A stretch of DNA of 64,000 nt from Arctopsyche grandis (Eukaryota > Arthropoda > Insecta > Trichoptera > Hydropsychidae), in NCBI RefSeq assembly GCF_051622035.1, contig NC_135361.1, forward strand, positions 6,267,001 to 6,331,000, in the 5' to 3' direction. The notes beneath the pieces are model-generated. The model did not search any database, was not told the DNA's origin, and saw nothing but the letters and a program-made list of their open reading frames with translations. Below are positions 1 to 64,000 of the stretch, in pieces. How positions within the stretch are numbered: position 1 is the first letter of the stretch; each line of letters begins with the position of its first letter. The position numbers and the translations under genes are program-made.

Positions 1-324
1 GTTGACACTTCTGATGCCTTAGGGCACTTCTATTGTATAACACTTCTCTGGTCGCAACTTTATCATTTTACAGAAACACGTTGTGCTGTGGCTTATTAGT
101 CAGAGGCTTCTTAAGGGACTATTTCATAAAATTCATCTCGATTTGATATAGCATACCAAGAAATTTTTCAAATCAATGGTTCGACTAAGCTGCAGCAAAT
201 GCGCGCAGGTTTATATGACGTATTTTATTTTGTGACAATCACGTTGTCGTAGTGTCCAGTTGAATCTTTTTAGTAGCTGCGAAAACTTTTTTGGTTGCAT
301 GTGCATGCGGTCGTACTTAAGTAT
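1..324. other. Intergenic, nothing recognised
   Basis: AT-rich DNA left of the first repeat. I see no coding frame, no inverted termini and no match to the repeat families found elsewhere in the window. Confidence 0.5.
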
Positions 325-666
325 TGTTGCGTAGGGGTGGGTGGAGGATCCAAAATGAAAGGCCAAAGTCGTTTCACAGCATTTATTGGGTAATTAAGGA
401 GATCCTTTATCATCCTTTCGGAATGACCTGATATGCCTGAAGTACCTGCTTATAAAGGGCAGGTCGCTCATTGCATCTTCCACGTCCGTTTACTTTTAAG
501 TGAGTACCACGCTCTCGCGGTCTCACGCTCTCAGGGTTCTAGGAACTACCGGAGATGCCACTTGGCCTAATCCAGGGGTCTCTTTTGTCCACTTCCGAAT
601 GCACTTTAGGCGGCGTATAGTCTCCAAATGCAATTAAAACGGCAGCTCTTTTTTGCCTACGCTACA
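325..666 (-). mobile_element. Solo LTR, family 1 (diverged)
   Basis: It starts TGTTGCGTAGGGGTGG and ends GCTACA, so it has the TG...CA form of an LTR. Flanks gtat and ctat are a near-perfect 4-bp target duplication. Read on the minus strand it carries a TATA-like stretch and an AATAAA. Four more copies lie at 1550, 9769, 10915 and 53376. No internal region is present, so it is a solo LTR fossil, probably Ty3/Gypsy or BEL/Pao; the superfamily is inferred only from LTR form and duplication length. Confidence 0.65.
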
Positions 667-727
667 CTATGTTCTATTTTTGCGACTAAGTGAATTGCGC
701 GTCAAAAAATCGCTAGTGCTTTTGGGG

Positions 728-1204
728 TAGGGCTGCCAGATTTATTGATATCCAAACCGGAACATTTTAATTGAATTTTCCCTCCCCTCCCCCAGGGCAC
801 AGATATTACAAGGATGATAAAAAACTTTGTAAAAAGCGTAAACTTAACAAATTACATTTCATATCCTTCCTTTTATAAACCAGTATTTCCTTTATTTTTT
901 CCAGTTTATTTAGTTTATTTTAATATTAAATGAATTTACATATTGCCAAAGAAGTTTGAAAAAAAAATTGATATTCTCAATCACGCTTTTCTTGCTATTT
1001 TAACCATCGATATAGATCTACGATTTGTACTTTTTTTTTCAGTTTCATAACTGTGAGGGGTCGATATTTGTGAACAATGAAAGGTCAATAAGCAGCCATC
1101 GAATACCGGGACATTTCGCTGTCCCGATAGGTCCCTTCGGGACGCCGGGACAACAGGCGTGAAACAGAGACAAACCCGGAATATTGGAAAGTCTGGCAGC
1201 CCTA
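728..1204. mobile_element. Non-autonomous hAT-like element
   Basis: Ends are inverted copies of TAGGGCTGCCAGA (13 perfect bases, then a diverged stretch). Flanks ttttgggg (720-727) and gtttgggg (1205-1212) form an 8-bp target duplication with one mismatch, the size made by hAT transposases. The 477-bp interior has no transposase frame, so this is a deletion derivative or MITE. Confidence 0.7.
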
Positions 1205-1440
1205 GTTTGGGGCCTTAAAGTCGGGTCTACCTCACGGGACCGAAAGTGAAACGCCCGAAAACGCAAATATCGGAAGGCAAAGATCGAAAGATAAAAAAAG
1301 GGTCTCTCCCCCCGTCATACATACTCACTTAATTTGCGCGAGCAGGTTTTTTCTCCCGTATTCTGCGCGCGCACATTAAACAAGGCTGTATGACAAAAAG
1401 AGAGATAATTTCACTGCATGCCACTCATATATATTATATG

Positions 1441-2072
1441 TTTTAATATTATGTATTAGATGTATTATGAACATTTATAAGGATTGTAAATAGGTTTTTG
1501 AGCTATTTTTCCTATTACGCTTTAGATTAACATTAGAATAATATAATACTGTTGCGTAGGGGTGGGTGGAGGATCCAAGTAAAAGGCCAACAGTCGTATC
1601 ACAGCATTTATTGATGATTCAGGAGTTACACGCACTGTCCCTGCTCAGTCCAGAATGACCTGATATCGCCTACGTACCGCCTTATAAAGGTTAGATCTCT
1701 CAGGACGCCTAATCTGTTTACCTGTTGTATAGTCACGTATTCGGATATGTGTTTCCACGACATTGGGTCTCCCGTACCGATTCTGAGAAATAACTAATAA
1801 CGGTCATTGTTTAGCCTAAATGCACTTAGAGTCCAGATATAATCTTTGGAAGTAAGTGCATGCATTTAGTTAATCCGATAACAGATATCCGTTGGTCTAA
1901 GTGCAATTCGCTCAATCCGCGGCGTACGTAACAATACTGTGATTACAACCAAATTAAATTAAAATTGTAAAATAGAAAATGATCAGTAGATCAGTAGCTA
2001 TTAAAATAGATATAAGATGTATTGTGAACATAATTTCGTAATAATAAAAAGCATTTAAAAATCAAAATCAAA
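1441..2072 (+). mobile_element. 5'-truncated LINE 3' end (Jockey-like), with LTR inserted
   Basis: This matches the 3' UTR of the LINE at 36160-36812, down to the AT-rich tail with repeated 'aatcaaa'. Its ends are bounded by a 10-bp target duplication, ATATTATATG (1431-1440 and 2073-2082), as expected from target-primed reverse transcription. A solo LTR (1550-1933) interrupts it. The Jockey label comes from the RT fragment next to the same tail at 36 kb. Confidence 0.75.
1550..1933 (-). mobile_element. Solo LTR, family 1
   Basis: A 384-bp TGTTGCG...GTAACA unit with a perfect 4-bp target duplication (atac) on both sides. It lies inside the LINE fragment. The same LINE sequence without the LTR is present near 36675, so the insertion point is proved within the window. 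On the minus strand a TATA-like motif and AATAAA suggest sense orientation. Solo LTR fossil, Gypsy or BEL/Pao. Confidence 0.8.
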
Positions 2073-2513
2073 ATATTATATGTAGACAGTACCGTTAACC
2101 ATGCACCCTTTTTTTTGATCTTTCGACTTAAGATCTTTTGATTTTCGATATTTGAGTTTTCGGGCTTTTCACTTTCGGTCCCGTGAGGTAGACCCCATTT
2201 CTTTGCCTAAAAGTCTCATGCTAAATCGATTCAACTATTTAACAGAAAATTATCGAAAAATATTTCCAGTAGGAAAAAACATTTCTGAATCAATGGGGTA
2301 AATATGCAGCGACTTTAAAGAATGGGTTTAGTAAATCGTAAGCGTGTGCGGGCGGGCGACATTTGAGTGATAATAGTGGTCGGTGGTTTTGGCGATGGTT
2401 TGGGCCAAAAAGTCGATGACAGTCGGCCAGCGGGCAGCGGGCAGTGGGTAGGAGAGGGAGAGTGACGCGTGTCTCCTGGCCTCTTCGAAACTTGGCGACA
2501 GGTCGTGTGGAAG

Positions 2514-5500
2514 ATGGGTTTGAGGGGGAGTGTGGCCTCGGTGGTGCTGTGGACGCTGTGGAGTGCGGCCACTCCTGGGGCCGTCGTCGGTGACGAGCAC
2601 TCGCACGAGTACCGGTCGGGCGAGCAGGTGGTGGTGTGGGCCAACACGGTGGGGCCGTACCACAACCGCCAGGAGACGTACGCCTACTTCTCGCTGCCGT
2701 TCTGCGCGGGCGGCAAGGACTCCATCGGCCACTACCACGAGACGCTGTCGGAGGCGCTGCAGGGCGTGGAGCTGGAGTTCAGCGGCCTCGACGTGGCGTT
2801 CGGCGAGGTGGTGCCCCCGCAGAAGTACTGCGCCATCCAGCTGGACGAGGCCAAGCGGCGCGCCTTCGCCTACGCCGTGCGCAACCACTACTGGTACCAG
2901 ATGTACGTGGACGACCTGCCCGTCTGGGGAATCGTCGGCCAGCTCGACCAGCCCGAAGGCGATGGCGACGGCGACGACGGCTACATCTGGACGCACAAGC
3001 GCTTCGACATCGGCTACAACGGCAACCGCATCGTCGAGGTGAACCTCACCGCCGAGAACAAGGCCAAGCTGGCCACCGGCGCCGACATTCCCTTCACCTA
3101 CGAGGTCAACTGGAAGAAGAGCGACATTCGCTTCGAGGATAGGTTTGCACTTGCACTTTATACCTTTCATTTCAAACTAATCTAACCTTTGCCGCCATCG
3201 CACATGTTTTTTTCCCAGAAAATAGCCTTCTGTACTTTCTGTCATCAAGTTTCGGAGGAGAGAACACTTCGTCACAACTAAATCTTTGAACTATTGAATA
3301 AAAAGCCTTTCAGTGCTTTCTCTTATTACATATGTATATCGTGTAGATGTTTCCGGTTCATAGACATGACAGAATCCTCAGATATTGGAATATAAATAAA
3401 GAATGAAAATTGGAGTTGCAAAATACGCTCGATTATTATTGATTTTTTTTTTAAAGTTCGCAAATTCGTGCAAACTTTGTTTCACTAGAATGAAAACAGA
3501 GATCCTAAAGTTTCATATCACATATATTTGATTCGGCTACAATAAGCACAGTACGTTTAAAAACATCAATTTGTACCAAAAAGTAGGGGAAACCCAAGTG
3601 AAAATAGTAGGGTTTGTTGACAGGTCAGGAAACATGTAAAATAAAATTTTAAAAGGAATGAAATTTAGTCTAATCTAATGTATATATCATGCTCTTCAAC
3701 GTCTATACAAAATTTTTTTCATCAAAAACACTTTTAGCATATAAATAATCACAAGGAAAGTTGTTTAATAACAAAATGCCGCAAACAAAAACAAGCGTAT
3801 CACACAAATGACAGGATTCGACTGCGACTACATTTGGCCAGTGAGGTTAACCCGGGTAAGGACTCCACAGTGTAACGTCATATTTATCTACCTGCTTTGG
3901 GCTAGGACTAGTCGTTAAATGTCTACGTACACAAATCTTATATTTACTTTGGTACTGGTCTAACTTTCAGATGGTACATCCTGAGATGTTGAAATCTATG
4001 TAAAAAGATTTAGAATTTATGATTTTATCTTTCATTTATACCAGGAAGGCCTCACAGGTAACCCCAATGCGCCTTCCTGGCCAGAAACATTGTACATTTG
4101 ATACAAATATTAATATTATACAAAGTCGGTGGCCGTCACTGCAAGGAAAGTGACTTGACGGAAAGTTGAAAGATGGAAAAGATGAGCAGAGTCAACAAAT
4201 ACCCCCTCTCAAATTTCGGTGATCTTACATAAAATCATCAAAATGCTAAATTATACCAATCGTTGAAAAAAAGATCTCAAAAAATGGGATAGGGACAATT
4301 TTAATAGCATAAATTTTTTTACTCCACGGTTGAAGTGCAATTTGGAATGAACACATCACCTTGTTTACACATTTTTAATTTCTTACAGTCACATATTATC
4401 TTTTACAAATTATAAAGAAGTAATTAATATTTTACTGCAGATTTTATTCGGCTAGTCATGAAATTTATTAAATTTTTCAAAATTTCTATAAAAAAATCTT
4501 TGTATCACACCTTCTCTATTGTTTCTTTTGATTATTTAAGACAAGAGATACGCTGCTAATACTTATTAAATATTTTAAACCCATTCATGATTTTTCAATT
4601 GGGTTTAAATCGATACTGCCACAAGTCTTGTTAGTCTCTTGACACTCATATCCTTGTAAATCCTCTCCGTCGTATATATGTGTTACCGATTAAATTACAG
4701 ATTCGACAAGTACTTGGACCCCAACTTCTTCCAGCACCGCATCCACTGGTTCAGCATATTCAACAGCTTCATGATGGTCATTTTCCTCGTCGGGCTCGTC
4801 TCGATGATTCTGATGAGGACGCTGCGCAAAGACTACGCGCGCTACTCGAAAGACGAGGACTTGGACGACCTGGAGCGAGACTTGGGCGACGAGTACGGCT
4901 GGAAACAAGTCCACGGTGACGTGTTCAGGCCGGTACCGCACCTGGCCATGTTCTCGTCGCTCATCGGCACCGGATTCCACCTCACCACGGTCACACTCAC
5001 AGTCATCATCTTTACGATATTCGGCGAGTTGTACACGGAGCGAGGCTCGCTGCTCTCGACGTCGATCTTCATATTTGCAGCGACGTCTCCCGTCAACGGC
5101 TACTTTGGCGGATCGCTATACGCTCGCATGGGAGGCCGCGTTTGGATCAAGCAAATGCTACTCTCTGCCTTCTTACTCCCCGCACTCGTCTGCGGAACGG
5201 CTTTCTTCATCAACTTCATAGCTATCTACTATCACGCGTCCCGCGCGATCCCAATCGGCACGATGATCGCCGTCACATGCATCTGCATCTTCGTCATATT
5301 GCCGTTGACTTTGGTCGGAACGGTCCTCGGACGCAATCTAGCCGGCCAACCGGACTTCCCCTGTCGCATAAACGCCGTGCCTCGACCCATCCCGGAGAAG
5401 AAGTGGTTCATGGAACCCGGTATAATCATAATGCTCGGTGGAATCCTACCGTTTGGCTCCATCTTCATCGAAATGTATTTCATATTCACGTCGTTCTGGG

Positions 5501-5850
5501 CGTATAAGATATACTACGTGTACGGCTTCATGCTGTTGGTCTTTATTATACTGATGATTGTGACGGTGTGCGTGACCATCGTGTGCACGTACTTCCTGCT
5601 GAACGCCGAAGACTACCGTTGGCAGTGGACGAGCTTCATGGCGGCGGCCAGCACGTCTTCGTACGTCTACTTTTACTCGATCTACTATTTCATATTCAAG
5701 ACGAAGATGTACGGCCTGTTCCAGACCACGTTCTACTTCGGCTACATGGCTCTGTTCAGCATCGGGCTCGGCCTGATGTGTGGCACCGTCGGATACTTCG
5801 GCACGAGCTTGTTCGTCAGAAAAATATATTCAACGGTCAAAATTGATTAA
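2514..5850 (+). CDS. TM9SF3: Transmembrane 9 superfamily member 3
   Basis: Exons 2514-3142 and 4701-5850 give 592 aa, close to human TM9SF3 (589). TM9 proteins are endomembrane (Golgi/endosome) proteins implicated in membrane-protein trafficking. Exon 1 holds a signal peptide (about residues 1-26) and the luminal domain ending in [11 protein letters not shown]. Exon 2 encodes the juxtamembrane [14 protein letters not shown], the LRKDYARY cytosolic loop and eight further hydrophobic segments, including the NAEDYRWQW block. The protein ends VKID, the C-terminal K-x-D type signal that TM9 proteins use to bind COPI. The junction GATAG|ATTC restores Arg-Phe-Asp in frame. The ATG at 2514 was chosen because it opens the signal peptide; an upstream GTG in frame was ignored. 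Exon 1 is strikingly GC-rich compared with its surroundings, which suggests a CpG-rich promoter end. Confidence 0.95.
3143..4700 (+). other. TM9SF3 intron 1
   Basis: AT-rich intron. Near 4036-4135 it holds the stem-loop tail of the SINE family in reverse orientation. Nothing else was recognised. Confidence 0.7.
4036..4135 (-). mobile_element. SINE tail fragment
   Basis: It contains CCAGGAAGGC and GCCTTCCTGG about 20 bases apart, the stem-loop tail shared with SINE copies at 7.2, 45.0, 51.4, 61.9 and 62.6 kb. The tRNA-like head is not recognisable here. Confidence 0.65.
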
Positions 5851-7208
5851 AGTTGACACGTACTTTTTTTAATTGAATTTTCCAACTCATCCGAACGTTT
5901 ACTACATAATCAGTGGTTTTTTTTTTTTAATTATATATATATACTTACATATATAATATACAATATGAATTTTTTTTTTTTTATTGAAAGTGATCGTTAT
6001 TTTTTTATTCTGGCCAAAATATATAAGGTATATTTATTTATGAACTGATGACTGATTTTTCTTTTAATAAATTACTTAAAATACATTCATCGTTTACTTA
6101 TTTAAAAGCTTGCAGTCTATTCAAGTGCATAGTTTGAATGTGTACGTATTATACGGCCACTTTATCTCTTACGATATGATGTGGTAAAAGCTTTCGGTTG
6201 TTTATTTGACATTGGTAATAACATTTCGCATTATCTTTAGCCGACTAATCCATGTCGTCGATAGCGTATCTCATATGCGAATATTCCGGAGTAAGAGTTC
6301 CGTAGACTGCATCCTATACAGTGCTTAGAAACGGTTAAACGGATACGTGTCGAGTTTTCAATATGATTTTGATGATGAAGTTCTCGTTGCTTTGAATGAT
6401 TGCTTTTAGTGTAGTCTTAGAGCAGAACTGTCCGAGTGCGAGCACATGCTGATGATACCGATTCGAGTCACGTCTGCGATAACTTTCAGCTTTTGGATCG
6501 CCTTAGAGTTTCTTTCCAGCATTTTTTAAATGTGTAGACTTATTAATATGTAATGTAAATATTTGTGTCATCTATTGTGTGTACATATACGTTGCCTGTA
6601 AGATTCGATTTATTGTTTTTCCCGACCGTCTTGCTTAACGTTCGACCTTCGTAACTAATTGTACTATTTCCTGATACTAATTTGTATACAATCAAACAAT
6701 TATGTCCTTCAATTTGATTGAGTCACTTCATTCTTTGAATTTATTTCAACTAAAATCGATCTCCGATAGTATAATGAGGTTTTAATGTTTCCCCTCATTA
6801 TGTATGTATTTATGTACAATTTATATTTTATATGTATGATATAATATATACAAGATTGAGAATTTTAATACTATATATATATGTATAATTAAAATTTTGC
6901 ATTTATGCTTTACATTTATATTATTATTATAGGTATATTTATACTAATGCAATATTTTGTAAATTAAATTTGAAAAAAATTCAATAGAAAATTAACATTT
7001 AGAATAAAACTAAGGTAAGCGCAAATTTTTAATTTGGATATTACATATAAATTATGTTTCTAATTTTTTGGTAAAAAGTGCAAGTTTCGAATTTGCCGTA
7101 GCTCTAGTTATGATCTAAACATAAAATATTGTAAATATATTAAATAAATGTTTTTATTGAAAGTTTGTGTATTTCAATCATCAATATTCCCTTTTATTTT
7201 ACATATGT
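5851..7208 (+). other. TM9SF3 3' UTR and spacer
   Basis: AT-rich sequence after the stop codon. A candidate poly(A) signal AATAAA is at 7143-7148, and a nearer TTAATAAATTA is around 6065. No coding frame or repeat family was recognised. Confidence 0.5.
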
Positions 7209-8000
7209 AGATATATATCAGGAAGGCCTAACAGGTAAACTTCAATTCGCCTTCCTAGACAATTAACCCTTTTGAGTGCTGATGTCTTTGCTGAAAATTT
7301 CGCCAATATTTCCAACTAGAATTATTTAGAAATCCAATAGAAAGCAGGTATAGAAATTGTAGCTAATTCAAACAAAACCTAGATAACTACCGCTGAGGAT
7401 TTCGAGTTTTGTAAAGGTGTGTTGACACTAATATATCTTGCAACAATATAAAATAAACAAAGAAGTCTATTAATGAATGTATTTTTCCAAAACTAGTTCC
7501 ATTTTCTTCATTGTAGTTAAAATGTAATGCTCACAATCTAAATGCCAAGCCAAAATCAAAAAAACTCGGCATTTAGGGATTTCCATCGAGAAATTCTGCT
7601 ATACATAGTTATAAATTCAGAAATTCCGGTGTAAACCAGTCTTTATAAACATTGACACAGATTACACGACCCATGTTCAATGCATTTCTTTTCGATGCTA
7701 CCTGGAAAGGCTTAGCGGGTAGTATTCTTGTTTATTTTTTACGTACTCAATATACAATACCTACCGGCGTAATTCAGGCTCATGGACTTGTTAGTAAAAC
7801 GCCGATCGGCGTTGGTCAGCATTCAAAGGGTTAATTACAAACATGGCAGCATTTTTTTATTACATAAATCGCTGTATTAAACACAAAATTGACAATTAAT
7901 TAATGTATAGAGACATCCCTGGATTTAGACTTGTACATACATTTATTTCTTGAGAAACATTTCATAAAATTATTAAGGGGAGATTCACAATCCCATTATC
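7209..8000 (-). mobile_element. SINE fragment interrupted by a TTAA MITE
   Basis: Tail stem-loop sequence at 7209-7262 resumes at 7835 with 'attacaaacatggcagc', continuing the SINE order seen at 45.0 kb. The interruption is the piggyBac-like MITE at 7263-7834. The tRNA head is not visible in this copy. Confidence 0.6.
7263..7834. mobile_element. piggyBac-like MITE, family F
   Basis: TTAA flanks a 564-bp unit starting CCCTTTTGAGTGCTGA and ending in the inverted TCAGCATTCAAAGGG. A second copy lies at 56229-56757. TTAA target duplication with CCC-type inverted ends is the hallmark of piggyBac transposition. No transposase frame is present. Confidence 0.8.
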
Positions 8001-8200
8001 CTGGAGAAGCTTAAATTTTTGGCCCCATGATATCTTGTTGCCAATTAGGGCTAAATCCAACGTGCTCATGAACTCCCCCCTCTCGAGAGCTGTTCGACTC
8101 CTCAACTTGCTGGCACATTCCTTGGATCTCTTCAATGTCAGTTACAATGAGTTGGTCGAACACATCCTACATAGCAAGATACAATTTTCTTTATTATTCA
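8001..8200 (+). mobile_element. Possible LINE RT C-terminal remnant
   Basis: The frame from 8035 reads NSPLSRAVRLLNLLAHSLDLF, resembling the C-terminal tail that follows the RT domain in many insect LINEs. The region is short and joins a fragment with TTTTACCCGGCTTCGCTCGG at 8208-8230, a repeat end also seen near 18670 and 41720. Assignment is from memory of such tails. Confidence 0.4.
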
Positions 8201-8612
8201 CTAATGGTTTTACCCGGCTTCGCTCGGTATTTGTAATATAAACAGCTTAAACATGGCAAAATAATCTAATAGTGAACATTCATTTGTGTTTTTTTTTAAT
8301 TTATTTGAATCGAAAAAAATATATACTCAACGATATCGATATTGTCCTCATATAAACTTTTTAATTCTTTTTCGATGCTCCCACCCAAACCTATACATAG
8401 TTACATACAAAGTCTCTTTCGAAATTACATATACATATATTAGAAGATTCGTTTCTCACTTGCTTTTATTTTTTTTACTATTTTTGTTACTCTTGTTTTA
8501 TGTATACTTATATTTGTATTAACACCACAGTGACGCTATGGGACTACCTGTCAAGTCTCTGTTGTATTGATTTTTTAAAATAAATCAGATTCAGATATTG
8601 TGACATAGCAAT

Positions 8613-8755
8613 TTGATGGAGGAACCGTTTCGACAATGAAATCAGATAAACTGGCAAACTCTGATAGGAAACGATCGATTTGGAGTCACAAATGTCCAAG
8701 TCTGACCAGCAGCATTAAAGCACCGAGCCATACTGCTGGCAATAAATAAAAATAA
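8613..8755 (-). mobile_element. tRNA-derived SINE, partial
   Basis: The reverse-strand SINE core ('gaaacggttcc', 'cctatcagagtttgcca', 'cgatcgtttcc') and a head fragment ending at 'ccagcagtatggctcgg' are visible. The copy lies directly beside the RBM19 poly(A) signal. Confidence 0.7.
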
Positions 8756-8758
8756 AAT

Positions 8759-8764
8759 TTTATT
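8759..8764 (-). terminator. RBM19 poly(A) signal
   Basis: AATAAA on the minus strand, 38 bases beyond the RBM19 stop codon. It is the first canonical signal downstream. Confidence 0.5.
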
Positions 8765-8801
8765 AGAATATATTTAATTCAATGAATATACATTTTTAAT
8801 T

Positions 8802-11800
8802 TCACTCTTCTTCAGCGTCCATGTCTTCTAATTCAACTACAGCTTTTTTGCTTTTCTTGCCACCTGGCATCGACTGGTTAAATGACTCGGCCGTACGTTT
8901 CCTCAAGTCGTTGACCATATCGTCGCTGTCTTCTAATTTAGCCCACTCCAGGACTAACCGTCTTCCGTACAAATGAGTACTCTGGCACAATGTTTCGAAA
9001 GATTTCTGTAAAATCAACAATCATATTTGTAAAAACCTTTCATTCGATAAAATGTGATATGTATGATTTTTTTTTATAATAGGCGCTAGTAAAGTTTAAC
9101 CTTCACTGTTCTTTTTATAGCTCACGCGTACATACATAAGTGCATATGCATGTCTAAATTAGCAAAAACTCCGATAATGAAAGCAATACGGTCGTAAAAA
9201 TAATGCAAATTGTGTACCTTTGCATCGCTTTTACTAAAATATTCAACGAAACAGAATCCTCTGTGTCGATTTTCTCCAGGCATCATTTTCCTCGGCATTC
9301 TCAACGCTTTGATTTCACCGAACGCTCTAAGAATATATATATTATGTTACATTAAATCAAAATAAACAATATATAAAATACATTTTAAATATATATATAC
9401 ATACACAAATATATCTTGAATTTCTTGGCGATTAGCTTGAAACGGAACATTCCGTACTAATATCTTAGTTCCGGTTTGCTTTCCCAGTTGCGCTTCTTTC
9501 CTCGATGTTTTCACATTAGCTCTACAAATATAAATAAAAACATTAATTCTAGCAACAATTTTGTAATGAAATTGACTCGGAGAACATAGTAATATATGAA
9601 AACGGATGCGATGTATTTTTATGGGGGTGACGGGGAAAAATGCACTCGAGATAGTTGGACTCTCGAGACATTCAAACTTTCAAAGATGCTCAAGGAGAAC
9701 TGACGCAATAGAATTTCATAAAAAAGCGTCAAGGGGTATTTGGATGTTATCCGAGGGTGCCAACCTTTTGTTGCGTAGGGGTGGGTGGAGGATCCAAATA
9801 AAAGGCCAAAGTCACTTCACAGCATTTATTGGGTGATTCAGGAGATCCAAGCACTGCCCGTGCTCCGTCCAGGATGCCTTGATATCGCCTTAGTACCTGC
9901 TTATAACGGGCAGGTCGCTCACTGCATCTTCGACGTCCGGTTACTTCCCTATCGTTTAGGCACGTACCCGGATATGCATTCCCACGATCCAAGGCACTCA
10001 GTCACACGCTATCGCGCTGTTAGTTCTGAGAAGGGACTGGGTGCCTTTATTAAGCCTACTTGTACTTAGCCTGGAGATAGTCCTCGAAACCAATTATAAC
10101 GGCGGCTTCTTTTAGCATATGCTACACTTTTTTTTGTGGAATTCTATTGGGTAAGTTCTTTTTGAGCGCCTTGACTTCTCGAAACTGCGCTACTATTCAG
10201 TGCAATTTAGTGCATCTTTCCTGGAACCGTATGTAGGTATGTGGCGGACGCGTCGACCAGTATGGAGATTTCAATAAAACAAATCTCAGGAGTATATGTT
10301 GTGCTTGGAGATATTTAATGAAATAAATACACGCAAACGAGGCGCACAACCAATCAGCGTGAAATGGTCCTCGTGGACTAAAACGTTTGACCAATTAGAG
10401 CAACGACGATACATTCTGACCAATGGGTGCATTTTAAGCATCCGCTATTGGGATGTAGCGTGACAAGCGATCGTCGAAGAGACGCGGGGGAGTGGGAACC
10501 TGAGCGTCTGACATGTGCTCTTGATATTGAGCACCTGACTTGGAATGGGTGACGTCAGTGTCAGATGCGCTGCGCGAAAGCGTACACACATCCACGAAGA
10601 CACATACACATTCATTATCTTACATTATATTTATATATAACTAGTGTTGTACCCGATGAAATATCATCGCATGGCTGTTGGCATATTAAGTTATTAAATA
10701 AAAAGAAATGTGTCGGTCCTGTATTCAATCCGGTCGAATTTTTTTGAAATACCTTTTAAATATATTTAATTTAACATTTATATTTAATATGAAAAAAATA
10801 TGGTAAAAACTACGTACCTACCTACATATAAACAATATAAAACACCAATAGAAAAATTAATTAAATAAATAAATTTTCAATAGATGGCTATTATCCTAGC
10901 GGAAACATTGGTAGTGTTACGTACACCGCCGAGTAAGTGCAATCAGATTAGGCCGAGTAGCATCCCAGAGACTGTATGACCGTTATAATTGGTTTCAAGG
11001 ATTATCTCCAGACTAAGTGCAAGTAGGGTAAACAATGGCCACCGAATTGGCCGCTATTGGTCCCTTCTCAGAAGTGACCGATAGCGTGGGACTGAGTGTC
11101 GTGGGAATACATATCCGGGTACATGCCTAAACGATAGGGAAGTAACCGGACGTCGAAGATGCTCTAAGCGACCTATCCGTTATAAGGCGGTACTTAAGCG
11201 ATATCAAGACATTCTGGACGGAGCACTGCCAGTGTGTGTATCTCCTTAATCACCAATAAATGCTGTGAAACGACTTTGGCCTTTTACTTGGATCCTCCAC
11301 CCACCCCTACGCAACAGTAGCGAACAGTATATATATATGTGTCGTACATATGTATGTTGAATCAAAACGATTACTGTAGTACAGCGAGCGTTATCGCAGA
11401 TACACACACACACACACACAGACAGAATAGCGATATTACATATATGATGTATGGTAATTCATATAATATAATATTATTTTAATTCGTGTATCAATTCCTT
11501 TCCGAAACTACCCGTTGAAATCAACGAGCACAACACTAGTTTAATTTAATAATGACTTACTGTCCCGCTCTCTCGGACCGTTTCAGTTCGATTTGTTTGC
11601 CGTCTAAATTGCTCATTTGCAAATTTTTAAGGGCTTTATCTGTAGTACTTTTCATATAAAACTGTACAAATCCATAGCCCATAGATAGTTTTTTGCCCGG
11701 ATTGTGAGGATCTTTCTTCATCGCTACCGTCACGGAATGTACACGTCCACAAGATTCAAAATGCTAAAAAGGTAAACGCAACACATTACAGTAATTACAT

Positions 11801-14800
11801 AAACCAATGTTATTACATTACTATAGAATGATAGAATACCTTCCGAAGAGTCTCATCTCCCGTTTCGAAGTTCAAACCTTTAACGAAGAGCGTAGTTTCA
11901 GGTTCTGGCACCTCTTCCTCGTCTTCGTCCTCGTTCTTTGTAACTTCAATTTGATTTTTATCACCGATTTCCACATCCATTGCATCCCTTGTTTCTTTAT
12001 TATCGGGCAGTTTCTCGCTTTTGGTTTCAGCCGGCTTTGAGAAAACATTATCGGGAGACCATTCCAAATATAAGGGGAGATGCTTGAATTTGGAATATGC
12101 CAATTTGGAGAACGCCTTCTTCGCCTCGGAAGGTTCTACGAACTCGACCAGAGCTGTGATTCCATACGGCGGTAGTATCAACCTGGCTATCGTTCCAAAT
12201 GGTTCAAAAACTTTCCACAGTTCATCTCGTGCCGTTTGAGCCGGTAGATTTTTGACCAAAATAATAGTCTTCGAACGCTTTTTGGGCGCCTAAAATAATA
12301 TAAAACTTAGCAAAACAAACATCAACCAAATGACGTATGATTTGAATTGCGTATACGAACCTGATTAAAAACATCCAAGCAAATGCCATTTTCTTCCATG
12401 AATTTCCTCGTATTCATTACAAGTTGCGTTTCTCCGAGAGCAAGCTTCACGGCCGCACTCGTTTCTACATAAAAAATATTCAATTAAAAAAATCGCTCTA
12501 AACCGTTTGCCCGCGGCCGTCTTCTATGGAAGCTTTGGGCGAAAAGTCTGTAGCGCAGCTGTCTTCCATAGAATTTCTGAACTTTGCACGGGATTTTGAG
12601 CCTTATATGCGCCTATTTCAACTGTTTTAAGGTTCGAAATTGGTTGAATATATTACTGAGAGTTAAATGCCATATATTCAATTTGCTTAAAATTCATATA
12701 TACCAGTCAAAATTAGTTTTTTGTGGAACCATAGTGAAACCTCGTTTATGTGACGTCACGTCTGTTGAACAATGGCGACGATACGTCTCAATTGTATGAA
12801 GAGTGATTATTTGACAATTAAGCCAAAACTACGAGATATATTATGTATTTTATTGTTTAAAATAATACTTTATGTGTTAATTAACATATCTGGTTACTTG
12901 AGTAAATATTAAAATCTATATTTAAGGTCGAAAACTCGATTGCCAAATTCGCGAAAAAGGTGCCGAGTACAGGGCTTGTTCGCTATATTTATTGCCGCGG
13001 GCAAAGGGTTAAGCCTAAACGATATTTACATGAAATGAAAACGCGCTTACTAGAATTACTGTCTAATAATTTCTCCTTAGTAGTATCATAGGTTTTAGCA
13101 ACGGCGTCTGCTACTGCGTTAGCTCCTAAGAAAAGCGTATTCCAATTATGCGACGATCCAGATTGTGCTTTTTGTTTTTTGTCCTTCTTCTGTTTATACG
13201 TAAGGTTTCCTGAAACATTAACCGAATATATAGAAATGGAATAAATTTTAGCCTAATTTCAATTTGATAAATATTCACCGTCATCGTCATCAGCTTCCGA
13301 TTCCTTCTGTTTACCCGGCAATAAATGTAACATTCGTCCACAGAATACAGAGCCGTCAAGGTCTGTATACGCTTTGACAGCGTGCTCCGGCATCATGAAT
13401 GTTATAATACCGAAGCCTTTAGCCTGATGGGTTATTTTGTCAACGGGTAAAGTTATTTCAGCAACGGGACCTTTATAAGAAATATTCGCATTAGACCTTT
13501 ATAAAAATGTGTATGTGACTTACAATGCATTGATATTTACCATATTTTTCGAACAGAGCTTGAACCTCGTCTTCAGTAACTATGTACGGAAGATTTCTAA
13601 CATATATTCGGCCACTTTCTGCAATGCTTTCTTCGTGTTTTAAAGCCTCCTATAAAAATAAATGTTACATTAAATTCGAACATCTTAGTATTACAACATT
13701 ATAGTTACATAAAAAAAAGGTTTTACCTCTTGCGTTTTGTGTTTCGGATTTTCTTCTTGTTCGTCTCCGGCACTATCAATTTTTCTTTGATTATCATATC
13801 TGTCGACGTTGACGTGATTTCCACCTTGAAAACGAAACAAAAGTTATATTCCGAAACTTGAAGAAATAAAGAGACGTATGAAATTAGGATGGAGTACATT
13901 TGGATGAACGAATGATGTTTTTAAATCAAAAACGCCACTCTGCCTGAAGAAAAATATCTTCGATCAATGCGTTTTGCCAGTGATGAAGTTTGGATGTGAA
14001 ACTTCCGGCATTGAACGCCAAGATGCTACACAAACTCCAATGCACTCAAAGAACTATGAAACGCTGTAAGCTCGGCATAACGAGGAAAGACAGGAAGCGG
14101 AATACGTGGGTGAGAAGTATGACAAGGATAGTGGACACAGTAGAGCAAAGCATCGTAACCTTTGGATATTCGCGGCACACATTGTTTACGACTCGTAGAG
14201 TTTGTCAGCTACATACATACATATTTGTCACTAGGCCAGCAGTTTGGCTTAGTGGTAGCATATATATTTAGCACCACTGAGGTCAAAGGTTCGAGTCCTC
14301 GCCATCTGCTGGTTAGATTTGGGGGTTTTGTGACTCCAAATCGATCGTTTCTCTATCAGAGTTTGCCGATTTTATCTGATCATTGCTGAAACGGTTCCTG
14401 AAAATTGGTAAAATCTATTCCTGTTGTCACAAAATCTGCCTGTGTTTAATTTGCAATAATTATACACAGCAATCTGAAATCTATAGATATCTCTATAGAC
14501 ATCTCTATAATTTCGTATTTATTATATGTATAAAAATTGTACAAAAAAAAAATAATCTAAAAATAATCCATAGATGTCTCTATGATTATTATTTCTGATT
14601 AATTGTTATATGCTATATATTCTGATTGTATATGTATTACTGTATTTGTGATTTCTGTATTTCGTTAACGTACACCCGTCGCATTGGAGCAAATCTGTAA
14701 TGACGAGTGTATATTGATTTGTAACAATAAAAATAAAAATAAAATAAAATATGTACTTCATCGGCAATCGCTAGTTATTCCGTATATGCATAGGGACAAA

Positions 14801-16817
14801 ATACTAACTAACATCGGTTTTCTCCCTCACACGCGATCTCACTCGCACGCATTAGGCCTAAGTGCTGTTCGGAGAACACATATTACCGCAGTGCACAGGT
14901 TACGATGCTCTGCAGTAGAGTAAAGAGATTGAAATGGCAATGGGTAGGCCACGTGGCTAGAAGAATGGACGAAAGGTGGACAAAAGAAGTGCTAGAATGG
15001 TAACCGAGAGAATTCAAAAGGATGAAAGATGGGTAGACGACATTAGGAACATGTGTGGGATGAGATGGATGAGAGTTCCGCAAAACAGAGACGAATGGAA
15101 GCGTGTTGGAAAGGCCCTCATCCAGCAGGGGATGGTCAGCGGCTTTATATGATGATAATGATTCCAAAACTCAATGGTTATACGCTACCTAAAAAGCTTC
15201 TGTTTTTTAACAATGCCTTTATCCGTTCATCTTCCGTTCTGAATCCGACATAGCAAAAACCTCGCATCGCTTTATTTTGAGCCCGCGGGATTCTAATCGT
15301 AAAGGGCACTAACGGTCGGAAGAAATCTTTTATATCTTTCTTTTTGCAAGAAAACGGAAGTCCACGAATCTGAAAACAAAATTGTGATATTACATATGTA
15401 TATATAATTACAATATATTGACTATATTTAATTATACAAAATACAGATATTTAAATAAACATACTTTGACCATAAAAAGTACTCTATTTTGTGGAGTTTT
15501 CTTTTTCTTCATTGGTTTATCGATTTCAACAACTTCAACATTATCAACGTCTTCATTATTTTTCGCTTCGGTTTTTTTTTTCAATTTAGATTTATTCATA
15601 AGTTTATTCATATACTAAAAAAAAAATTATAGCCATATATATACACACTTGAAATACTTAAAATATATGAATAATATCGTATTTTATTTTGTAAAAACCT
15701 CTAAATCGCTTATTTTTTGATTAGCAAGTTTGTTTTCCTCAACCGCCACTTCTTGTGGTTCATTTGATATTTCATCCACTTGATTACTATTGTTTTCAGT
15801 TTCATCATTTTCTTGGTCCGATGCATTGTCTTTATTCTTTTTCTTCTGTTTTGAAACATTATCATTGCTCCATATAGCTTTATTTGCAGTTGAAGCATGA
15901 ACTTCCATAAACTCGGTGAATAGAGGATCGTCTTTGTGCTGAAATAACGATGATTTTTTTATGCAAAAACGTACGTACATATATGAAATAAAATAACATA
16001 GCTTTAAATAAGCATACTCGTTCTAAAATCTGTTTGATTTTTTCATCCCTTTTTTGTTGCTTCAATTTCTTCCTTTCTTCCTTGCTGAGTTTGCTGTCGT
16101 CCAATTTGAGAGATTTAAATTCAGTTTCTTCGACGATTCCGTTGGCCTTTCTAAATGCCGAGCTATCGGGTGCATATTTACTCCAAGCTTGAGGCTTAGT
16201 GGTGCTTCCGAGTGAAGCACACGGCTCAACGACGATACGTTTAGTCTGGATACACGTTCCATTGAAATGTTCTTGAGCCGCTTTCGCTTGTTCTTCTGTT
16301 TTAAAGCCTACAAATCCAAAGTTACGAAATTTACCTTCTTTCGTGTACTTCAATTGAACATCTGTGATTTCACCCTTTTGGCTGAATACATTTTTCAACT
16401 TATCGACTGTCACCTGAAAACGATTATTTATATTGAATAATAAAATAATTAAATTCAAATGTTTCAACAAATCAAGTTCCCGATTTAAATTTTCTATTAG
16501 ATAGGTGTGTATTAAAAAAATATAATTTTTATTTGTTTTTATATGCTCTCTAAAATTCCTACGAATTTATCAAATGTATGCAGCTCCATGGAGCACACCG
16601 TGCAACCTGCCAGTCTTTCTTCTGATTCTATGACGATAATACGATACTGTTTATATTTATTTTAGCAGGAATTCTAATATGAGTTTTATGAGATAAATCC
16701 TTCTCTGGTTGAAATCCGAACAAATTATAAACACATTTATAAAATCAAATGAATGATAAAAGTCAACGATGCATCACATACCTGATTCGGTAAGTTTTTA
16801 ACAATTAATCGCGACAT
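8802..16817 (-). CDS. RBM19: RNA-binding protein 19 (six-RRM ribosome biogenesis factor)
   Basis: Fifteen exons: 16817-16782, 16413-16018, 15938-15699, 15614-15465, 15369-15189, 13824-13727, 13649-13541, 13470-13279, 13209-13051, 12464-12361, 12289-11840, 11763-11561, 9521-9405, 9326-9218, 9005-8802. They join in phase into 915 aa, near the roughly 918-aa Drosophila orthologue as remembered. RBM19/Mrd1 is a nucleolar factor needed for pre-rRNA processing to the small subunit. RRM1 covers about residues 2-75 (SRLIVKNLP; RNFGFVGF), RRM2 272-345, RRM3 381-458 (RIYVRNLPY), RRM4 562-640 (TIILVKNLPA), RRM5 687-765 (TLFVKGLNF) and RRM6 790-868 (KILVRNVPF). The 'SDLE|YMNKL' join and the end 'STHLYGRRLVLEW' are family signatures. 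Two acceptors were chosen by phase, and one donor (AG|GTTTTT after exon 3) is weak. Introns carry a LINE/SINE cluster, a TTAA MITE and two solo LTRs. Confidence 0.93.
9769..10126 (-). mobile_element. Solo LTR, family 1
   Basis: TGTTGCGTAGG...GCTACA with a perfect 4-bp duplication (cttt, 9765-9768 and 10127-10130). It lies in RBM19 intron 12. It shares its 3'-end variant with the copy at 325-666, so these two form a subfamily. Confidence 0.75.
10131..10914. other. RBM19 intron 12, repeat-derived spacer
   Basis: About 10200-10600 is GC-richer and contains three CCAAT-type motifs and AATAAA motifs, like a promoter or LTR fragment, but I find no matching ends. About 10640-10910 matches 33320-33600 in inverted orientation ('acccgatgaaatatcat', 'aattttcaatagatggc') and is an unclassified interspersed repeat. 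Confidence 0.5.
10915..11316 (+). mobile_element. Solo LTR, family 1
   Basis: TGTTACGTACACC...CTACGCAACA with a perfect 4-bp duplication (gtag) at 10911-10914 and 11317-11320. It is opposite in orientation to the other four copies. In this direction TTATAAGG precedes AATAAATGCTGTG, which fits a U3-to-R order and sets the sense strand. Solo LTR fossil. Confidence 0.8.
11401..11420. repeat. (CA)n microsatellite
   Basis: A short pure CA run next to the solo LTR in RBM19 intron 12. Confidence 0.85.
12499..13012. mobile_element. piggyBac-like MITE, family G (copy 1)
   Basis: It begins CCGTTTGCCCGCGG and ends CCGCGGGCAAAGGG with TTAA on the right and a mutated taaa on the left. About 490 bp with no coding frame, inside RBM19 intron 9. 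It carries TGACGTCA at 12751-12758. Other copies are at 21220, 25421, 55639 and 63289. Confidence 0.85.
13878..15165 (+). mobile_element. RTE-like LINE 3' fragment with insertions
   Basis: About 13878-14145 and 14905-15165 together match the LINE at 39740-40500: a C-terminal RT segment ('KRNTWV', 'RLKWQWVGHVARRMDERW') and a short ATG-type microsatellite end. Frames are broken by stops and shifts. A SINE and other DNA occupy 14150-14900. All of it is inside RBM19 intron 5. Confidence 0.65.
14230..14750 (+). mobile_element. tRNA-derived SINE
   Basis: The head has an A-box-like TGGCTTAGTGG and a B-box GGTTCGAGTCC about 35 bases apart. Next comes the shared core ('gatcgtttctctatcagagtttgccga', shortened here by variation) and an AATAA-rich tail near 14726-14750. 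It is internal to the LINE fragment in RBM19 intron 5. Confidence 0.65.
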
Positions 16818-17405
16818 GTCAAATGTCAAAACAACGAGGTTAGTTCACGTGGGTACATCGGCAATCAAACTGACGTTCGATCACGGTGCTGCCAACTGTC
16901 GACGGAAAAAGTAATTAGTTCTGGAGGCTTCTCGTGCTATTATTCAAGTTCAGAAACCTCACGATTACCTTTCATTCATCGATATGAAATGAATAGCCCG
17001 TCGATAGAAATGTGTCGACCTGAAACGTGCCATACAGCGGGGAAATTTGAGAAGAGGGTTGAAAATTCCGGAACGATTAGGTGATTATTCCGCAAAATGT
17101 GACCTTGCGCCCGTCACTAAAATCTCGATCACTCCATCATTACGCGAAATATTGTACTAACAAGAACTTGAGTACCAGATGTTCCGAGATCGAGATTTAA
17201 GTGATCTTATAATCCGTTTACTGTTTACTGTTGATTAATAATCTGTTTACCGTACGGGAACAATTGGAACAACCACATTTTTTTACAACTTTTGAACCAT
17301 TTTGAAAATTATATTCTAGGAATATAGCACAACTTATGCTATCCCGATTCTCGAATCAAAACTAGTGATCTCATCTATTTCATAATAATATACATGTCGT
17401 GCAGT
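16818..17405. other. RBM19 upstream spacer
   Basis: RBM19 5' flank. About 17075-17270 contains diverged GGTTCGG-family sequence ('actaaaatctcgatcac', 'aagaacttgagtaccag'). No TATA box could be assigned to RBM19 with confidence. Confidence 0.45.
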
Positions 17406-17790
17406 GGGGTCTACGTGACGAGACAGAATGTTAAATTACAGAAAACACAAATATCGGAAGGCAAAGATCGAAAATCGAAAGATCTTAAGTCGAAAGATCA
17501 AAAAAATAGGGTGCATGGTAAACGGTACATACTCACTTGATTTGCGCGAGCAGGATACAACAGGAACAAGAGGAACATGCTTTTCCTCCCGTATTCTGCG
17601 CGCGCACATTAATACGGGAGGAAAAGCCTGTTCCTCTTGTTCCTGTTGTATCCTGCTCGCGCAAATTAAGTGAGTATGTACCGTTTACCATGCACTATTT
17701 TTTTTTTTTGATCTTTCGACTTAAGATCTTTTGATTTTCGATATTTGCGTTTTCTGTAATTTAACATTCTGTCTCGTCACGGAGACCGCG
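17406..17790. mobile_element. Foldback MITE forming a long hairpin
   Basis: Two arms of about 180 bp are near-exact reverse complements around a loop near 17597-17613 (TCTGCGCGCGCACATTA). Outer ends read GGGGTCTACGTGACGAGACA and its complement. It is the cleanest member of the GGGTCTAC family and lies between RBM19 and ARMC5. No coding potential. Confidence 0.8.
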
Positions 17791-17829
17791 TACAATGGTA
17801 TCATCGCGCTGCTTATTTTGAATCCCGAT

Positions 17830-17930
17830 TCCTTTTTCAGTTCCAGATCCGGATTCCTGTTTCATTTCCGGAAACCGATTCCTTTTCCTATTCCCGGTTC
17901 CAATTTCAGTTCCGATTCCCTTATACAAAT
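17830..17930. repeat. Degenerate GATTCC tandem motif
   Basis: A run of imperfect units like 'gattcctttttcagttcc', about every 12-24 bases. It is low-complexity and without coding sense. Confidence 0.5.
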
Positions 17931-17954
17931 ATTAAAAAACCATTTGTTTTTGAT

Positions 17955-18249
17955 GGTTCGGCGATTACATCCCAAATCTGAATCGCTACTAGGATAACCG
18001 TCGCTACGAAAATCGCTCACGCGGGTCTCCTGTCGCACGAAAATTCGTCGCACAAGAAAATTGCCGTAGAGAAAACTGCCCATATATTGCTCAAAACTGC
18101 CCAAGTATCGTAAACAGCATTTGCTGAGCAATATTTGGGCAGTTTTTTCTACGGAAATTTTCCTGTACGACAGGAAATCCACGCGAGCGATTTTTTGTAG
18201 CGGGGGTTATCCTAGTAGCGATTCACATTTTAGATGTAACCCGTTTACC
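17955..18249. mobile_element. GGTTCGG-family MITE with long inverted arms
   Basis: Ends GGTTCGGCGATTACATC and GGTAAACGGGTTACATC (the latter reverse-complemented at the right) are imperfect inverted repeats. Arms of about 130 bp pair with each other. Flanks gtttttgat and gtttctgat make a 9-bp duplication with one mismatch, which suggests a Mutator-like element. Confidence 0.65.
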
Positions 18250-18275
18250 GTTTCTGATTGACTGCCGTTAAACAT

Positions 18276-18465
18276 GGTAATTGGACTATTCGTCACATTG
18301 TGGTGGTCACAAAGACAATTTTTGCCATGAAAATCGCGAATACAAAATATTTGGCACTCAAGTTCTCGTTAGTATGATAGTTATCGTTCGTATGATAGAC
18401 TTTTCCGCTGCCAGATGTTCCGTTTTAGAGATTTTAGTGACTTTGTGACCAGTAATAACCGAACC
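18276..18465 (-). mobile_element. GGTTCGG-family MITE, short form
   Basis: Reverse copy of the roughly 204-bp unit seen at 30056, 32681 and 46586. Flanks gttaaacat and gttaaatat are a 9-bp duplication with one mismatch. Confidence 0.7.
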
Positions 18466-19036
18466 GTTAAATATCACTTTTTTTCGATTCAAATAAATTT
18501 AATTAAAAAACAATTGAATGTTTACTATTATATGTTTGGAAACCTATAATTGGTATTTTGTAATGTATTTTATCATTTGTTCTATTTTGATTTAAGACTG
18601 TTGGTTTTCCTTTTACAATAAAATAAAATAATAAAATATCCTTATTTTTGCAGTTTATATTACAAAAACGAGCGAAGCCGGGTAAAACCAATAGTTATTA
18701 ATATTAACATATATGTTTGATGAGTCCGATTACGATTATGAAATGCTTATGATAGTTACTTGTATGTTCAGTCTACTGTAACGATTTAAATTGTTAGAAT
18801 TTCTATATTTTTAGGTGTGGAACGAACTGCATGTTTCTGATTTCCGAACTGTTTTCAAGATTACTGTCGCTGTGTTCGCTTATTTAAATATTTATGCGAT
18901 ATTGGAGGGGAGTGGTTTGTTCTGGCATTGAAAGTATTGTGGCGATAGACACCGAGTAAATTAAGAGATAGGACATATGGTCGTTAAGAGTCGTGTTATG
19001 TTTGGGGGCGCTCATTGACAGCTGCCGGCTGTCAAG
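18466..19036. other. ARMC5 upstream region
   Basis: AT-rich until about 19000, with a TTTACCCGGCTTCGCTCG repeat end (reverse) near 18670, then a sharp turn to GC-rich sequence at the ARMC5 start. No core promoter motif could be fixed. Confidence 0.45.
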
Positions 19037-22000
19037 ATGTCGGGGTGCGGGGGAGGGGGAGGGGTAGGGGGAAGGGCCAGGGAGGGGGAAATGGGGGCGA
19101 AAGGGGGCGCAAATGGGGGCTCCAAGCTGCGAGCGCTGTCGCTGTCCGTGTCGACGGGCGAAATGTCAGGAGTGATGGCGGCGAGGAGTGCCGTCTCCGG
19201 GGGCGGGAAGAACGCCCAGGAGTGGGCCTCGAATGGAGGTCCAGCCGCCCTCTCGAAGGCCCTCTCGCTGCGGCGCCCCCGTCTGCTCTCTCCGCTGCTC
19301 TCCACTTTGGCCGACTGCTGTCTCGACAAGGAGTTCCGCGTCCAGGTATCCCCCACTTCTCTGCCTAAATCTGACTCTTCACTTAGTACTGAAGAAATTT
19401 TCAATTTAATCAAACACTCATCCCGTTGTAAAATTCAGATCGGCAAACTAAACATTTGTGAGGAACTGTTGAATAATTTGAAACATGCAACGGAAGACCA
19501 CATCATCGGCAAAACCTGCCGAGTGATCGGAAACTTGGCGCAGGAGATAGACGTCGCCGAACAGCTGCATTTGAACGGAGCGGTCGGAGTTATTCAAACA
19601 GTTTTAGAAAATGATAAAATTGAAACGTCGACCCCAACTATTACGTTGGCCGTCAGAGCTATAAGGTACCCCCTATTATGCTTTCTTCCGTCGACAGCTA
19701 CTTTTAATCATTTTTATAATGCCCGTCTTACGCCTAGATTGCTTTGGATGGTGACGGATCGTCAAAAGGAGATGATCGAGATGGGAGCTGTGAAAACAGT
19801 CGCCGTGATACTTTGTAACGAGTGTGCAAAATTGGACGCCAAAAAGAGCTCACCCAAGAAAATCGCGTGCAAAAGAAAAAGTGATCTCTTCTCCGGCTTA
19901 CTCAAATGCATAGGATACTTTTCGAAACATTCCACTGCCCAGTGCGCTGAACAAGTAAATATAAACAACTGAATCCATTGCAATACATTACTAGAATTCA
20001 TATCTTATATCGATGTTGAAACTACAGATTTTAGGAGACGGTCGAGGATACGCGTGCCTCGTCAGCCTTACGAAAGATTATGAATCGCTTGCTTTACAGT
20101 GCATAATCAATCTTTGCTACGTGGAAGAATGTCTGCCGATGCTGGGCGCCGCCGGAGCCGTCGAACGTCTGATAGACCTTTTAAATTCGCAATCAGGTGA
20201 TTTGCCTCGTATCTGCAAGCTTTAAACGCCGTAAAGATTGTATTAAAACTCTGTGATGTTTTATAGATTGGCCGTCGACGTGGATCAAAGCACTCAGTAT
20301 TCTCTGTCGCGTGTCTGTCAATCAATGGAAACTAACGGAACACGACGGTCTGCCATTGTTGATAGCCATCGTCAAAGACGTGTCTAAATTGAGTTGTCAT
20401 TTGTATGCGCTTCAAGCTCTGCTTCATTTTCTTATGAACCGTGAAGGTAATTCCTTTTTTTTTTATAATTCGTAATTCGAATATTATGTTTTGATTGCGT
20501 TTCAATTGTTGTATTTGTGCTTCAGCATTTGAAAAGTTGGCTAAAGAAGGTGCCATCGATGTTTTTGGAAAGTTGTTGAAGCAATACGTATCGGATTCGG
20601 ACTATGATCACCAACCGGAAAATAGCTATTCAAAAAAAGGTACACACACATATATTATGTAATACATATATACTATAACAAATCTATAATATTGCAATAT
20701 ATGTATATGCCTGTAATTATGTACGATGTCTAGAATTTTAAGATATGCAATGTACATTGGAGAACTCACCAATTATTATAAACATGTATATGTGGACGCA
20801 TTACTGATAGCACTGATCAGCAGACGAAATTGCCGGAGCGGAGACTAATCAATCTTTACTAAAAATTACCCACTGAATTCGAATATGATATTGATTTCTG
20901 TTGGTTTTGTCTCGTTTATGAAATATGAGCGTTTAAAAAAATGCGTAATTTTTACGGATTTTTTGCTTTTGCAGTCTCAAAATCACAGATTTTTTCTCAT
21001 TGAATGTGGTTTTTTTATTGCCTTAAAATACTTGAATTAATTATTTCTATTAATTTTTGACTTTTAAATTCGCTAAATAATTAAATATACGTATTTTCTA
21101 GCAATAAAAAAATCACAATCAATAGAAAAAAAAAACAACTGATTATTGATTACAATACTCGCTTTTAGCACAGTGATACTAGATTTTGAGCCAAAAATCC
21201 GTAAAATTTGCGAATATTTTTAACCCTTTGCCCGCGGCAATAAATATAGCGAACAAGCTCTGTATCAATCGAGTTTTCTACCTTAAATACAGATTTTAAT
21301 ATTAACTCAAGTAACCAGATATGTTAATTAACACATAAAGTATTATTTAGTAACAATAAAATACATAATATATCTCGTAGTTTTGGCTTAATTGTCAAAT
21401 AATCATTCTTCATACAATTGAGACGTATCGTCGCCATTGTTCAACAGACGTGACGTCATATAAACGAGGTTTCAGTGTGGTTCCACAAAAAACTAATTTT
21501 GATTGGTATATATTCATTTTAAGCAAATTGAATAGATGGCATTCAACTCTCAGTAATATATTCAACCAATTTTGAACCTTAAAACAGTTGAAATAGGCGC
21601 ATATAAGGCTCAAAATCCCGTGCAAAGTTCAGAAATTCTATGGAAGACAGCCGCGCTACAGACTTGTCGCGCAAAGCTTCCATAGAAGACGGCCGCGCGC
21701 AACCGGTTAATCGCTCATATCTCATAAACGAGAGATATTTGAATTCAGTAAGTTTTTCAAACTTAGTAAATTCAAACTTAGAAAAGATTGATTAGTCTCT
21801 GCTCCGGCAAATCGAAAACGTGACCGTATGTTGTTCAGTGTAATTAACAGATTGGCTGTAATATGTATTATTATATTTGTAAGATAAATACTAATCATGT
21901 AATAAATAAATTCAAATATGTCTATACAGAAAAAACCGAAGTGTTCAAATTTGATAACGTTAACGACGACGACAGCAGCGATTGCAATTCGGTATTTAAT

Positions 22001-25000
22001 AAAACTACACCTGAAAAATCTTGGCCGCTCAACGACGTAAGAAACACTCACCGTTCATACCAAAACAAACGCTCACAATGTATCCTATATCTTGATCTGT
22101 CTTTATATATTTATATAGTATTGGGATTTCGCGTGTTCGCCCTACAAGAAGATGAAATGCGACCGAGAGTCAAAGTTCAAATCGTCGAACTTGAGCCCAC
22201 ATTCCGACTACTCGTCGGCGAACTCTCCAAGCCCGGAGTACAACGTGCGAAACAACGTCAACTCTTGCGCCGGCACGAGCTCCAATTACAGTCCCGAATC
22301 GCCGTCTTCCAGCATAGACGGGCACACCTCAAACTATTGGAGCACGAGTCAGTGGAGCCCCGCCAGCATCGGCCTGTGCTATTCTCCGAGCAGCATATCG
22401 CAGGGCGATGAGGATTCGGTGGACTCGGAATGGTCGGCTCACTACTCTCCGGTGTGTAGCGACGGTGAGGATACGGTGATGATGACCTCGATCGACATCG
22501 AATGCCAATCCGAGTGCAATGAAATGACGGAAGCCTTCAACGACTTGGTCGAAGACGACAACCTAACCCAAGAGCTGCTGCAACGTAACCATTAAAAATA
22601 TTATACAGAACAATACAGTTAGATTTATTTTACTATTGGATTCATGTTATTTTTACATTTTTAGAAAATACAAATATTCAACGCATGTATTCGTATCGGA
22701 TTCAAAGCCTCCTGACTCTTATCTACATGTTTTCATTTTGTTCGTCGAAAATATCGGTCAAACTTACGTCCGCGGAACTTTTATACACGCTAATTAGTTA
22801 TATTGAAAAGTGTAAACATCCGATGAGGAATTTAGCGACGAAGACTTTCGTCAGAATCCTCAGGTAAGCTCGTCAAATTTTATCATTCATTCATTCACCT
22901 ACGAATATATATGTATGTACAGCGTTGTTTTGATTTACTGTTTGAATTTTCAGCAATTATACGAATCTCAGACTCATATTGAAACACAACATTGTTCTTC
23001 GTCTGTATAGTATAACCCGTAAACCGAAACATGACAAGTGCAAACAGTGCAAACAGGTATTGAACAGTTTAAATTCCTTTTTTTTTTTTTATAGTTTGTA
23101 TGTATGTATGTTCAATCGGTGAGTTTTAACGATTGTGTTGCAGGTTTTTAAAGCTTTTGGGAAGCTGAACAATCAGATAGCGAGCGTGGCCGAGTCGGAA
23201 TACGGCATCGGCGTCATTTGTCATCAGCTACTGAAGGGAGATCATCTATTGAAGGAAAACTTAGTACTCACCTTGCCATTTGTCACGAGGTATCTTTCAT
23301 TCATCATTTTTGCCTTTTCTATGTACCTACCGACAATAGTTGAAGTTTTTTGATCATGCGAAAATCGGAACTCGATATTTTGACTCGGAATCGATCACTG
23401 ATTACGTTTTCATGATCTAGAAAAAATGTGTGTGTGTGTGTTTTGGGGATTTTTTGAACACCGTTAGTCCTATCGAACTGAAACTTAGTATCGGTTACTG
23501 AAATTCTTATCGATACTATGTAAATTTTTAAGTTGACCGGAAATGGTACCTCCCCTTATAGATATCCTCTTTTTTTTAAGTTTTTAAATTCAATTATCTG
23601 CCAAACCTCTAACCGTATCAGACTGATATTTTTTTACATGTAATAGAAATTATAAATTTTATATCCTAATATTTTTGAAATATTTTTACCTGAACCGGAA
23701 GTAGTACTTTTACTCTAGAGAATCGAAATTTTTTTATGTTTTTCTCAGAAAGCTTTTGATTTATTGAACTGAAATTTCATATCTAGACGTTTAAGTTTAA
23801 TACAAAGTTATGTTTCAAATTTGGTAAGTATCCGTCATCCGGAAGTGGCAGTTTACTCTTGTTCGATTTTTCTTCCATTATTTATTTCGACCCCTTAAAC
23901 ATGTGTGCTCTTCGCGAAAAAATTCAAGTATAATTCTTGTATCAATGTGATGAAAATAAAAAAAAATCACTTAATTTAATAAACCGGAAGTGGAATTTTT
24001 TTCCTCTTAGAAAAGTCAAAAATGTTGTGACTACGATTATTTCCACACCCCTGAACGTAGCACACTGAAAATTTAAATTTAAACTTAGAGCTGATAAGGT
24101 TTTGGTCAGAATTCGTAAACCGGAAGTACTATTTTTTTTTAATCAATTATCATTATTTTATTTTGACCTTTTTAAGTATTTTTATTTTCTTGATATTTAA
24201 TGTGTATAATAATGATAGTGATTTTAAGTAATAACAAAAAAATCGAACAAAATCCGACAACCGAAAGTAGAAATTATGTCTTGTGTACATATGTATGTAA
24301 GTTTGCCTAAATTTGCGCTCAATTTGTATCGAAAACGCTCTCATAACCTGTATGTGTGAACGTTTAGGTATGTTTAATTATCGAATTTTGTTTTGTAACC
24401 TTCTTAAATACATTGATATGTATAAAGTCATGGGTTGGTCTCATCCGAATTGTTTATACGGTGTAAGTGAAATTTTGACCTTGTCATGTATCGAATGTTT
24501 CAGAACGAATCGTGCCCTGAAAAAATTCTTCGTCACCTGCGAGGCTTTGGAGCTATTCCTCACAATCTTAAGCACTCACAAGAAACCGTTGGAGCACTGC
24601 GTGCCGGCTCTCGCAAGGTTAGCTACCAATCTGTGCATCCCGGTTCCCAAGCCGATCTTCGCCCAATTCGAAGGCTTCACAATATCGAGCTACGAGCCGG
24701 TTTTTGACGACGACGACGACGACGAAATAGTCTTTATATTAGACGACGCGTCTATGATTCGCGCCAACGCCAAACTGCTGTGTGATTATTCGGACGTTTT
24801 CGTAGCCATGCTTAAAGGCACGTTCAAAGAGTCGAATCAAAAGTGTGTGCGTCTTCAGAAGGCGTCCAAGGAAGGTCTGGAGTATCTGTTCGTACTTCTG
24901 GAAGCCGGCGTGCACTTGAAAACGGTCAGCGTGTTCCCGCTGCCGAAGACGGTCGACGTGGCTTTGGAAGCTTTGCTCTTGGCCGACAGATTTCTGATGG

Positions 25001-25251
25001 ACCAAGTTAAAAACATGGTGTTCAGTGCCATCGTTCAGTTCAAATTGGACGCCACGACCGCTGATAAGATATATATGTGGTCGTTGGAAGAGGGTATGGG
25101 AACGATGTGTATGGAATCGGTGGCGTACACCTTAGTCGGCAAAATGAGCGACGATAAAAGATGCTGTATAGTCGTGTCCATCATGAACAGTATTTATAAA
25201 GACCAGTGGATCGACGATGTGAGATATAGTCTGTTGAGATTCATGGTGTAA
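19037..25251 (+). CDS. ARMC5: Armadillo-repeat and BTB protein, ARMC5-like
   Basis: Twelve exons: 19037-19345, 19439-19665, 19738-19954, 20028-20196, 20267-20446, 20526-20639, 21930-22036, 22119-22584, 22665-22863, 22954-23056, 23144-23289, 24504-25251; 994 aa with every phase closing. Residues about 60-450 are helical armadillo-type repeats ('GNLAQEIDVAEQLHLNGAV', 'LALQCIINLCYVEECLPML'). The middle (exons 7-8) is Ser/Tyr/Asp-rich and probably disordered. More ARM-like helices follow. An acidic DDDDDDE run precedes a C-terminal BTB fold from about residue 820 ('ANAKLLCDYSDVFVAMLKG'). ARM repeats followed by a C-terminal BTB is the ARMC5 layout; vertebrate ARMC5 is a CUL3 adaptor that targets RPB1. 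The family call rests on architecture and length, so another ARM-BTB protein is possible. Introns hold a TTAA MITE nest (intron 6) and a 1.1-kb repeat (intron 11). Confidence 0.78.
20811..21840. mobile_element. CACTG-ended MITE (family H) with nested G MITE
   Basis: Ends CACTGATCAGCA and CACTGAACAACA are inverted. Subterminal 'gccggagcggagactaatcaatctt' (here variable) also pairs with the opposite end over about 130 bp. A family G MITE (21220-21710) is inserted in it. A second copy starts at 41786. ARMC5 intron 6; superfamily not determined. Confidence 0.65.
21220..21710. mobile_element. piggyBac-like MITE, family G (copy 2)
   Basis: TTAA-flanked, CCCTTTGCCCGCGG...CCGCGCGCAACCGG, reverse to copy 1. 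Nested in the H element, in ARMC5 intron 6. It carries the TGACGTCA palindrome. Confidence 0.85.
23345..24465 (+). repeat. 1.1-kb repeat J with internal ~145-bp period
   Basis: CCGGAA-type cores recur at 23537, 23695, 23839, 23984, 24120 and a variant at 24261, spaced 136-158 bases, each preceded by AT-rich sequence and 'gaactgaaatttcatatct'-like text. The inverted copy is at 34165-35235. It ends near 'aagtcatgggttggtctcatccgaat' (variant at 60910). No RT or transposase frame was seen; the class is unknown. ARMC5 intron 11. Confidence 0.7.
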
Positions 25252-26851
25252 ACTTGTGATATGCATATGTGTATATATGATTCTATCGAAACACTTTTAA
25301 TTCCCAAGCTTCCTTTTGTATATAATAATATTATATATATTTAGATTTTTTTAAATTTTACGTTGCATATTTATATACGTAGTATGTAGAAATTTTTATA
25401 TTGTTTAAAGTGTGTACGCTTTAACCCTTTGCCCGCGGCGATAAATATAGCCAACGAGCCCTGTATGCGGCACCTTTTTCGCGAATTTGGCAATCGAGTT
25501 TTCGACCTTAAATACAGATTTTAATATTTACTCAAGTAACCAGATATGTTAATTAACACATAAAGTATTATTTTAAACGATAAGATACATAATATATCTC
25601 GTAGTTTTGGATTAATTGTCAAATAATCATTCTTCATAATTGTATGAAGACGTGACGTCACATAAACGAGGTTTCAGTATGGTTCCACACAAAAACTAAT
25701 TTTGACTGGTATATATTCATTTTAAGCAAATTGAATAGATGGCATTCAACTCTCTGTAATATATTCAACCAATTTTGAACCTTAAAACAGTTGAAATTGG
25801 CGCATATAAGCCTCGAAATCCCGTGCAAAGTTCAGAAATTCTATGGAAGACAGCCGCGCTACAGACTTGTCGCGCAAAACATCCATAGAAGACGGCCGCG
25901 GGCAAACGGTTAAATGCACTTGTGTGACGATTGCTATGTAAATTATCAGAACATGACATTTTATTTTATATTCTGAAAGACTGATAGTTAAATCTTTATT
26001 ATTATTATATGTATGTTTGTATTTTAAAGTGATAATGTTTCGACGTCTGTTGTATTCACATTGTATTACATATATAGTGTGTTGATTTTGAAAGTATACG
26101 TGAAACGATCGTGCTGACTCTTTTATGGATGAGTTTTGAATTTATATGTGTATGTTTACGATTCTATGTGTATATTTTTATATATATATATACATATATT
26201 GTGTGTACTCGGATAGCATAGGTGACATTTGGAATATTTTGTTGTGAATGCCATTTCGTTTTGATATCAAATTATACTCGAAACGACAGCATAGAGCATT
26301 TGCAAGCTTTATAATGTAGTAGAAGTCTCGGCTTGAAATGTGATACTGTTTTATAAAAAAAAAAAATTAGCATTTATTGTTACCCGACGTGTTGATATGC
26401 TTTTAAAGAAAAAAATTCGACACTTTGATCGATTGACCTCCCCGCTTCAAGTTATGCAATTATTCAATTTTTTTATCGCGTTTTTTCTCACTTGTGTCTA
26501 TCTTTAAAACATGTATGAGTATTCGTCGAGTCAAAAATACGCTGCAGTTTGAATTATTCTATGTCTGCACAGTCGGTATAAATTGTTTGTTTAGACTATT
26601 TATATTTTAGTAATGAAATATCATTTTGACGACTGTTTATTGTTATTTTTAATAGATGGTATTCCGATATGCGTCAACTATATTCGAACCGATGTACATA
26701 GCATGAGACACGCGTTGGCCAATTACATTTCGTTTCAGTTTCGCATTGCTTTTCAGTCGAGAGACACAACATGCGTTCATGCGTATAGCAGTTGGTAGAA
26801 TTTGACTTTTATTTTGAGTTTGTGTTTCGTATTTTGAAATATTTACATTAA
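25252..26851 (+). other. ARMC5 3' UTR and spacer
   Basis: AT-rich, containing the G MITE at 25421-25913. After it I see only low-complexity AT sequence and no coding frame. Confidence 0.5.
25421..25913. mobile_element. piggyBac-like MITE, family G (copy 3)
   Basis: TTAA on both sides, CCCTTTGCCCGCGG...CCGCGGGCAAACGG. It lies 170 bp beyond the ARMC5 stop codon, so it may be transcribed in the 3' UTR. Confidence 0.85.
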
Positions 26852-27110
26852 TGTGGTGGAGATTCCTGACAGATGACGCTGTTCAGGATGAGGTGGTTAA
26901 GGTGAAGATCAAACGCGTGCGTTTTCAGTCATGTTGTTTATTAAGACGATACGTGCGGAGGTTTAGCGACCAACCGCGCGGAGCACAGGTCCAACTGCGA
27001 CTAACCGTTACATCTCTGCCCCTTTTCATCCCCTTCTCCCAATCAGTCGTAACATACTCTTTCTCAGCCATAGCCCATTCATCAGCCTTTTGTTCAATTC
27101 CAACCCTACA
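26852..27110 (-). mobile_element. Solo LTR, family 2
   Basis: 259-bp TGTGGTGGAGATTCC...CCCTACA, flanked by ttaa and ttga (one mismatch). The second copy, at 49417-49675, has a perfect tgta duplication. On the minus strand AATAAA follows the start region. Solo LTR fossil; superfamily uncertain. Confidence 0.65.
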
Positions 27111-27734
27111 TTGATAAAATTTTAATATAAAATACGCAAGTTGTTGATATTATTAATTTATTTATGGAGTGTGTATATATTTTATATAAATGGAAATTTA
27201 TATTTTTTAGACGATATAAGTAATTGTCAACGTCATGTTTTGGACAGCAAAACTTACAATAATATTATTAAAGACTTTGCATTGAATTATATTGTAATAA
27301 TAAAATAAAGACATTGTTTTACAATGTTCTCGTAATTCTCACGCTACATCAGATCAAGTATAGTGTCTAATTTTATTGAAGTATATCGACTAATAAATTA
27401 AAATTTAATAATTTATTTATAAAAATCATCAATTTAAATTATATTATAAATAATACTTTTTTCATTTTCATTCTCATTTTTTAGTGAAATTGATTTGTTT
27501 TATGTATCAAATTCACACACATACAGTATGAATGTAGTTTTTGTTTATTTATACCTAAATATTTCATTACCAATAATTCAATAAATTGGGTTACATATCG
27601 ATTTTATATACGTTGCCAGTAAAAGTCCATATTATAATAAAAATCGTTCAAGGAGTCAGAGTCGAATCATAAAATAAAACCGGAGTCGGAGTCTGTAAAT
27701 TTTAATCCTACTCCTCAGCTCTGCATTTTGATTT
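27111..27734. other. AT-rich spacer
   Basis: Very AT-rich sequence with no coding frame or known repeat. Confidence 0.5.
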
Positions 27735-28121
27735 GGTTGTGGCTATTTGCAGGTACTATATCTTCAAATTATTGGCTATTTGCAGGTACTATATCTGCGC
27801 ATGCGCGTGAACTTATAGTCCGATTATAATTTCTTACATTTAATGTATGCTAGACTTGTTTAATCAATCGTTCATTATTTTAATCTTATATGTTTAATCA
27901 ATCGTTCATACTACGTCACTTTACGAGTTCGAACTAAATGTTAAGAGGTTTAAAACAAAATTTTATCAGTAAACACGCTGACAGTGACAGTTCACGCGCA
28001 TGCGCAGAAGGCTTTGCGCCTGTCGCAGATATAGTACCTGCAAATAGCCAATAATTCGTAGATATAGTACCTGCAAATAGTCAATAATTTGCAGAAATAG
28101 TACCTGCAAATAGCCACAACC
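27735..28121. mobile_element. MITE with repeated subterminal units (family L)
   Basis: Ends GGTTGTGGCTATTTGCAGG are inverted. The unit 'ggctatttgcaggtactata' occurs twice at the left and three times, inverted, at the right. Flanks ttttgattt and ttttggattt look like a 9-10 bp target duplication, which would fit a Mutator-like element. Confidence 0.7.
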
Positions 28122-28436
28122 TTTTGGATTTAGATGAAGCCTTAAAACTTAAAAACTGTCAATTCAATTTGGACATGTCACCTGTGCGCTTTGAGGATTC
28201 TATGTTTTTATATGTTGTTTATGAATATATATATATGTATATGTATTTTTTGCTATTTTATTGAAATTTTTACATCATAAATGAATATGTATACAAAACT
28301 GTTATGTATTAGATTTATTTTTGCTGTTACATATTATCTACATATATCTATAAATATATATTTTAAATTTTGCCAGGATAGTTTGATGATTTCGATCGAT
28401 ACAAAATTATATACTGCTAATTATATATTATGTATT

Positions 28437-31400
28437 TTAACGTTTTGTAAGTATTATTTTCAATGGTTCTTCCGGTACTAATACCATTCGCATGATGTCT
28501 TCGGCGTTTTGATTCAACATTTGTAGATCGAAATTCTCAACCACCTGTAAAACGAATTCCAAATTATTAACAATAAAATTACATATATAATATGATATTG
28601 GTTCGAGTTGAATTTTTTTCAGAACCTTTTTGAGAACCTCCTTCATTTGAAGCATGGCTATTTTCCGACCGATGCAAGATCTGCCACCGATTGCGAACGG
28701 GATCGAAGCATGAGGTGTCATCACCTTTTCTGAATCGGGTTCGTCGTTTTTGTACCACCGTCTCGGATCAAATTTCAACGGTTCGGTGAAATGTTCGGGA
28801 TTCCTGCCCGCCGAGTAAATCGACAGTATTATTGCTTTCTACAATCATTTCAAAGCATGAATTTGAATTAGTGTCACAGTCGACAGGAGAGGATGTTTGT
28901 AAATAGAAACAGTGGTGTCATAATTTATCGTTTTATTTACAATAGAATCACAATGAATTTCTCTTCAATATGTTGGGTACTCTATCGACGATCTTCGTTT
29001 TTATAATTTGGTACGGTTCTTTGAGTTCGGTTGGCGTGAGCGGTATTCTCAAGAATCGCCTTGCTTTCGGCGATAGGAGTAAAATGTTTTGAAACAAGCC
29101 GAAGCTGCTAGATGTGACCCAATATAGGCATAGTGAGGACGGAACCGATGCTGCAATCGGCACCATTATTATGGAGATTCCTCTGAATATGTTCATCGTG
29201 TATTTCTGCACGCGAGACGGAATGCCACTCCTAGACATAGCTTGCAATTCTATTATGGCAAGGTTCAAAACGCCGAATGTGATCGGCAGTATGAATGTGT
29301 GATCGGGCATCGTCAGGTCTGATATCCAGCCGAATCCTCCCGTCAGGAATTGTTCGTATGTGACTAGAGCGGTCGTAGAATGCTCGGGAAGCATGTAAGC
29401 TAGGTTTCTGATAGAGAACGACATGGAGATCCACAAAGGTATTTGAACTAGAATGAGGAGTGTTCCTTTGAAAGGGTGACAATTCTCTCGGATGACCAGT
29501 TTTTGCCATTGTTTCTTCATCGACTTTTTGAACAGGATGCTACATTGCTTGTCCGTCAAGTCGAAGCTTTTCTTGGCTAGGGCCGTCTCTTGACCCAGGT
29601 CTTTGGCGATTTTGTTCATTTCGGGGCCTATGTTCTCGAGCTTGGCGAAGATGTAGTTCTGGTGGGCTGCTAAGGGTAAGGTTATGGTGGCTCTGGCCAA
29701 GACCGTGGCCGTGATGATCGTGGCCCACCATGGCAGTCCTGTGAATTCGTGCAATTGCTCGAACCCACTCTGGCAAGATTTGACTATGTAGGTATCCGAC
29801 ACCGTGTTGTAGAATGGAGATTGTATGAACGCATCTCGAATTGCCGAATGGGATGATGATGATGAGCAGGCTGCTGGAGCTGAATGAAGAATGAGACTAC
29901 GACTTCGACTGTAGAGGCTCGCATAAGCCTTAATTCGCCACATATTGCTTTTGTTTATTCCGCCACTTAACCTACAAATATCACCGGCAGTGACATAACA
30001 TTGACGTTTGACAACTCGCTGCTAAATTGCTTGGCCGAAACACTATAATGTTTAGGGTTCGGTGATTATTGGTCACAAATTACTCGTCACAAAGTCACTA
30101 AAATCTCTATAACGGAACATCTGGCAGCCGAAAAGTCCATCATACTAACGATAACTATCATAGTAACGAGAACTTGAGTGCCAAATATTGTGTATTCGCG
30201 ATTTTCATGGCAAAAATTGTCTTTGTGACCACCCCAATGTGACGAATAGTCCAATTACCAATGTTTAGTCCTCGCGATAAAATAATGGTTCGGTGATTAT
30301 TGGTCACAAAGCGCTCGCCCAAAAGTCGCTAAAACCTGTATAACGGAACATCTGGTAGCCGAAAAGTCCATCACGCTAACAATAACTATCATACTAAGGA
30401 GAACTCGAGTGCCAAATATTCCGTATTCGCGATTTTCATGGCAACAATTGTCTTTTTGGCGATCTCAATGTGCGTAATAGTCCTGTAGGAATATAGCACA
30501 ACTTGTGCTATTCCAAATCAAAAACAGTGATCTCATATATTTCACAAGGGTCTACCTCACGGGACCGAAACTGAAAGGCCGAAAACGTACATATCGGAAG
30601 GCAAAGATCTCAAGTCGAAAGATAAAAAAAGGGTGCATGGTAAACAGTACTATGTATATATAATATACATATATGAGTGGCATGCGGTGAAATTATCTCT
30701 CTTTTTGTCATACAGCCTTGTTTAATGTGCGCGCGCAGACTCGGGAGGAAAAGCCTGTTCCTGTTGTATCCTGCTCGCGCAAATTAAGGGAGAGAGAGCT
30801 TTACCGCACGCCACTGATATATATACTAACCGTTTTTCATATGTATGCACGGTAAACAAACATTTTCGACTTTTTAACATTCGGTGCGGTGACGGTCACC
30901 CATTTCACAATATTACACAAGTCTTACGATGGCTTCATCATCGCTCCTGTACAAACATGCAGAACTCGAGGGCAACGTCCCCTTTGACTATTCCAGAAGA
31001 AAGAGTTCATTGCTCGATCGTAAAACGAACGAAATGTCATCATGCAACTGCAACACGTGTGTTGAAGACAAAGACGTTTGTACGTGGCACATGTGTAAGG
31101 ATACATTGTATCTGCAGTGACCGCATTCTTAAACGAACGACGTCCTGGCGTTGATGCCATAGCTATAAAACAAACGATGCCCAGAGCTGAGGTTAACATA
31201 CGGATAAAACACGTGTCCTGAAAACAGGTCAACACACGGATAAAACACGTCCCGAAAATAGGTCAATATACGGATAAAGCACGTGTCCTGAAGACAAAGA
31301 CATCTGCACACGATACGCCTAGAACTTCCGTATATAAACCAACGCACCAGCTCCAGACGCCAGAGTGAACCTCTGAAGTTCAACCAGACCACTTCTCCGA

Positions 31401-34400
31401 AGCTCAACTTCTTCGTACATAAAATTACCATTGTAGCAACTGAACATAAATAAACCATAGGCCGTGAATCGGTCGAAACCTATCACCCGCCCTATAATCC
31501 AATTGCCGTAATATTTAACCCTCGCGATAAAATAATACTTGTAACACTACGTCAGTAATGGCAAATATTTTTGAGAAGTGGGTCAAATTTCGTTAATTAT
31601 TTGTTTTAAAACTAGCCCGTGGGTCACTAAGTCAGGGAAGTCATTATAAAGGGGGGGGGGGTATGTATTTTTTTTATTTTACTATACTTTTACAAGTGAA
31701 GAGCAAAAAAATGAAGGTCAACGTCAAAAATATATATTAAGACCTCTATGCATTTATGTCGATTGACTTTTATTACAACTGGCATTACATTGAAAAATGT
31801 TTTTAAACCTTGCTTCGCACATAGAATTTATAACATTAAATCAAAAGTAAATATTGCGACTTACCCCTGCTGGAATATTGTAGCCTGCCAATTCACAATC
31901 GTTGGGTAGAATTCTCGCAACAAAAGCAGCAGCAGGATATAATCTCATAGTTTCTTTTATTATTCCCTTTGAGAAATTCTGTTCTTCTTCTTTGTTGTCC
32001 AAAAGAGATCGATATTTATTTAATACTTGGGGATTTTTACACAGTAAGTACAGCATCCATTGCGTTGTCACAGCGGTCTACATAAAACGGACATATTATC
32101 AGTTAAAATTTCACCATATCAACGGTACCTATCTATAAAATTACTATCAGCTATTTTAACCGTGTCTCCAGCAGCTATCACAAAATCCAGAGCAATTCTT
32201 GTCATTTCAATTTCACTTAAGCCATTTTCCTTTAATTTTGACACCAATCCGTCTCCCAAATTGTCCGTCTTATATATGCAGTCCATAATTTCTTGGCCTT
32301 AAATAAAATATTCATATTTGAATCGTCATATGCATGTACGTATGTATGTATTAATATGAGTTTAGCCTGGTCTATAATAATTAACCTATTGATAAAGTTC
32401 CGTCAGCAGCATCAACAAATCCTTTCCAAGCAGGAAATTTGTATTTGACGTAGTACTTAGCAGGCAGTAGAGTGATGAGTGCGGAATATGATAATATGTT
32501 GTAAACCTTTTCTGCAAAACGTTGTACCAGTTCGTTGTAGCTATCAGTCGATGCCACATAATTGGATCCCATCATTACTGATAGCATCGCTGAAAAATAA
32601 AACAATCATATATACGTACATATAAAATATCGCTATCCTGTCCGTGTGTTTATCTGCGAAAACGCTCGCCGTACTATAATAGTTCGGTGATTACTGGTCA
32701 CAAATTACTCGTCACAAAGTCACTAAAATCTCTATAACGGAACATTTGGCAGCCGAAAAGTCCATCATACTAACGATAACTATCATAGTAACAAGAACTT
32801 GAGTACCAAATATTGTGTATTCGCGATTTTCATGGCAAAAATTGTCTTTGTGACCACCCCAATGTGACGAATAGTCCAATTACCACTATAATAGTCGCTT
32901 TGATTTGACATACATATGTACGTCACAGCTTAACCACTGCCAACAAAATGTACGAATATGATATCGAAAGAAAAAACTTATATATATAAATATATACTAT
33001 CTGAACCCGGCATGCGTTGCAACGCCACAATAACGCATGCAATTCCCGTTCTCGTTCCCATTTGTCGGAAAAATGCAGGCATCGAACACGTTGGTCGCGA
33101 CACGAAAACATTTGAAATGATAGCGTTGCGATGACACCCATTCCCGTTTTCTTTTCACAGTAATCTTCCCGGACATGCATACAACAAATCCTGAAAGTTC
33201 CATCGTAATCGGTTCTGTGGTTTAGGAGCTTATTCGAGACACACACACAGACATTCATTTTTATATATGTATATATATAGATATACTGTTTGCTACCAAT
33301 GTTTCCTCTAGCCAAGTCTTTGAGTATTTAGTGCCATCTATTGAAAATTTATTTAATCAATTAATTTTTCTACTTGTGTTTTATATTGTTTATATGTATG
33401 TAGGTAGGTGGTAGTTTTTACCATTTTTTCATACTAAACTATTAAATTAAATATATTTAAAAGCTATTTGAAAAAAATTCGACCCCGTGCGGATCGAAGA
33501 CAGGACCGACCTTTCTTTTAATTTTTTTTTTATTTAATAACATAATATAGCAACACCCATGCAATGATATTTTATCGGGTAAAACACTAGTCAGAAATAA
33601 AACAAAACCAATTATCCAGTTCCCATATTGCAACCTGTGGTTGATATTTAGGAACTGGTTATGGAAAATATCGTAAGCATCGTGTGTGTGGACGACGCCA
33701 TTGACTCTTTTGAATGAAAATATTGAATATGACATACTTTCAATAGACATTGTGTACAATTCATCAGGTAGTTTCGGCTGGTATGGACCTGATTCGCATT
33801 TCGTCTTCCACTGCTCAGTGAATTTGGTGGCTGCTCCTGATATGGGAACTTTCAGCCACTCTTCAGTATCAGGTCTAAGAATTAGCTTATTCATGATTCT
33901 TCTGTAATGTAACCATTCTTCATCGTCCATGAAGAATAGACCTCTTTTGTAGTTGTACATTTCATTGTAGATGATCCAACTCTCGGGAACGAAATGCTTT
34001 GGATATTTTCCTTCGAGTTTGGTCAGAACTAGTCTCATTGAGTCAGGATCCGACACGAAAATACCCTCCACAGGTCCGACATTATCCCGAAAGATAGGTC
34101 CCAGTTGTTTGTGTCGTTTGTCAATGTATTTATGCAACCTGAACAAAAAAAAATTCGGATGTGACAAAACAATGACTTAATCTATAATATAAGAAGGTCA
34201 GAAAACAAAATTCGATAATTAAACATTCACACATACCGATTATGAGAGCATTTTCGATACAAATTGAGCAGAAATGTAGGGAAACTTACACAAGACAAAA
34301 GTCGGATTTTGGTCGTAATATTTTTATTACTTAAAATCACTATAATTATTGTACTCATTTAATATCAAGAAAATAAAAATAATTTAAAAGGTCAAAATAA

Positions 34401-35436
34401 AATAATGAAATATTGTTTTAAAAAAAAGACTACTTCCGGTTTACGAATTCTGACCAAAACCTTATCAGCTCTAAGTTAGTATATAAAAATACAAATATAA
34501 ATTGTCACCTTGATACGCTCAGATATATGGGTATGAAAAGTACAGTGGCCACAACATTGACCTTTCTAAGAGGAAAAAATCCCACTTCCGGTTTATTAAA
34601 TTTAGTGATTTTTTTGTTGTTTTCATCACATTGATACAAGAATTATACTTGAATTTTTTCGTGAAGACTACACATATTTAAGAGGTTATATTAGTGGAAG
34701 AAAAATCGAACAAGAGTAAACTGCCCCTTCCGGTTGATGGATGCCTACCAAATTTTATACATAACTTGGTATTAAGCTCAAACTTCTAGATATGAAATTT
34801 CAGTTTAATAAATCAAAAGGTTTCTGAGAAAAATATAAAAAAAAACTCTATTATCAAGAGTAAAAGTACTATTTCCGGTTCAGGTAAAAATATTCAAAAA
34901 ATATTAGGGTGTAAAATTTATAATTTCTATTATATTTAAAATAAATTCAGTCTGATTCGGTTGGCGGTTTGGGAGATGATTGAATTCAAAAACTTAAAAA
35001 AAGATAAGGGGAGGTACCATTTCCGGTCAACTTAAAAAATTGAAAATAATTTACGTCGTATCGATAAGAATTTCAGTAACCGATACTAAGTTTCAGTTCA
35101 ATAGGACTAAATCCCCAAAATACACTGAAACAGACACACACACATTTTTTCTAGATCATAAAACGTGATCAGTGATCGATTCTGAGTTCGAATCAGTCAA
35201 AATCTCGAGTTCTAATTTTTGCATGATCACAAAACTTCATCTATTGTTACAACGTAAAATCTTTTATATGTATATAATGTATATATGTATATATATAATA
35301 AATACCTTGACGGGCCTGATGCAATCATAGACAAATGTGTACCAATAAATGGTAGTCCTTTTGCTCTGGGTAAGTCTTCGATCGTAAGCAAGGTCTTTGA
35401 GGACATGAATCTTTTGCAAACATGCTTTGTCCACAT
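28437..35436 (-). CDS. sad: Mitochondrial cytochrome P450, CYP315A1-like (shadow, ecdysteroid 2-hydroxylase)
   Basis: Exons 35436-35306, 34138-33738, 32589-32386, 32297-32161, 32077-31865, 28838-28626, 28544-28437; 468 aa, phases close. In insects CYP315A1 hydroxylates ecdysteroid precursors at C-2 in the mitochondrion, before the final 20-hydroxylation. A short basic N-terminus (KHVCKRFMSSK) precedes the proline-rich hinge. 'GLFFMDDEEWLHYRRIMN' is the C-helix. The I-helix reads DFVIAAGDTTA (about 283-293) with the AAGDTT variant I remember from Drosophila Shadow. ExxR is E333-R336 and the haem motif FAIGGRSCIG has Cys417. The first ATG was chosen by alignment with the paralogue's exon 1. Exon 2 was ended at A|GTATGT, because reading on runs into repeat sequence. 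Intron 5 contains COX18. CYP302A1 or CYP12 types are less likely alternatives. Confidence 0.85.
28948..29943 (-). CDS. COX18: Cytochrome c oxidase assembly protein COX18 (OXA1/YidC family)
   Basis: Single exon, 331 aa. COX18 is a mitochondrial inner-membrane insertase that helps export the C-terminal part of COX2. The N-terminus is rich in Ser/Arg and lacks acidic residues until about residue 37, like a mitochondrial presequence. The OXA1-type core follows: LPWWATIITATVLARATITLP, then ENIGPEMNKIA, 'NCHPFKGTLLILVQIPLWI', 'GGFGWISDLTMPD', 'ILPITFGVLNLAIIEL' and IPIAASVPSSLCLYW-like text, matching human COX18 in order. It ends LLLSPKARRFLRIP before a short tail. It lies wholly inside intron 5 of the CYP315A1-like gene, on the same strand. 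A poly(A) signal (minus-strand AATAAA, 28932-28937) is close behind the stop. It has no introns, so it may be an old retroposed copy that became the functional gene, or simply an intronless gene. Confidence 0.93.
   Translation of the reverse strand: MWRIKAYASLYSRSRSLILHSAPAACSSSSSHSAIRDAFIQSPFYNTVSDTYIVKSCQSGFEQLHEFTGLPWWATIITATVLARATITLPLAAHQNYIFAKLENIGPEMNKIAKDLGQETALAKKSFDLTDKQCSILFKKSMKKQWQKLVIRENCHPFKGTLLILVQIPLWISMSFSIRNLAYMLPEHSTTALVTYEQFLTGGFGWISDLTMPDHTFILPITFGVLNLAIIELQAMSRSGIPSRVQKYTMNIFRGISIIMVPIAASVPSSLCLYWVTSSSFGLFQNILLLSPKARRFLRIPLTPTELKEPYQIIKTKIVDRVPNILKRNSL
30056..30260 (+). mobile_element. GGTTCGG-family MITE, short form
   Basis: About 204 bp, GGTTCGGTGATTATTGGTCAC...GTCCAATTACC, flanked by a 9-bp duplication, AATGTTTAG. 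It differs from the copy at 46586 by only about two bases, so both are recent. Just upstream of COX18, within the P450 intron. Confidence 0.75.
30287..30487 (+). mobile_element. GGTTCGG-family MITE, diverged neighbour copy
   Basis: Same family and orientation as the preceding copy, only 26 bases away, but with many differences ('aaagcgctcgcccaaaagtc') and a truncated right end. Confidence 0.65.
30548..30880. mobile_element. Foldback MITE (GGGTCTAC family), partial
   Basis: Starts GGGTCTACCTCACGGGACCG as at 1223 and contains the 'gaggaaaagcctgttcctg' and 'ctgctcgcgcaaattaa' segments of the 17406 hairpin. The right end is diverged. Confidence 0.55.
30890..31560 (+). mobile_element. LTR-like promoter fossil
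   Basis: Four loosely tandem 'cacgtgtcctgaagacaaag'-type units (31050-31300) precede TATATAAACC (31333) and then AATAAACC (31449), the order of U3 enhancers, TATA and poly(A) signal in an LTR. I could not fix its ends or a target duplication. No internal region is seen. Confidence 0.4.
31561..31864. other. P450 intron 5, right part
   Basis: AT-rich with a G-run near 31652-31661. No coding frame or repeat was recognised. Confidence 0.5.
32681..32885 (+). mobile_element. GGTTCGG-family MITE, short form
   Basis: Near-identical to copies at 30056 and 46586. Flanked by ACTATAAT on each side, an 8-bp duplication that can be read as longer because of a shared base. Intron 2 of the CYP315A1-like gene. 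Confidence 0.75.
32990..33600. mobile_element. Unclassified interspersed repeat with RTE-like 3' tail
   Basis: 33000-33290 ('cccggcatgcgttgcaacg', 'ggttctgtggtttaggagc', 'acacacagacattcatttt') has the text typical of RTE-type LINE or dependent SINE tails in arthropods. 33320-33600 is the inverted counterpart of 10640-10910. Intron 2 of the CYP315A1-like gene. Class from memory, not proved. Confidence 0.4.
34165..35235 (-). repeat. 1.1-kb repeat J, inverted copy
   Basis: Reverse complement of 23345-24465. TTCCGG cores lie near 34436, 34587, 34730, 34873 and 35022, again 143-151 bases apart. It fills nearly all of intron 1 of the CYP315A1-like gene. Confidence 0.7.
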
Positions 35437-36159
35437 AATTGTGATGATGAGCCAAAGACGACGAAGAGCACTTCCTCTTTCAACAGTCCGATGCAAAATG
35501 AAACGATAAACTCCTACCTATGCTCGGATTATTATCGCCAATGTGATCGTTGCAAGTGTTTACCATTTAAAATTAATTTAAATTTATTGCATTCGATGTT
35601 CCTCATTTTAATTTCAGATAAAAGTCTGTATAAATATCGTGTTACCCGTACTATATTACAAAAACAACAAATTCGAACTGACATTGCATGTATGTAGTTT
35701 TTATTTACGAGTATTTAATAGATTATTGTTCAGTAGTGTGTGTGTATGTATGTACATACATTTTACGTATGTACAATTTATAGCCGTAGTAAAGCCAGTG
35801 TAATCGATTTTATTTTATTTAAACTATATATTTACTTAGGGCGTCCAAGCCGGTTTAAACCGAAACCGAAAAGCCGGCTTTTTGACCATTTTTCAAAAAA
35901 CCAAAAACCGGCTTTTTAAGGTTCTCTTTAATTAATGTTTTTTCCTCAAAATTAACAATTGTGAATTTCAAATTTCTATGAAAGATCAAAATAAATGTGT
36001 ATATCTAAACTCTCTTAGCTAATTAGGCGTATATTTCTTTGAACAACAAAAAAAAGGTAAAGCACTTAGCGGTTTCTTTGAGATTTAGTAATGGACGAAG
36101 ACCAGGTCATAAACCAATAAAATATTATTGAAATTAGTTTCAATGGCTACCCAGGTTCA
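35437..36159. other. Spacer upstream of the CYP315A1-like gene
   Basis: The putative promoter side of the P450. At 35840-35930 is a short palindromic segment (AAGCCGGTTTAAACCG, AAAAGCCGGCTTTTT) resembling a hAT-type element end. No gene was found. Confidence 0.45.
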
Positions 36160-36812
36160 GGTATAGAAAACATTATTATCGCAAAACCTTGAACTTGACA
36201 TCAACAAAAGATAAACGTTTCACGTTAACTCAAATGCTTTATGGCATTATTAACCTATGCTTCACCTGTATGGAATAACGCCTCGAATACTAACCTTTCC
36301 AAGCTCCAAGTAATACAAAATAAATCCCTAAAAATAATTTATAATACACCCATATATATTAACTTGAAAAAACTGCATGCCATATATAATATTCCGTTTG
36401 TTACAAACATTACTAACAAACTAACCAGTAGATTTTATGACAGAATCACTAATAACCATACTAACACACTTGTGAAAAGTCTCGGTGATTATAACAAAAT
36501 GTCTATACCCTTCAGGTATAAACACAGATTACCTAAACACAATCTGCTTTAGGTCATCGACTTTAGAGTCTTAATTAATATTATTTATTAGATGTATTAT
36601 GAGCATTTATAAGAATTGTAAATAGGTTTTTGAGTTATTTTTCCTATTATGCTGTACATTAACATTAGAATAATATAATACTATGATTACTAACCAAATT
36701 AAATTAAATTGTAAAAAAGAAAATGATCAGTAGATTTATTAAAATAGATATAAGATGTATTGTGAACATAATTTCGTAATAACATAAAGCATTTAAAAAT
36801 CAAAATCAAATG
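36160..36812 (+). mobile_element. 5'-truncated LINE, Jockey-like
   Basis: The frame 36241-36552 encodes the end of an RT ORF ('LTYASPVWNNASNTNLSKLQ', 'YRHRLPKHNLL'-like ending), followed by the 3' UTR and an 'aatcaaa' tail. The 3' UTR is uninterrupted and supplies the empty site for the insertions at 1550 and 48556. The RT part is C-terminal only. Confidence 0.75.
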
Positions 36813-38070
36813 CTTAATGGCAAAATACATGGGGATTTCCGGAATATAATTGATTTTTCTTCGAAGGAATTGGAAGCCCTTTAAATGTTGAGGCCACATA
36901 CCTACTTTTTATTATGGTTTTAAAATGTTTGTGATATGACGTTTCTAATGAATTTGTTACGATTTGACAAGCTTTTGGATTTTTAAGCTAAAACTGTTGA
37001 GCGCACCTCAGCAATTCAGCAGTTTACGAATCTCAGCAGTTTTCTTAATATCTATTCACGATTCCACAATTATAGTTTTTCTGCGAGGTTACACATTATT
37101 TTTTTAATAATATATTCTTGATAGTAGCTTATTTAAATCATTTAATTATTTGTGCGTATTTAAGATCCGCCATTTTACGGCTGTGATATAATATAATAAA
37201 TACAAATTCTATTATTTGTGATATTTGTAATAATAACATATAATGATGATCTTATGAAAGTTCATAATGTTTATAACTCAATTTAATTTATAAAAAACTA
37301 TTATTTGCCCAATATAATACATATTTACATTTTTTTTTACCGATTTTTGGAATTTTAAGACAGCGTAAGTTGAAAAAGACGTTATGTCATGACAATTAAA
37401 AAAAGGTTTTGCAATGCCTTTGTTTGTGAAAATCGAAATTTTTACCAGTTTTTCTTTGATTGTAACACCGCTTCAGTGGTTTTTTTACTGTTTTTATTCA
37501 TCTCATAATTTATATGGAATAATTTTACATTGAAAAAACCTCATGTGGGATATTTCTTCACATTGTTATGTGGCTGTGTATTAGTATACACATTTTTAAA
37601 GTGTTTACGGGATTTTTTGACCTAATTTAGCGAAGTAGAATGGTATTATTAAATTATTATTATGTTTGTTGTTATTTCATGTTTATTGTATTCGATGGAA
37701 ACTGTTAAGCAAACTTTATCTGTCTTTATTTTAAACGCGAATGTTACATAATTAAATGAATAATCAATTTTGAATTATGCTTTGCTTTTTGTTTTAGATA
37801 TTATTAATAGTATAAATGCGTTTGCTCGTCTCTTTAACATCACTAGATGATTAAGTGTGAGTGCGAAATTGATGGATTAATTGATAAATCAGTGACTATA
37901 ATTCTTTACACTTGATACGAAATTTGAAACTTCAAAAATTCTGTACCTCAAACGCCAGTATCGGCGTGTCTCCGGTTCATTATCAATGTGTATTAAATAT
38001 CATATTTTACATCTGCTATTTACTAAATATAATATAACTTTTAAATATTTCAGTGAGGTGTGCAATCTGC
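36813..38070. other. AT-rich spacer
   Basis: No coding frame, inverted ends or shared repeat recognised. Confidence 0.5.
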
Positions 38071-38262
38071 CACACGTCACTAAAATCTCGATTACGGAAC
38101 TTCTGGCACCCAAAATTCCATCCATTGAGAGTTATCCACACGAACTATCACAGTTACGAGAACTTGAGTGCCAGATTTTCCGTATTCGCTATTTTCGTGG
38201 CAACGATTACCGTGTGAGCGATCGCAATGTACGAAATAGTCCGTTTGCCGTTGTAGACACGA
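38071..38262 (+). mobile_element. GGTTCGG-family MITE, diverged
   Basis: Contains 'cactaaaatctcgattacgg', 'gagaacttgagtgccag' and 'gcaatgtacgaaatagtccg', in the family's order but with many changes. The left end is lost. Confidence 0.55.
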
Positions 38263-38994
38263 CTATTTAAATTAACGGGCGGGAAGGAAGTGAAGCAGCT
38301 GCACCAACATGGTTGAATCGGTCCCAAACTCGACCATGACTCGACCACCAGTATAGATTCGAGATGACTCGAAGATTTTTTATCACCAATACCTTTTAGG
38401 AAATGATACAATACATGTATCATTTCCTTATATTGAACTCTCTCAAAGGTCTTTTCAATAAATCATAAATAAACATCGGCATTCATTTCTTGGTGCCGTT
38501 TTACAAGGACTGGGTTAATTAATGAAAAGTGCCTCTCTGATATATAGTTAATTTGCAAAAACTGAATTGAGTTTCGCTGTTATGTTCTATTTTATTGTAA
38601 ATGCGCTAATATTGTTCTCAAAAATATCTTCAGAACGAGATTCGTTGAGCTTATCATCTTATGTTCATTGCATTCTTGGCACTGAGTAAAAATGAAATAT
38701 GAATTAATGTAAAAAAAACTATTTTTATATAAAAAATTAAAAAAAAACATATAATCTAACTATTGAAAACCCACTGGGAATAGTGTATTTTATTTATAGA
38801 TTCAACATAAAATTAAACAAATCCATTAAACTTAATCCAACATAACAAAGATACGCTGAAAAACTGATAAAAAAATATATATTTATATTTTTCCATGATG
38901 CCATTACAAGTTGCCCCTGTGTAACTCTTATGGTATTAAACTTGTACATACATAAATTTATAGATTATAAATTAGAAATCATGTTCAAATAGTA

Positions 38995-39228
38995 GGTAGG
39001 GTGGTTTTTTTGCCGATTTTTGATGGGGAACCGTTTCAACAATGAAATCAGATAAATTGTCAAACTCTGATAGGAAGTGATCGACTTGGAGTCACAAATA
39101 ACCAGTAGCACTACAGAAATACTTAGAATAAATTATTTTCGATCAAGGTAAACCTATGGCTTGAGTTTGGGAGCCTTTCAATAGTTAATATACACGCAAC
39201 CACTGAGCTATACTGCTGGCTATTTATG
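38995..39228 (-). mobile_element. tRNA-derived SINE, partial
   Basis: Core 'ggaaccgtttcaacaatgaa' and 'aaactctgataggaagtgat' in reverse, and a head with 'gagctatactgctggc' at the right. It lies 43 bp beyond the P450 relic. Confidence 0.65.
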
Positions 39229-39739
39229 TGATTCCATTATTAAAAATTGTTTATTTCAAAAATATCAATTCTATAGATTTTTAATAGAGATTTTCAAAGG
39301 TTCATCAGGCACCAAAACCATTTTAAAAACATTTTCAACGTGTTTGTTTAATATTTGTATTTCGAAGTTCCGAGCAATCTGTGAAAAGATATGTTCACTT
39401 CAACTTAATAAATACATATATGTATAAAATAGTTACGTATAAATTTAAATATTTGAAGTAAATTTTAACCTGTCTGAGAACCTCTCTCATTTGAAGCGTT
39501 GCAATATTTTGACCGATGAAAGATCTTGCCCCGATTATAAAAGGCATTAAAGCATGAGGAGTCATCACCACCTCTGAATCTTTGTTGTTTTTGTACCACC
39601 GTTTTGGATCAAATTTCAACGGTTTCGTGAAATATTTAGGATTCCTACTCAAGGAGTACATATAGAGAGCATCACTGGTTTCTATAATACATTTAAATTT
39701 ATCAAGTGTGTGAAACACCAGAGTGTAAATTAAAATGAG

Positions 39740-40500
39740 TATAATCTTGATCTTGGAGATAGTAGTAGTCGGTAAACTATCCGAGCGCGCCAACGAGTAT
39801 CAACGGCCCTTATGTCTAGGTTTTGTCGATTATCAGAAAGCCTTCGACACAGCTAGTGACAATGCAGTATACATATATCACTCATATACAAACACAGGGA
39901 GTGCCGGAACCATATATGGGGTTGTTAGCTGCAATATACAAGAACGCCACAGCTTCGGTAAAACTTTTTTCAGATACAGATATTAAGGTGGCGTGCATTT
40001 CGAAGAATGAACGCAGTTTTTAAATCAAAAATGCCACTTTGCCTGAAGAAGTAGATCTTCGATCAATGTGTTTTGTCAGTGATGACGTATGAATGTGAAA
40101 CTTCGACATTGAACGCCAAGATGCTACACAAAGTCCAATGTACTCAAAGAAGTATGGAACGTTGTATGCTTGGCATAACAAAGAAAGAGAGGAAACGGAA
40201 TACGTGGGTGAAAAGTATGACGGAAATGGGTTGTGGATATAGTAGATGGAGTGAAAAGATTAAAATGGCAATAGGTGGGTCACGTGGTTAGAAGAATGGA
40301 CAAAATAAGTGCTAGAATGGTACCTGAGAGAATACAAAACGGTAAAAGAAAAACCGCAGGGAAGATGGGTGGACAACATTGGGAAAATGTGTGGGGTGAG
40401 ATGGTGTAGAATGAGTAGATACGAGTAGAAGCGTGTTGGAGAGGCCTTCATCCACCAGTGGATGGCGAATGGCTGTAAATGATGATGATGATGATGATGA
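39740..40500 (+). mobile_element. RTE-like LINE 3' fragment
   Basis: Reads 'ERANEYQRPLCLGFVDYQKA' then FDTA, the RT motif A region, followed after a gap by 'LNAKMLHKVQCTQRSMERCM' and a (GAT)n end, the usual RTE microsatellite tail. Frames are broken and the RT centre is missing. It is in an intron of the P450 relic. Confidence 0.7.
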
Positions 40501-41785
40501 ATCTTGATCAGTGGTTGTCAAAAAGAAAACACAAAACATTTCAAGAAAGCCATCGACCAGAAATTAACGTTTGGGGAACCACAAGAAACTTTATGGGGTC
40601 GAACTCAAATTTCTTGAATGTAAGCAAATTCGATTCAGTAATAGGATATATAATATAAATGTTCCAAATTGGATGTCAGGTCATTTGGTGTGAATTCAGT
40701 TGCTGCTAAAATTAAATGATAAGAAAGCAGTATCTTGATGTGAATAGCGATCGTTTTTGTCGCTGACAGAATATATAAAATGGTTCCCAAAAAAATGCAC
40801 TGAATTCCATCGAATAGTGGCGCCGTTTCGAGAAATCAAAGGCTTTCAGAAATCAAAGGTTTTCTAAGGCGCTAAAAAAGAACTTACGAATTAAGTAGCC
40901 TCCTAATTCACAATCATTTGGAAAAATTCTGCTAGCGAGCGCTGCAATAGGATACATTCTTAGCGTTTCTTTTACTATTCCTCTTGAAAATTTTTGCTCT
41001 TCCTCTTTGTCATCCAGAACTGATCGATATTCATCCAATACATGTGGATTTTTACACAGCAAATACAGCATCCATTGCTTAGTTACAGAAGTCTGCAACT
41101 AAAATAGAAAATGATTAAATTTCTACGGCCAAAATCATTATCATATAACACAAGTAATTGGTGACAAATAAAACCGTGTCTCCAGCAGCTATCACCAAAT
41201 CAACACAGATTCTCGATATTTCCATTTCGTTCAAACCTTCTTTTTTTAATTTCCTCACGAACCCCATCCCCCAAATCTTCTGACTTATATATGATATCCA
41301 AGAGAGATTTCCCTTAAACAAAACAACCAGATATTAATAAAATGTTGTGTAAATAAATCGATCATTTATTATTTTTTCTTACCTATACGATAGAGACCCA
41401 TCGAGAGCATCGACAAATTTCCTCCAAACAGGGAAATTGAACTGAGCATAATATTTGGCAGGTAACACATTCATGTCTAAAGTATATTCAGTTATTTTAT
41501 GCACCTTTTCAAAAAATCGAACCAATATTTCGTCGTAGCGACCCGCCAATGATGTATACGCAGATTCCAACAATATTGATATCATTGCTTAAACAAAGTA
41601 TCTAATATATAATTTCGAAAGAGACTTTGTATGTATGTTTGTTTGGGTCGTAGATTCCTTGACGTTCAATGTAATAAAAAATCAAATAAACTTTACTATT
41701 AGATTGGCCATGCTTACAAATATCGACCGAAGCCGGGTAAAAACACTAGCAATAAATAAAATAAGCCTACTGAGCTGAATGATTA

Positions 41786-42125
41786 CACTGAGCAACAAAA
41801 AAAAATTACCAGAGCGGAGACTAACCAATATTTACTAAGTTTGACTCACTGAATTCGAATATGATAATGATTTTTGTTGGTTGGTGATCATTTACGGGAT
41901 ATGATCGTTTAAAAAAATGCGCGATTTTTACACTTTTTTGGCTTTTGCGGTCTTTAACTCAAAATCTAGTATTGTTGTGCTCAAAGTGAGTATTGGAATC
42001 AATAGTCAGATGTTTTTTCTATTGATTGTGATTTTTTATTGTTTAAAAAACTTATAATTAATTGTCTAGCGAATTTTAAAAGTCAAAAATATATTTTTTT
42101 TCACGGATTTTTTCTCCGTGCTATT
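41786..42125. mobile_element. CACTG-ended MITE (family H), partial
   Basis: Starts CACTGAGCAACA and shares 'accagagcggagactaacca' and 'tactaagtttgactcactga'-type text with 20811. The right end is not clear. It occupies the place where exon 2 of the P450 relic should be. Confidence 0.5.
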
Positions 42126-42563
42126 TTGCGTTTATTTGCCCACTTTTTTATTTCACCACGTTTATAGGGATTGGTTTTCTATCTCAATATTTTTTTTTAT
42201 CTAAACGTACTAACTCGAGTGGTTTTTGCGTTAGAAAGACTTTCGTTCAGTTCCCGTATGCGTATAACAGAAGCGTTGGTGCAAGCGAGATGGCAAGTCC
42301 TATATCCGAGATGGACACCTATAAGTGGAGGTACCATTTCCGGTCAACTTAAAAATTTGTAAGTAAGTATTTATTACAATAAATCAGTAACTGAATTCGA
42401 TTGATGTTGAAAATCTATAGTATTACCTGTCCCCTGCCCTTTTAACTGATAACATCGTACCAATTAACGGAAGTCCTCTTGCTTTGGGTATGTCTTTGAA
42501 AGAGAGTAGTGTCCTGCCAGTGTTGGAACACATGCATCTTTTGAAAACATGTTTTATTAGCAT

Positions 42564-43032
42564 GATGATGATGATGAAAATTCAAAAAGACCAAAAACTA
42601 ATTCGTATTTCAATAGCCCGATGCAGAATGAAATAGTCAACTTGAAATAATGCTTATATAATATTAAATTGCATTTTTATGTGTAAAAAATACTTAAAAG
42701 CAATTGAAACTTAATCCATTCGATATCCCTGTTATTAAAGATTAGATAATACTAAATAATATATTATTCAATACATTGCAGTGATAGGAAAGCAAGTAAT
42801 AACATACATTTGCTCGTAAGGGCAATATGGAGATCTGCACCATTAGTCAAATGTTTCATAAGCTCGTCCCGGAGAAATGTTAAAACTAAGCATAGGCTCT
42901 CGAATGATATTTCCCAGGAAAGAACGATTAACTATTGTCAACCTTTTTTTTTTGCTGTCCTCCAAAGCTAGACAGCAAAAAAAGGTTGCCACCCTCTCGT
43001 TTTGTCAGATTTTTATTGTATAAACGTCTAAT
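42564..43032. other. Spacer
   Basis: AT-rich, with no coding frame or recognised repeat apart from low-complexity runs. Confidence 0.45.
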
Positions 43033-43376
43033 TTTAAGAACAAACTCGGGCTATCCGATAAGAAAATGAGCTGTGAACCTTGAATTTTCAAGTTTAAATC
43101 CAAGATAATAGAGAAAAAAAATCTTATAAAAAGTAATCTCGTATAAAATGCATATGTTTTCATAAAATATGTATTATACATATGTTTGTAATGTCGTCGC
43201 CTTCGTTGAATTGTGGTAAACTTATTAATAATTCATGGATAGATCCAGCTCGAGCCCACTTTCAAATATTTATTCAAAGAACAACGTCATCCTTCTTTGT
43301 CTATTGGAATGAAAACATTCGACACAAATTTATGGCATTTCGTAAAATTAATGAAAAGCATTTTATTATGTTTTTA
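43033..43376 (+). repeat. Direct repeat M, copy 1
   Basis: About 345 bp with strong identity to 43944-44288 ('ttgaattttcaagtttaaat', 'aataattcatggata', 'attcaaagaacaacgtcatc'). Function unknown. Confidence 0.75.
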
Positions 43377-43499
43377 ATTGTTTAATATGAAAACAAAAAA
43401 AAATGGTTCAAAACCTCGCTAAATAAAATTATTATAATTACGTAGAAAACGAAAAATTTTCAATTAATGTTTAAACAAAAGGACGATATCAAAATTGGA

Positions 43500-43625
43500 C
43501 GATGGCGTAATCGGCTTAGCTCACCAAACTCAGATATACCTATAAGAGGATATTTGTATTCGAGAGTTCACTGGTTCGATACCGCCGCAAGTCTCGACGA
43601 ATGAATTTATACACAGTATAGGCTT
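43500..43625 (+). mobile_element. Possible second tRNA-derived SINE head
   Basis: 'ggcttagctcacc' and, about 65 bases on, 'ggttcgatacc' resemble A and B boxes. The flanking body is unlike the main SINE. It does not fold as a tRNA by eye. Confidence 0.35.
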
Positions 43626-43943
43626 TTCATCGATTCATTCATTATTGTCGGCTAACGTTAGGACCGTTAACGTTAGGATTCATTCATTAACGTTAGCTAA
43701 CCAGCAATATTCATAGATCAGTGGCACTGATCTATGAATACTGCTGAATGTGATATGAATACTGCTGGTTAATAAAAAAAAATGCTGTTAATTGAATAAA
43801 AAAATTAAAACATGTACATAATATTGTGAAAAAAATGGGACATTATTTTAAAAAGTATTATGTTGATTTAGACACTAATTAAATGTTTTCAACGCAGACA
43901 ATAAATACCTAATTTATCATTATCTCGCATTAATTTAATTGGA

Positions 43944-44288
43944 TTTAAGAACAAAACTGCGGCTAACCGATAAGACAATGAGCTGTGAACCTTGAATTTT
44001 CAAGTTTAAATTCAAGATAATAGAGAAAAAAATCTTATAAAAAGTAATCTCGTATAAAATACGTATTGTTTTCATAAAATATGTATTATATTTTTGTAAC
44101 ATCGTCGCTTTCGTTGGAATTGTGGTAAACTTATTAATAATTCATGGATACATCCAGCTCGAGCACCACTTTCAAATATTTATTCAAAGAACAACGTCAT
44201 CCATCTTTGTCTATTGTAATGAAAGCATTCGACCCAAATTTATGGCATTTCGTAAAATTAATGAAAAGCATTTTATTATATATGTTTA
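43944..44288 (+). repeat. Direct repeat M, copy 2
   Basis: Second copy of the 43033 segment, about 910 bp downstream in the same orientation. No inverted ends or target duplication were seen. Confidence 0.75.
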
Positions 44289-44978
44289 TAGATAAGTTTT
44301 TTTTGTTTCTATGCATATGCGATGTTCACATTTACAATCGATATTATTGTGTTTACATCTTATCGTGGAATCAATAAATATAAATTATGTAACAATATAT
44401 TACATACACACTTATTCGTTGAGTGGTTAAGAAATGTCTATTATTTATTTTTTAATTCATAACCAAAAATGGACCTTTTAAATTATTACAAAAGAAGGGA
44501 AGGGGTGAGAGAGGCAATTTGATGGAGGCACAATCTTCCTACGAGTCTTCTTGAGGTTATCGATGAAACAGTCAAATTAAAAAACACTCTTATTCGTCAG
44601 ATAAAACTTAATACTATTAAAATTCGTTCCAAAAATTCCATCACCGAAAAGGTTATACAACTTTCGTTTCGGAAAAAATGTTATTAAAACTAAGATGAGA
44701 CTTTATTAGTAAAAGTAGGTCAATTTCGAAATACAAACAATCTACTAAGAAATGCTTGATTTGCAGTCCGTTTATTTACAGTTTTAAATTATTGTTTAGT
44801 ATCACTGATCAATGTCACAAAGCTCTTATTTTTTTCTTTACACTTTCCAACAACTGTAACGTTGCCTTATATTATGTCTTAAATAATATATTTTTTAGTT
44901 TTCCCGTTTGATAAACTGCAAAAGAGCGGCAGATTTAAGTTCGCACATAGTCGCAAAGATTTTTTTTTTATTAATTAC
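44289..44978. other. AT-rich spacer
   Basis: No coding frame or recognised repeat. Confidence 0.5.
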
Positions 44979-45400
44979 ATACCAGGAAGGCATTACATGC
45001 AACCCCAATGCGCCTTCCTGGCCAATTACAAATATTGCAGCATTTTTTATTCATTATATAAGTCACGGAATTACGAGACACTGAAAAACTCGCAAATCAA
45101 TGAGACATCTATAAAATTGTACACAAACTTATTTATTGCACATTAATCAATCACAAATTATATGTGATAAATTGTATATAGGAAGGATTTTAGCCAATTT
45201 TTACCGGGAACCGTTTCAACAATGAAATCAGAGAAAATTGGCAAACTCTGATAGGAAACGATCGACCTGGAGTCACAAATCCAGGTCTGACCAACAGCAT
45301 ACTCTGAAAAATTCATTTTCACTCGAGGCCCGGCCCTGGGATCGAACCCGGCACCCCACGACGCTAAGCAGAAGCTTAACGACCGAGCTATGCTGCTAAG
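44979..45400 (-). mobile_element. Full-length tRNA-derived SINE
   Basis: On the minus strand the head reads TAGCTCGGTCGTTAAG (A box) and GGTTCGATCCC (B box), then the core ('gatcgtttcctatcagagtt'), then the tail stem-loop CCAGGAAGGC...GCCTTCCTGG. It is the reference copy for the family and the empty site for the insertion at 51833. Confidence 0.8.
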
Positions 45401-45639
45401 CATAGCTCGCAGCTAAGATAATAGAAGATAGAAAAACTATGCGGACCGAGGCTATACTTGCTATCCCGCTATTTCCCCGAGTTATAGTTCGGGTGTGTTT
45501 CAAGTTGTACCTTTCAACAGCCAGCCTAAATGTATATACAACAAGACAGCCTAAATGTATTATAAAAAGTACGATGTCTTGTTTCGTATGATTTTTTTTT
45601 GTCTTGTTTCGATTTCTGCCCAACCATCCGAAATTATAT

Positions 45640-45965
45640 GCGAACCAGGCAGTATATGTCGGAGTTTTTCATCAGGTAAAAGTCCAGTTAATTCAGGGCA
45701 CGGAAATACTATTGGCATAGCAAAGAGTATCCAATCACAGGAAGGAGCGGGTTGACCGAGCCTCGTTTCCGAGCCTAGAGGGTCCGCCCTAGACACCGGA
45801 TAGTCACAGTGCTATCCATTGTTCCATTGTTGTAAATCCTTTGTATAAAGGTTCGGCAAACCTTTAACAATGCATTTACAACCTTTGAACAATACGCGGC
45901 ACCTTCTAGGTCCGGTGTCTAGTCCGCCCTGTCGAGAATTCCGACTTTTACCTAAGGGCCTCAGC
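45640..45965. repeat. GC-rich foldback segment
   Basis: Inverted pieces around a centre near 45850: 'ctagacaccgga' against 'tccggtgtctag', 'gttgtaaat' against 'atttacaac', 'ggtaaaagtc' against 'gacttttacc'. It stands out by base composition. Probably a foldback transposable element; ends not fixed. Confidence 0.45.
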
Positions 45966-46430
45966 ACACTTGCCGGATGGTCCGGTGCGGCCCTCAAGCT
46001 GTCGGTAGCCGTTCCGGACGATCGCAGCCGCATTGAGATGGGGAAGCCGTAATCCGCATCGATCGTAACAATTTTTAAAATTTCGTCCTATGCTCGTCTC
46101 TTTGCGGTCCTATCACTATAGCTTTTGTCTTTCAAGTCCCAAAGGCATACTCTACTTTGGACTTCAAAAATGAATCGACCGGTGTCGAAAATCGTGTAGC
46201 ACTCAATCCCAACTTCCCCGCTAGTTAAACCCCCCGCACCCCTCAGTAAGTGGTGACAAGATCTCCGACCAAAAATGTATTGTAAGGCTGATCTAGGTTA
46301 TTCTATATCAATAGCTGATGAATCGTTTAGAGCTTTCGAAAAGTTCGCGGAATGCTTTGGGAAGCTGTGTTCCCCTGAATGCTACTACTCCACTTGATTG
46401 CATAAGCATTTATGAGTTCATTTTTATTTA
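45966..46430. other. Spacer, unassigned
   Basis: Mixed composition, no convincing coding frame and no match within the window. Confidence 0.4.
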
Positions 46431-46519
46431 TTTATTATTATTATTTTTTATTTTTTTATTCTGTGAATGTGTGTGTGTGTGAGTGTGCGTTTGCTGTTTA
46501 GGTGTGTGTATGTTTTGTG

Positions 46520-46524
<5 letters not shown>

Positions 46525-46574
<50 letters not shown>
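46525..46574. repeat. (TG)n microsatellite
   Basis: Almost pure TG run of about 50 bases, preceded by looser TG-rich sequence from 46466. The Cys/Val open frame across it is an artefact. Confidence 0.9.
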
Positions 46575-46580
<6 letters not shown>

Positions 46581-46585
46581 TATGC

Positions 46586-46789
46586 GGTTCGGTGATTACT
46601 GGTCACAAATTACTCGTCACAAAGTCACTAAAATCTCTATAACGGAACATCTGGCAGCCGAAAAGTCCATCATACTAACGATAACTATCATAGTAACGAG
46701 AACTTGAGTGCCAAATATTGTGTATTCGCGATTTTCATGGCAAAAATTGTCTTTGTGACCACCCCAATGTGTCGAATAGTCCAATTACC
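46586..46789 (+). mobile_element. GGTTCGG-family MITE, short form
   Basis: GGTTCGG...ATTACC with an 8-bp duplication GTTTATGC on each side. It differs from the 30056 copy at about two positions. Confidence 0.75.
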
Positions 46790-47074
46790 GTTTATGCACG
46801 TATAAACATACATACATACATACATGTATGTTTACTTGAGGTGTGCGTGCATTCGCACGGCACATTTCAGGTATTGTTTCCTAACGCATGCGCGCTTTAT
46901 GTGTTCATGCGCTGTTGTTTATTTTGTACTTGGTTATGTACAGTGTGGTTTTTTTATTAGAGCAGTGATGTGCGGTTGTTCTTGTGCGATATTCATGAAC
47001 AACCGTCTCGTTCTCCGACGAAAGAGTCTCTTGGACTGTATTCGTTGGGGGGGTGGTGGCCTCATGTTGAGGGC

Positions 47075-47445
47075 AAATGAGGGAACAGATCTTCGGCGCT
47101 CATATCGGTCCACATGCGCGTGTTTCGAAGCCAAGACAACTTTTTCCCGCCAATCCATTATTTACCTTCAATCTTCCCCATGGTTATCAAATGGAAAAAT
47201 TCGTATTTTGGACCTCTTATCATGTGTCCAAGGTACTCCATCTTTCTCTGCTTGATGACAAGCAATTTCTGCCTCTCCCTATCATGCCAAGGACAGCTTC
47301 ATTTGATATTTTTTTGGTCCACGGGATCTTCAGCATACGCCTGTAGACCCACATCTCCAAAGCTTCGATGCGGCTGATCATCCTGGTATTCAGAGTCCAC
47401 GTTTTACATCCATGTAGCAACACTGTCCTCATGTTGAGGGCTTTA
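47075..47445 (-). mobile_element. LINE RT C-terminal fragment
   Basis: On the minus strand 'LLHGCKTWTLNTRMISRIEA' then LEMWVYRRMLKIPWTKKISN is the C-terminal part common to insect LINE polyproteins. Only this piece is present, and it differs from both other LINEs in the window. Confidence 0.7.
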
Positions 47446-47792
47446 AGGGTTAAATTTCTTGACCTTTAAAGCGGGCTTAGAATCAATGGCTGAGGCCCTA
47501 AAATTAACTATCATACAAATTATTATTTTATATTCAACCCCCCTGATTTATCTTAACATATCGAACCTTGATTAATTATCTATTGCGGACATAGCGCCAG
47601 TGTGCTCTAAAGATATTACTGCCGAAAGAGAGAACTTCGACGGTATCAGCACCGAGATAAGAAACATGGTGTATGGCGGGCAGAGAGGGCAAACGTGCAG
47701 ACAATGGAGTGTGTATGGTGGGAGTGAGTCAACAGTCAGTCGTTCGTTCGCACTTGTTCGCTCCTCGTCTCCTACCCTCAGGTCTCATTCAT

Positions 47793-47834
47793 CACCTGTC
47801 ACCTGTCACCTGTCACCTGTCACCTGTCACCTGT
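47793..47834. repeat. CACCTGT x6 tandem array
   Basis: Six perfect 7-bp units, ending 21 bases before the TMEM120 ATG. Each unit contains CACCTG, an E-box. Confidence 0.9.
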
Positions 47835-47855
47835 CAGACCGGTCCCAGTCTCACC

Positions 47856-50800
47856 ATGGAGGCGACGGAATGTCACAAGGAATGGGAGGACCTGATCGCT
47901 GACTATAAACGACTGGAGGTGAACATATCCATTTAACCTCACCCACCTCACCTCACCTCGTTCTCTAACACTTTGACCTGTTTCATATCAATACATATAT
48001 ACATATTGTTATGTTTCCAGTTTATGTGAGAATACTATTCCTGTTTTTTTTTTTTATTATTATTTTTATTTATCCTTTCAGGTTTTGTCTTTCAGCGTCT
48101 CTTTAATATCGTGCAAAATCCGTCATGAATTCGGTGCAAATTAATTAGATCTAATTATAGCCGCTTTCTGAGTGTACATATGTACTTAATAAAAAATATA
48201 GATAGTGCATCGGTATCTATGTAATATGTATAATTTGATTAAAATATTTGAAATGATACATGTTCCCTTTACGTTTTTTTTTTTTTATTATCCGTATACA
48301 AATCAAATGAAAAAATATATCATAATACGACTTGGGAGTTTGTATATAGTTAAATTTAAATTGAATTTATTTGATAATATTTTGAATCATTGCCGAAGTG
48401 TTGTATATAAAATTTTATTTTATATTGATTTTGATTTATAAATGCTTTTTATAATTAGTAAATTATGTTCACGGTGCATCTTATATCTATTTTAATAGCT
48501 ACTGGATCTACTGATCATTTTCTATTTTATTTTTGTTAGTTATTTAAGTATTATACAAGTACATAGAACCTCGATTGTCCGGATTGTTAAAAACAAACTC
48601 AAATTTTACTGCTTTGAAATGCATACCATAAAAATTCGAAAATAAGACGCGAGAAATGAGTCAGTTGTCTTCAAAGTTCAATACTCAAAGGACGTTTGTT
48701 TCTTGAAAATTTGATTGCGATTTAAGTATTTATTTTTAATATTACCAATATGGAAAGAAAAACGTGTTGTATTATCATTTAAAACTTTAAAAAGCCGTAT
48801 CTTAGGACGTGACAGCTAACTTTTTCCACTATCTTCTACCTTCATCCCCAATCAGTCCGGATAATCGAGGTTCTACTGTATTATTCTAATGTTAATGTAC
48901 AGCATAATAAGAAACAAAGCTCAAAAACCTATTTAAAACTCTCGTTTTATTTTATATAAATATGTAATAAATACGTAATAAAAATTGGAAGAGCTCTAAT
49001 AATATATTGTAACATAAAGATTAGGTAAGGGGCGCTCGTGGACTGATGGTTTACTAGCGCTAATCACCTGATCTCGCGTTCGCGCCAAAATGAGCCAATA
49101 GGATCGCGCGACTCATCGACCAATAGGATCGCGCGACTCATCGACCAATAGGATCGCGCGACTCATCAACCAATAGGATCTCTCGAATACGTAGAGCGCC
49201 CGATGAGTATAAATATTGGGCGCTTTCGAACTGTAGAGCATTTGGAGCTGGAGAGTCAATGAGTGCAGACTAATAAACAACTTTTACAACATGCGTCTTT
49301 CTCTCCAATCCTGTAAACCTCTCTTCACGTCCACGCTACAATATATTCAATTATTTTGTACGTAATGATAACATCGATGGAAAACGATAAGACTAATTGG
49401 TCAGTCTATATATGTATGTGGTAGAGAATCCTGACAGATGACGCTGTTCAGCACCACAGTTGCGATGTAGCGGTTGAGGTGAAGATCAAACACGTGCGTT
49501 TTCAGTCATGTTGTTTATTAAGACGATACGTGCGGAGGTTTAGCGACCAACCGCGCGGAGCACAGGTCCAACTGCGACTAACCGTTACATCTCTACCCCT
49601 TTCCATCCCCTTCTCACAATCAGTCGTAACATACCCTTTCTCAGCCATAGCCTTTCGTTCAATTTCAACCCTACATGTATGTATATAGTAATTTTCCAAT
49701 TTAAAAAATTACATCAATGAAGACCTTTTTTTACCCATAACGGTGCACTACTTATAGATAGCAAAATATGTACACATGTTTCTTAATTTTTAGTCTTAAT
49801 TAATGTGGCCGATTGTATCGTTTTGTATATTCGGTCGGCCGATTAAGCTAGCACTTTTATGAAAAACTAGCCGTAAATTGAGTCACATGCATAATTATGT
49901 CTAATGGACTGCAATCTCATTAATCTTTTTGTTTTAAAACTTATAAATTTAATAATAGTAGGTATTATATCTGGTTTTTTACTGTCATTATACTTAATGA
50001 GCGTGATTTCACATTTTTAAAGAAATATTCATGAATTTTTATGTGCCAAAAAGTTTCCGATGAAGGTCAAGTTTATGATGCAAAGCTTTCATGTACATAT
50101 ACATACATATATTGATTTTTCATTTTAAAAATCTGATTTCAGGCGGCTAACAGAGAGTATGTAGGAAAATTAGATGAAATTAGTGACTTACAGACAAAAT
50201 GCTTGAAGGAAATTCAGCATCAACGGTACCGAATGTCTATCATATCGAGTGCTATGAAAGGGTTAGTATTTTACAATATTTATTTCATAAAATTGACGTT
50301 TGAATTGTGCCCTTTATTATTAACATGCATATTGTTTTCCAGCTTGAAAACGGGTGCAAAGTCTTACAACGACGAAAAATTAACGTTGCTAGAAAAAGAC
50401 ATAATGAAAAGAAATGCCCAACTTCACGAGATCGAACAGACGTTACCAAAGAAGAATAGCATGTACTTGAGAATTATATTAGGCAATGTAAATGTATCAA
50501 TATTGAATAAAAACGACAAGTGTGTATATGAAAATACCTTACAATGATGTATTTCAAACTGTATATATATATATATATACAACTATTGACTTTTTTCAGG
50601 TTTAAATACAAAGACGAATACGAGAAGTTTAAATTAATATTAAGCGTAATTGGATTCGTTCTTGCGGTGATAAATCTAATAACCAATTTCCGGTACGCAA
50701 CCGTTGACTATTCACACACCGAGTATATAAACACGATGCATACTAACGTTTGTCAATATTTACAGACCGCTCGAACTCATTCTGATATTCTTATTAGTAT

Positions 50801-53800
50801 GGTACTATTGCACGTTGACCATACGGGAGTCCATATTGAAGGTGAACGGCTCCCGAATCAAAGGCTGGTGGCGGCTCCACCACTTCATCTCGACGGCCGT
50901 CGCCGGAGTGCTCCTCATCTGGCCGCAGAACGAACCCTGGCAACTGTTCCGGGACCAGTTCATGTGGTTCAACGCGTACATAAGTATGCATTCATGTACA
51001 TGCCTCGGTAAATATTATTCCACGTCGCCGTTTGTTGAATGGTTTGTTATCCGTTTGTTTTTAGGCGTCGTTCAATATTTGCAATTCCGATATCAAAGCG
51101 GCGTGCTGTACCGTCTGAAAGCGCTCGGAGCCCGGCACAACATGGACATAACGATCGAAGGCTTCCACTCTTGGATGTGGAGAGGGCTGTCGTATCTTTT
51201 GCCGTTCTTGTTCGCCGGCTACATGTTCCAACTCTACAATGCCTACACACTGTTTCATATCAGTTTTCATCCGATGGCCACTTGGCAGGTACGTCTACCT
51301 TTGATCGTTGAATATGTACCGAGTGCGGCAAAAGTTCCTTTACAACGAGTTTTTTATATGACTTATAAACAAAATATATTATACTACGGCATATTATTTG
51401 ATTATTCATCGAGTTTTTTTATTTTTATGACAACACATACCGGGAAGGCATTACAGGCAACCCCAATGCGCCTTCCTGGCCAATTACAAATATAGCAGCA
51501 TTTTTCATTATATAAGTAAGTGAATTACGAGACACTGAAAAACTCGCAAATCAATGAGACATCTATCAAATCGTACACAAACTTATTTATTGCACATTAA
51601 TCGTACATAAATTATTGGTGACATATTGTATATATAGGAAGGATTTTGGCCAATGTTTACCGGGAACCGTTTCAACAATGAAATCAGAGAAAATTGGCAA
51701 ACTCTGATAGGAAACGATCGACCTGGAGTCACAAATCCAGGTCTAACCAGCAGCATACTGTGAAAAATTCATTTTTCACTCAAGGCCCGGCCCTGGGATC
51801 GAACCCGGCACCTCACCACGCTAAGCAGAAGCTTAACCTTTTGCCCGCGTCACCAAATTTAGCGAACATGCCCTGTACGCGGCTGCTTTTTTGCGGATTT
51901 TGCTATCGCGTTTTCGACTATAAATATAGGTTGTAATATTTTTTTGAATTTTACAACCTATATTTATTTTTTTTGACTACTGCCATCTATTGAATTTGGT
52001 AAAGTATACATTTAGTAATATTTTCAACCAAGTTATAAAATTTTAACACAATAGACGGCTCTTATACAGGTTGGAACTTCCAAGACATCTATGCGTGTCT
52101 CGCGCGCTGAGGGCATGTTCGCTAGGACATGTATAGTAGTCGTACGCGGTGGAAAGGTTAATAACCGAGCTATGCTGCTGGCTAGTTTTGCTTATGGTAT
52201 CACTTTTTTCCGTGCATTTGCTGTCTTCAAGTGACATCTATGAATTTTAAACTTGTACATAAATCATTCTCATATAGTGGTGATACAGTAGGTAGGATAG
52301 TTTTTAACAAATTTAATGGATGAACCATTTCAACCAGCAGAATAGACTAGTGGTTAGCATATAAAGCGGTCACGGGTTCAAATCCCACTGGTTTGTGCTG
52401 GTCAGACCTTGGATTTGTGACTGCAGATCGATCGTTTCCTATCAGAGTTTGCCAATTTATCTGATTTTCATTGAAACGGTTCCAACAAATTGGCAACCTT
52501 AATCATTTTCTCGCAAATCTTGAGTTTTCAGCAATCTCGAATTTTGCTGAATTGGATAAGATGCTGCAAATTTACAAATTTAACCTTAGATGTCTCTTTG
52601 AATGTTAATTGATATATGTATTGGCAAATCACTATCGAACTGGCGCCTCTCGGTGCTCGGCAAAATCCTAACCACCAAGCCATGCTGCTGGCTAATTCAA
52701 ATACAAAATTTAAATACTAAAGAGACTTTTGCCGCACTGTATATACCATAATATGTTTGTGCTGTTCTTTCGGGAATGCGAAAAATCGGCCCAAGTGTTG
52801 TTTTAAAATGAATGGTTTAATATGTTCTGTTCGATAGGTGCCCATGCTGAGTTTATCCTTCCTGGTATTGTTTACTGGAAACATTGTAACCACGTTATTG
52901 GTAATACCGCAAAAGTTGTCCGAGCAGGTATCGTAAATCCAACCTCTGAAGATTGCTATTTGGAAGCAATTGCGCAGCATGATTTTGAAGTAGTCGCAGT
53001 CGGCTTTGATTTGTGTATTCATTGGCTGCAAATTTTTGTTAGAAAATAATGTATGCAGATTGTTTTTTTTTTTTTTTCTCAGCTTTTTACTGACCAAACG
53101 TGACATTTAAAGGTCTATTCGAACAGCTCGGCACAGCAAAAGATTACTTCTATTCATACTATACAGCAGCGCACGTTCAGAGAAGTTTTGGCTGAGTGCA
53201 AGGCAAAATCGCCTCACATTTACATCACAGAGCGCGACGATAAGGCGCAATATTGCGTCTATACTGTCGAAATATGACGTTTCCGAAAATATTCATACGC
53301 GCATGCGCACTTTCTTTAGTACGCGTGCACTCGCTACTATGACGTGATACTTCCACATCTGATTCTGATTGATACTGTTGTGTAGGGGTGGGTGGAGGAT
53401 CCAAGTAAAAGGCCAAAGTCGTTTCACAGCATTTGTTGGTGATTAAGGAGATACACGCACTGGCAGTGCTCTGTCCAGAATGTCTTCATATCGCCTTATA
53501 ATGGATCGGTCGCTCAGGGCACCTTCGACGTCTGGTTACTTCCCTATTGTTTAGGCATGTACCCGGATGTATTCCCACGACACTCAGTCCCACGGTATCG
53601 GTCACTTCTGAGAAAGGACCAATAGCGGCCAATTCGGTGGCCATTGTTTAGCTTACATGCACTTAGTCTAGAGTAAATCCTTGAATCCAATTATAACGGT
53701 CACACAGTCTCTGGGATGCCACTCGGCCTAATCCGATTGCACTTACTTGGCGGTGTACGTAACAATACGTTACGGTGACATGTACTGCTGTATAATATGA

Positions 53801-56800
53801 ATAGATTGTGTCGGCTACTTCTGTTACGTCCACGCCACGTACATATGAGCGTGTCCATGTTACAGTCGAAGTGTATTTTCAGTTGTAATGTATTCCAACT
53901 GGCACTTTAGATCATTCATATTTGAATACAATTCAACTAGTAAATTATATATCTACAAGCGCAAATACACTTTCGAAATTGTGCGCCAGTTTTAATATAA
54001 CAGTTGAGTTTTGACAGCTCTGATCTTTTAACGAATGCTTTAGAATTCAATAATGCGTTAATATTTGCTAGGTATTACTAATAAAGGTAATGAGTATTGT
54101 ATTATAATAACACTAAGAATGTGTTCAAAATAAAAATATGACTTTCCAACTCCGTTTTATCAGTCGAGGGACGTTTTCACGAAAACCTAACCTCTCCATC
54201 TAACCCGGTACTAACTTATAGTTGAACTGTATTTTCAGTTGTAATATATTTTGGAATGTAATTCAACTTACGTGGGTTAGACGGAGTACATTCCAACTAG
54301 TCAAAATATATTACAACTGAATATACACTTCAACTATAACGGTAGTTGGCACCAGGTTAGATGGAATATATTCCAACTAGTCAAAATACTATATTACAAC
54401 TGGAAGATACACTTCAACTGTAACATCCATATAGAATGTACTGCTGTTTACGTGCGGTTGTCGGTCTGTGCTGTGCCAGTACAAATAGACTTTAACAAGT
54501 AACAAAAAAAAATTGATACATTTGCATTTGATCATTGGATTTGGGTTGACAAATTTTAATATAAACATTCACCAAACTTACGATTGTTTCGTAAATCAAC
54601 AATACACATTTGTAACTAGCAAATATATAGCATGCGTCGCCCGGGAATATTTATAATAACACCAATGATTGTTTAATATATTGATCAATTTGGTTTGGGC
54701 GATGCCAGGTATGTGCCTATTTTTCGTGCTAATTAAAATGTCTGTTTTTATTGTTAAATTTATGGATTTGCTTTCATACTGTGCGGAATAGATGTATGAA
54801 GTTGCGTACAATTAGAATCTTAAAATTACTCGGTGGGTTGGTTCAGTCAGGCAAAACTATACAGCTCTATAAATAATAAATATACAGCTTATTTATTATT
54901 GTATGAATATAATACAAGCTTTCTTTGTGTCATTAACCTTTATGCAAAAAATAGCCAAGGTCTATTAAGCATAATGAATTATCAATATTGACATAATGCC
55001 ATTACGTTTTTTAAATTTGTAATAATAAACAAAAAACTATGACATATTAGCGAGTGTCATCCTAGTCATTAGCCATCTATTATTATATTATACAATGTGT
55101 GTAAAAAATATTAATTTATTATATTTTTCAGTGTTTTGTATGATTTTATTTTTTGCATGCAGTTTTTTTCTTACTAACTTGTGTTTTTTAATCTATTTGA
55201 ACAATGTACTTAATTTCATTGGTTTTTTTTTTTTGTTTTTTTCATTTGGTGCATGGTTTGCTCGCTTTAACTACATACTATACTATGCATGTCAAATATA
55301 AGGTGCCGACGACTGGAATCATGTTCTTTTTACTCTTCGCGGGTAATACGACCACTCTCATGCGGGTCACATCCGAGAAGTGGAAAGAGGAGAAAGTCAA
55401 ATTGAGATACCGACTGAAGGCTCTAGCCGAAGTCTTGCATAACCACTTTCCAAACACCCGTCGCCTGGTACGTCTGTGCTTTTAGAATTTTCATAGACAC
55501 ATAACTTAATAAGTAACGATCTACTGTTATATATGTACAGAAAAACGACAAACGCCGAGCTTATCTTTATCTCAGCTGGGTGAGTTTATATTCGAGAGGT
55601 GAAATTATGGTATAATATTATTCTTTGTATTGGAATGTTTAACCGTTTGCCCGCGGCCGTCTTCTATGGAAGCTTTGCGCGACAAGTCTGTAGCGCGGCT
55701 GTCTTCCATAGAATTTCTGAACTTTGCACGGGATTTTGAGGCTTATATGCGCCTATTTCAACTGTTTTAAGGTTCAAAATTGGTTGAATATATTACTGAG
55801 AGTTGAATGCCATCTATTCAATTTGCTTAAAATGAATATATACCTGTCAAAATTAGTTTTTTGTGGAACCATACGGAAACCTCGTTTATGTGACGTCACG
55901 TCTTCATACAATTATGAAGAATGATTATTTGACAATTAATCCAAAACTACGAGATATATTATGTATTTTATTGTTTAAAATAATACTTTATGTGTTGATT
56001 AACATATCTGGTTACTTGAGTAAATATTCAAATCTGTATTTAAGGTCGAAAACTCGATTGCCAAATTCGCGAAAAAGGTGCCGGCGCGCACAGGGCTTGT
56101 TCGCTATATTTATTTCCGCGGGCAAAGGGTTAATAGTTTCCGATCCACTACTGTGTAGGTATATACTATCAAATTAAAAAAAAACAAAGCTTTGTATTAC
56201 TATGATGAAGCAAACCACACCCTGATGGTTAAAACCTTTGAGTGCTCGGGTCTTTTCTATTGAAAACCAGCAACGCTGAAAATTTCGCCAACATTTCCAA
56301 CTAGAACTATTTAGAAATCCAATAGAAAGCCGATATAAAAATCGTAGCTAATACAAACAAACCTAGATAACTACCGCTGAGGATTTCGAGTTTTGTAAAG
56401 GTGTGTTTAGACTATCTAATATATCTTGCAACAATATAAAATAAACAAAAGAAGTCTATTAATGAATGTATTTTTACAAAACTAGTTGCATCTTCTTCAT
56501 TGTTGTTAAAATGTAATACTCACAATCTAAATGCCAAGTTAGAATATAAAATACTCGGCAGTTGGGGATTTCCATCGAGAAATTCCGGTGTAAACCAGTC
56601 TTTATAAGCACTGACACGGATCAATGCTGCTTGGAAAGTCTAAGCGGGTAGTAATCTTGTTTATTTTTGACATATTCAAAATACAACGTCTATTGGCTTA
56701 TTTCATGGACTTGTTGGCAAAACGCTGATCTGCGTTGGTCAGCATTCAAAGGGTTAATCACTCTACTTAGGATCGCATCAACGTCAGTGATTCTATATAT

Positions 56801-57118
56801 AACGGTAGATCTATAGCATGATTTTCTGCACGCATACAAAACAGTATGAAAAAATCAACATTTCCCTTCCTTGACATATGTAATTGATTATTATATCCTG
56901 GGAAATGTTGATGTAAATGTCACTAACATTTTTTTATGGTAGTATGCTATTTTATTTATTTATATATGTTTAACATCTAATAAATCGATATATGATTATA
57001 ATATATCATTCGCTTTCTTTATTCTGCATTGATTAATATCCACGCTTTACTAAAATTTTGTTTTCAGGGTGAAGGAAAAAAGTTAAAAATCGACAAAGTT
57101 GAAGTGAAATCGGACTAA
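47856..57118 (+). CDS. TMEM120: Transmembrane protein 120 homologue
   Basis: Exons 47856-47918, 50143-50261, 50343-50519, 50600-50692, 50766-50983, 51065-51288, 55303-55467, 55541-55579, 57068-57118; 382 aa with closing phases. TMEM120A/B are multi-pass nuclear-envelope/ER proteins tied to adipocyte differentiation in vertebrates. TMEM120A has an ELOVL-like fold that binds CoA, and a mechanosensing role (TACAN) is disputed. The N-terminal coiled coil spans about residues 10-100. The core has '[20 protein letters not shown]', '[11 protein letters not shown]', 'LTIRESIL', '[20 protein letters not shown]' (the WW..HH site), '[13 protein letters not shown]' and '[20 protein letters not shown]', all in human order. 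It is longer than human TMEM120A (about 343) because of a Lys-rich C-terminal tail. Exons 8-9 rest on splice sites and frame alone and are less certain. Confidence 0.93.
48427..48935 (-). mobile_element. LINE 3' end (Jockey-like), with pogo MITE inserted
   Basis: Reverse copy of the 36160-36812 LINE tail ('gattttgattta' at the left, 'ctcaaaaacctattta' at the right). It is interrupted at 48556-48878. TMEM120 intron 1. Confidence 0.7.
48556..48878. mobile_element. pogo/Tigger-like MITE
   Basis: TA-flanked 323-bp unit whose right end reads CAGTAGAACCTCGATTATCC on the minus strand; the left end has the matching 'tagaacctcgattgtccgga'. This terminal sequence is typical of pogo/Tigger elements. 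The empty site is at 36675. No transposase frame. Confidence 0.8.
49008..49340 (+). mobile_element. Solo LTR, family 3, with tandem CCAAT units
   Basis: TGTAACATAAAG...CACGCTACA with a 4-bp duplication (atat). Four CCAATAGGATC units, most of them 29 bases apart, precede GTATAAATATTGG and then AATAAACAAC, giving a readable U3/TATA/poly(A) order. Solo LTR fossil, probably Gypsy-type. Confidence 0.75.
49417..49675 (-). mobile_element. Solo LTR, family 2
   Basis: 259 bp, TGTGGTAGAGAATCC...CCCTACA with a perfect tgta duplication. Highly similar to 26852-27110. TMEM120 intron 1. Confidence 0.75.
51431..52182 (-). mobile_element. Full-length SINE split by a TTAA MITE
   Basis: Tail and core at 51431-51832, head continuing at 52162-52182 ('ccgagctatgctgctggc'). 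The order and text match the uninterrupted SINE at 44979-45400. Confidence 0.8.
51833..52161. mobile_element. piggyBac-like MITE, third family
   Basis: TTAA + CCTTTTGCCCGCG at the left and CGCGGTGGAAAGG + TTAA at the right. It shares only its end with family G. The empty site 'cagaagcttaacg' is at 45370-45382. Confidence 0.8.
52338..52640 (+). mobile_element. tRNA-derived SINE, 3' truncated
   Basis: Head 'tagtggttagc' (A box) and GGTTCAAATCCC (B box), core, then part of the body ('aatctcgaattttgctgaat'). The tail stem-loop is missing. Confidence 0.7.
52742..53371. other. TMEM120 intron 6, unassigned stretch
   Basis: Open frames up to 129 aa (minus, 52717-53106) and 75 aa (plus, 52822-53049) overlap here, but neither resembles a family I know. 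Composition is less AT-rich than the surroundings, so it may be an unlisted transposon remnant. Confidence 0.35.
53376..53764 (-). mobile_element. Solo LTR, family 1
   Basis: TGTTGTGTAGGGG...GTAACA, 389 bp, perfect 4-bp duplication (atac). TMEM120 intron 6. Similar along its length to 10915-11316 in inverted orientation. Confidence 0.8.
53860..54435. repeat. Array of 'ttacaactg / cagttgtaa' motifs
   Basis: The motif pair 'cagttgtaat' and 'attacaactg', with 'ttccaactagtcaaaata' spacers, recurs on both strands, giving a patchwork palindrome. Likely a compound foldback repeat. TMEM120 intron 6. Confidence 0.5.
54436..55302. other. TMEM120 intron 6, 3' part
   Basis: Very AT-rich with long T runs before the exon 7 acceptor. 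No feature recognised. Confidence 0.5.
55639..56133. mobile_element. piggyBac-like MITE, family G (copy 4)
   Basis: TTAA on both sides, CCGTTTGCCCGCGG...CGCGGGCAAAGGG. Same orientation as copies 1 and 5. TMEM120 intron 8. TGACGTCA is present. Confidence 0.87.
56229..56757. mobile_element. piggyBac-like MITE, family F (copy 2)
   Basis: TTAA-flanked; right end TCAGCATTCAAAGGG matches 7263-7834. The left end is slightly changed (AACCTTTGAGTGCTCG). TMEM120 intron 8. Confidence 0.8.
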
Positions 57119-58805
57119 TGAAGTATACGTTAATGAAATATGGCTACTGAGAATGCAAAACATGTATTATATGATTCATATATCCACTTACCAACCATAC
57201 GTACATATATATATATATATATATATATAATACACATATTTATATCGGTGAACTTAAAATTGGCGTTTAACCTTTATAAGCGATTGCAAAAAGATGTCAC
57301 CGTCACACTTCTATGCATGGGCTTATATTTTTATATACATTAGTCGTTATTTTTGCTATTCTTATGAAAAAGGTTTTTAGTTGTAGTTTTACACCTATTG
57401 TCTAGTTCAAAATACAAACGTCACTCTTTGTACAAATTCGACTATTTTCATACAAAATCTAATACATATATAAAAAAATTATATGTTTCTTACAAATTTA
57501 CAGAGTATTCGTATTGAATAAAATAAGGAGTATTAAATTAAACCGATACCGATGATTTTATTTCATGCAGTGATCTCTGGCTATTTGCAAGAAATTCTGA
57601 ACATAATGATGAGGTTACGAATTAATATATGAAATATGGATACAATAAAATTTACGATCGACTAAACGTATCATTGATTGCTAGTGCCTGATGTTATACA
57701 ACTTTGTTAGATAATTTTCTCAGTACTTTCAAAGTAAATTAAGTTAACGTTGACTTTAGTTTGGTTCTGTTACGAAATGATTAAGAATTAATGATGTTTT
57801 AATGAAAATAATGATTTTTATTTATTAAAATTGTTGAATTGTTGGTTACTATTTGTATGAGAAAATTTTTGTATTAATATTTTTTTTCTTTAGTTGTTTA
57901 GACCTTGAAAAAATGTATGTAAATCCAGTCAATTAGTTATCTTTGTATTTATTATTTAGCGTACAAAGACTGTTATTATATTATTATGATTGTACTGTAA
58001 TATAATTTTTTTTCAATTGAAAAAACACTCTCGACCTACTCGGAGAGACGATTTAATTAATACAAGTACTATTTATTACACAATAAATACTCAATAAGAT
58101 AACGAACGTCTAAACCTACTAATTGTATCTACATATTTAATTAATTTAAATAATCTTCGAAACCTTTTGTTTTTAATTGGATACTTCTTGATATATCGAA
58201 AGTGTTCCGTATTAAAAGAGTGAACAGTCTACTTATTATGATTTCGGTACTTATTCTTGAGTATTTACTAATGATTCTAATTATTAATTGTACATAAATA
58301 ATGTCTTACACATTTTCAGTGATTTTAATGTTGTATTATATTTCGTATTTGTTGTTTAAAACTCCAGAGAACGTACAGAAGTGCTATGTTTAATGTCAAC
58401 ACACGTGTATAATATGAGTGCATCCACATTGCTAGTTACACGAAGTTATTATAAGTTAAATTTATATAATATGTAATGTATAAAATATGTATCAGGGTAG
58501 CGCTACATCACAATCCACTTCCAAATCAAATGTATTTATTTTTATTATTTGTAAACTGCCATGACTGTTACGGTTAATAAAAACCAAAACATATACATTC
58601 CAACTGTATTAATTGTAATATGTAATAATAATAAATAAAAAAAAACTCAAAATAGTATCCATAACTTTATTTAAAAAAAATAATACGACTACTATACAAT
58701 AAAATCTGTGCAATATATATCTGTTTATATTGTAATATTTATTTATGTATAATATTATGTAATTAAAATTTAATATATTTATTTTAATAGTAAGCGTGTT
58801 TCATT
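57119..58805. other. TMEM120 3' UTR and convergent spacer
   Basis: AT-rich convergent spacer between TMEM120 (+) and the aldo-keto reductase (-). Several AATAAA motifs on both strands. No gene or known repeat recognised. Confidence 0.5.
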
Positions 58806-59681
58806 TCATACAATATTGTCCGAATCCCAATCGTACTTCCGATGGATTGGCCGCTTGTTCAGCTCCTCCATCAGATTGGGGGGTATTACAAAATCGACTT
58901 GTACGTTCTCTTCGATGTGTTTCGAAGAGGCGGCTTTCGGAATGACTGCTACTTTGTGCTGTATTATCCATCTGATCAGAACTCGTCCAGGGGTTACTTT
59001 TAGCTGTTCAGCTATACTGTTGACGACGGGATCCTGCAGAACGGCTTTGGTATTGGTGCCACCGAGCGGTGAGAATGCTTGCAGTAGGATACCGTGAGAT
59101 CTGCACTCTTCCAATAGGTCTGGTTGGTAGATGTGAGGATGCCATTCGACTTGATTCACGGCTGGTTTGACTCCGTCACAGTCGCTCACCAATTCTTTGA
59201 TATGTCTGATGTTGTAGTTTGAGACTCCGATCGACTTCAGCAGCCCTTTCTTGTGCAGGTTGACCAAAGTGGACCAGGTCTGCCGTCTAACGACGGCATT
59301 GTTCGGGTTAGACGGTGCGAGTCCTCCGGCTCCGGGCCAGTGTATCAAATACAAGTCTAAGTATTCGCATTGAAGCTTTCTCAGAGATTCTTTTGCAGCG
59401 TTCTCGGTCTTGGCTCCGCCGCCGTGATCGTCTATCCAAAGTTTTGATGTTATGTATATGTCTTTTCTGGTGAGGTTGTGTTTTGGTAGTAGCTTTTTAA
59501 ACGCTAAACCCAGCTCCGTTTCGTTGTTGTAGAAGGCGGCCGTGTCGAAGGATCTGTATCCGGCTTTCAGAGCTTCGTCGCAAACCCGGGTTATCTCCGA
59601 TTGTCTGGTTATTAGATACGTGCCGAATCCAAGCAACGGCAGCTCGTTGCCATCGTTCAGTTTGAACAAAGTTGAAGTCAT
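58806..59681 (-). CDS. Aldo-keto reductase
   Basis: Intronless, 291 aa, a normal length for the AKR family of NADPH-dependent carbonyl reductases with a TIM-barrel fold. The catalytic tetrad is in place: Asp46 and Tyr51 (FDTAAFYNNE), Lys80 (TSKLW) and His114 (LYLIHW). GVSNYN, NQVEWHP and FSPLGG follow as in the family. VIPKAASSKHIEEN is the cofactor 2'-phosphate loop, which favours NADPH. No signal peptide, so cytosolic. The C-terminal specificity loop is short, as in bacterial-like and some insect AKRs, so the substrate cannot be named. The ATG at 59679-59681 sits just before the first beta hairpin. No sign of decay. Confidence 0.93.
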   Translation of the reverse strand: MTSTLFKLNDGNELPLLGFGTYLITRQSEITRVCDEALKAGYRSFDTAAFYNNETELGLAFKKLLPKHNLTRKDIYITSKLWIDDHGGGAKTENAAKESLRKLQCEYLDLYLIHWPGAGGLAPSNPNNAVVRRQTWSTLVNLHKKGLLKSIGVSNYNIRHIKELVSDCDGVKPAVNQVEWHPHIYQPDLLEECRSHGILLQAFSPLGGTNTKAVLQDPVVNSIAEQLKVTPGRVLIRWIIQHKVAVIPKAASSKHIEENVQVDFVIPPNLMEELNKRPIHRKYDWDSDNIV

Positions 59682-59984
59682 CGTGGAGAGTTGTTAAACT
59701 GTTGGTGTGTTAAATTGTAGCCTAGCACTATTTATATACTTTTAACTATCTAAAAAAATGATGGTGTGATGTCGAATGATGTCTTATCAAAACTCGAATG
59801 TTATGTTGTTAATTATCGAAACTAAAATGAATTGTATTATCTTTAATAAGGTAATTAGCAGATTTGGAGTCGTGACACGCCTCGACACGGATGTAGATAT
59901 CAAAAGAACCGTCACTTTCTAAAGCGTTTGACCTCGAATCGAACGGCCTAAGGAAGCTGATCGATATCAATCAAATTTGGATTT

Positions 59985-60466
59985 TTACAACTCGTATTGT
60001 TTGAGGAAAATCTTATCGCTATCGTATGGCATGATTATTTTCAATGCCACATGGTCACTATTTTTGTTATTTCGGCTCCAAGCAGTGACTGACACTTGGG
60101 ATTTTCCGGGGAAAATTGCGTTATTTGGATTGGAAAAACGATACCAATCGTGAAAATTTTCTTGTATAGTTATCACTAATCAATAAAAAAACAATTTTCA
60201 AATTTTATTTGTTTTAATATTTGCATACATCTTTAATTTCGAGTGTAGATGAAACGATAAACAGACAAATTTAATATTAATAGAAGTGGCTTTAGGTGTT
60301 CTTTTGTCGTCAAGTGACATTCTGTCCACGGACAGATATAAATAATTTTAGCATCAGTCGTATTTGACGCTTGGTGCTCGTCGTATGTCCGATAAAAACT
60401 TATCTGTTTGTTAATATTACTCGCAAGCATCGGTAAAAATTGCACAATACATTCAAAAACACACAA
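59985..60466 (-). CDS. Uncertain small gene
   Basis: Two minus-strand open stretches: 60466-60233 ('YRTYDEHQASNTTDAKIIYI', 'CPWTECHL') and 60176-59985 ('ENFHDWYRFSNPNN', 'SDHVALKIIMPYDS'). The second is preceded by a possible acceptor (GATTAG). Composition looks more protein-like than the neighbourhood, but the first lacks a good ATG at its start and no clear donor joins them. I recognise no family. It could equally be chance. Confidence 0.2.
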
Positions 60467-60490
60467 TAAACAACATGGGATTCATTTTTA

Positions 60491-60893
60491 GGTAAACGGA
60501 CTACTAGTCACAGGACAACCGGTCGCTCTAGATCGGTCACACGTAATCACTCGTCACACTTAAACTGGTCACACCCTAAAATCGGTCACGAGAAAACTGG
60601 TTGACCGATTTTAGGGTGTGACGGGTGATCACGTGTGACCGATCTAGAGCGACCGGTTCACATTTGACTAGTAATCACCGAACCACATGTTTATTGGTCT
60701 AAAAACTAGTCACGAAAAAACTGGTCACACCCAAAAATTCGACCAATTTTTAAGTTTTGGGTGTGACCAGTTTTTTCGTGACCAATTTTCGGTTGTGACC
60801 AGTTTTAGTGTGACGGGTGATCACGTGTGACCGATCCAGAGTGACCGGTTGTCCTGTGACCAGTTCACATTTGACTAGTAATCACCGAACCCT
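60491..60893. mobile_element. GGTTCGG-family compound palindrome
   Basis: Starts GGTAAACGGACTACTAGTCAC and has GACTAGTAATCACCGAACC at both 60666-60684 and about 60875-60893. The interior repeats AACTGGTCAC and its complement many times on both strands. Looks like two fused copies of a longer member of the family. Confidence 0.6.
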
Positions 60894-61302
60894 CAAATAC
60901 ATAGATAAAGTCATGGATTGGTCACATCCGATTATTTTATTATTTAATAAAAAAAAGATTAAGATAAAAGATAAAATAAATAAAAGATTAAAATCATTTT
61001 CAAGCTTCAATTATACTAGCATTAAATTTCAATTTGAAATAATATGAGAAATCATGACCATTATATCGGAGTTATATTATCGAAGGAAAGTATATCGATT
61101 AGCTATCATTTCCATACACACAATCTCAATATTATTATAGTAGAATTATTATAGTAAATTTACCAAACTTGGACATTGGAGATTGAATCAAATGGACGTG
61201 GGTTGGCAGTAGGTATTGGTAAACCAGTGGAGTGAGAGGACAAGTGTCAGACAGCTGTTTCGGGTTTACACAACACATGCAGCTGCTCTCATTTTCCACA
61301 AA

Positions 61303-63934
61303 ATGCCCAAAAAAAGACCCGACTTGACCAAATTGCTGAAGCAGCACTGGTTCCTACTAGGAATTTTTTTCAGTATACTTTTGGCCGTTTTGAATCCATA
61401 CATAGGAGCTAAAGGAGGTATGCAACAGCATCTATCATATACATAGTAATCTAAACGTTAAATGACATTAAATGTAATGACACATGTGCAGGTCCATTGA
61501 AGCCGGAATACACCGTGAAGTATGGAGCCGTGTCTATAATATTTCTACTCTCCGGCTTGACATTGAATACGGAATCTTTGCATAAAGTTTTCAAGCAGTA
61601 TAGACTTCATTCGTTTATCCAACTGTTTACTTTTGTACTGATTCCGGTGTTAGTTCAAGGAATTGCCATGTGTCTTTGGTATGCCGGAGTCAACGTTTGG
61701 ATTTTAAGAGGGTAATCTATTCATTCATATTATATATAGTTCTACTATAACCATCCAATTTACATAATAATACATCGACATCCAATAGATTTATGAATTA
61801 TTCTTATAAAATGTAATAAATTTTGATAGTAATAAGTAGCAATAACCAAACTCTCCTATTGCCTCTTTCTATAGTTATATATATTTATTTTTTTTATCTT
61901 TAATTTATACCAGGAAGCCCTAACAGGTAACCCCAATGCAAATTCTTGGCCAGAAACATTGTAAATTTGATACAAATATTATCAGTATTGTACAAAGTAC
62001 ATATGCACAGAGACATCTATGGTCAAATTTGTAAATTTGCAGCATTTTATACAATTCGAGATTGCTGAAAACTCTAGATTTTGCGAGAAAATGACTAAAG
62101 TTGCCAATTTGTTGGAACTATTTCAATGAAAATCAGATAAATTGGCAAATTCTAATGGGAAACGATCGACCTAAAGTCACAAATTCAAGGTCTGGCCAGC
62201 AGGAATCAGTGAGATATGAACCCGTGACCAAACAATTTAAAGCATTACATGCTAACCACTGATCTATGAATACTGCTGGTTAGTAAAAATTTGCTTTAAA
62301 TAGACTAGTGGTTAGCATATAATGCTTTGAACAGAGTGGGTTCAAATCCCACTGGTTTCTGCTGGCCAGACCTTGTATTTGTGACTCCAGGTCGATCGTT
62401 TCCTATCAGAGTTAGCCAATTTATCTGATTTTCATTGAAACGGTTCCAACAAATTGACAACCTTACTCAGTTTCTCGCAAAAGCTCGTGTTTTCGGCAAT
62501 CTCGAATTTCGCCGAATTGAATAAAATGTTGCAAATTTACAAATTTGACCATAAATGTCTCTGTGGATGTTAATTGATATGTACTTTGTACAATACTGAT
62601 AATATTTGTATCAAATGTACAAGGTTTCTGGCCAAGAAGGTGTATTGGGGTTACCTGTTAGACCTTCTTGGTATAAATTAAAGTTAAAATAAAAAATTAG
62701 ATGTATGTTACTCTTGTGTGTTGGATTTCTGCATATCAACATCTGGTTTATTTCTATCTAACACGTTTCAGACTCATAACAGTTGGTTGTATGCCACCTC
62801 CAGTCTCCTCAGCTGTGATTTTGACCCGTGCTGCTGGTGGGAATGAAGCAGCGGCTCTTTTCAACTCAGTAATAGGGTCTTTATTGGGTGTCATTCTAAC
62901 TCCCATAATTCTACTGTTTTCAGTAAGTACTCTGTACTTGGTGTGGTGATAAATCGACATGGCAAATCTGATGTGAAGCTTGTCCACAGCTAGGTTCCAC
63001 TACCGTAGTGCCTTTAACCCAATCCGTACTGCAGCTATCCGCAACGGTACTGCTTCCGCTGGGTATCGGACGCATGTTTGCAAGACTGCATGACCTTTCG
63101 AACCCGTCTCCAGTTCGGACCACCTATACGAAGCCTATAATCTTCGGACAGATAGCTCTGTTAGTCGTCATATATACCACATTCTGCGACGCATTTTATG
63201 AGCACGATATGGCAGTCACCGCTACCGATGTCTTAATAACTGTGATTTTAGGTGAAAAATCTCATTTGCTAGTGTAATATAATTTTATTTAACCGTTTGC
63301 CCGCGGCCGTCTTCTATGGAAGCTTTGGGCGACAAGTCTGTAGCGCGGCTGTCTTCCATAGAATTTCTGAACTTTGCACGGGATTTTGAGGCTTATATAC
63401 GCCTATTTCAACTTTTTTAAGGTTCTAAATTGATTGAATATATTACTGAGAGTTGAATGCCATTATTCAATTTGCTTAAAATGAATATATACCAGTCAAC
63501 ATTAGTCTTTTGTGGAACCATACTGAAACCTCGTTTATGTGACGTCACGTCTTCATACAATTATGAAGAATGATTATTTGACAATTAATCCAAAACTACG
63601 AGATATATTATGTATTTTATTGTTTAAAATAATACTTTATGTGTTAATTAACATATCTGGTTACTTGAGTAAATATTAAAATCTGTATTTAAGGTCGAAA
63701 ACTCGATTGCCAAATTCGCGAAAAAGGTGCCACGTACAGGGCTTGTTCGCTATATTTATTGCCGCGGGCAAAGGGTTGTATTTTACAGTGTATAATCTCT
63801 TTTTTTTATTTTTAAAGTCGTATTACTCCAAGCAATACTTAGTGGTTTGAGCTTTTGGATCGCTATTCATCAGTTCACTCCTCAGGATACCGTAGCTGCT
63901 GTATTTTGTTCGACTCATAAGTCTCTCACATTAG
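61303..63934 (+). CDS. SLC10A7: SLC10A7 homologue (5' part; continues beyond the window)
   Basis: Exons 61303-61417, 61492-61711, 62772-62922, 62990-63251 and 63818-63934 give about 288 aa in closing phases; the rest lies past the right edge. SLC10A7 is a ten-helix membrane protein of the bile-acid/sodium symporter family, but is linked to calcium regulation and glycosylation rather than bile-acid transport. Seen: '[20 protein letters not shown]' then [17 protein letters not shown], the first helices '[10 protein letters not shown]', the signature '[20 protein letters not shown]' followed by [10 protein letters not shown], '[10 protein letters not shown]', and '[17 protein letters not shown]'. 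All agree with human SLC10A7 in order. The start ATG matches the family's short N-terminal cytosolic segment. Intron 2 holds an inverted SINE pair and intron 4 a TTAA MITE. Confidence 0.93.
61905..62284 (-). mobile_element. SINE, left arm of an inverted pair
   Basis: Tail stem-loop (diverged) at the left, core, and tRNA head with 'gctaaccactgatct' at the right. Head-to-head with the next copy. Confidence 0.75.
62297..62684 (+). mobile_element. SINE, right arm of an inverted pair
   Basis: Head 'tagtggttagc' and GGTTCAAATCCC, core, body with 'gcaatctcgaatttcgccga', tail 'ggttacctgttagaccttct'. Same subfamily as 52338. Confidence 0.78.
63289..63779. mobile_element. piggyBac-like MITE, family G (copy 5)
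   Basis: TTAA at the left; the right copy of TTAA has changed to TTGT. SLC10A7 intron 4. TGACGTCA is at 63540-63547. Confidence 0.85.
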
Positions 63935-64000
63935 GTATAATAGTGTTAAACTAATAATCATGTATGTAATAAGTTGACAGTATAATGTTCTTTCATTTTT

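Follow-up and report, generated by a model that had tools for sequence, protein, structure and literature searches.

A COX18 gene nested on the same strand within intron 5 of the CYP315A1 (shadow) gene of Arctopsyche grandis

The genome of Arctopsyche grandis (Hydropsychidae) contains a clean same-strand intronic nest: the coding sequence of COX18 lies wholly within one intron, the fifth, of the cytochrome P450 gene CYP315A1 (shadow), and both genes are read from the same strand. The nest was analysed in a stretch of 64 kb (contig C7:6267001-6331000, hereafter the window), and the genome searched comprises 475.7 Mb in 189 contigs; searches of it turned up no other COX18 and no second intact CYP315A1, so that these two genes are tied to each other. 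A preliminary description had already placed an intact, intronless COX18 at 28948-29943 in intron 5 of a CYP315A1-like gene, both on the minus strand. The coordinates, the domain and the relatives of the guest agree with this placement, and both gene identities were borne out by PF02096, PF00067, the named relatives and the annotated protein P0077. COX18 is likely to be functional, to carry a promoter and a poly(A) site of its own and to be a stable guest that its host tolerates, and the arrangement is likely to be mainly neutral; the separate promoter, the splicing outcome and the neutrality are what we infer from the locus. The features of the nest are as follows (positions are those of the window).

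28437..35436, minus strand: coding span of CYP315A1 (shadow), seven exons, 468 aa (GT-AG model, PF00067, identity to P0077)
35436-35306, 34138-33738, 32589-32386 and 32297-32161, minus strand: CYP315A1 exons 1-4
32077-31865, 28838-28626 and 28544-28437, minus strand: CYP315A1 exons 5-7
28839..31864, minus strand: host intron 5, 3,026 bp, phase 0, donor GTAAGT
28948..29943, minus strand: COX18 coding sequence, stop included, one exon, 331 aa plus stop
28932..28937, minus strand: AATAAA hexamer past the COX18 stop; distance from the host donor 2,927 nt, to the acceptor downstream 98 nt
28867..28871, minus strand: CTAAT, candidate host branch point (putative function), ~30 nt before exon 6

All six introns of the host gene are bounded by GT..AG, and the spliced frame encodes 468 aa without a stop. 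P0077, which bears the annotation 'cytochrome P450 315a1, mitochondrial-like [Arctopsyche grandis]', matches this product at 100% identity over 100% of its length, and the annotated protein covers the junction of exons 5 and 6. A single P450 domain was found by Pfam (PF00067, 232 bits, residues 26-464 of 468), and the translation carries FAIGGRSCIG, which we take to be the heme-cysteine motif. Solved structures gave 406 matches; of the 60 listed, the top 11 are mitochondrial P450s, namely CYP11A1 (the enzyme of cholesterol side-chain cleavage), vitamin D 24-hydroxylase, CYP11B2 and CYP11B1, which places the host product in the mitochondrial P450 clan. Identity to other proteins, self left out, is 36-43% among the 120 of 318 matches listed; many of these relatives, from several insect orders, are named 315a1 or shadow, and the remainder are named cholesterol side-chain cleavage enzyme, plain P450 or hypothetical, or are nameless. 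Judged by these comparisons, the closest relatives of the host are the CYP315A1 proteins of other insects. The product is presumably an ecdysteroid 2-hydroxylase, an enzyme of moulting-hormone synthesis, and its expression is assumed, as in other insects, to be restricted to steroid glands. When linkage of COX18 to the CYP exons was sought in relatives, two matches were obtained among four candidates, a CYP4C1-like protein and, from a close relative, a fragment of exon 5, which are uninformative about linkage. P0197, from a closely related genome (contig of 1,085 bp), comprises exon 5 and the start of intron 5; its 71 aa are 94% identical to the host, and its exon-intron edge is the same as that of CYP315A1 exon 5 and intron 5.

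The guest carries the Oxa1/YidC/Cox18 insertase domain (PF02096, 72.7 bits; cut-off 35). Insect COX18 proteins rank among its best named matches, 14 of its 76 protein matches are arthropod proteins named COX18, and OXA1 appears in none of the 76 names in their visible (cut) text. In a tree of 23 proteins, the guest groups with the unnamed database proteins P0002-P0004 (support 100/99), of which P0002 is 85% identical over the full length. A solved OXA1L structure scores 76.8 bits against COX18 vs. 273.9 and 260.8 bits against the two other intact PF02096 genes of the genome, and COX18 shares 31% and 26% identity with these two OXA1L genes. Domain, named relatives and place in the tree identify the guest as COX18 rather than OXA1L. 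The possibility that it is a chance frame or a pseudogene was rejected, as the frame is intact and conserved; chance is ruled out by full-length matches to named families. The predicted activity is the insertion of the Cox2 tail in mitochondria, and COX18 is presumably, as in other insects, a housekeeping gene that is expected to be active in all respiring cells.

Genome-wide, PF02096 has four matches: the nested COX18, two OXA1L genes (on C13 and C7), which are intact single frames, and a degraded fragment on C10, which was not matched by tblastn with COX18. The P450 protein has at least 77 matches, with 91 of 120 candidates scored; the ten best are all at the nest locus and represent the CYP315A1 gene and a tandem pseudogene, and among the same scored candidates, matches away from the locus reach at most 54.5 bits.

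The junction 31865|28838, as given in the preliminary description, proved to be correctly placed: it is in phase 0, conforms to GT-AG and keeps the frame open. Intron 5 alone among the six host introns has the donor GTAAGT. It also contains four AATAAA hexamers (31774, 31678, 29959 and 28937), compared with 1.6 predicted by base composition, among them the signal of COX18 itself and one in the COX18 5' flank; introns 1 and 2 each contain two, with 1.5 and 1.3 expected, respectively. From the AATAAA at 28937, the COX18 3' end would be expected nearer 28920-28900 than 28930. The CTAAT that follows was singled out as a candidate branch point by its fit to the branch-point consensus. The sequence TTTGTAG, which resembles an acceptor, has its last base at 29972, 28 nt ahead of the ATG of COX18. 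In D. melanogaster, the median range of protection by U1 is ~500 nt (excerpt of PMC5499120), and because the COX18 poly(A) signal is 2,927 nt away, the host donor is not expected to mask it. It follows that either host splicing must be the faster process or the two genes must be used in different cells. Interference is thus possible, as there are four AATAAA in intron 5 and the COX18 signal lies outside the U1 range. Rfam and tRNA scans of the 64-kb window gave no match.

The space upstream of COX18 is limited by a repeat, which is present in several copies.

30057..30260, minus strand: repeat of ~205 bp, separated from the downstream ATG of COX18 by ~114 bp; identity to the copy at 32682-32885, 98%
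30288..30491, minus strand: diverged copy (84%) of the repeat
32682..32885, minus strand: further copy, within intron 2 of the host

More copies lie near 18276 and 46749, and 9-bp direct repeats were seen by eye at the ends of the copy at 30057..30260. The repeat looks young and transposon-like, and its insertion upstream of COX18 looks recent. This insertion leaves a short space for the COX18 promoter, unless the promoter extends into the repeat.

It is reasonable to envisage the working of the nest in the following way. COX18, as a single exon, would have come to sit inside an existing CYP315A1 intron. Its transcription would most likely run from a short promoter of its own, immediately upstream, to a poly(A) site of its own, shortly ahead of the host acceptor, and the host would be spliced across the whole 3-kb intron 5. 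With a GTAAGT donor and an acceptor 98 nt from the COX18 poly(A) signal, splicing would probably win often enough, and interference might be at most modest, where both genes are active. The complete frame across the junction, the identity to P0077 and the COX18 AATAAA followed by CTAAT all support this reading, as do the intactness and conservation of COX18, the copies found of the two genes, the shared exon-intron edge in P0197 and the frequency of intronic genes in D. melanogaster.

Three other explanations were weighed against that of a tolerated guest. It is hardly credible that exons 1-5 and exons 6-7 belong to different transcripts, or that the locus is misassembled, so that there is no true nest; nothing was found in favour of this, and the junction is matched in phase, the P450 domain extends over residues 26-464 of 468, the annotated protein is identical, the locus lies on a contig of 33.7 Mb and, the pseudogene aside, exons 6-7 find matches of no more than 54.5 bits elsewhere in the genome among the candidates scored. 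COX18 might also depend on the promoter of its host, its RNA being either a retained-intron transcript or one with an alternative last exon, and would then not be a separate gene at all. The acceptor-like TTTGTAG just before the COX18 ATG fits such a scheme; however, by inspection, joining exon 5 at this site puts the ATG out of the P450 frame, and a gene presumably needed in all respiring cells would depend on a host that is presumably tissue-restricted, which makes this origin of the transcript very unlikely.

More weight may be given to the third explanation, in which COX18 transcription or its poly(A) signal would shorten host transcripts and thereby set the output of the ecdysteroid enzyme, in the manner of the H13/Mcts2 interference. 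The two genes are on the same strand, 2,927 nt separate the donor from the poly(A) signal, compared with a U1 median of ~500 nt (excerpt of PMC5499120), H13/Mcts2 of the mouse offers a tested sense-sense precedent (excerpt of PMC13309782), and human hosts are reported to give aberrant transcripts upstream of the genes nested in them (excerpt of PMC3192792). However, H13 ends at an intronic site upstream of Mcts2 and not at the poly(A) site of the guest, and such interference is on the whole judged unlikely in the present nest; regulation would also predict that the arrangement is conserved. Regulation by premature polyadenylation is plausible by analogy, and the geometry of intron 5 leaves room for it, although its probability is low to moderate and the present evidence does not favour it over neutral co-existence. 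A stronger form, in which the only COX18 would be a built-in attenuator of the only CYP315A1, with COX18 promoter activity or the poly(A) site competing with intron 5 splicing, is a long shot; if true, it would couple moulting-hormone synthesis to the demand for mitochondrial cytochrome oxidase assembly.

Same-strand nests are a kind already known, and the COX18/CYP315A1 pair is an added example. In this pair, two genes of mitochondrial function, one presumably confined to steroid glands and the other presumably ubiquitous, share one transcribed stretch, and a poly(A) signal that lies 98 nt before an acceptor and far from the donor provides a natural test of splicing versus 3'-end cleavage at an insect locus. 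The arrangement is otherwise ordinary. Intronic genes make up ~6% of D. melanogaster genes (excerpt of PMC3786989), and FlyBase does not regard an intronic gene on its host's strand as an exception (excerpt of PMC4528330). Among simple pairs, those that share a strand are the smaller group, 76 of 296 for human and 55 of 248 for mouse, and mammalian nested pairs are biased to opposite strands, which the author reads as purging of same-strand nests (both from an excerpt of PMC8467205). This mammalian bias speaks against the reading of COX18 as a tolerated guest. In lying wholly in one intron on the same strand, COX18 is like the same-strand nested protein-coding genes of Drosophila, human and mouse, and it is a single-exon gene, like ~41% of human nested genes (excerpt of PMC3192792). 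The internal gene is usually the more tissue-specific one in flies and mammals, and the external gene is broader in flies and human (excerpt of PMC8467205), whereas the roles expected of COX18 and CYP315A1 from their named functions are reversed.

Two known pairs may be compared more closely. H13/Mcts2 of the mouse is likewise a sense-sense nest of an unrelated guest in a multi-exon host; Mcts2 is a retrotransposed copy of Mcts1, and its promoter is an imprinted CpG island (excerpt of PMC13309782). Unlike Mcts2, COX18 has no second copy among the PF02096 matches of the genome, and truncation of host transcripts is so far a hypothesis for CYP315A1. The insect pair tim2/2mit resembles COX18/CYP315A1 in combining an unrelated host with an intronic guest but is arranged on opposite strands; it has been kept in the honey bee and Drosophila and not in four Lepidoptera (excerpt of PMC3786989). 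No prior report of the COX18/CYP315A1 nest was found in the open-licence literature, in which CYP315A1 papers were judged by title and the start of the abstract.

As regards the origin of the nest, COX18 is intronless, with a single frame of 331 codons. No intron-bearing parent is present among the four PF02096 matches of the genome, although a parent may have been lost. Its flanks of 132 bp and 109 bp have no direct repeats of 7-14 bp in common, which may have decayed, and contain no A-tract. A recent retrocopy with a surviving parent was thus rejected, given that the genome matches include no parent and that flanking duplications were not found; COX18 may still have arrived by retroposition. 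The conserved heme region is encoded by exons 6-7, which the tandem pseudogene also has, and therefore the host did not grow around a neighbour. COX18 most likely entered a host intron that already existed.

The pseudogene, which the preliminary description had missed, lies just upstream of the host.

39283..42563, minus strand: tandem pseudogene of CYP315A1 with recognisable exons 1 and 3-7

No match to exon 2 is left in this copy, a length change in exon 4 breaks the frame, and phenylalanine stands in place of the heme cysteine. Over 234 codons of exons 3, 5, 6 and 7, its pooled distances from CYP315A1 are Ka 0.27 and Ks 0.95, and it is therefore an old duplicate, which was probably under constraint during a large part of its history. 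No significant match to COX18 was found by tblastn in intron 5 of the pseudogene; the sole match there, a serine-rich stretch of 22 residues (E 3.6), was taken as chance. The absence of COX18 fits nesting after the duplication, but its loss from a decaying copy is as likely as a later insertion, and dating of the nest from the pseudogene was thus rejected. By blastn (E 0.01), intron 5 does not align between the two copies; the alignments are confined to short stretches of introns 1 and 2 and of the 5' flank. By eye, repeat-like DNA takes over at the end of pseudogene exon 5.

Upstream of the intact CYP315A1, on the same strand, lies an old tandem copy of the gene that has become a pseudogene: another residue stands in place of the heme cysteine, the reading frame of exon 4 is disrupted, and exon 2 has no match within the copy. 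Two short blocks are common to the 5' flanks of both copies, although their coding exons have diverged to a Ks of ~0.95.

42563-39283, minus strand: tandem CYP315A1 pseudogene
35503-35472 (intact) vs. 42633-42602 (pseudogene): 5'-flank block 1, 84% identical
35611-35567 (intact) vs. 42738-42694 (pseudogene): 5'-flank block 2, 76% identical

The two blocks may act as elements of a Halloween gene promoter.

A transposon-like repeat of ~205 bp occurs at 30057-30260, at 32682-32885, near 46749 and near 18276; by eye, it is bounded by direct repeats of 8-10 bp. The 32682-32885 copy sits in intron 2 of CYP315A1, and the 30057-30260 copy in intron 5. Four exact copies of TTGCGTAGGGGTGGGTGGAGGATCC also occur in the window, at 327, 1552 and 9771 (plus strand) and 11290 (minus strand), and are probably the ends of another mobile element family.

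Elsewhere in the genome, PF02096 matches include a degraded fragment and two differing OXA1L proteins, both encoded in this one genome.

C10:26909955-26910260: L004, degraded fragment with three stops, scoring below the family cut-off
C13:23.93 Mb: L001, OXA1L, single open frame, 381 codons stop to stop
C7:29.25 Mb: L002, OXA1L, single open frame, 373 codons stop to stop
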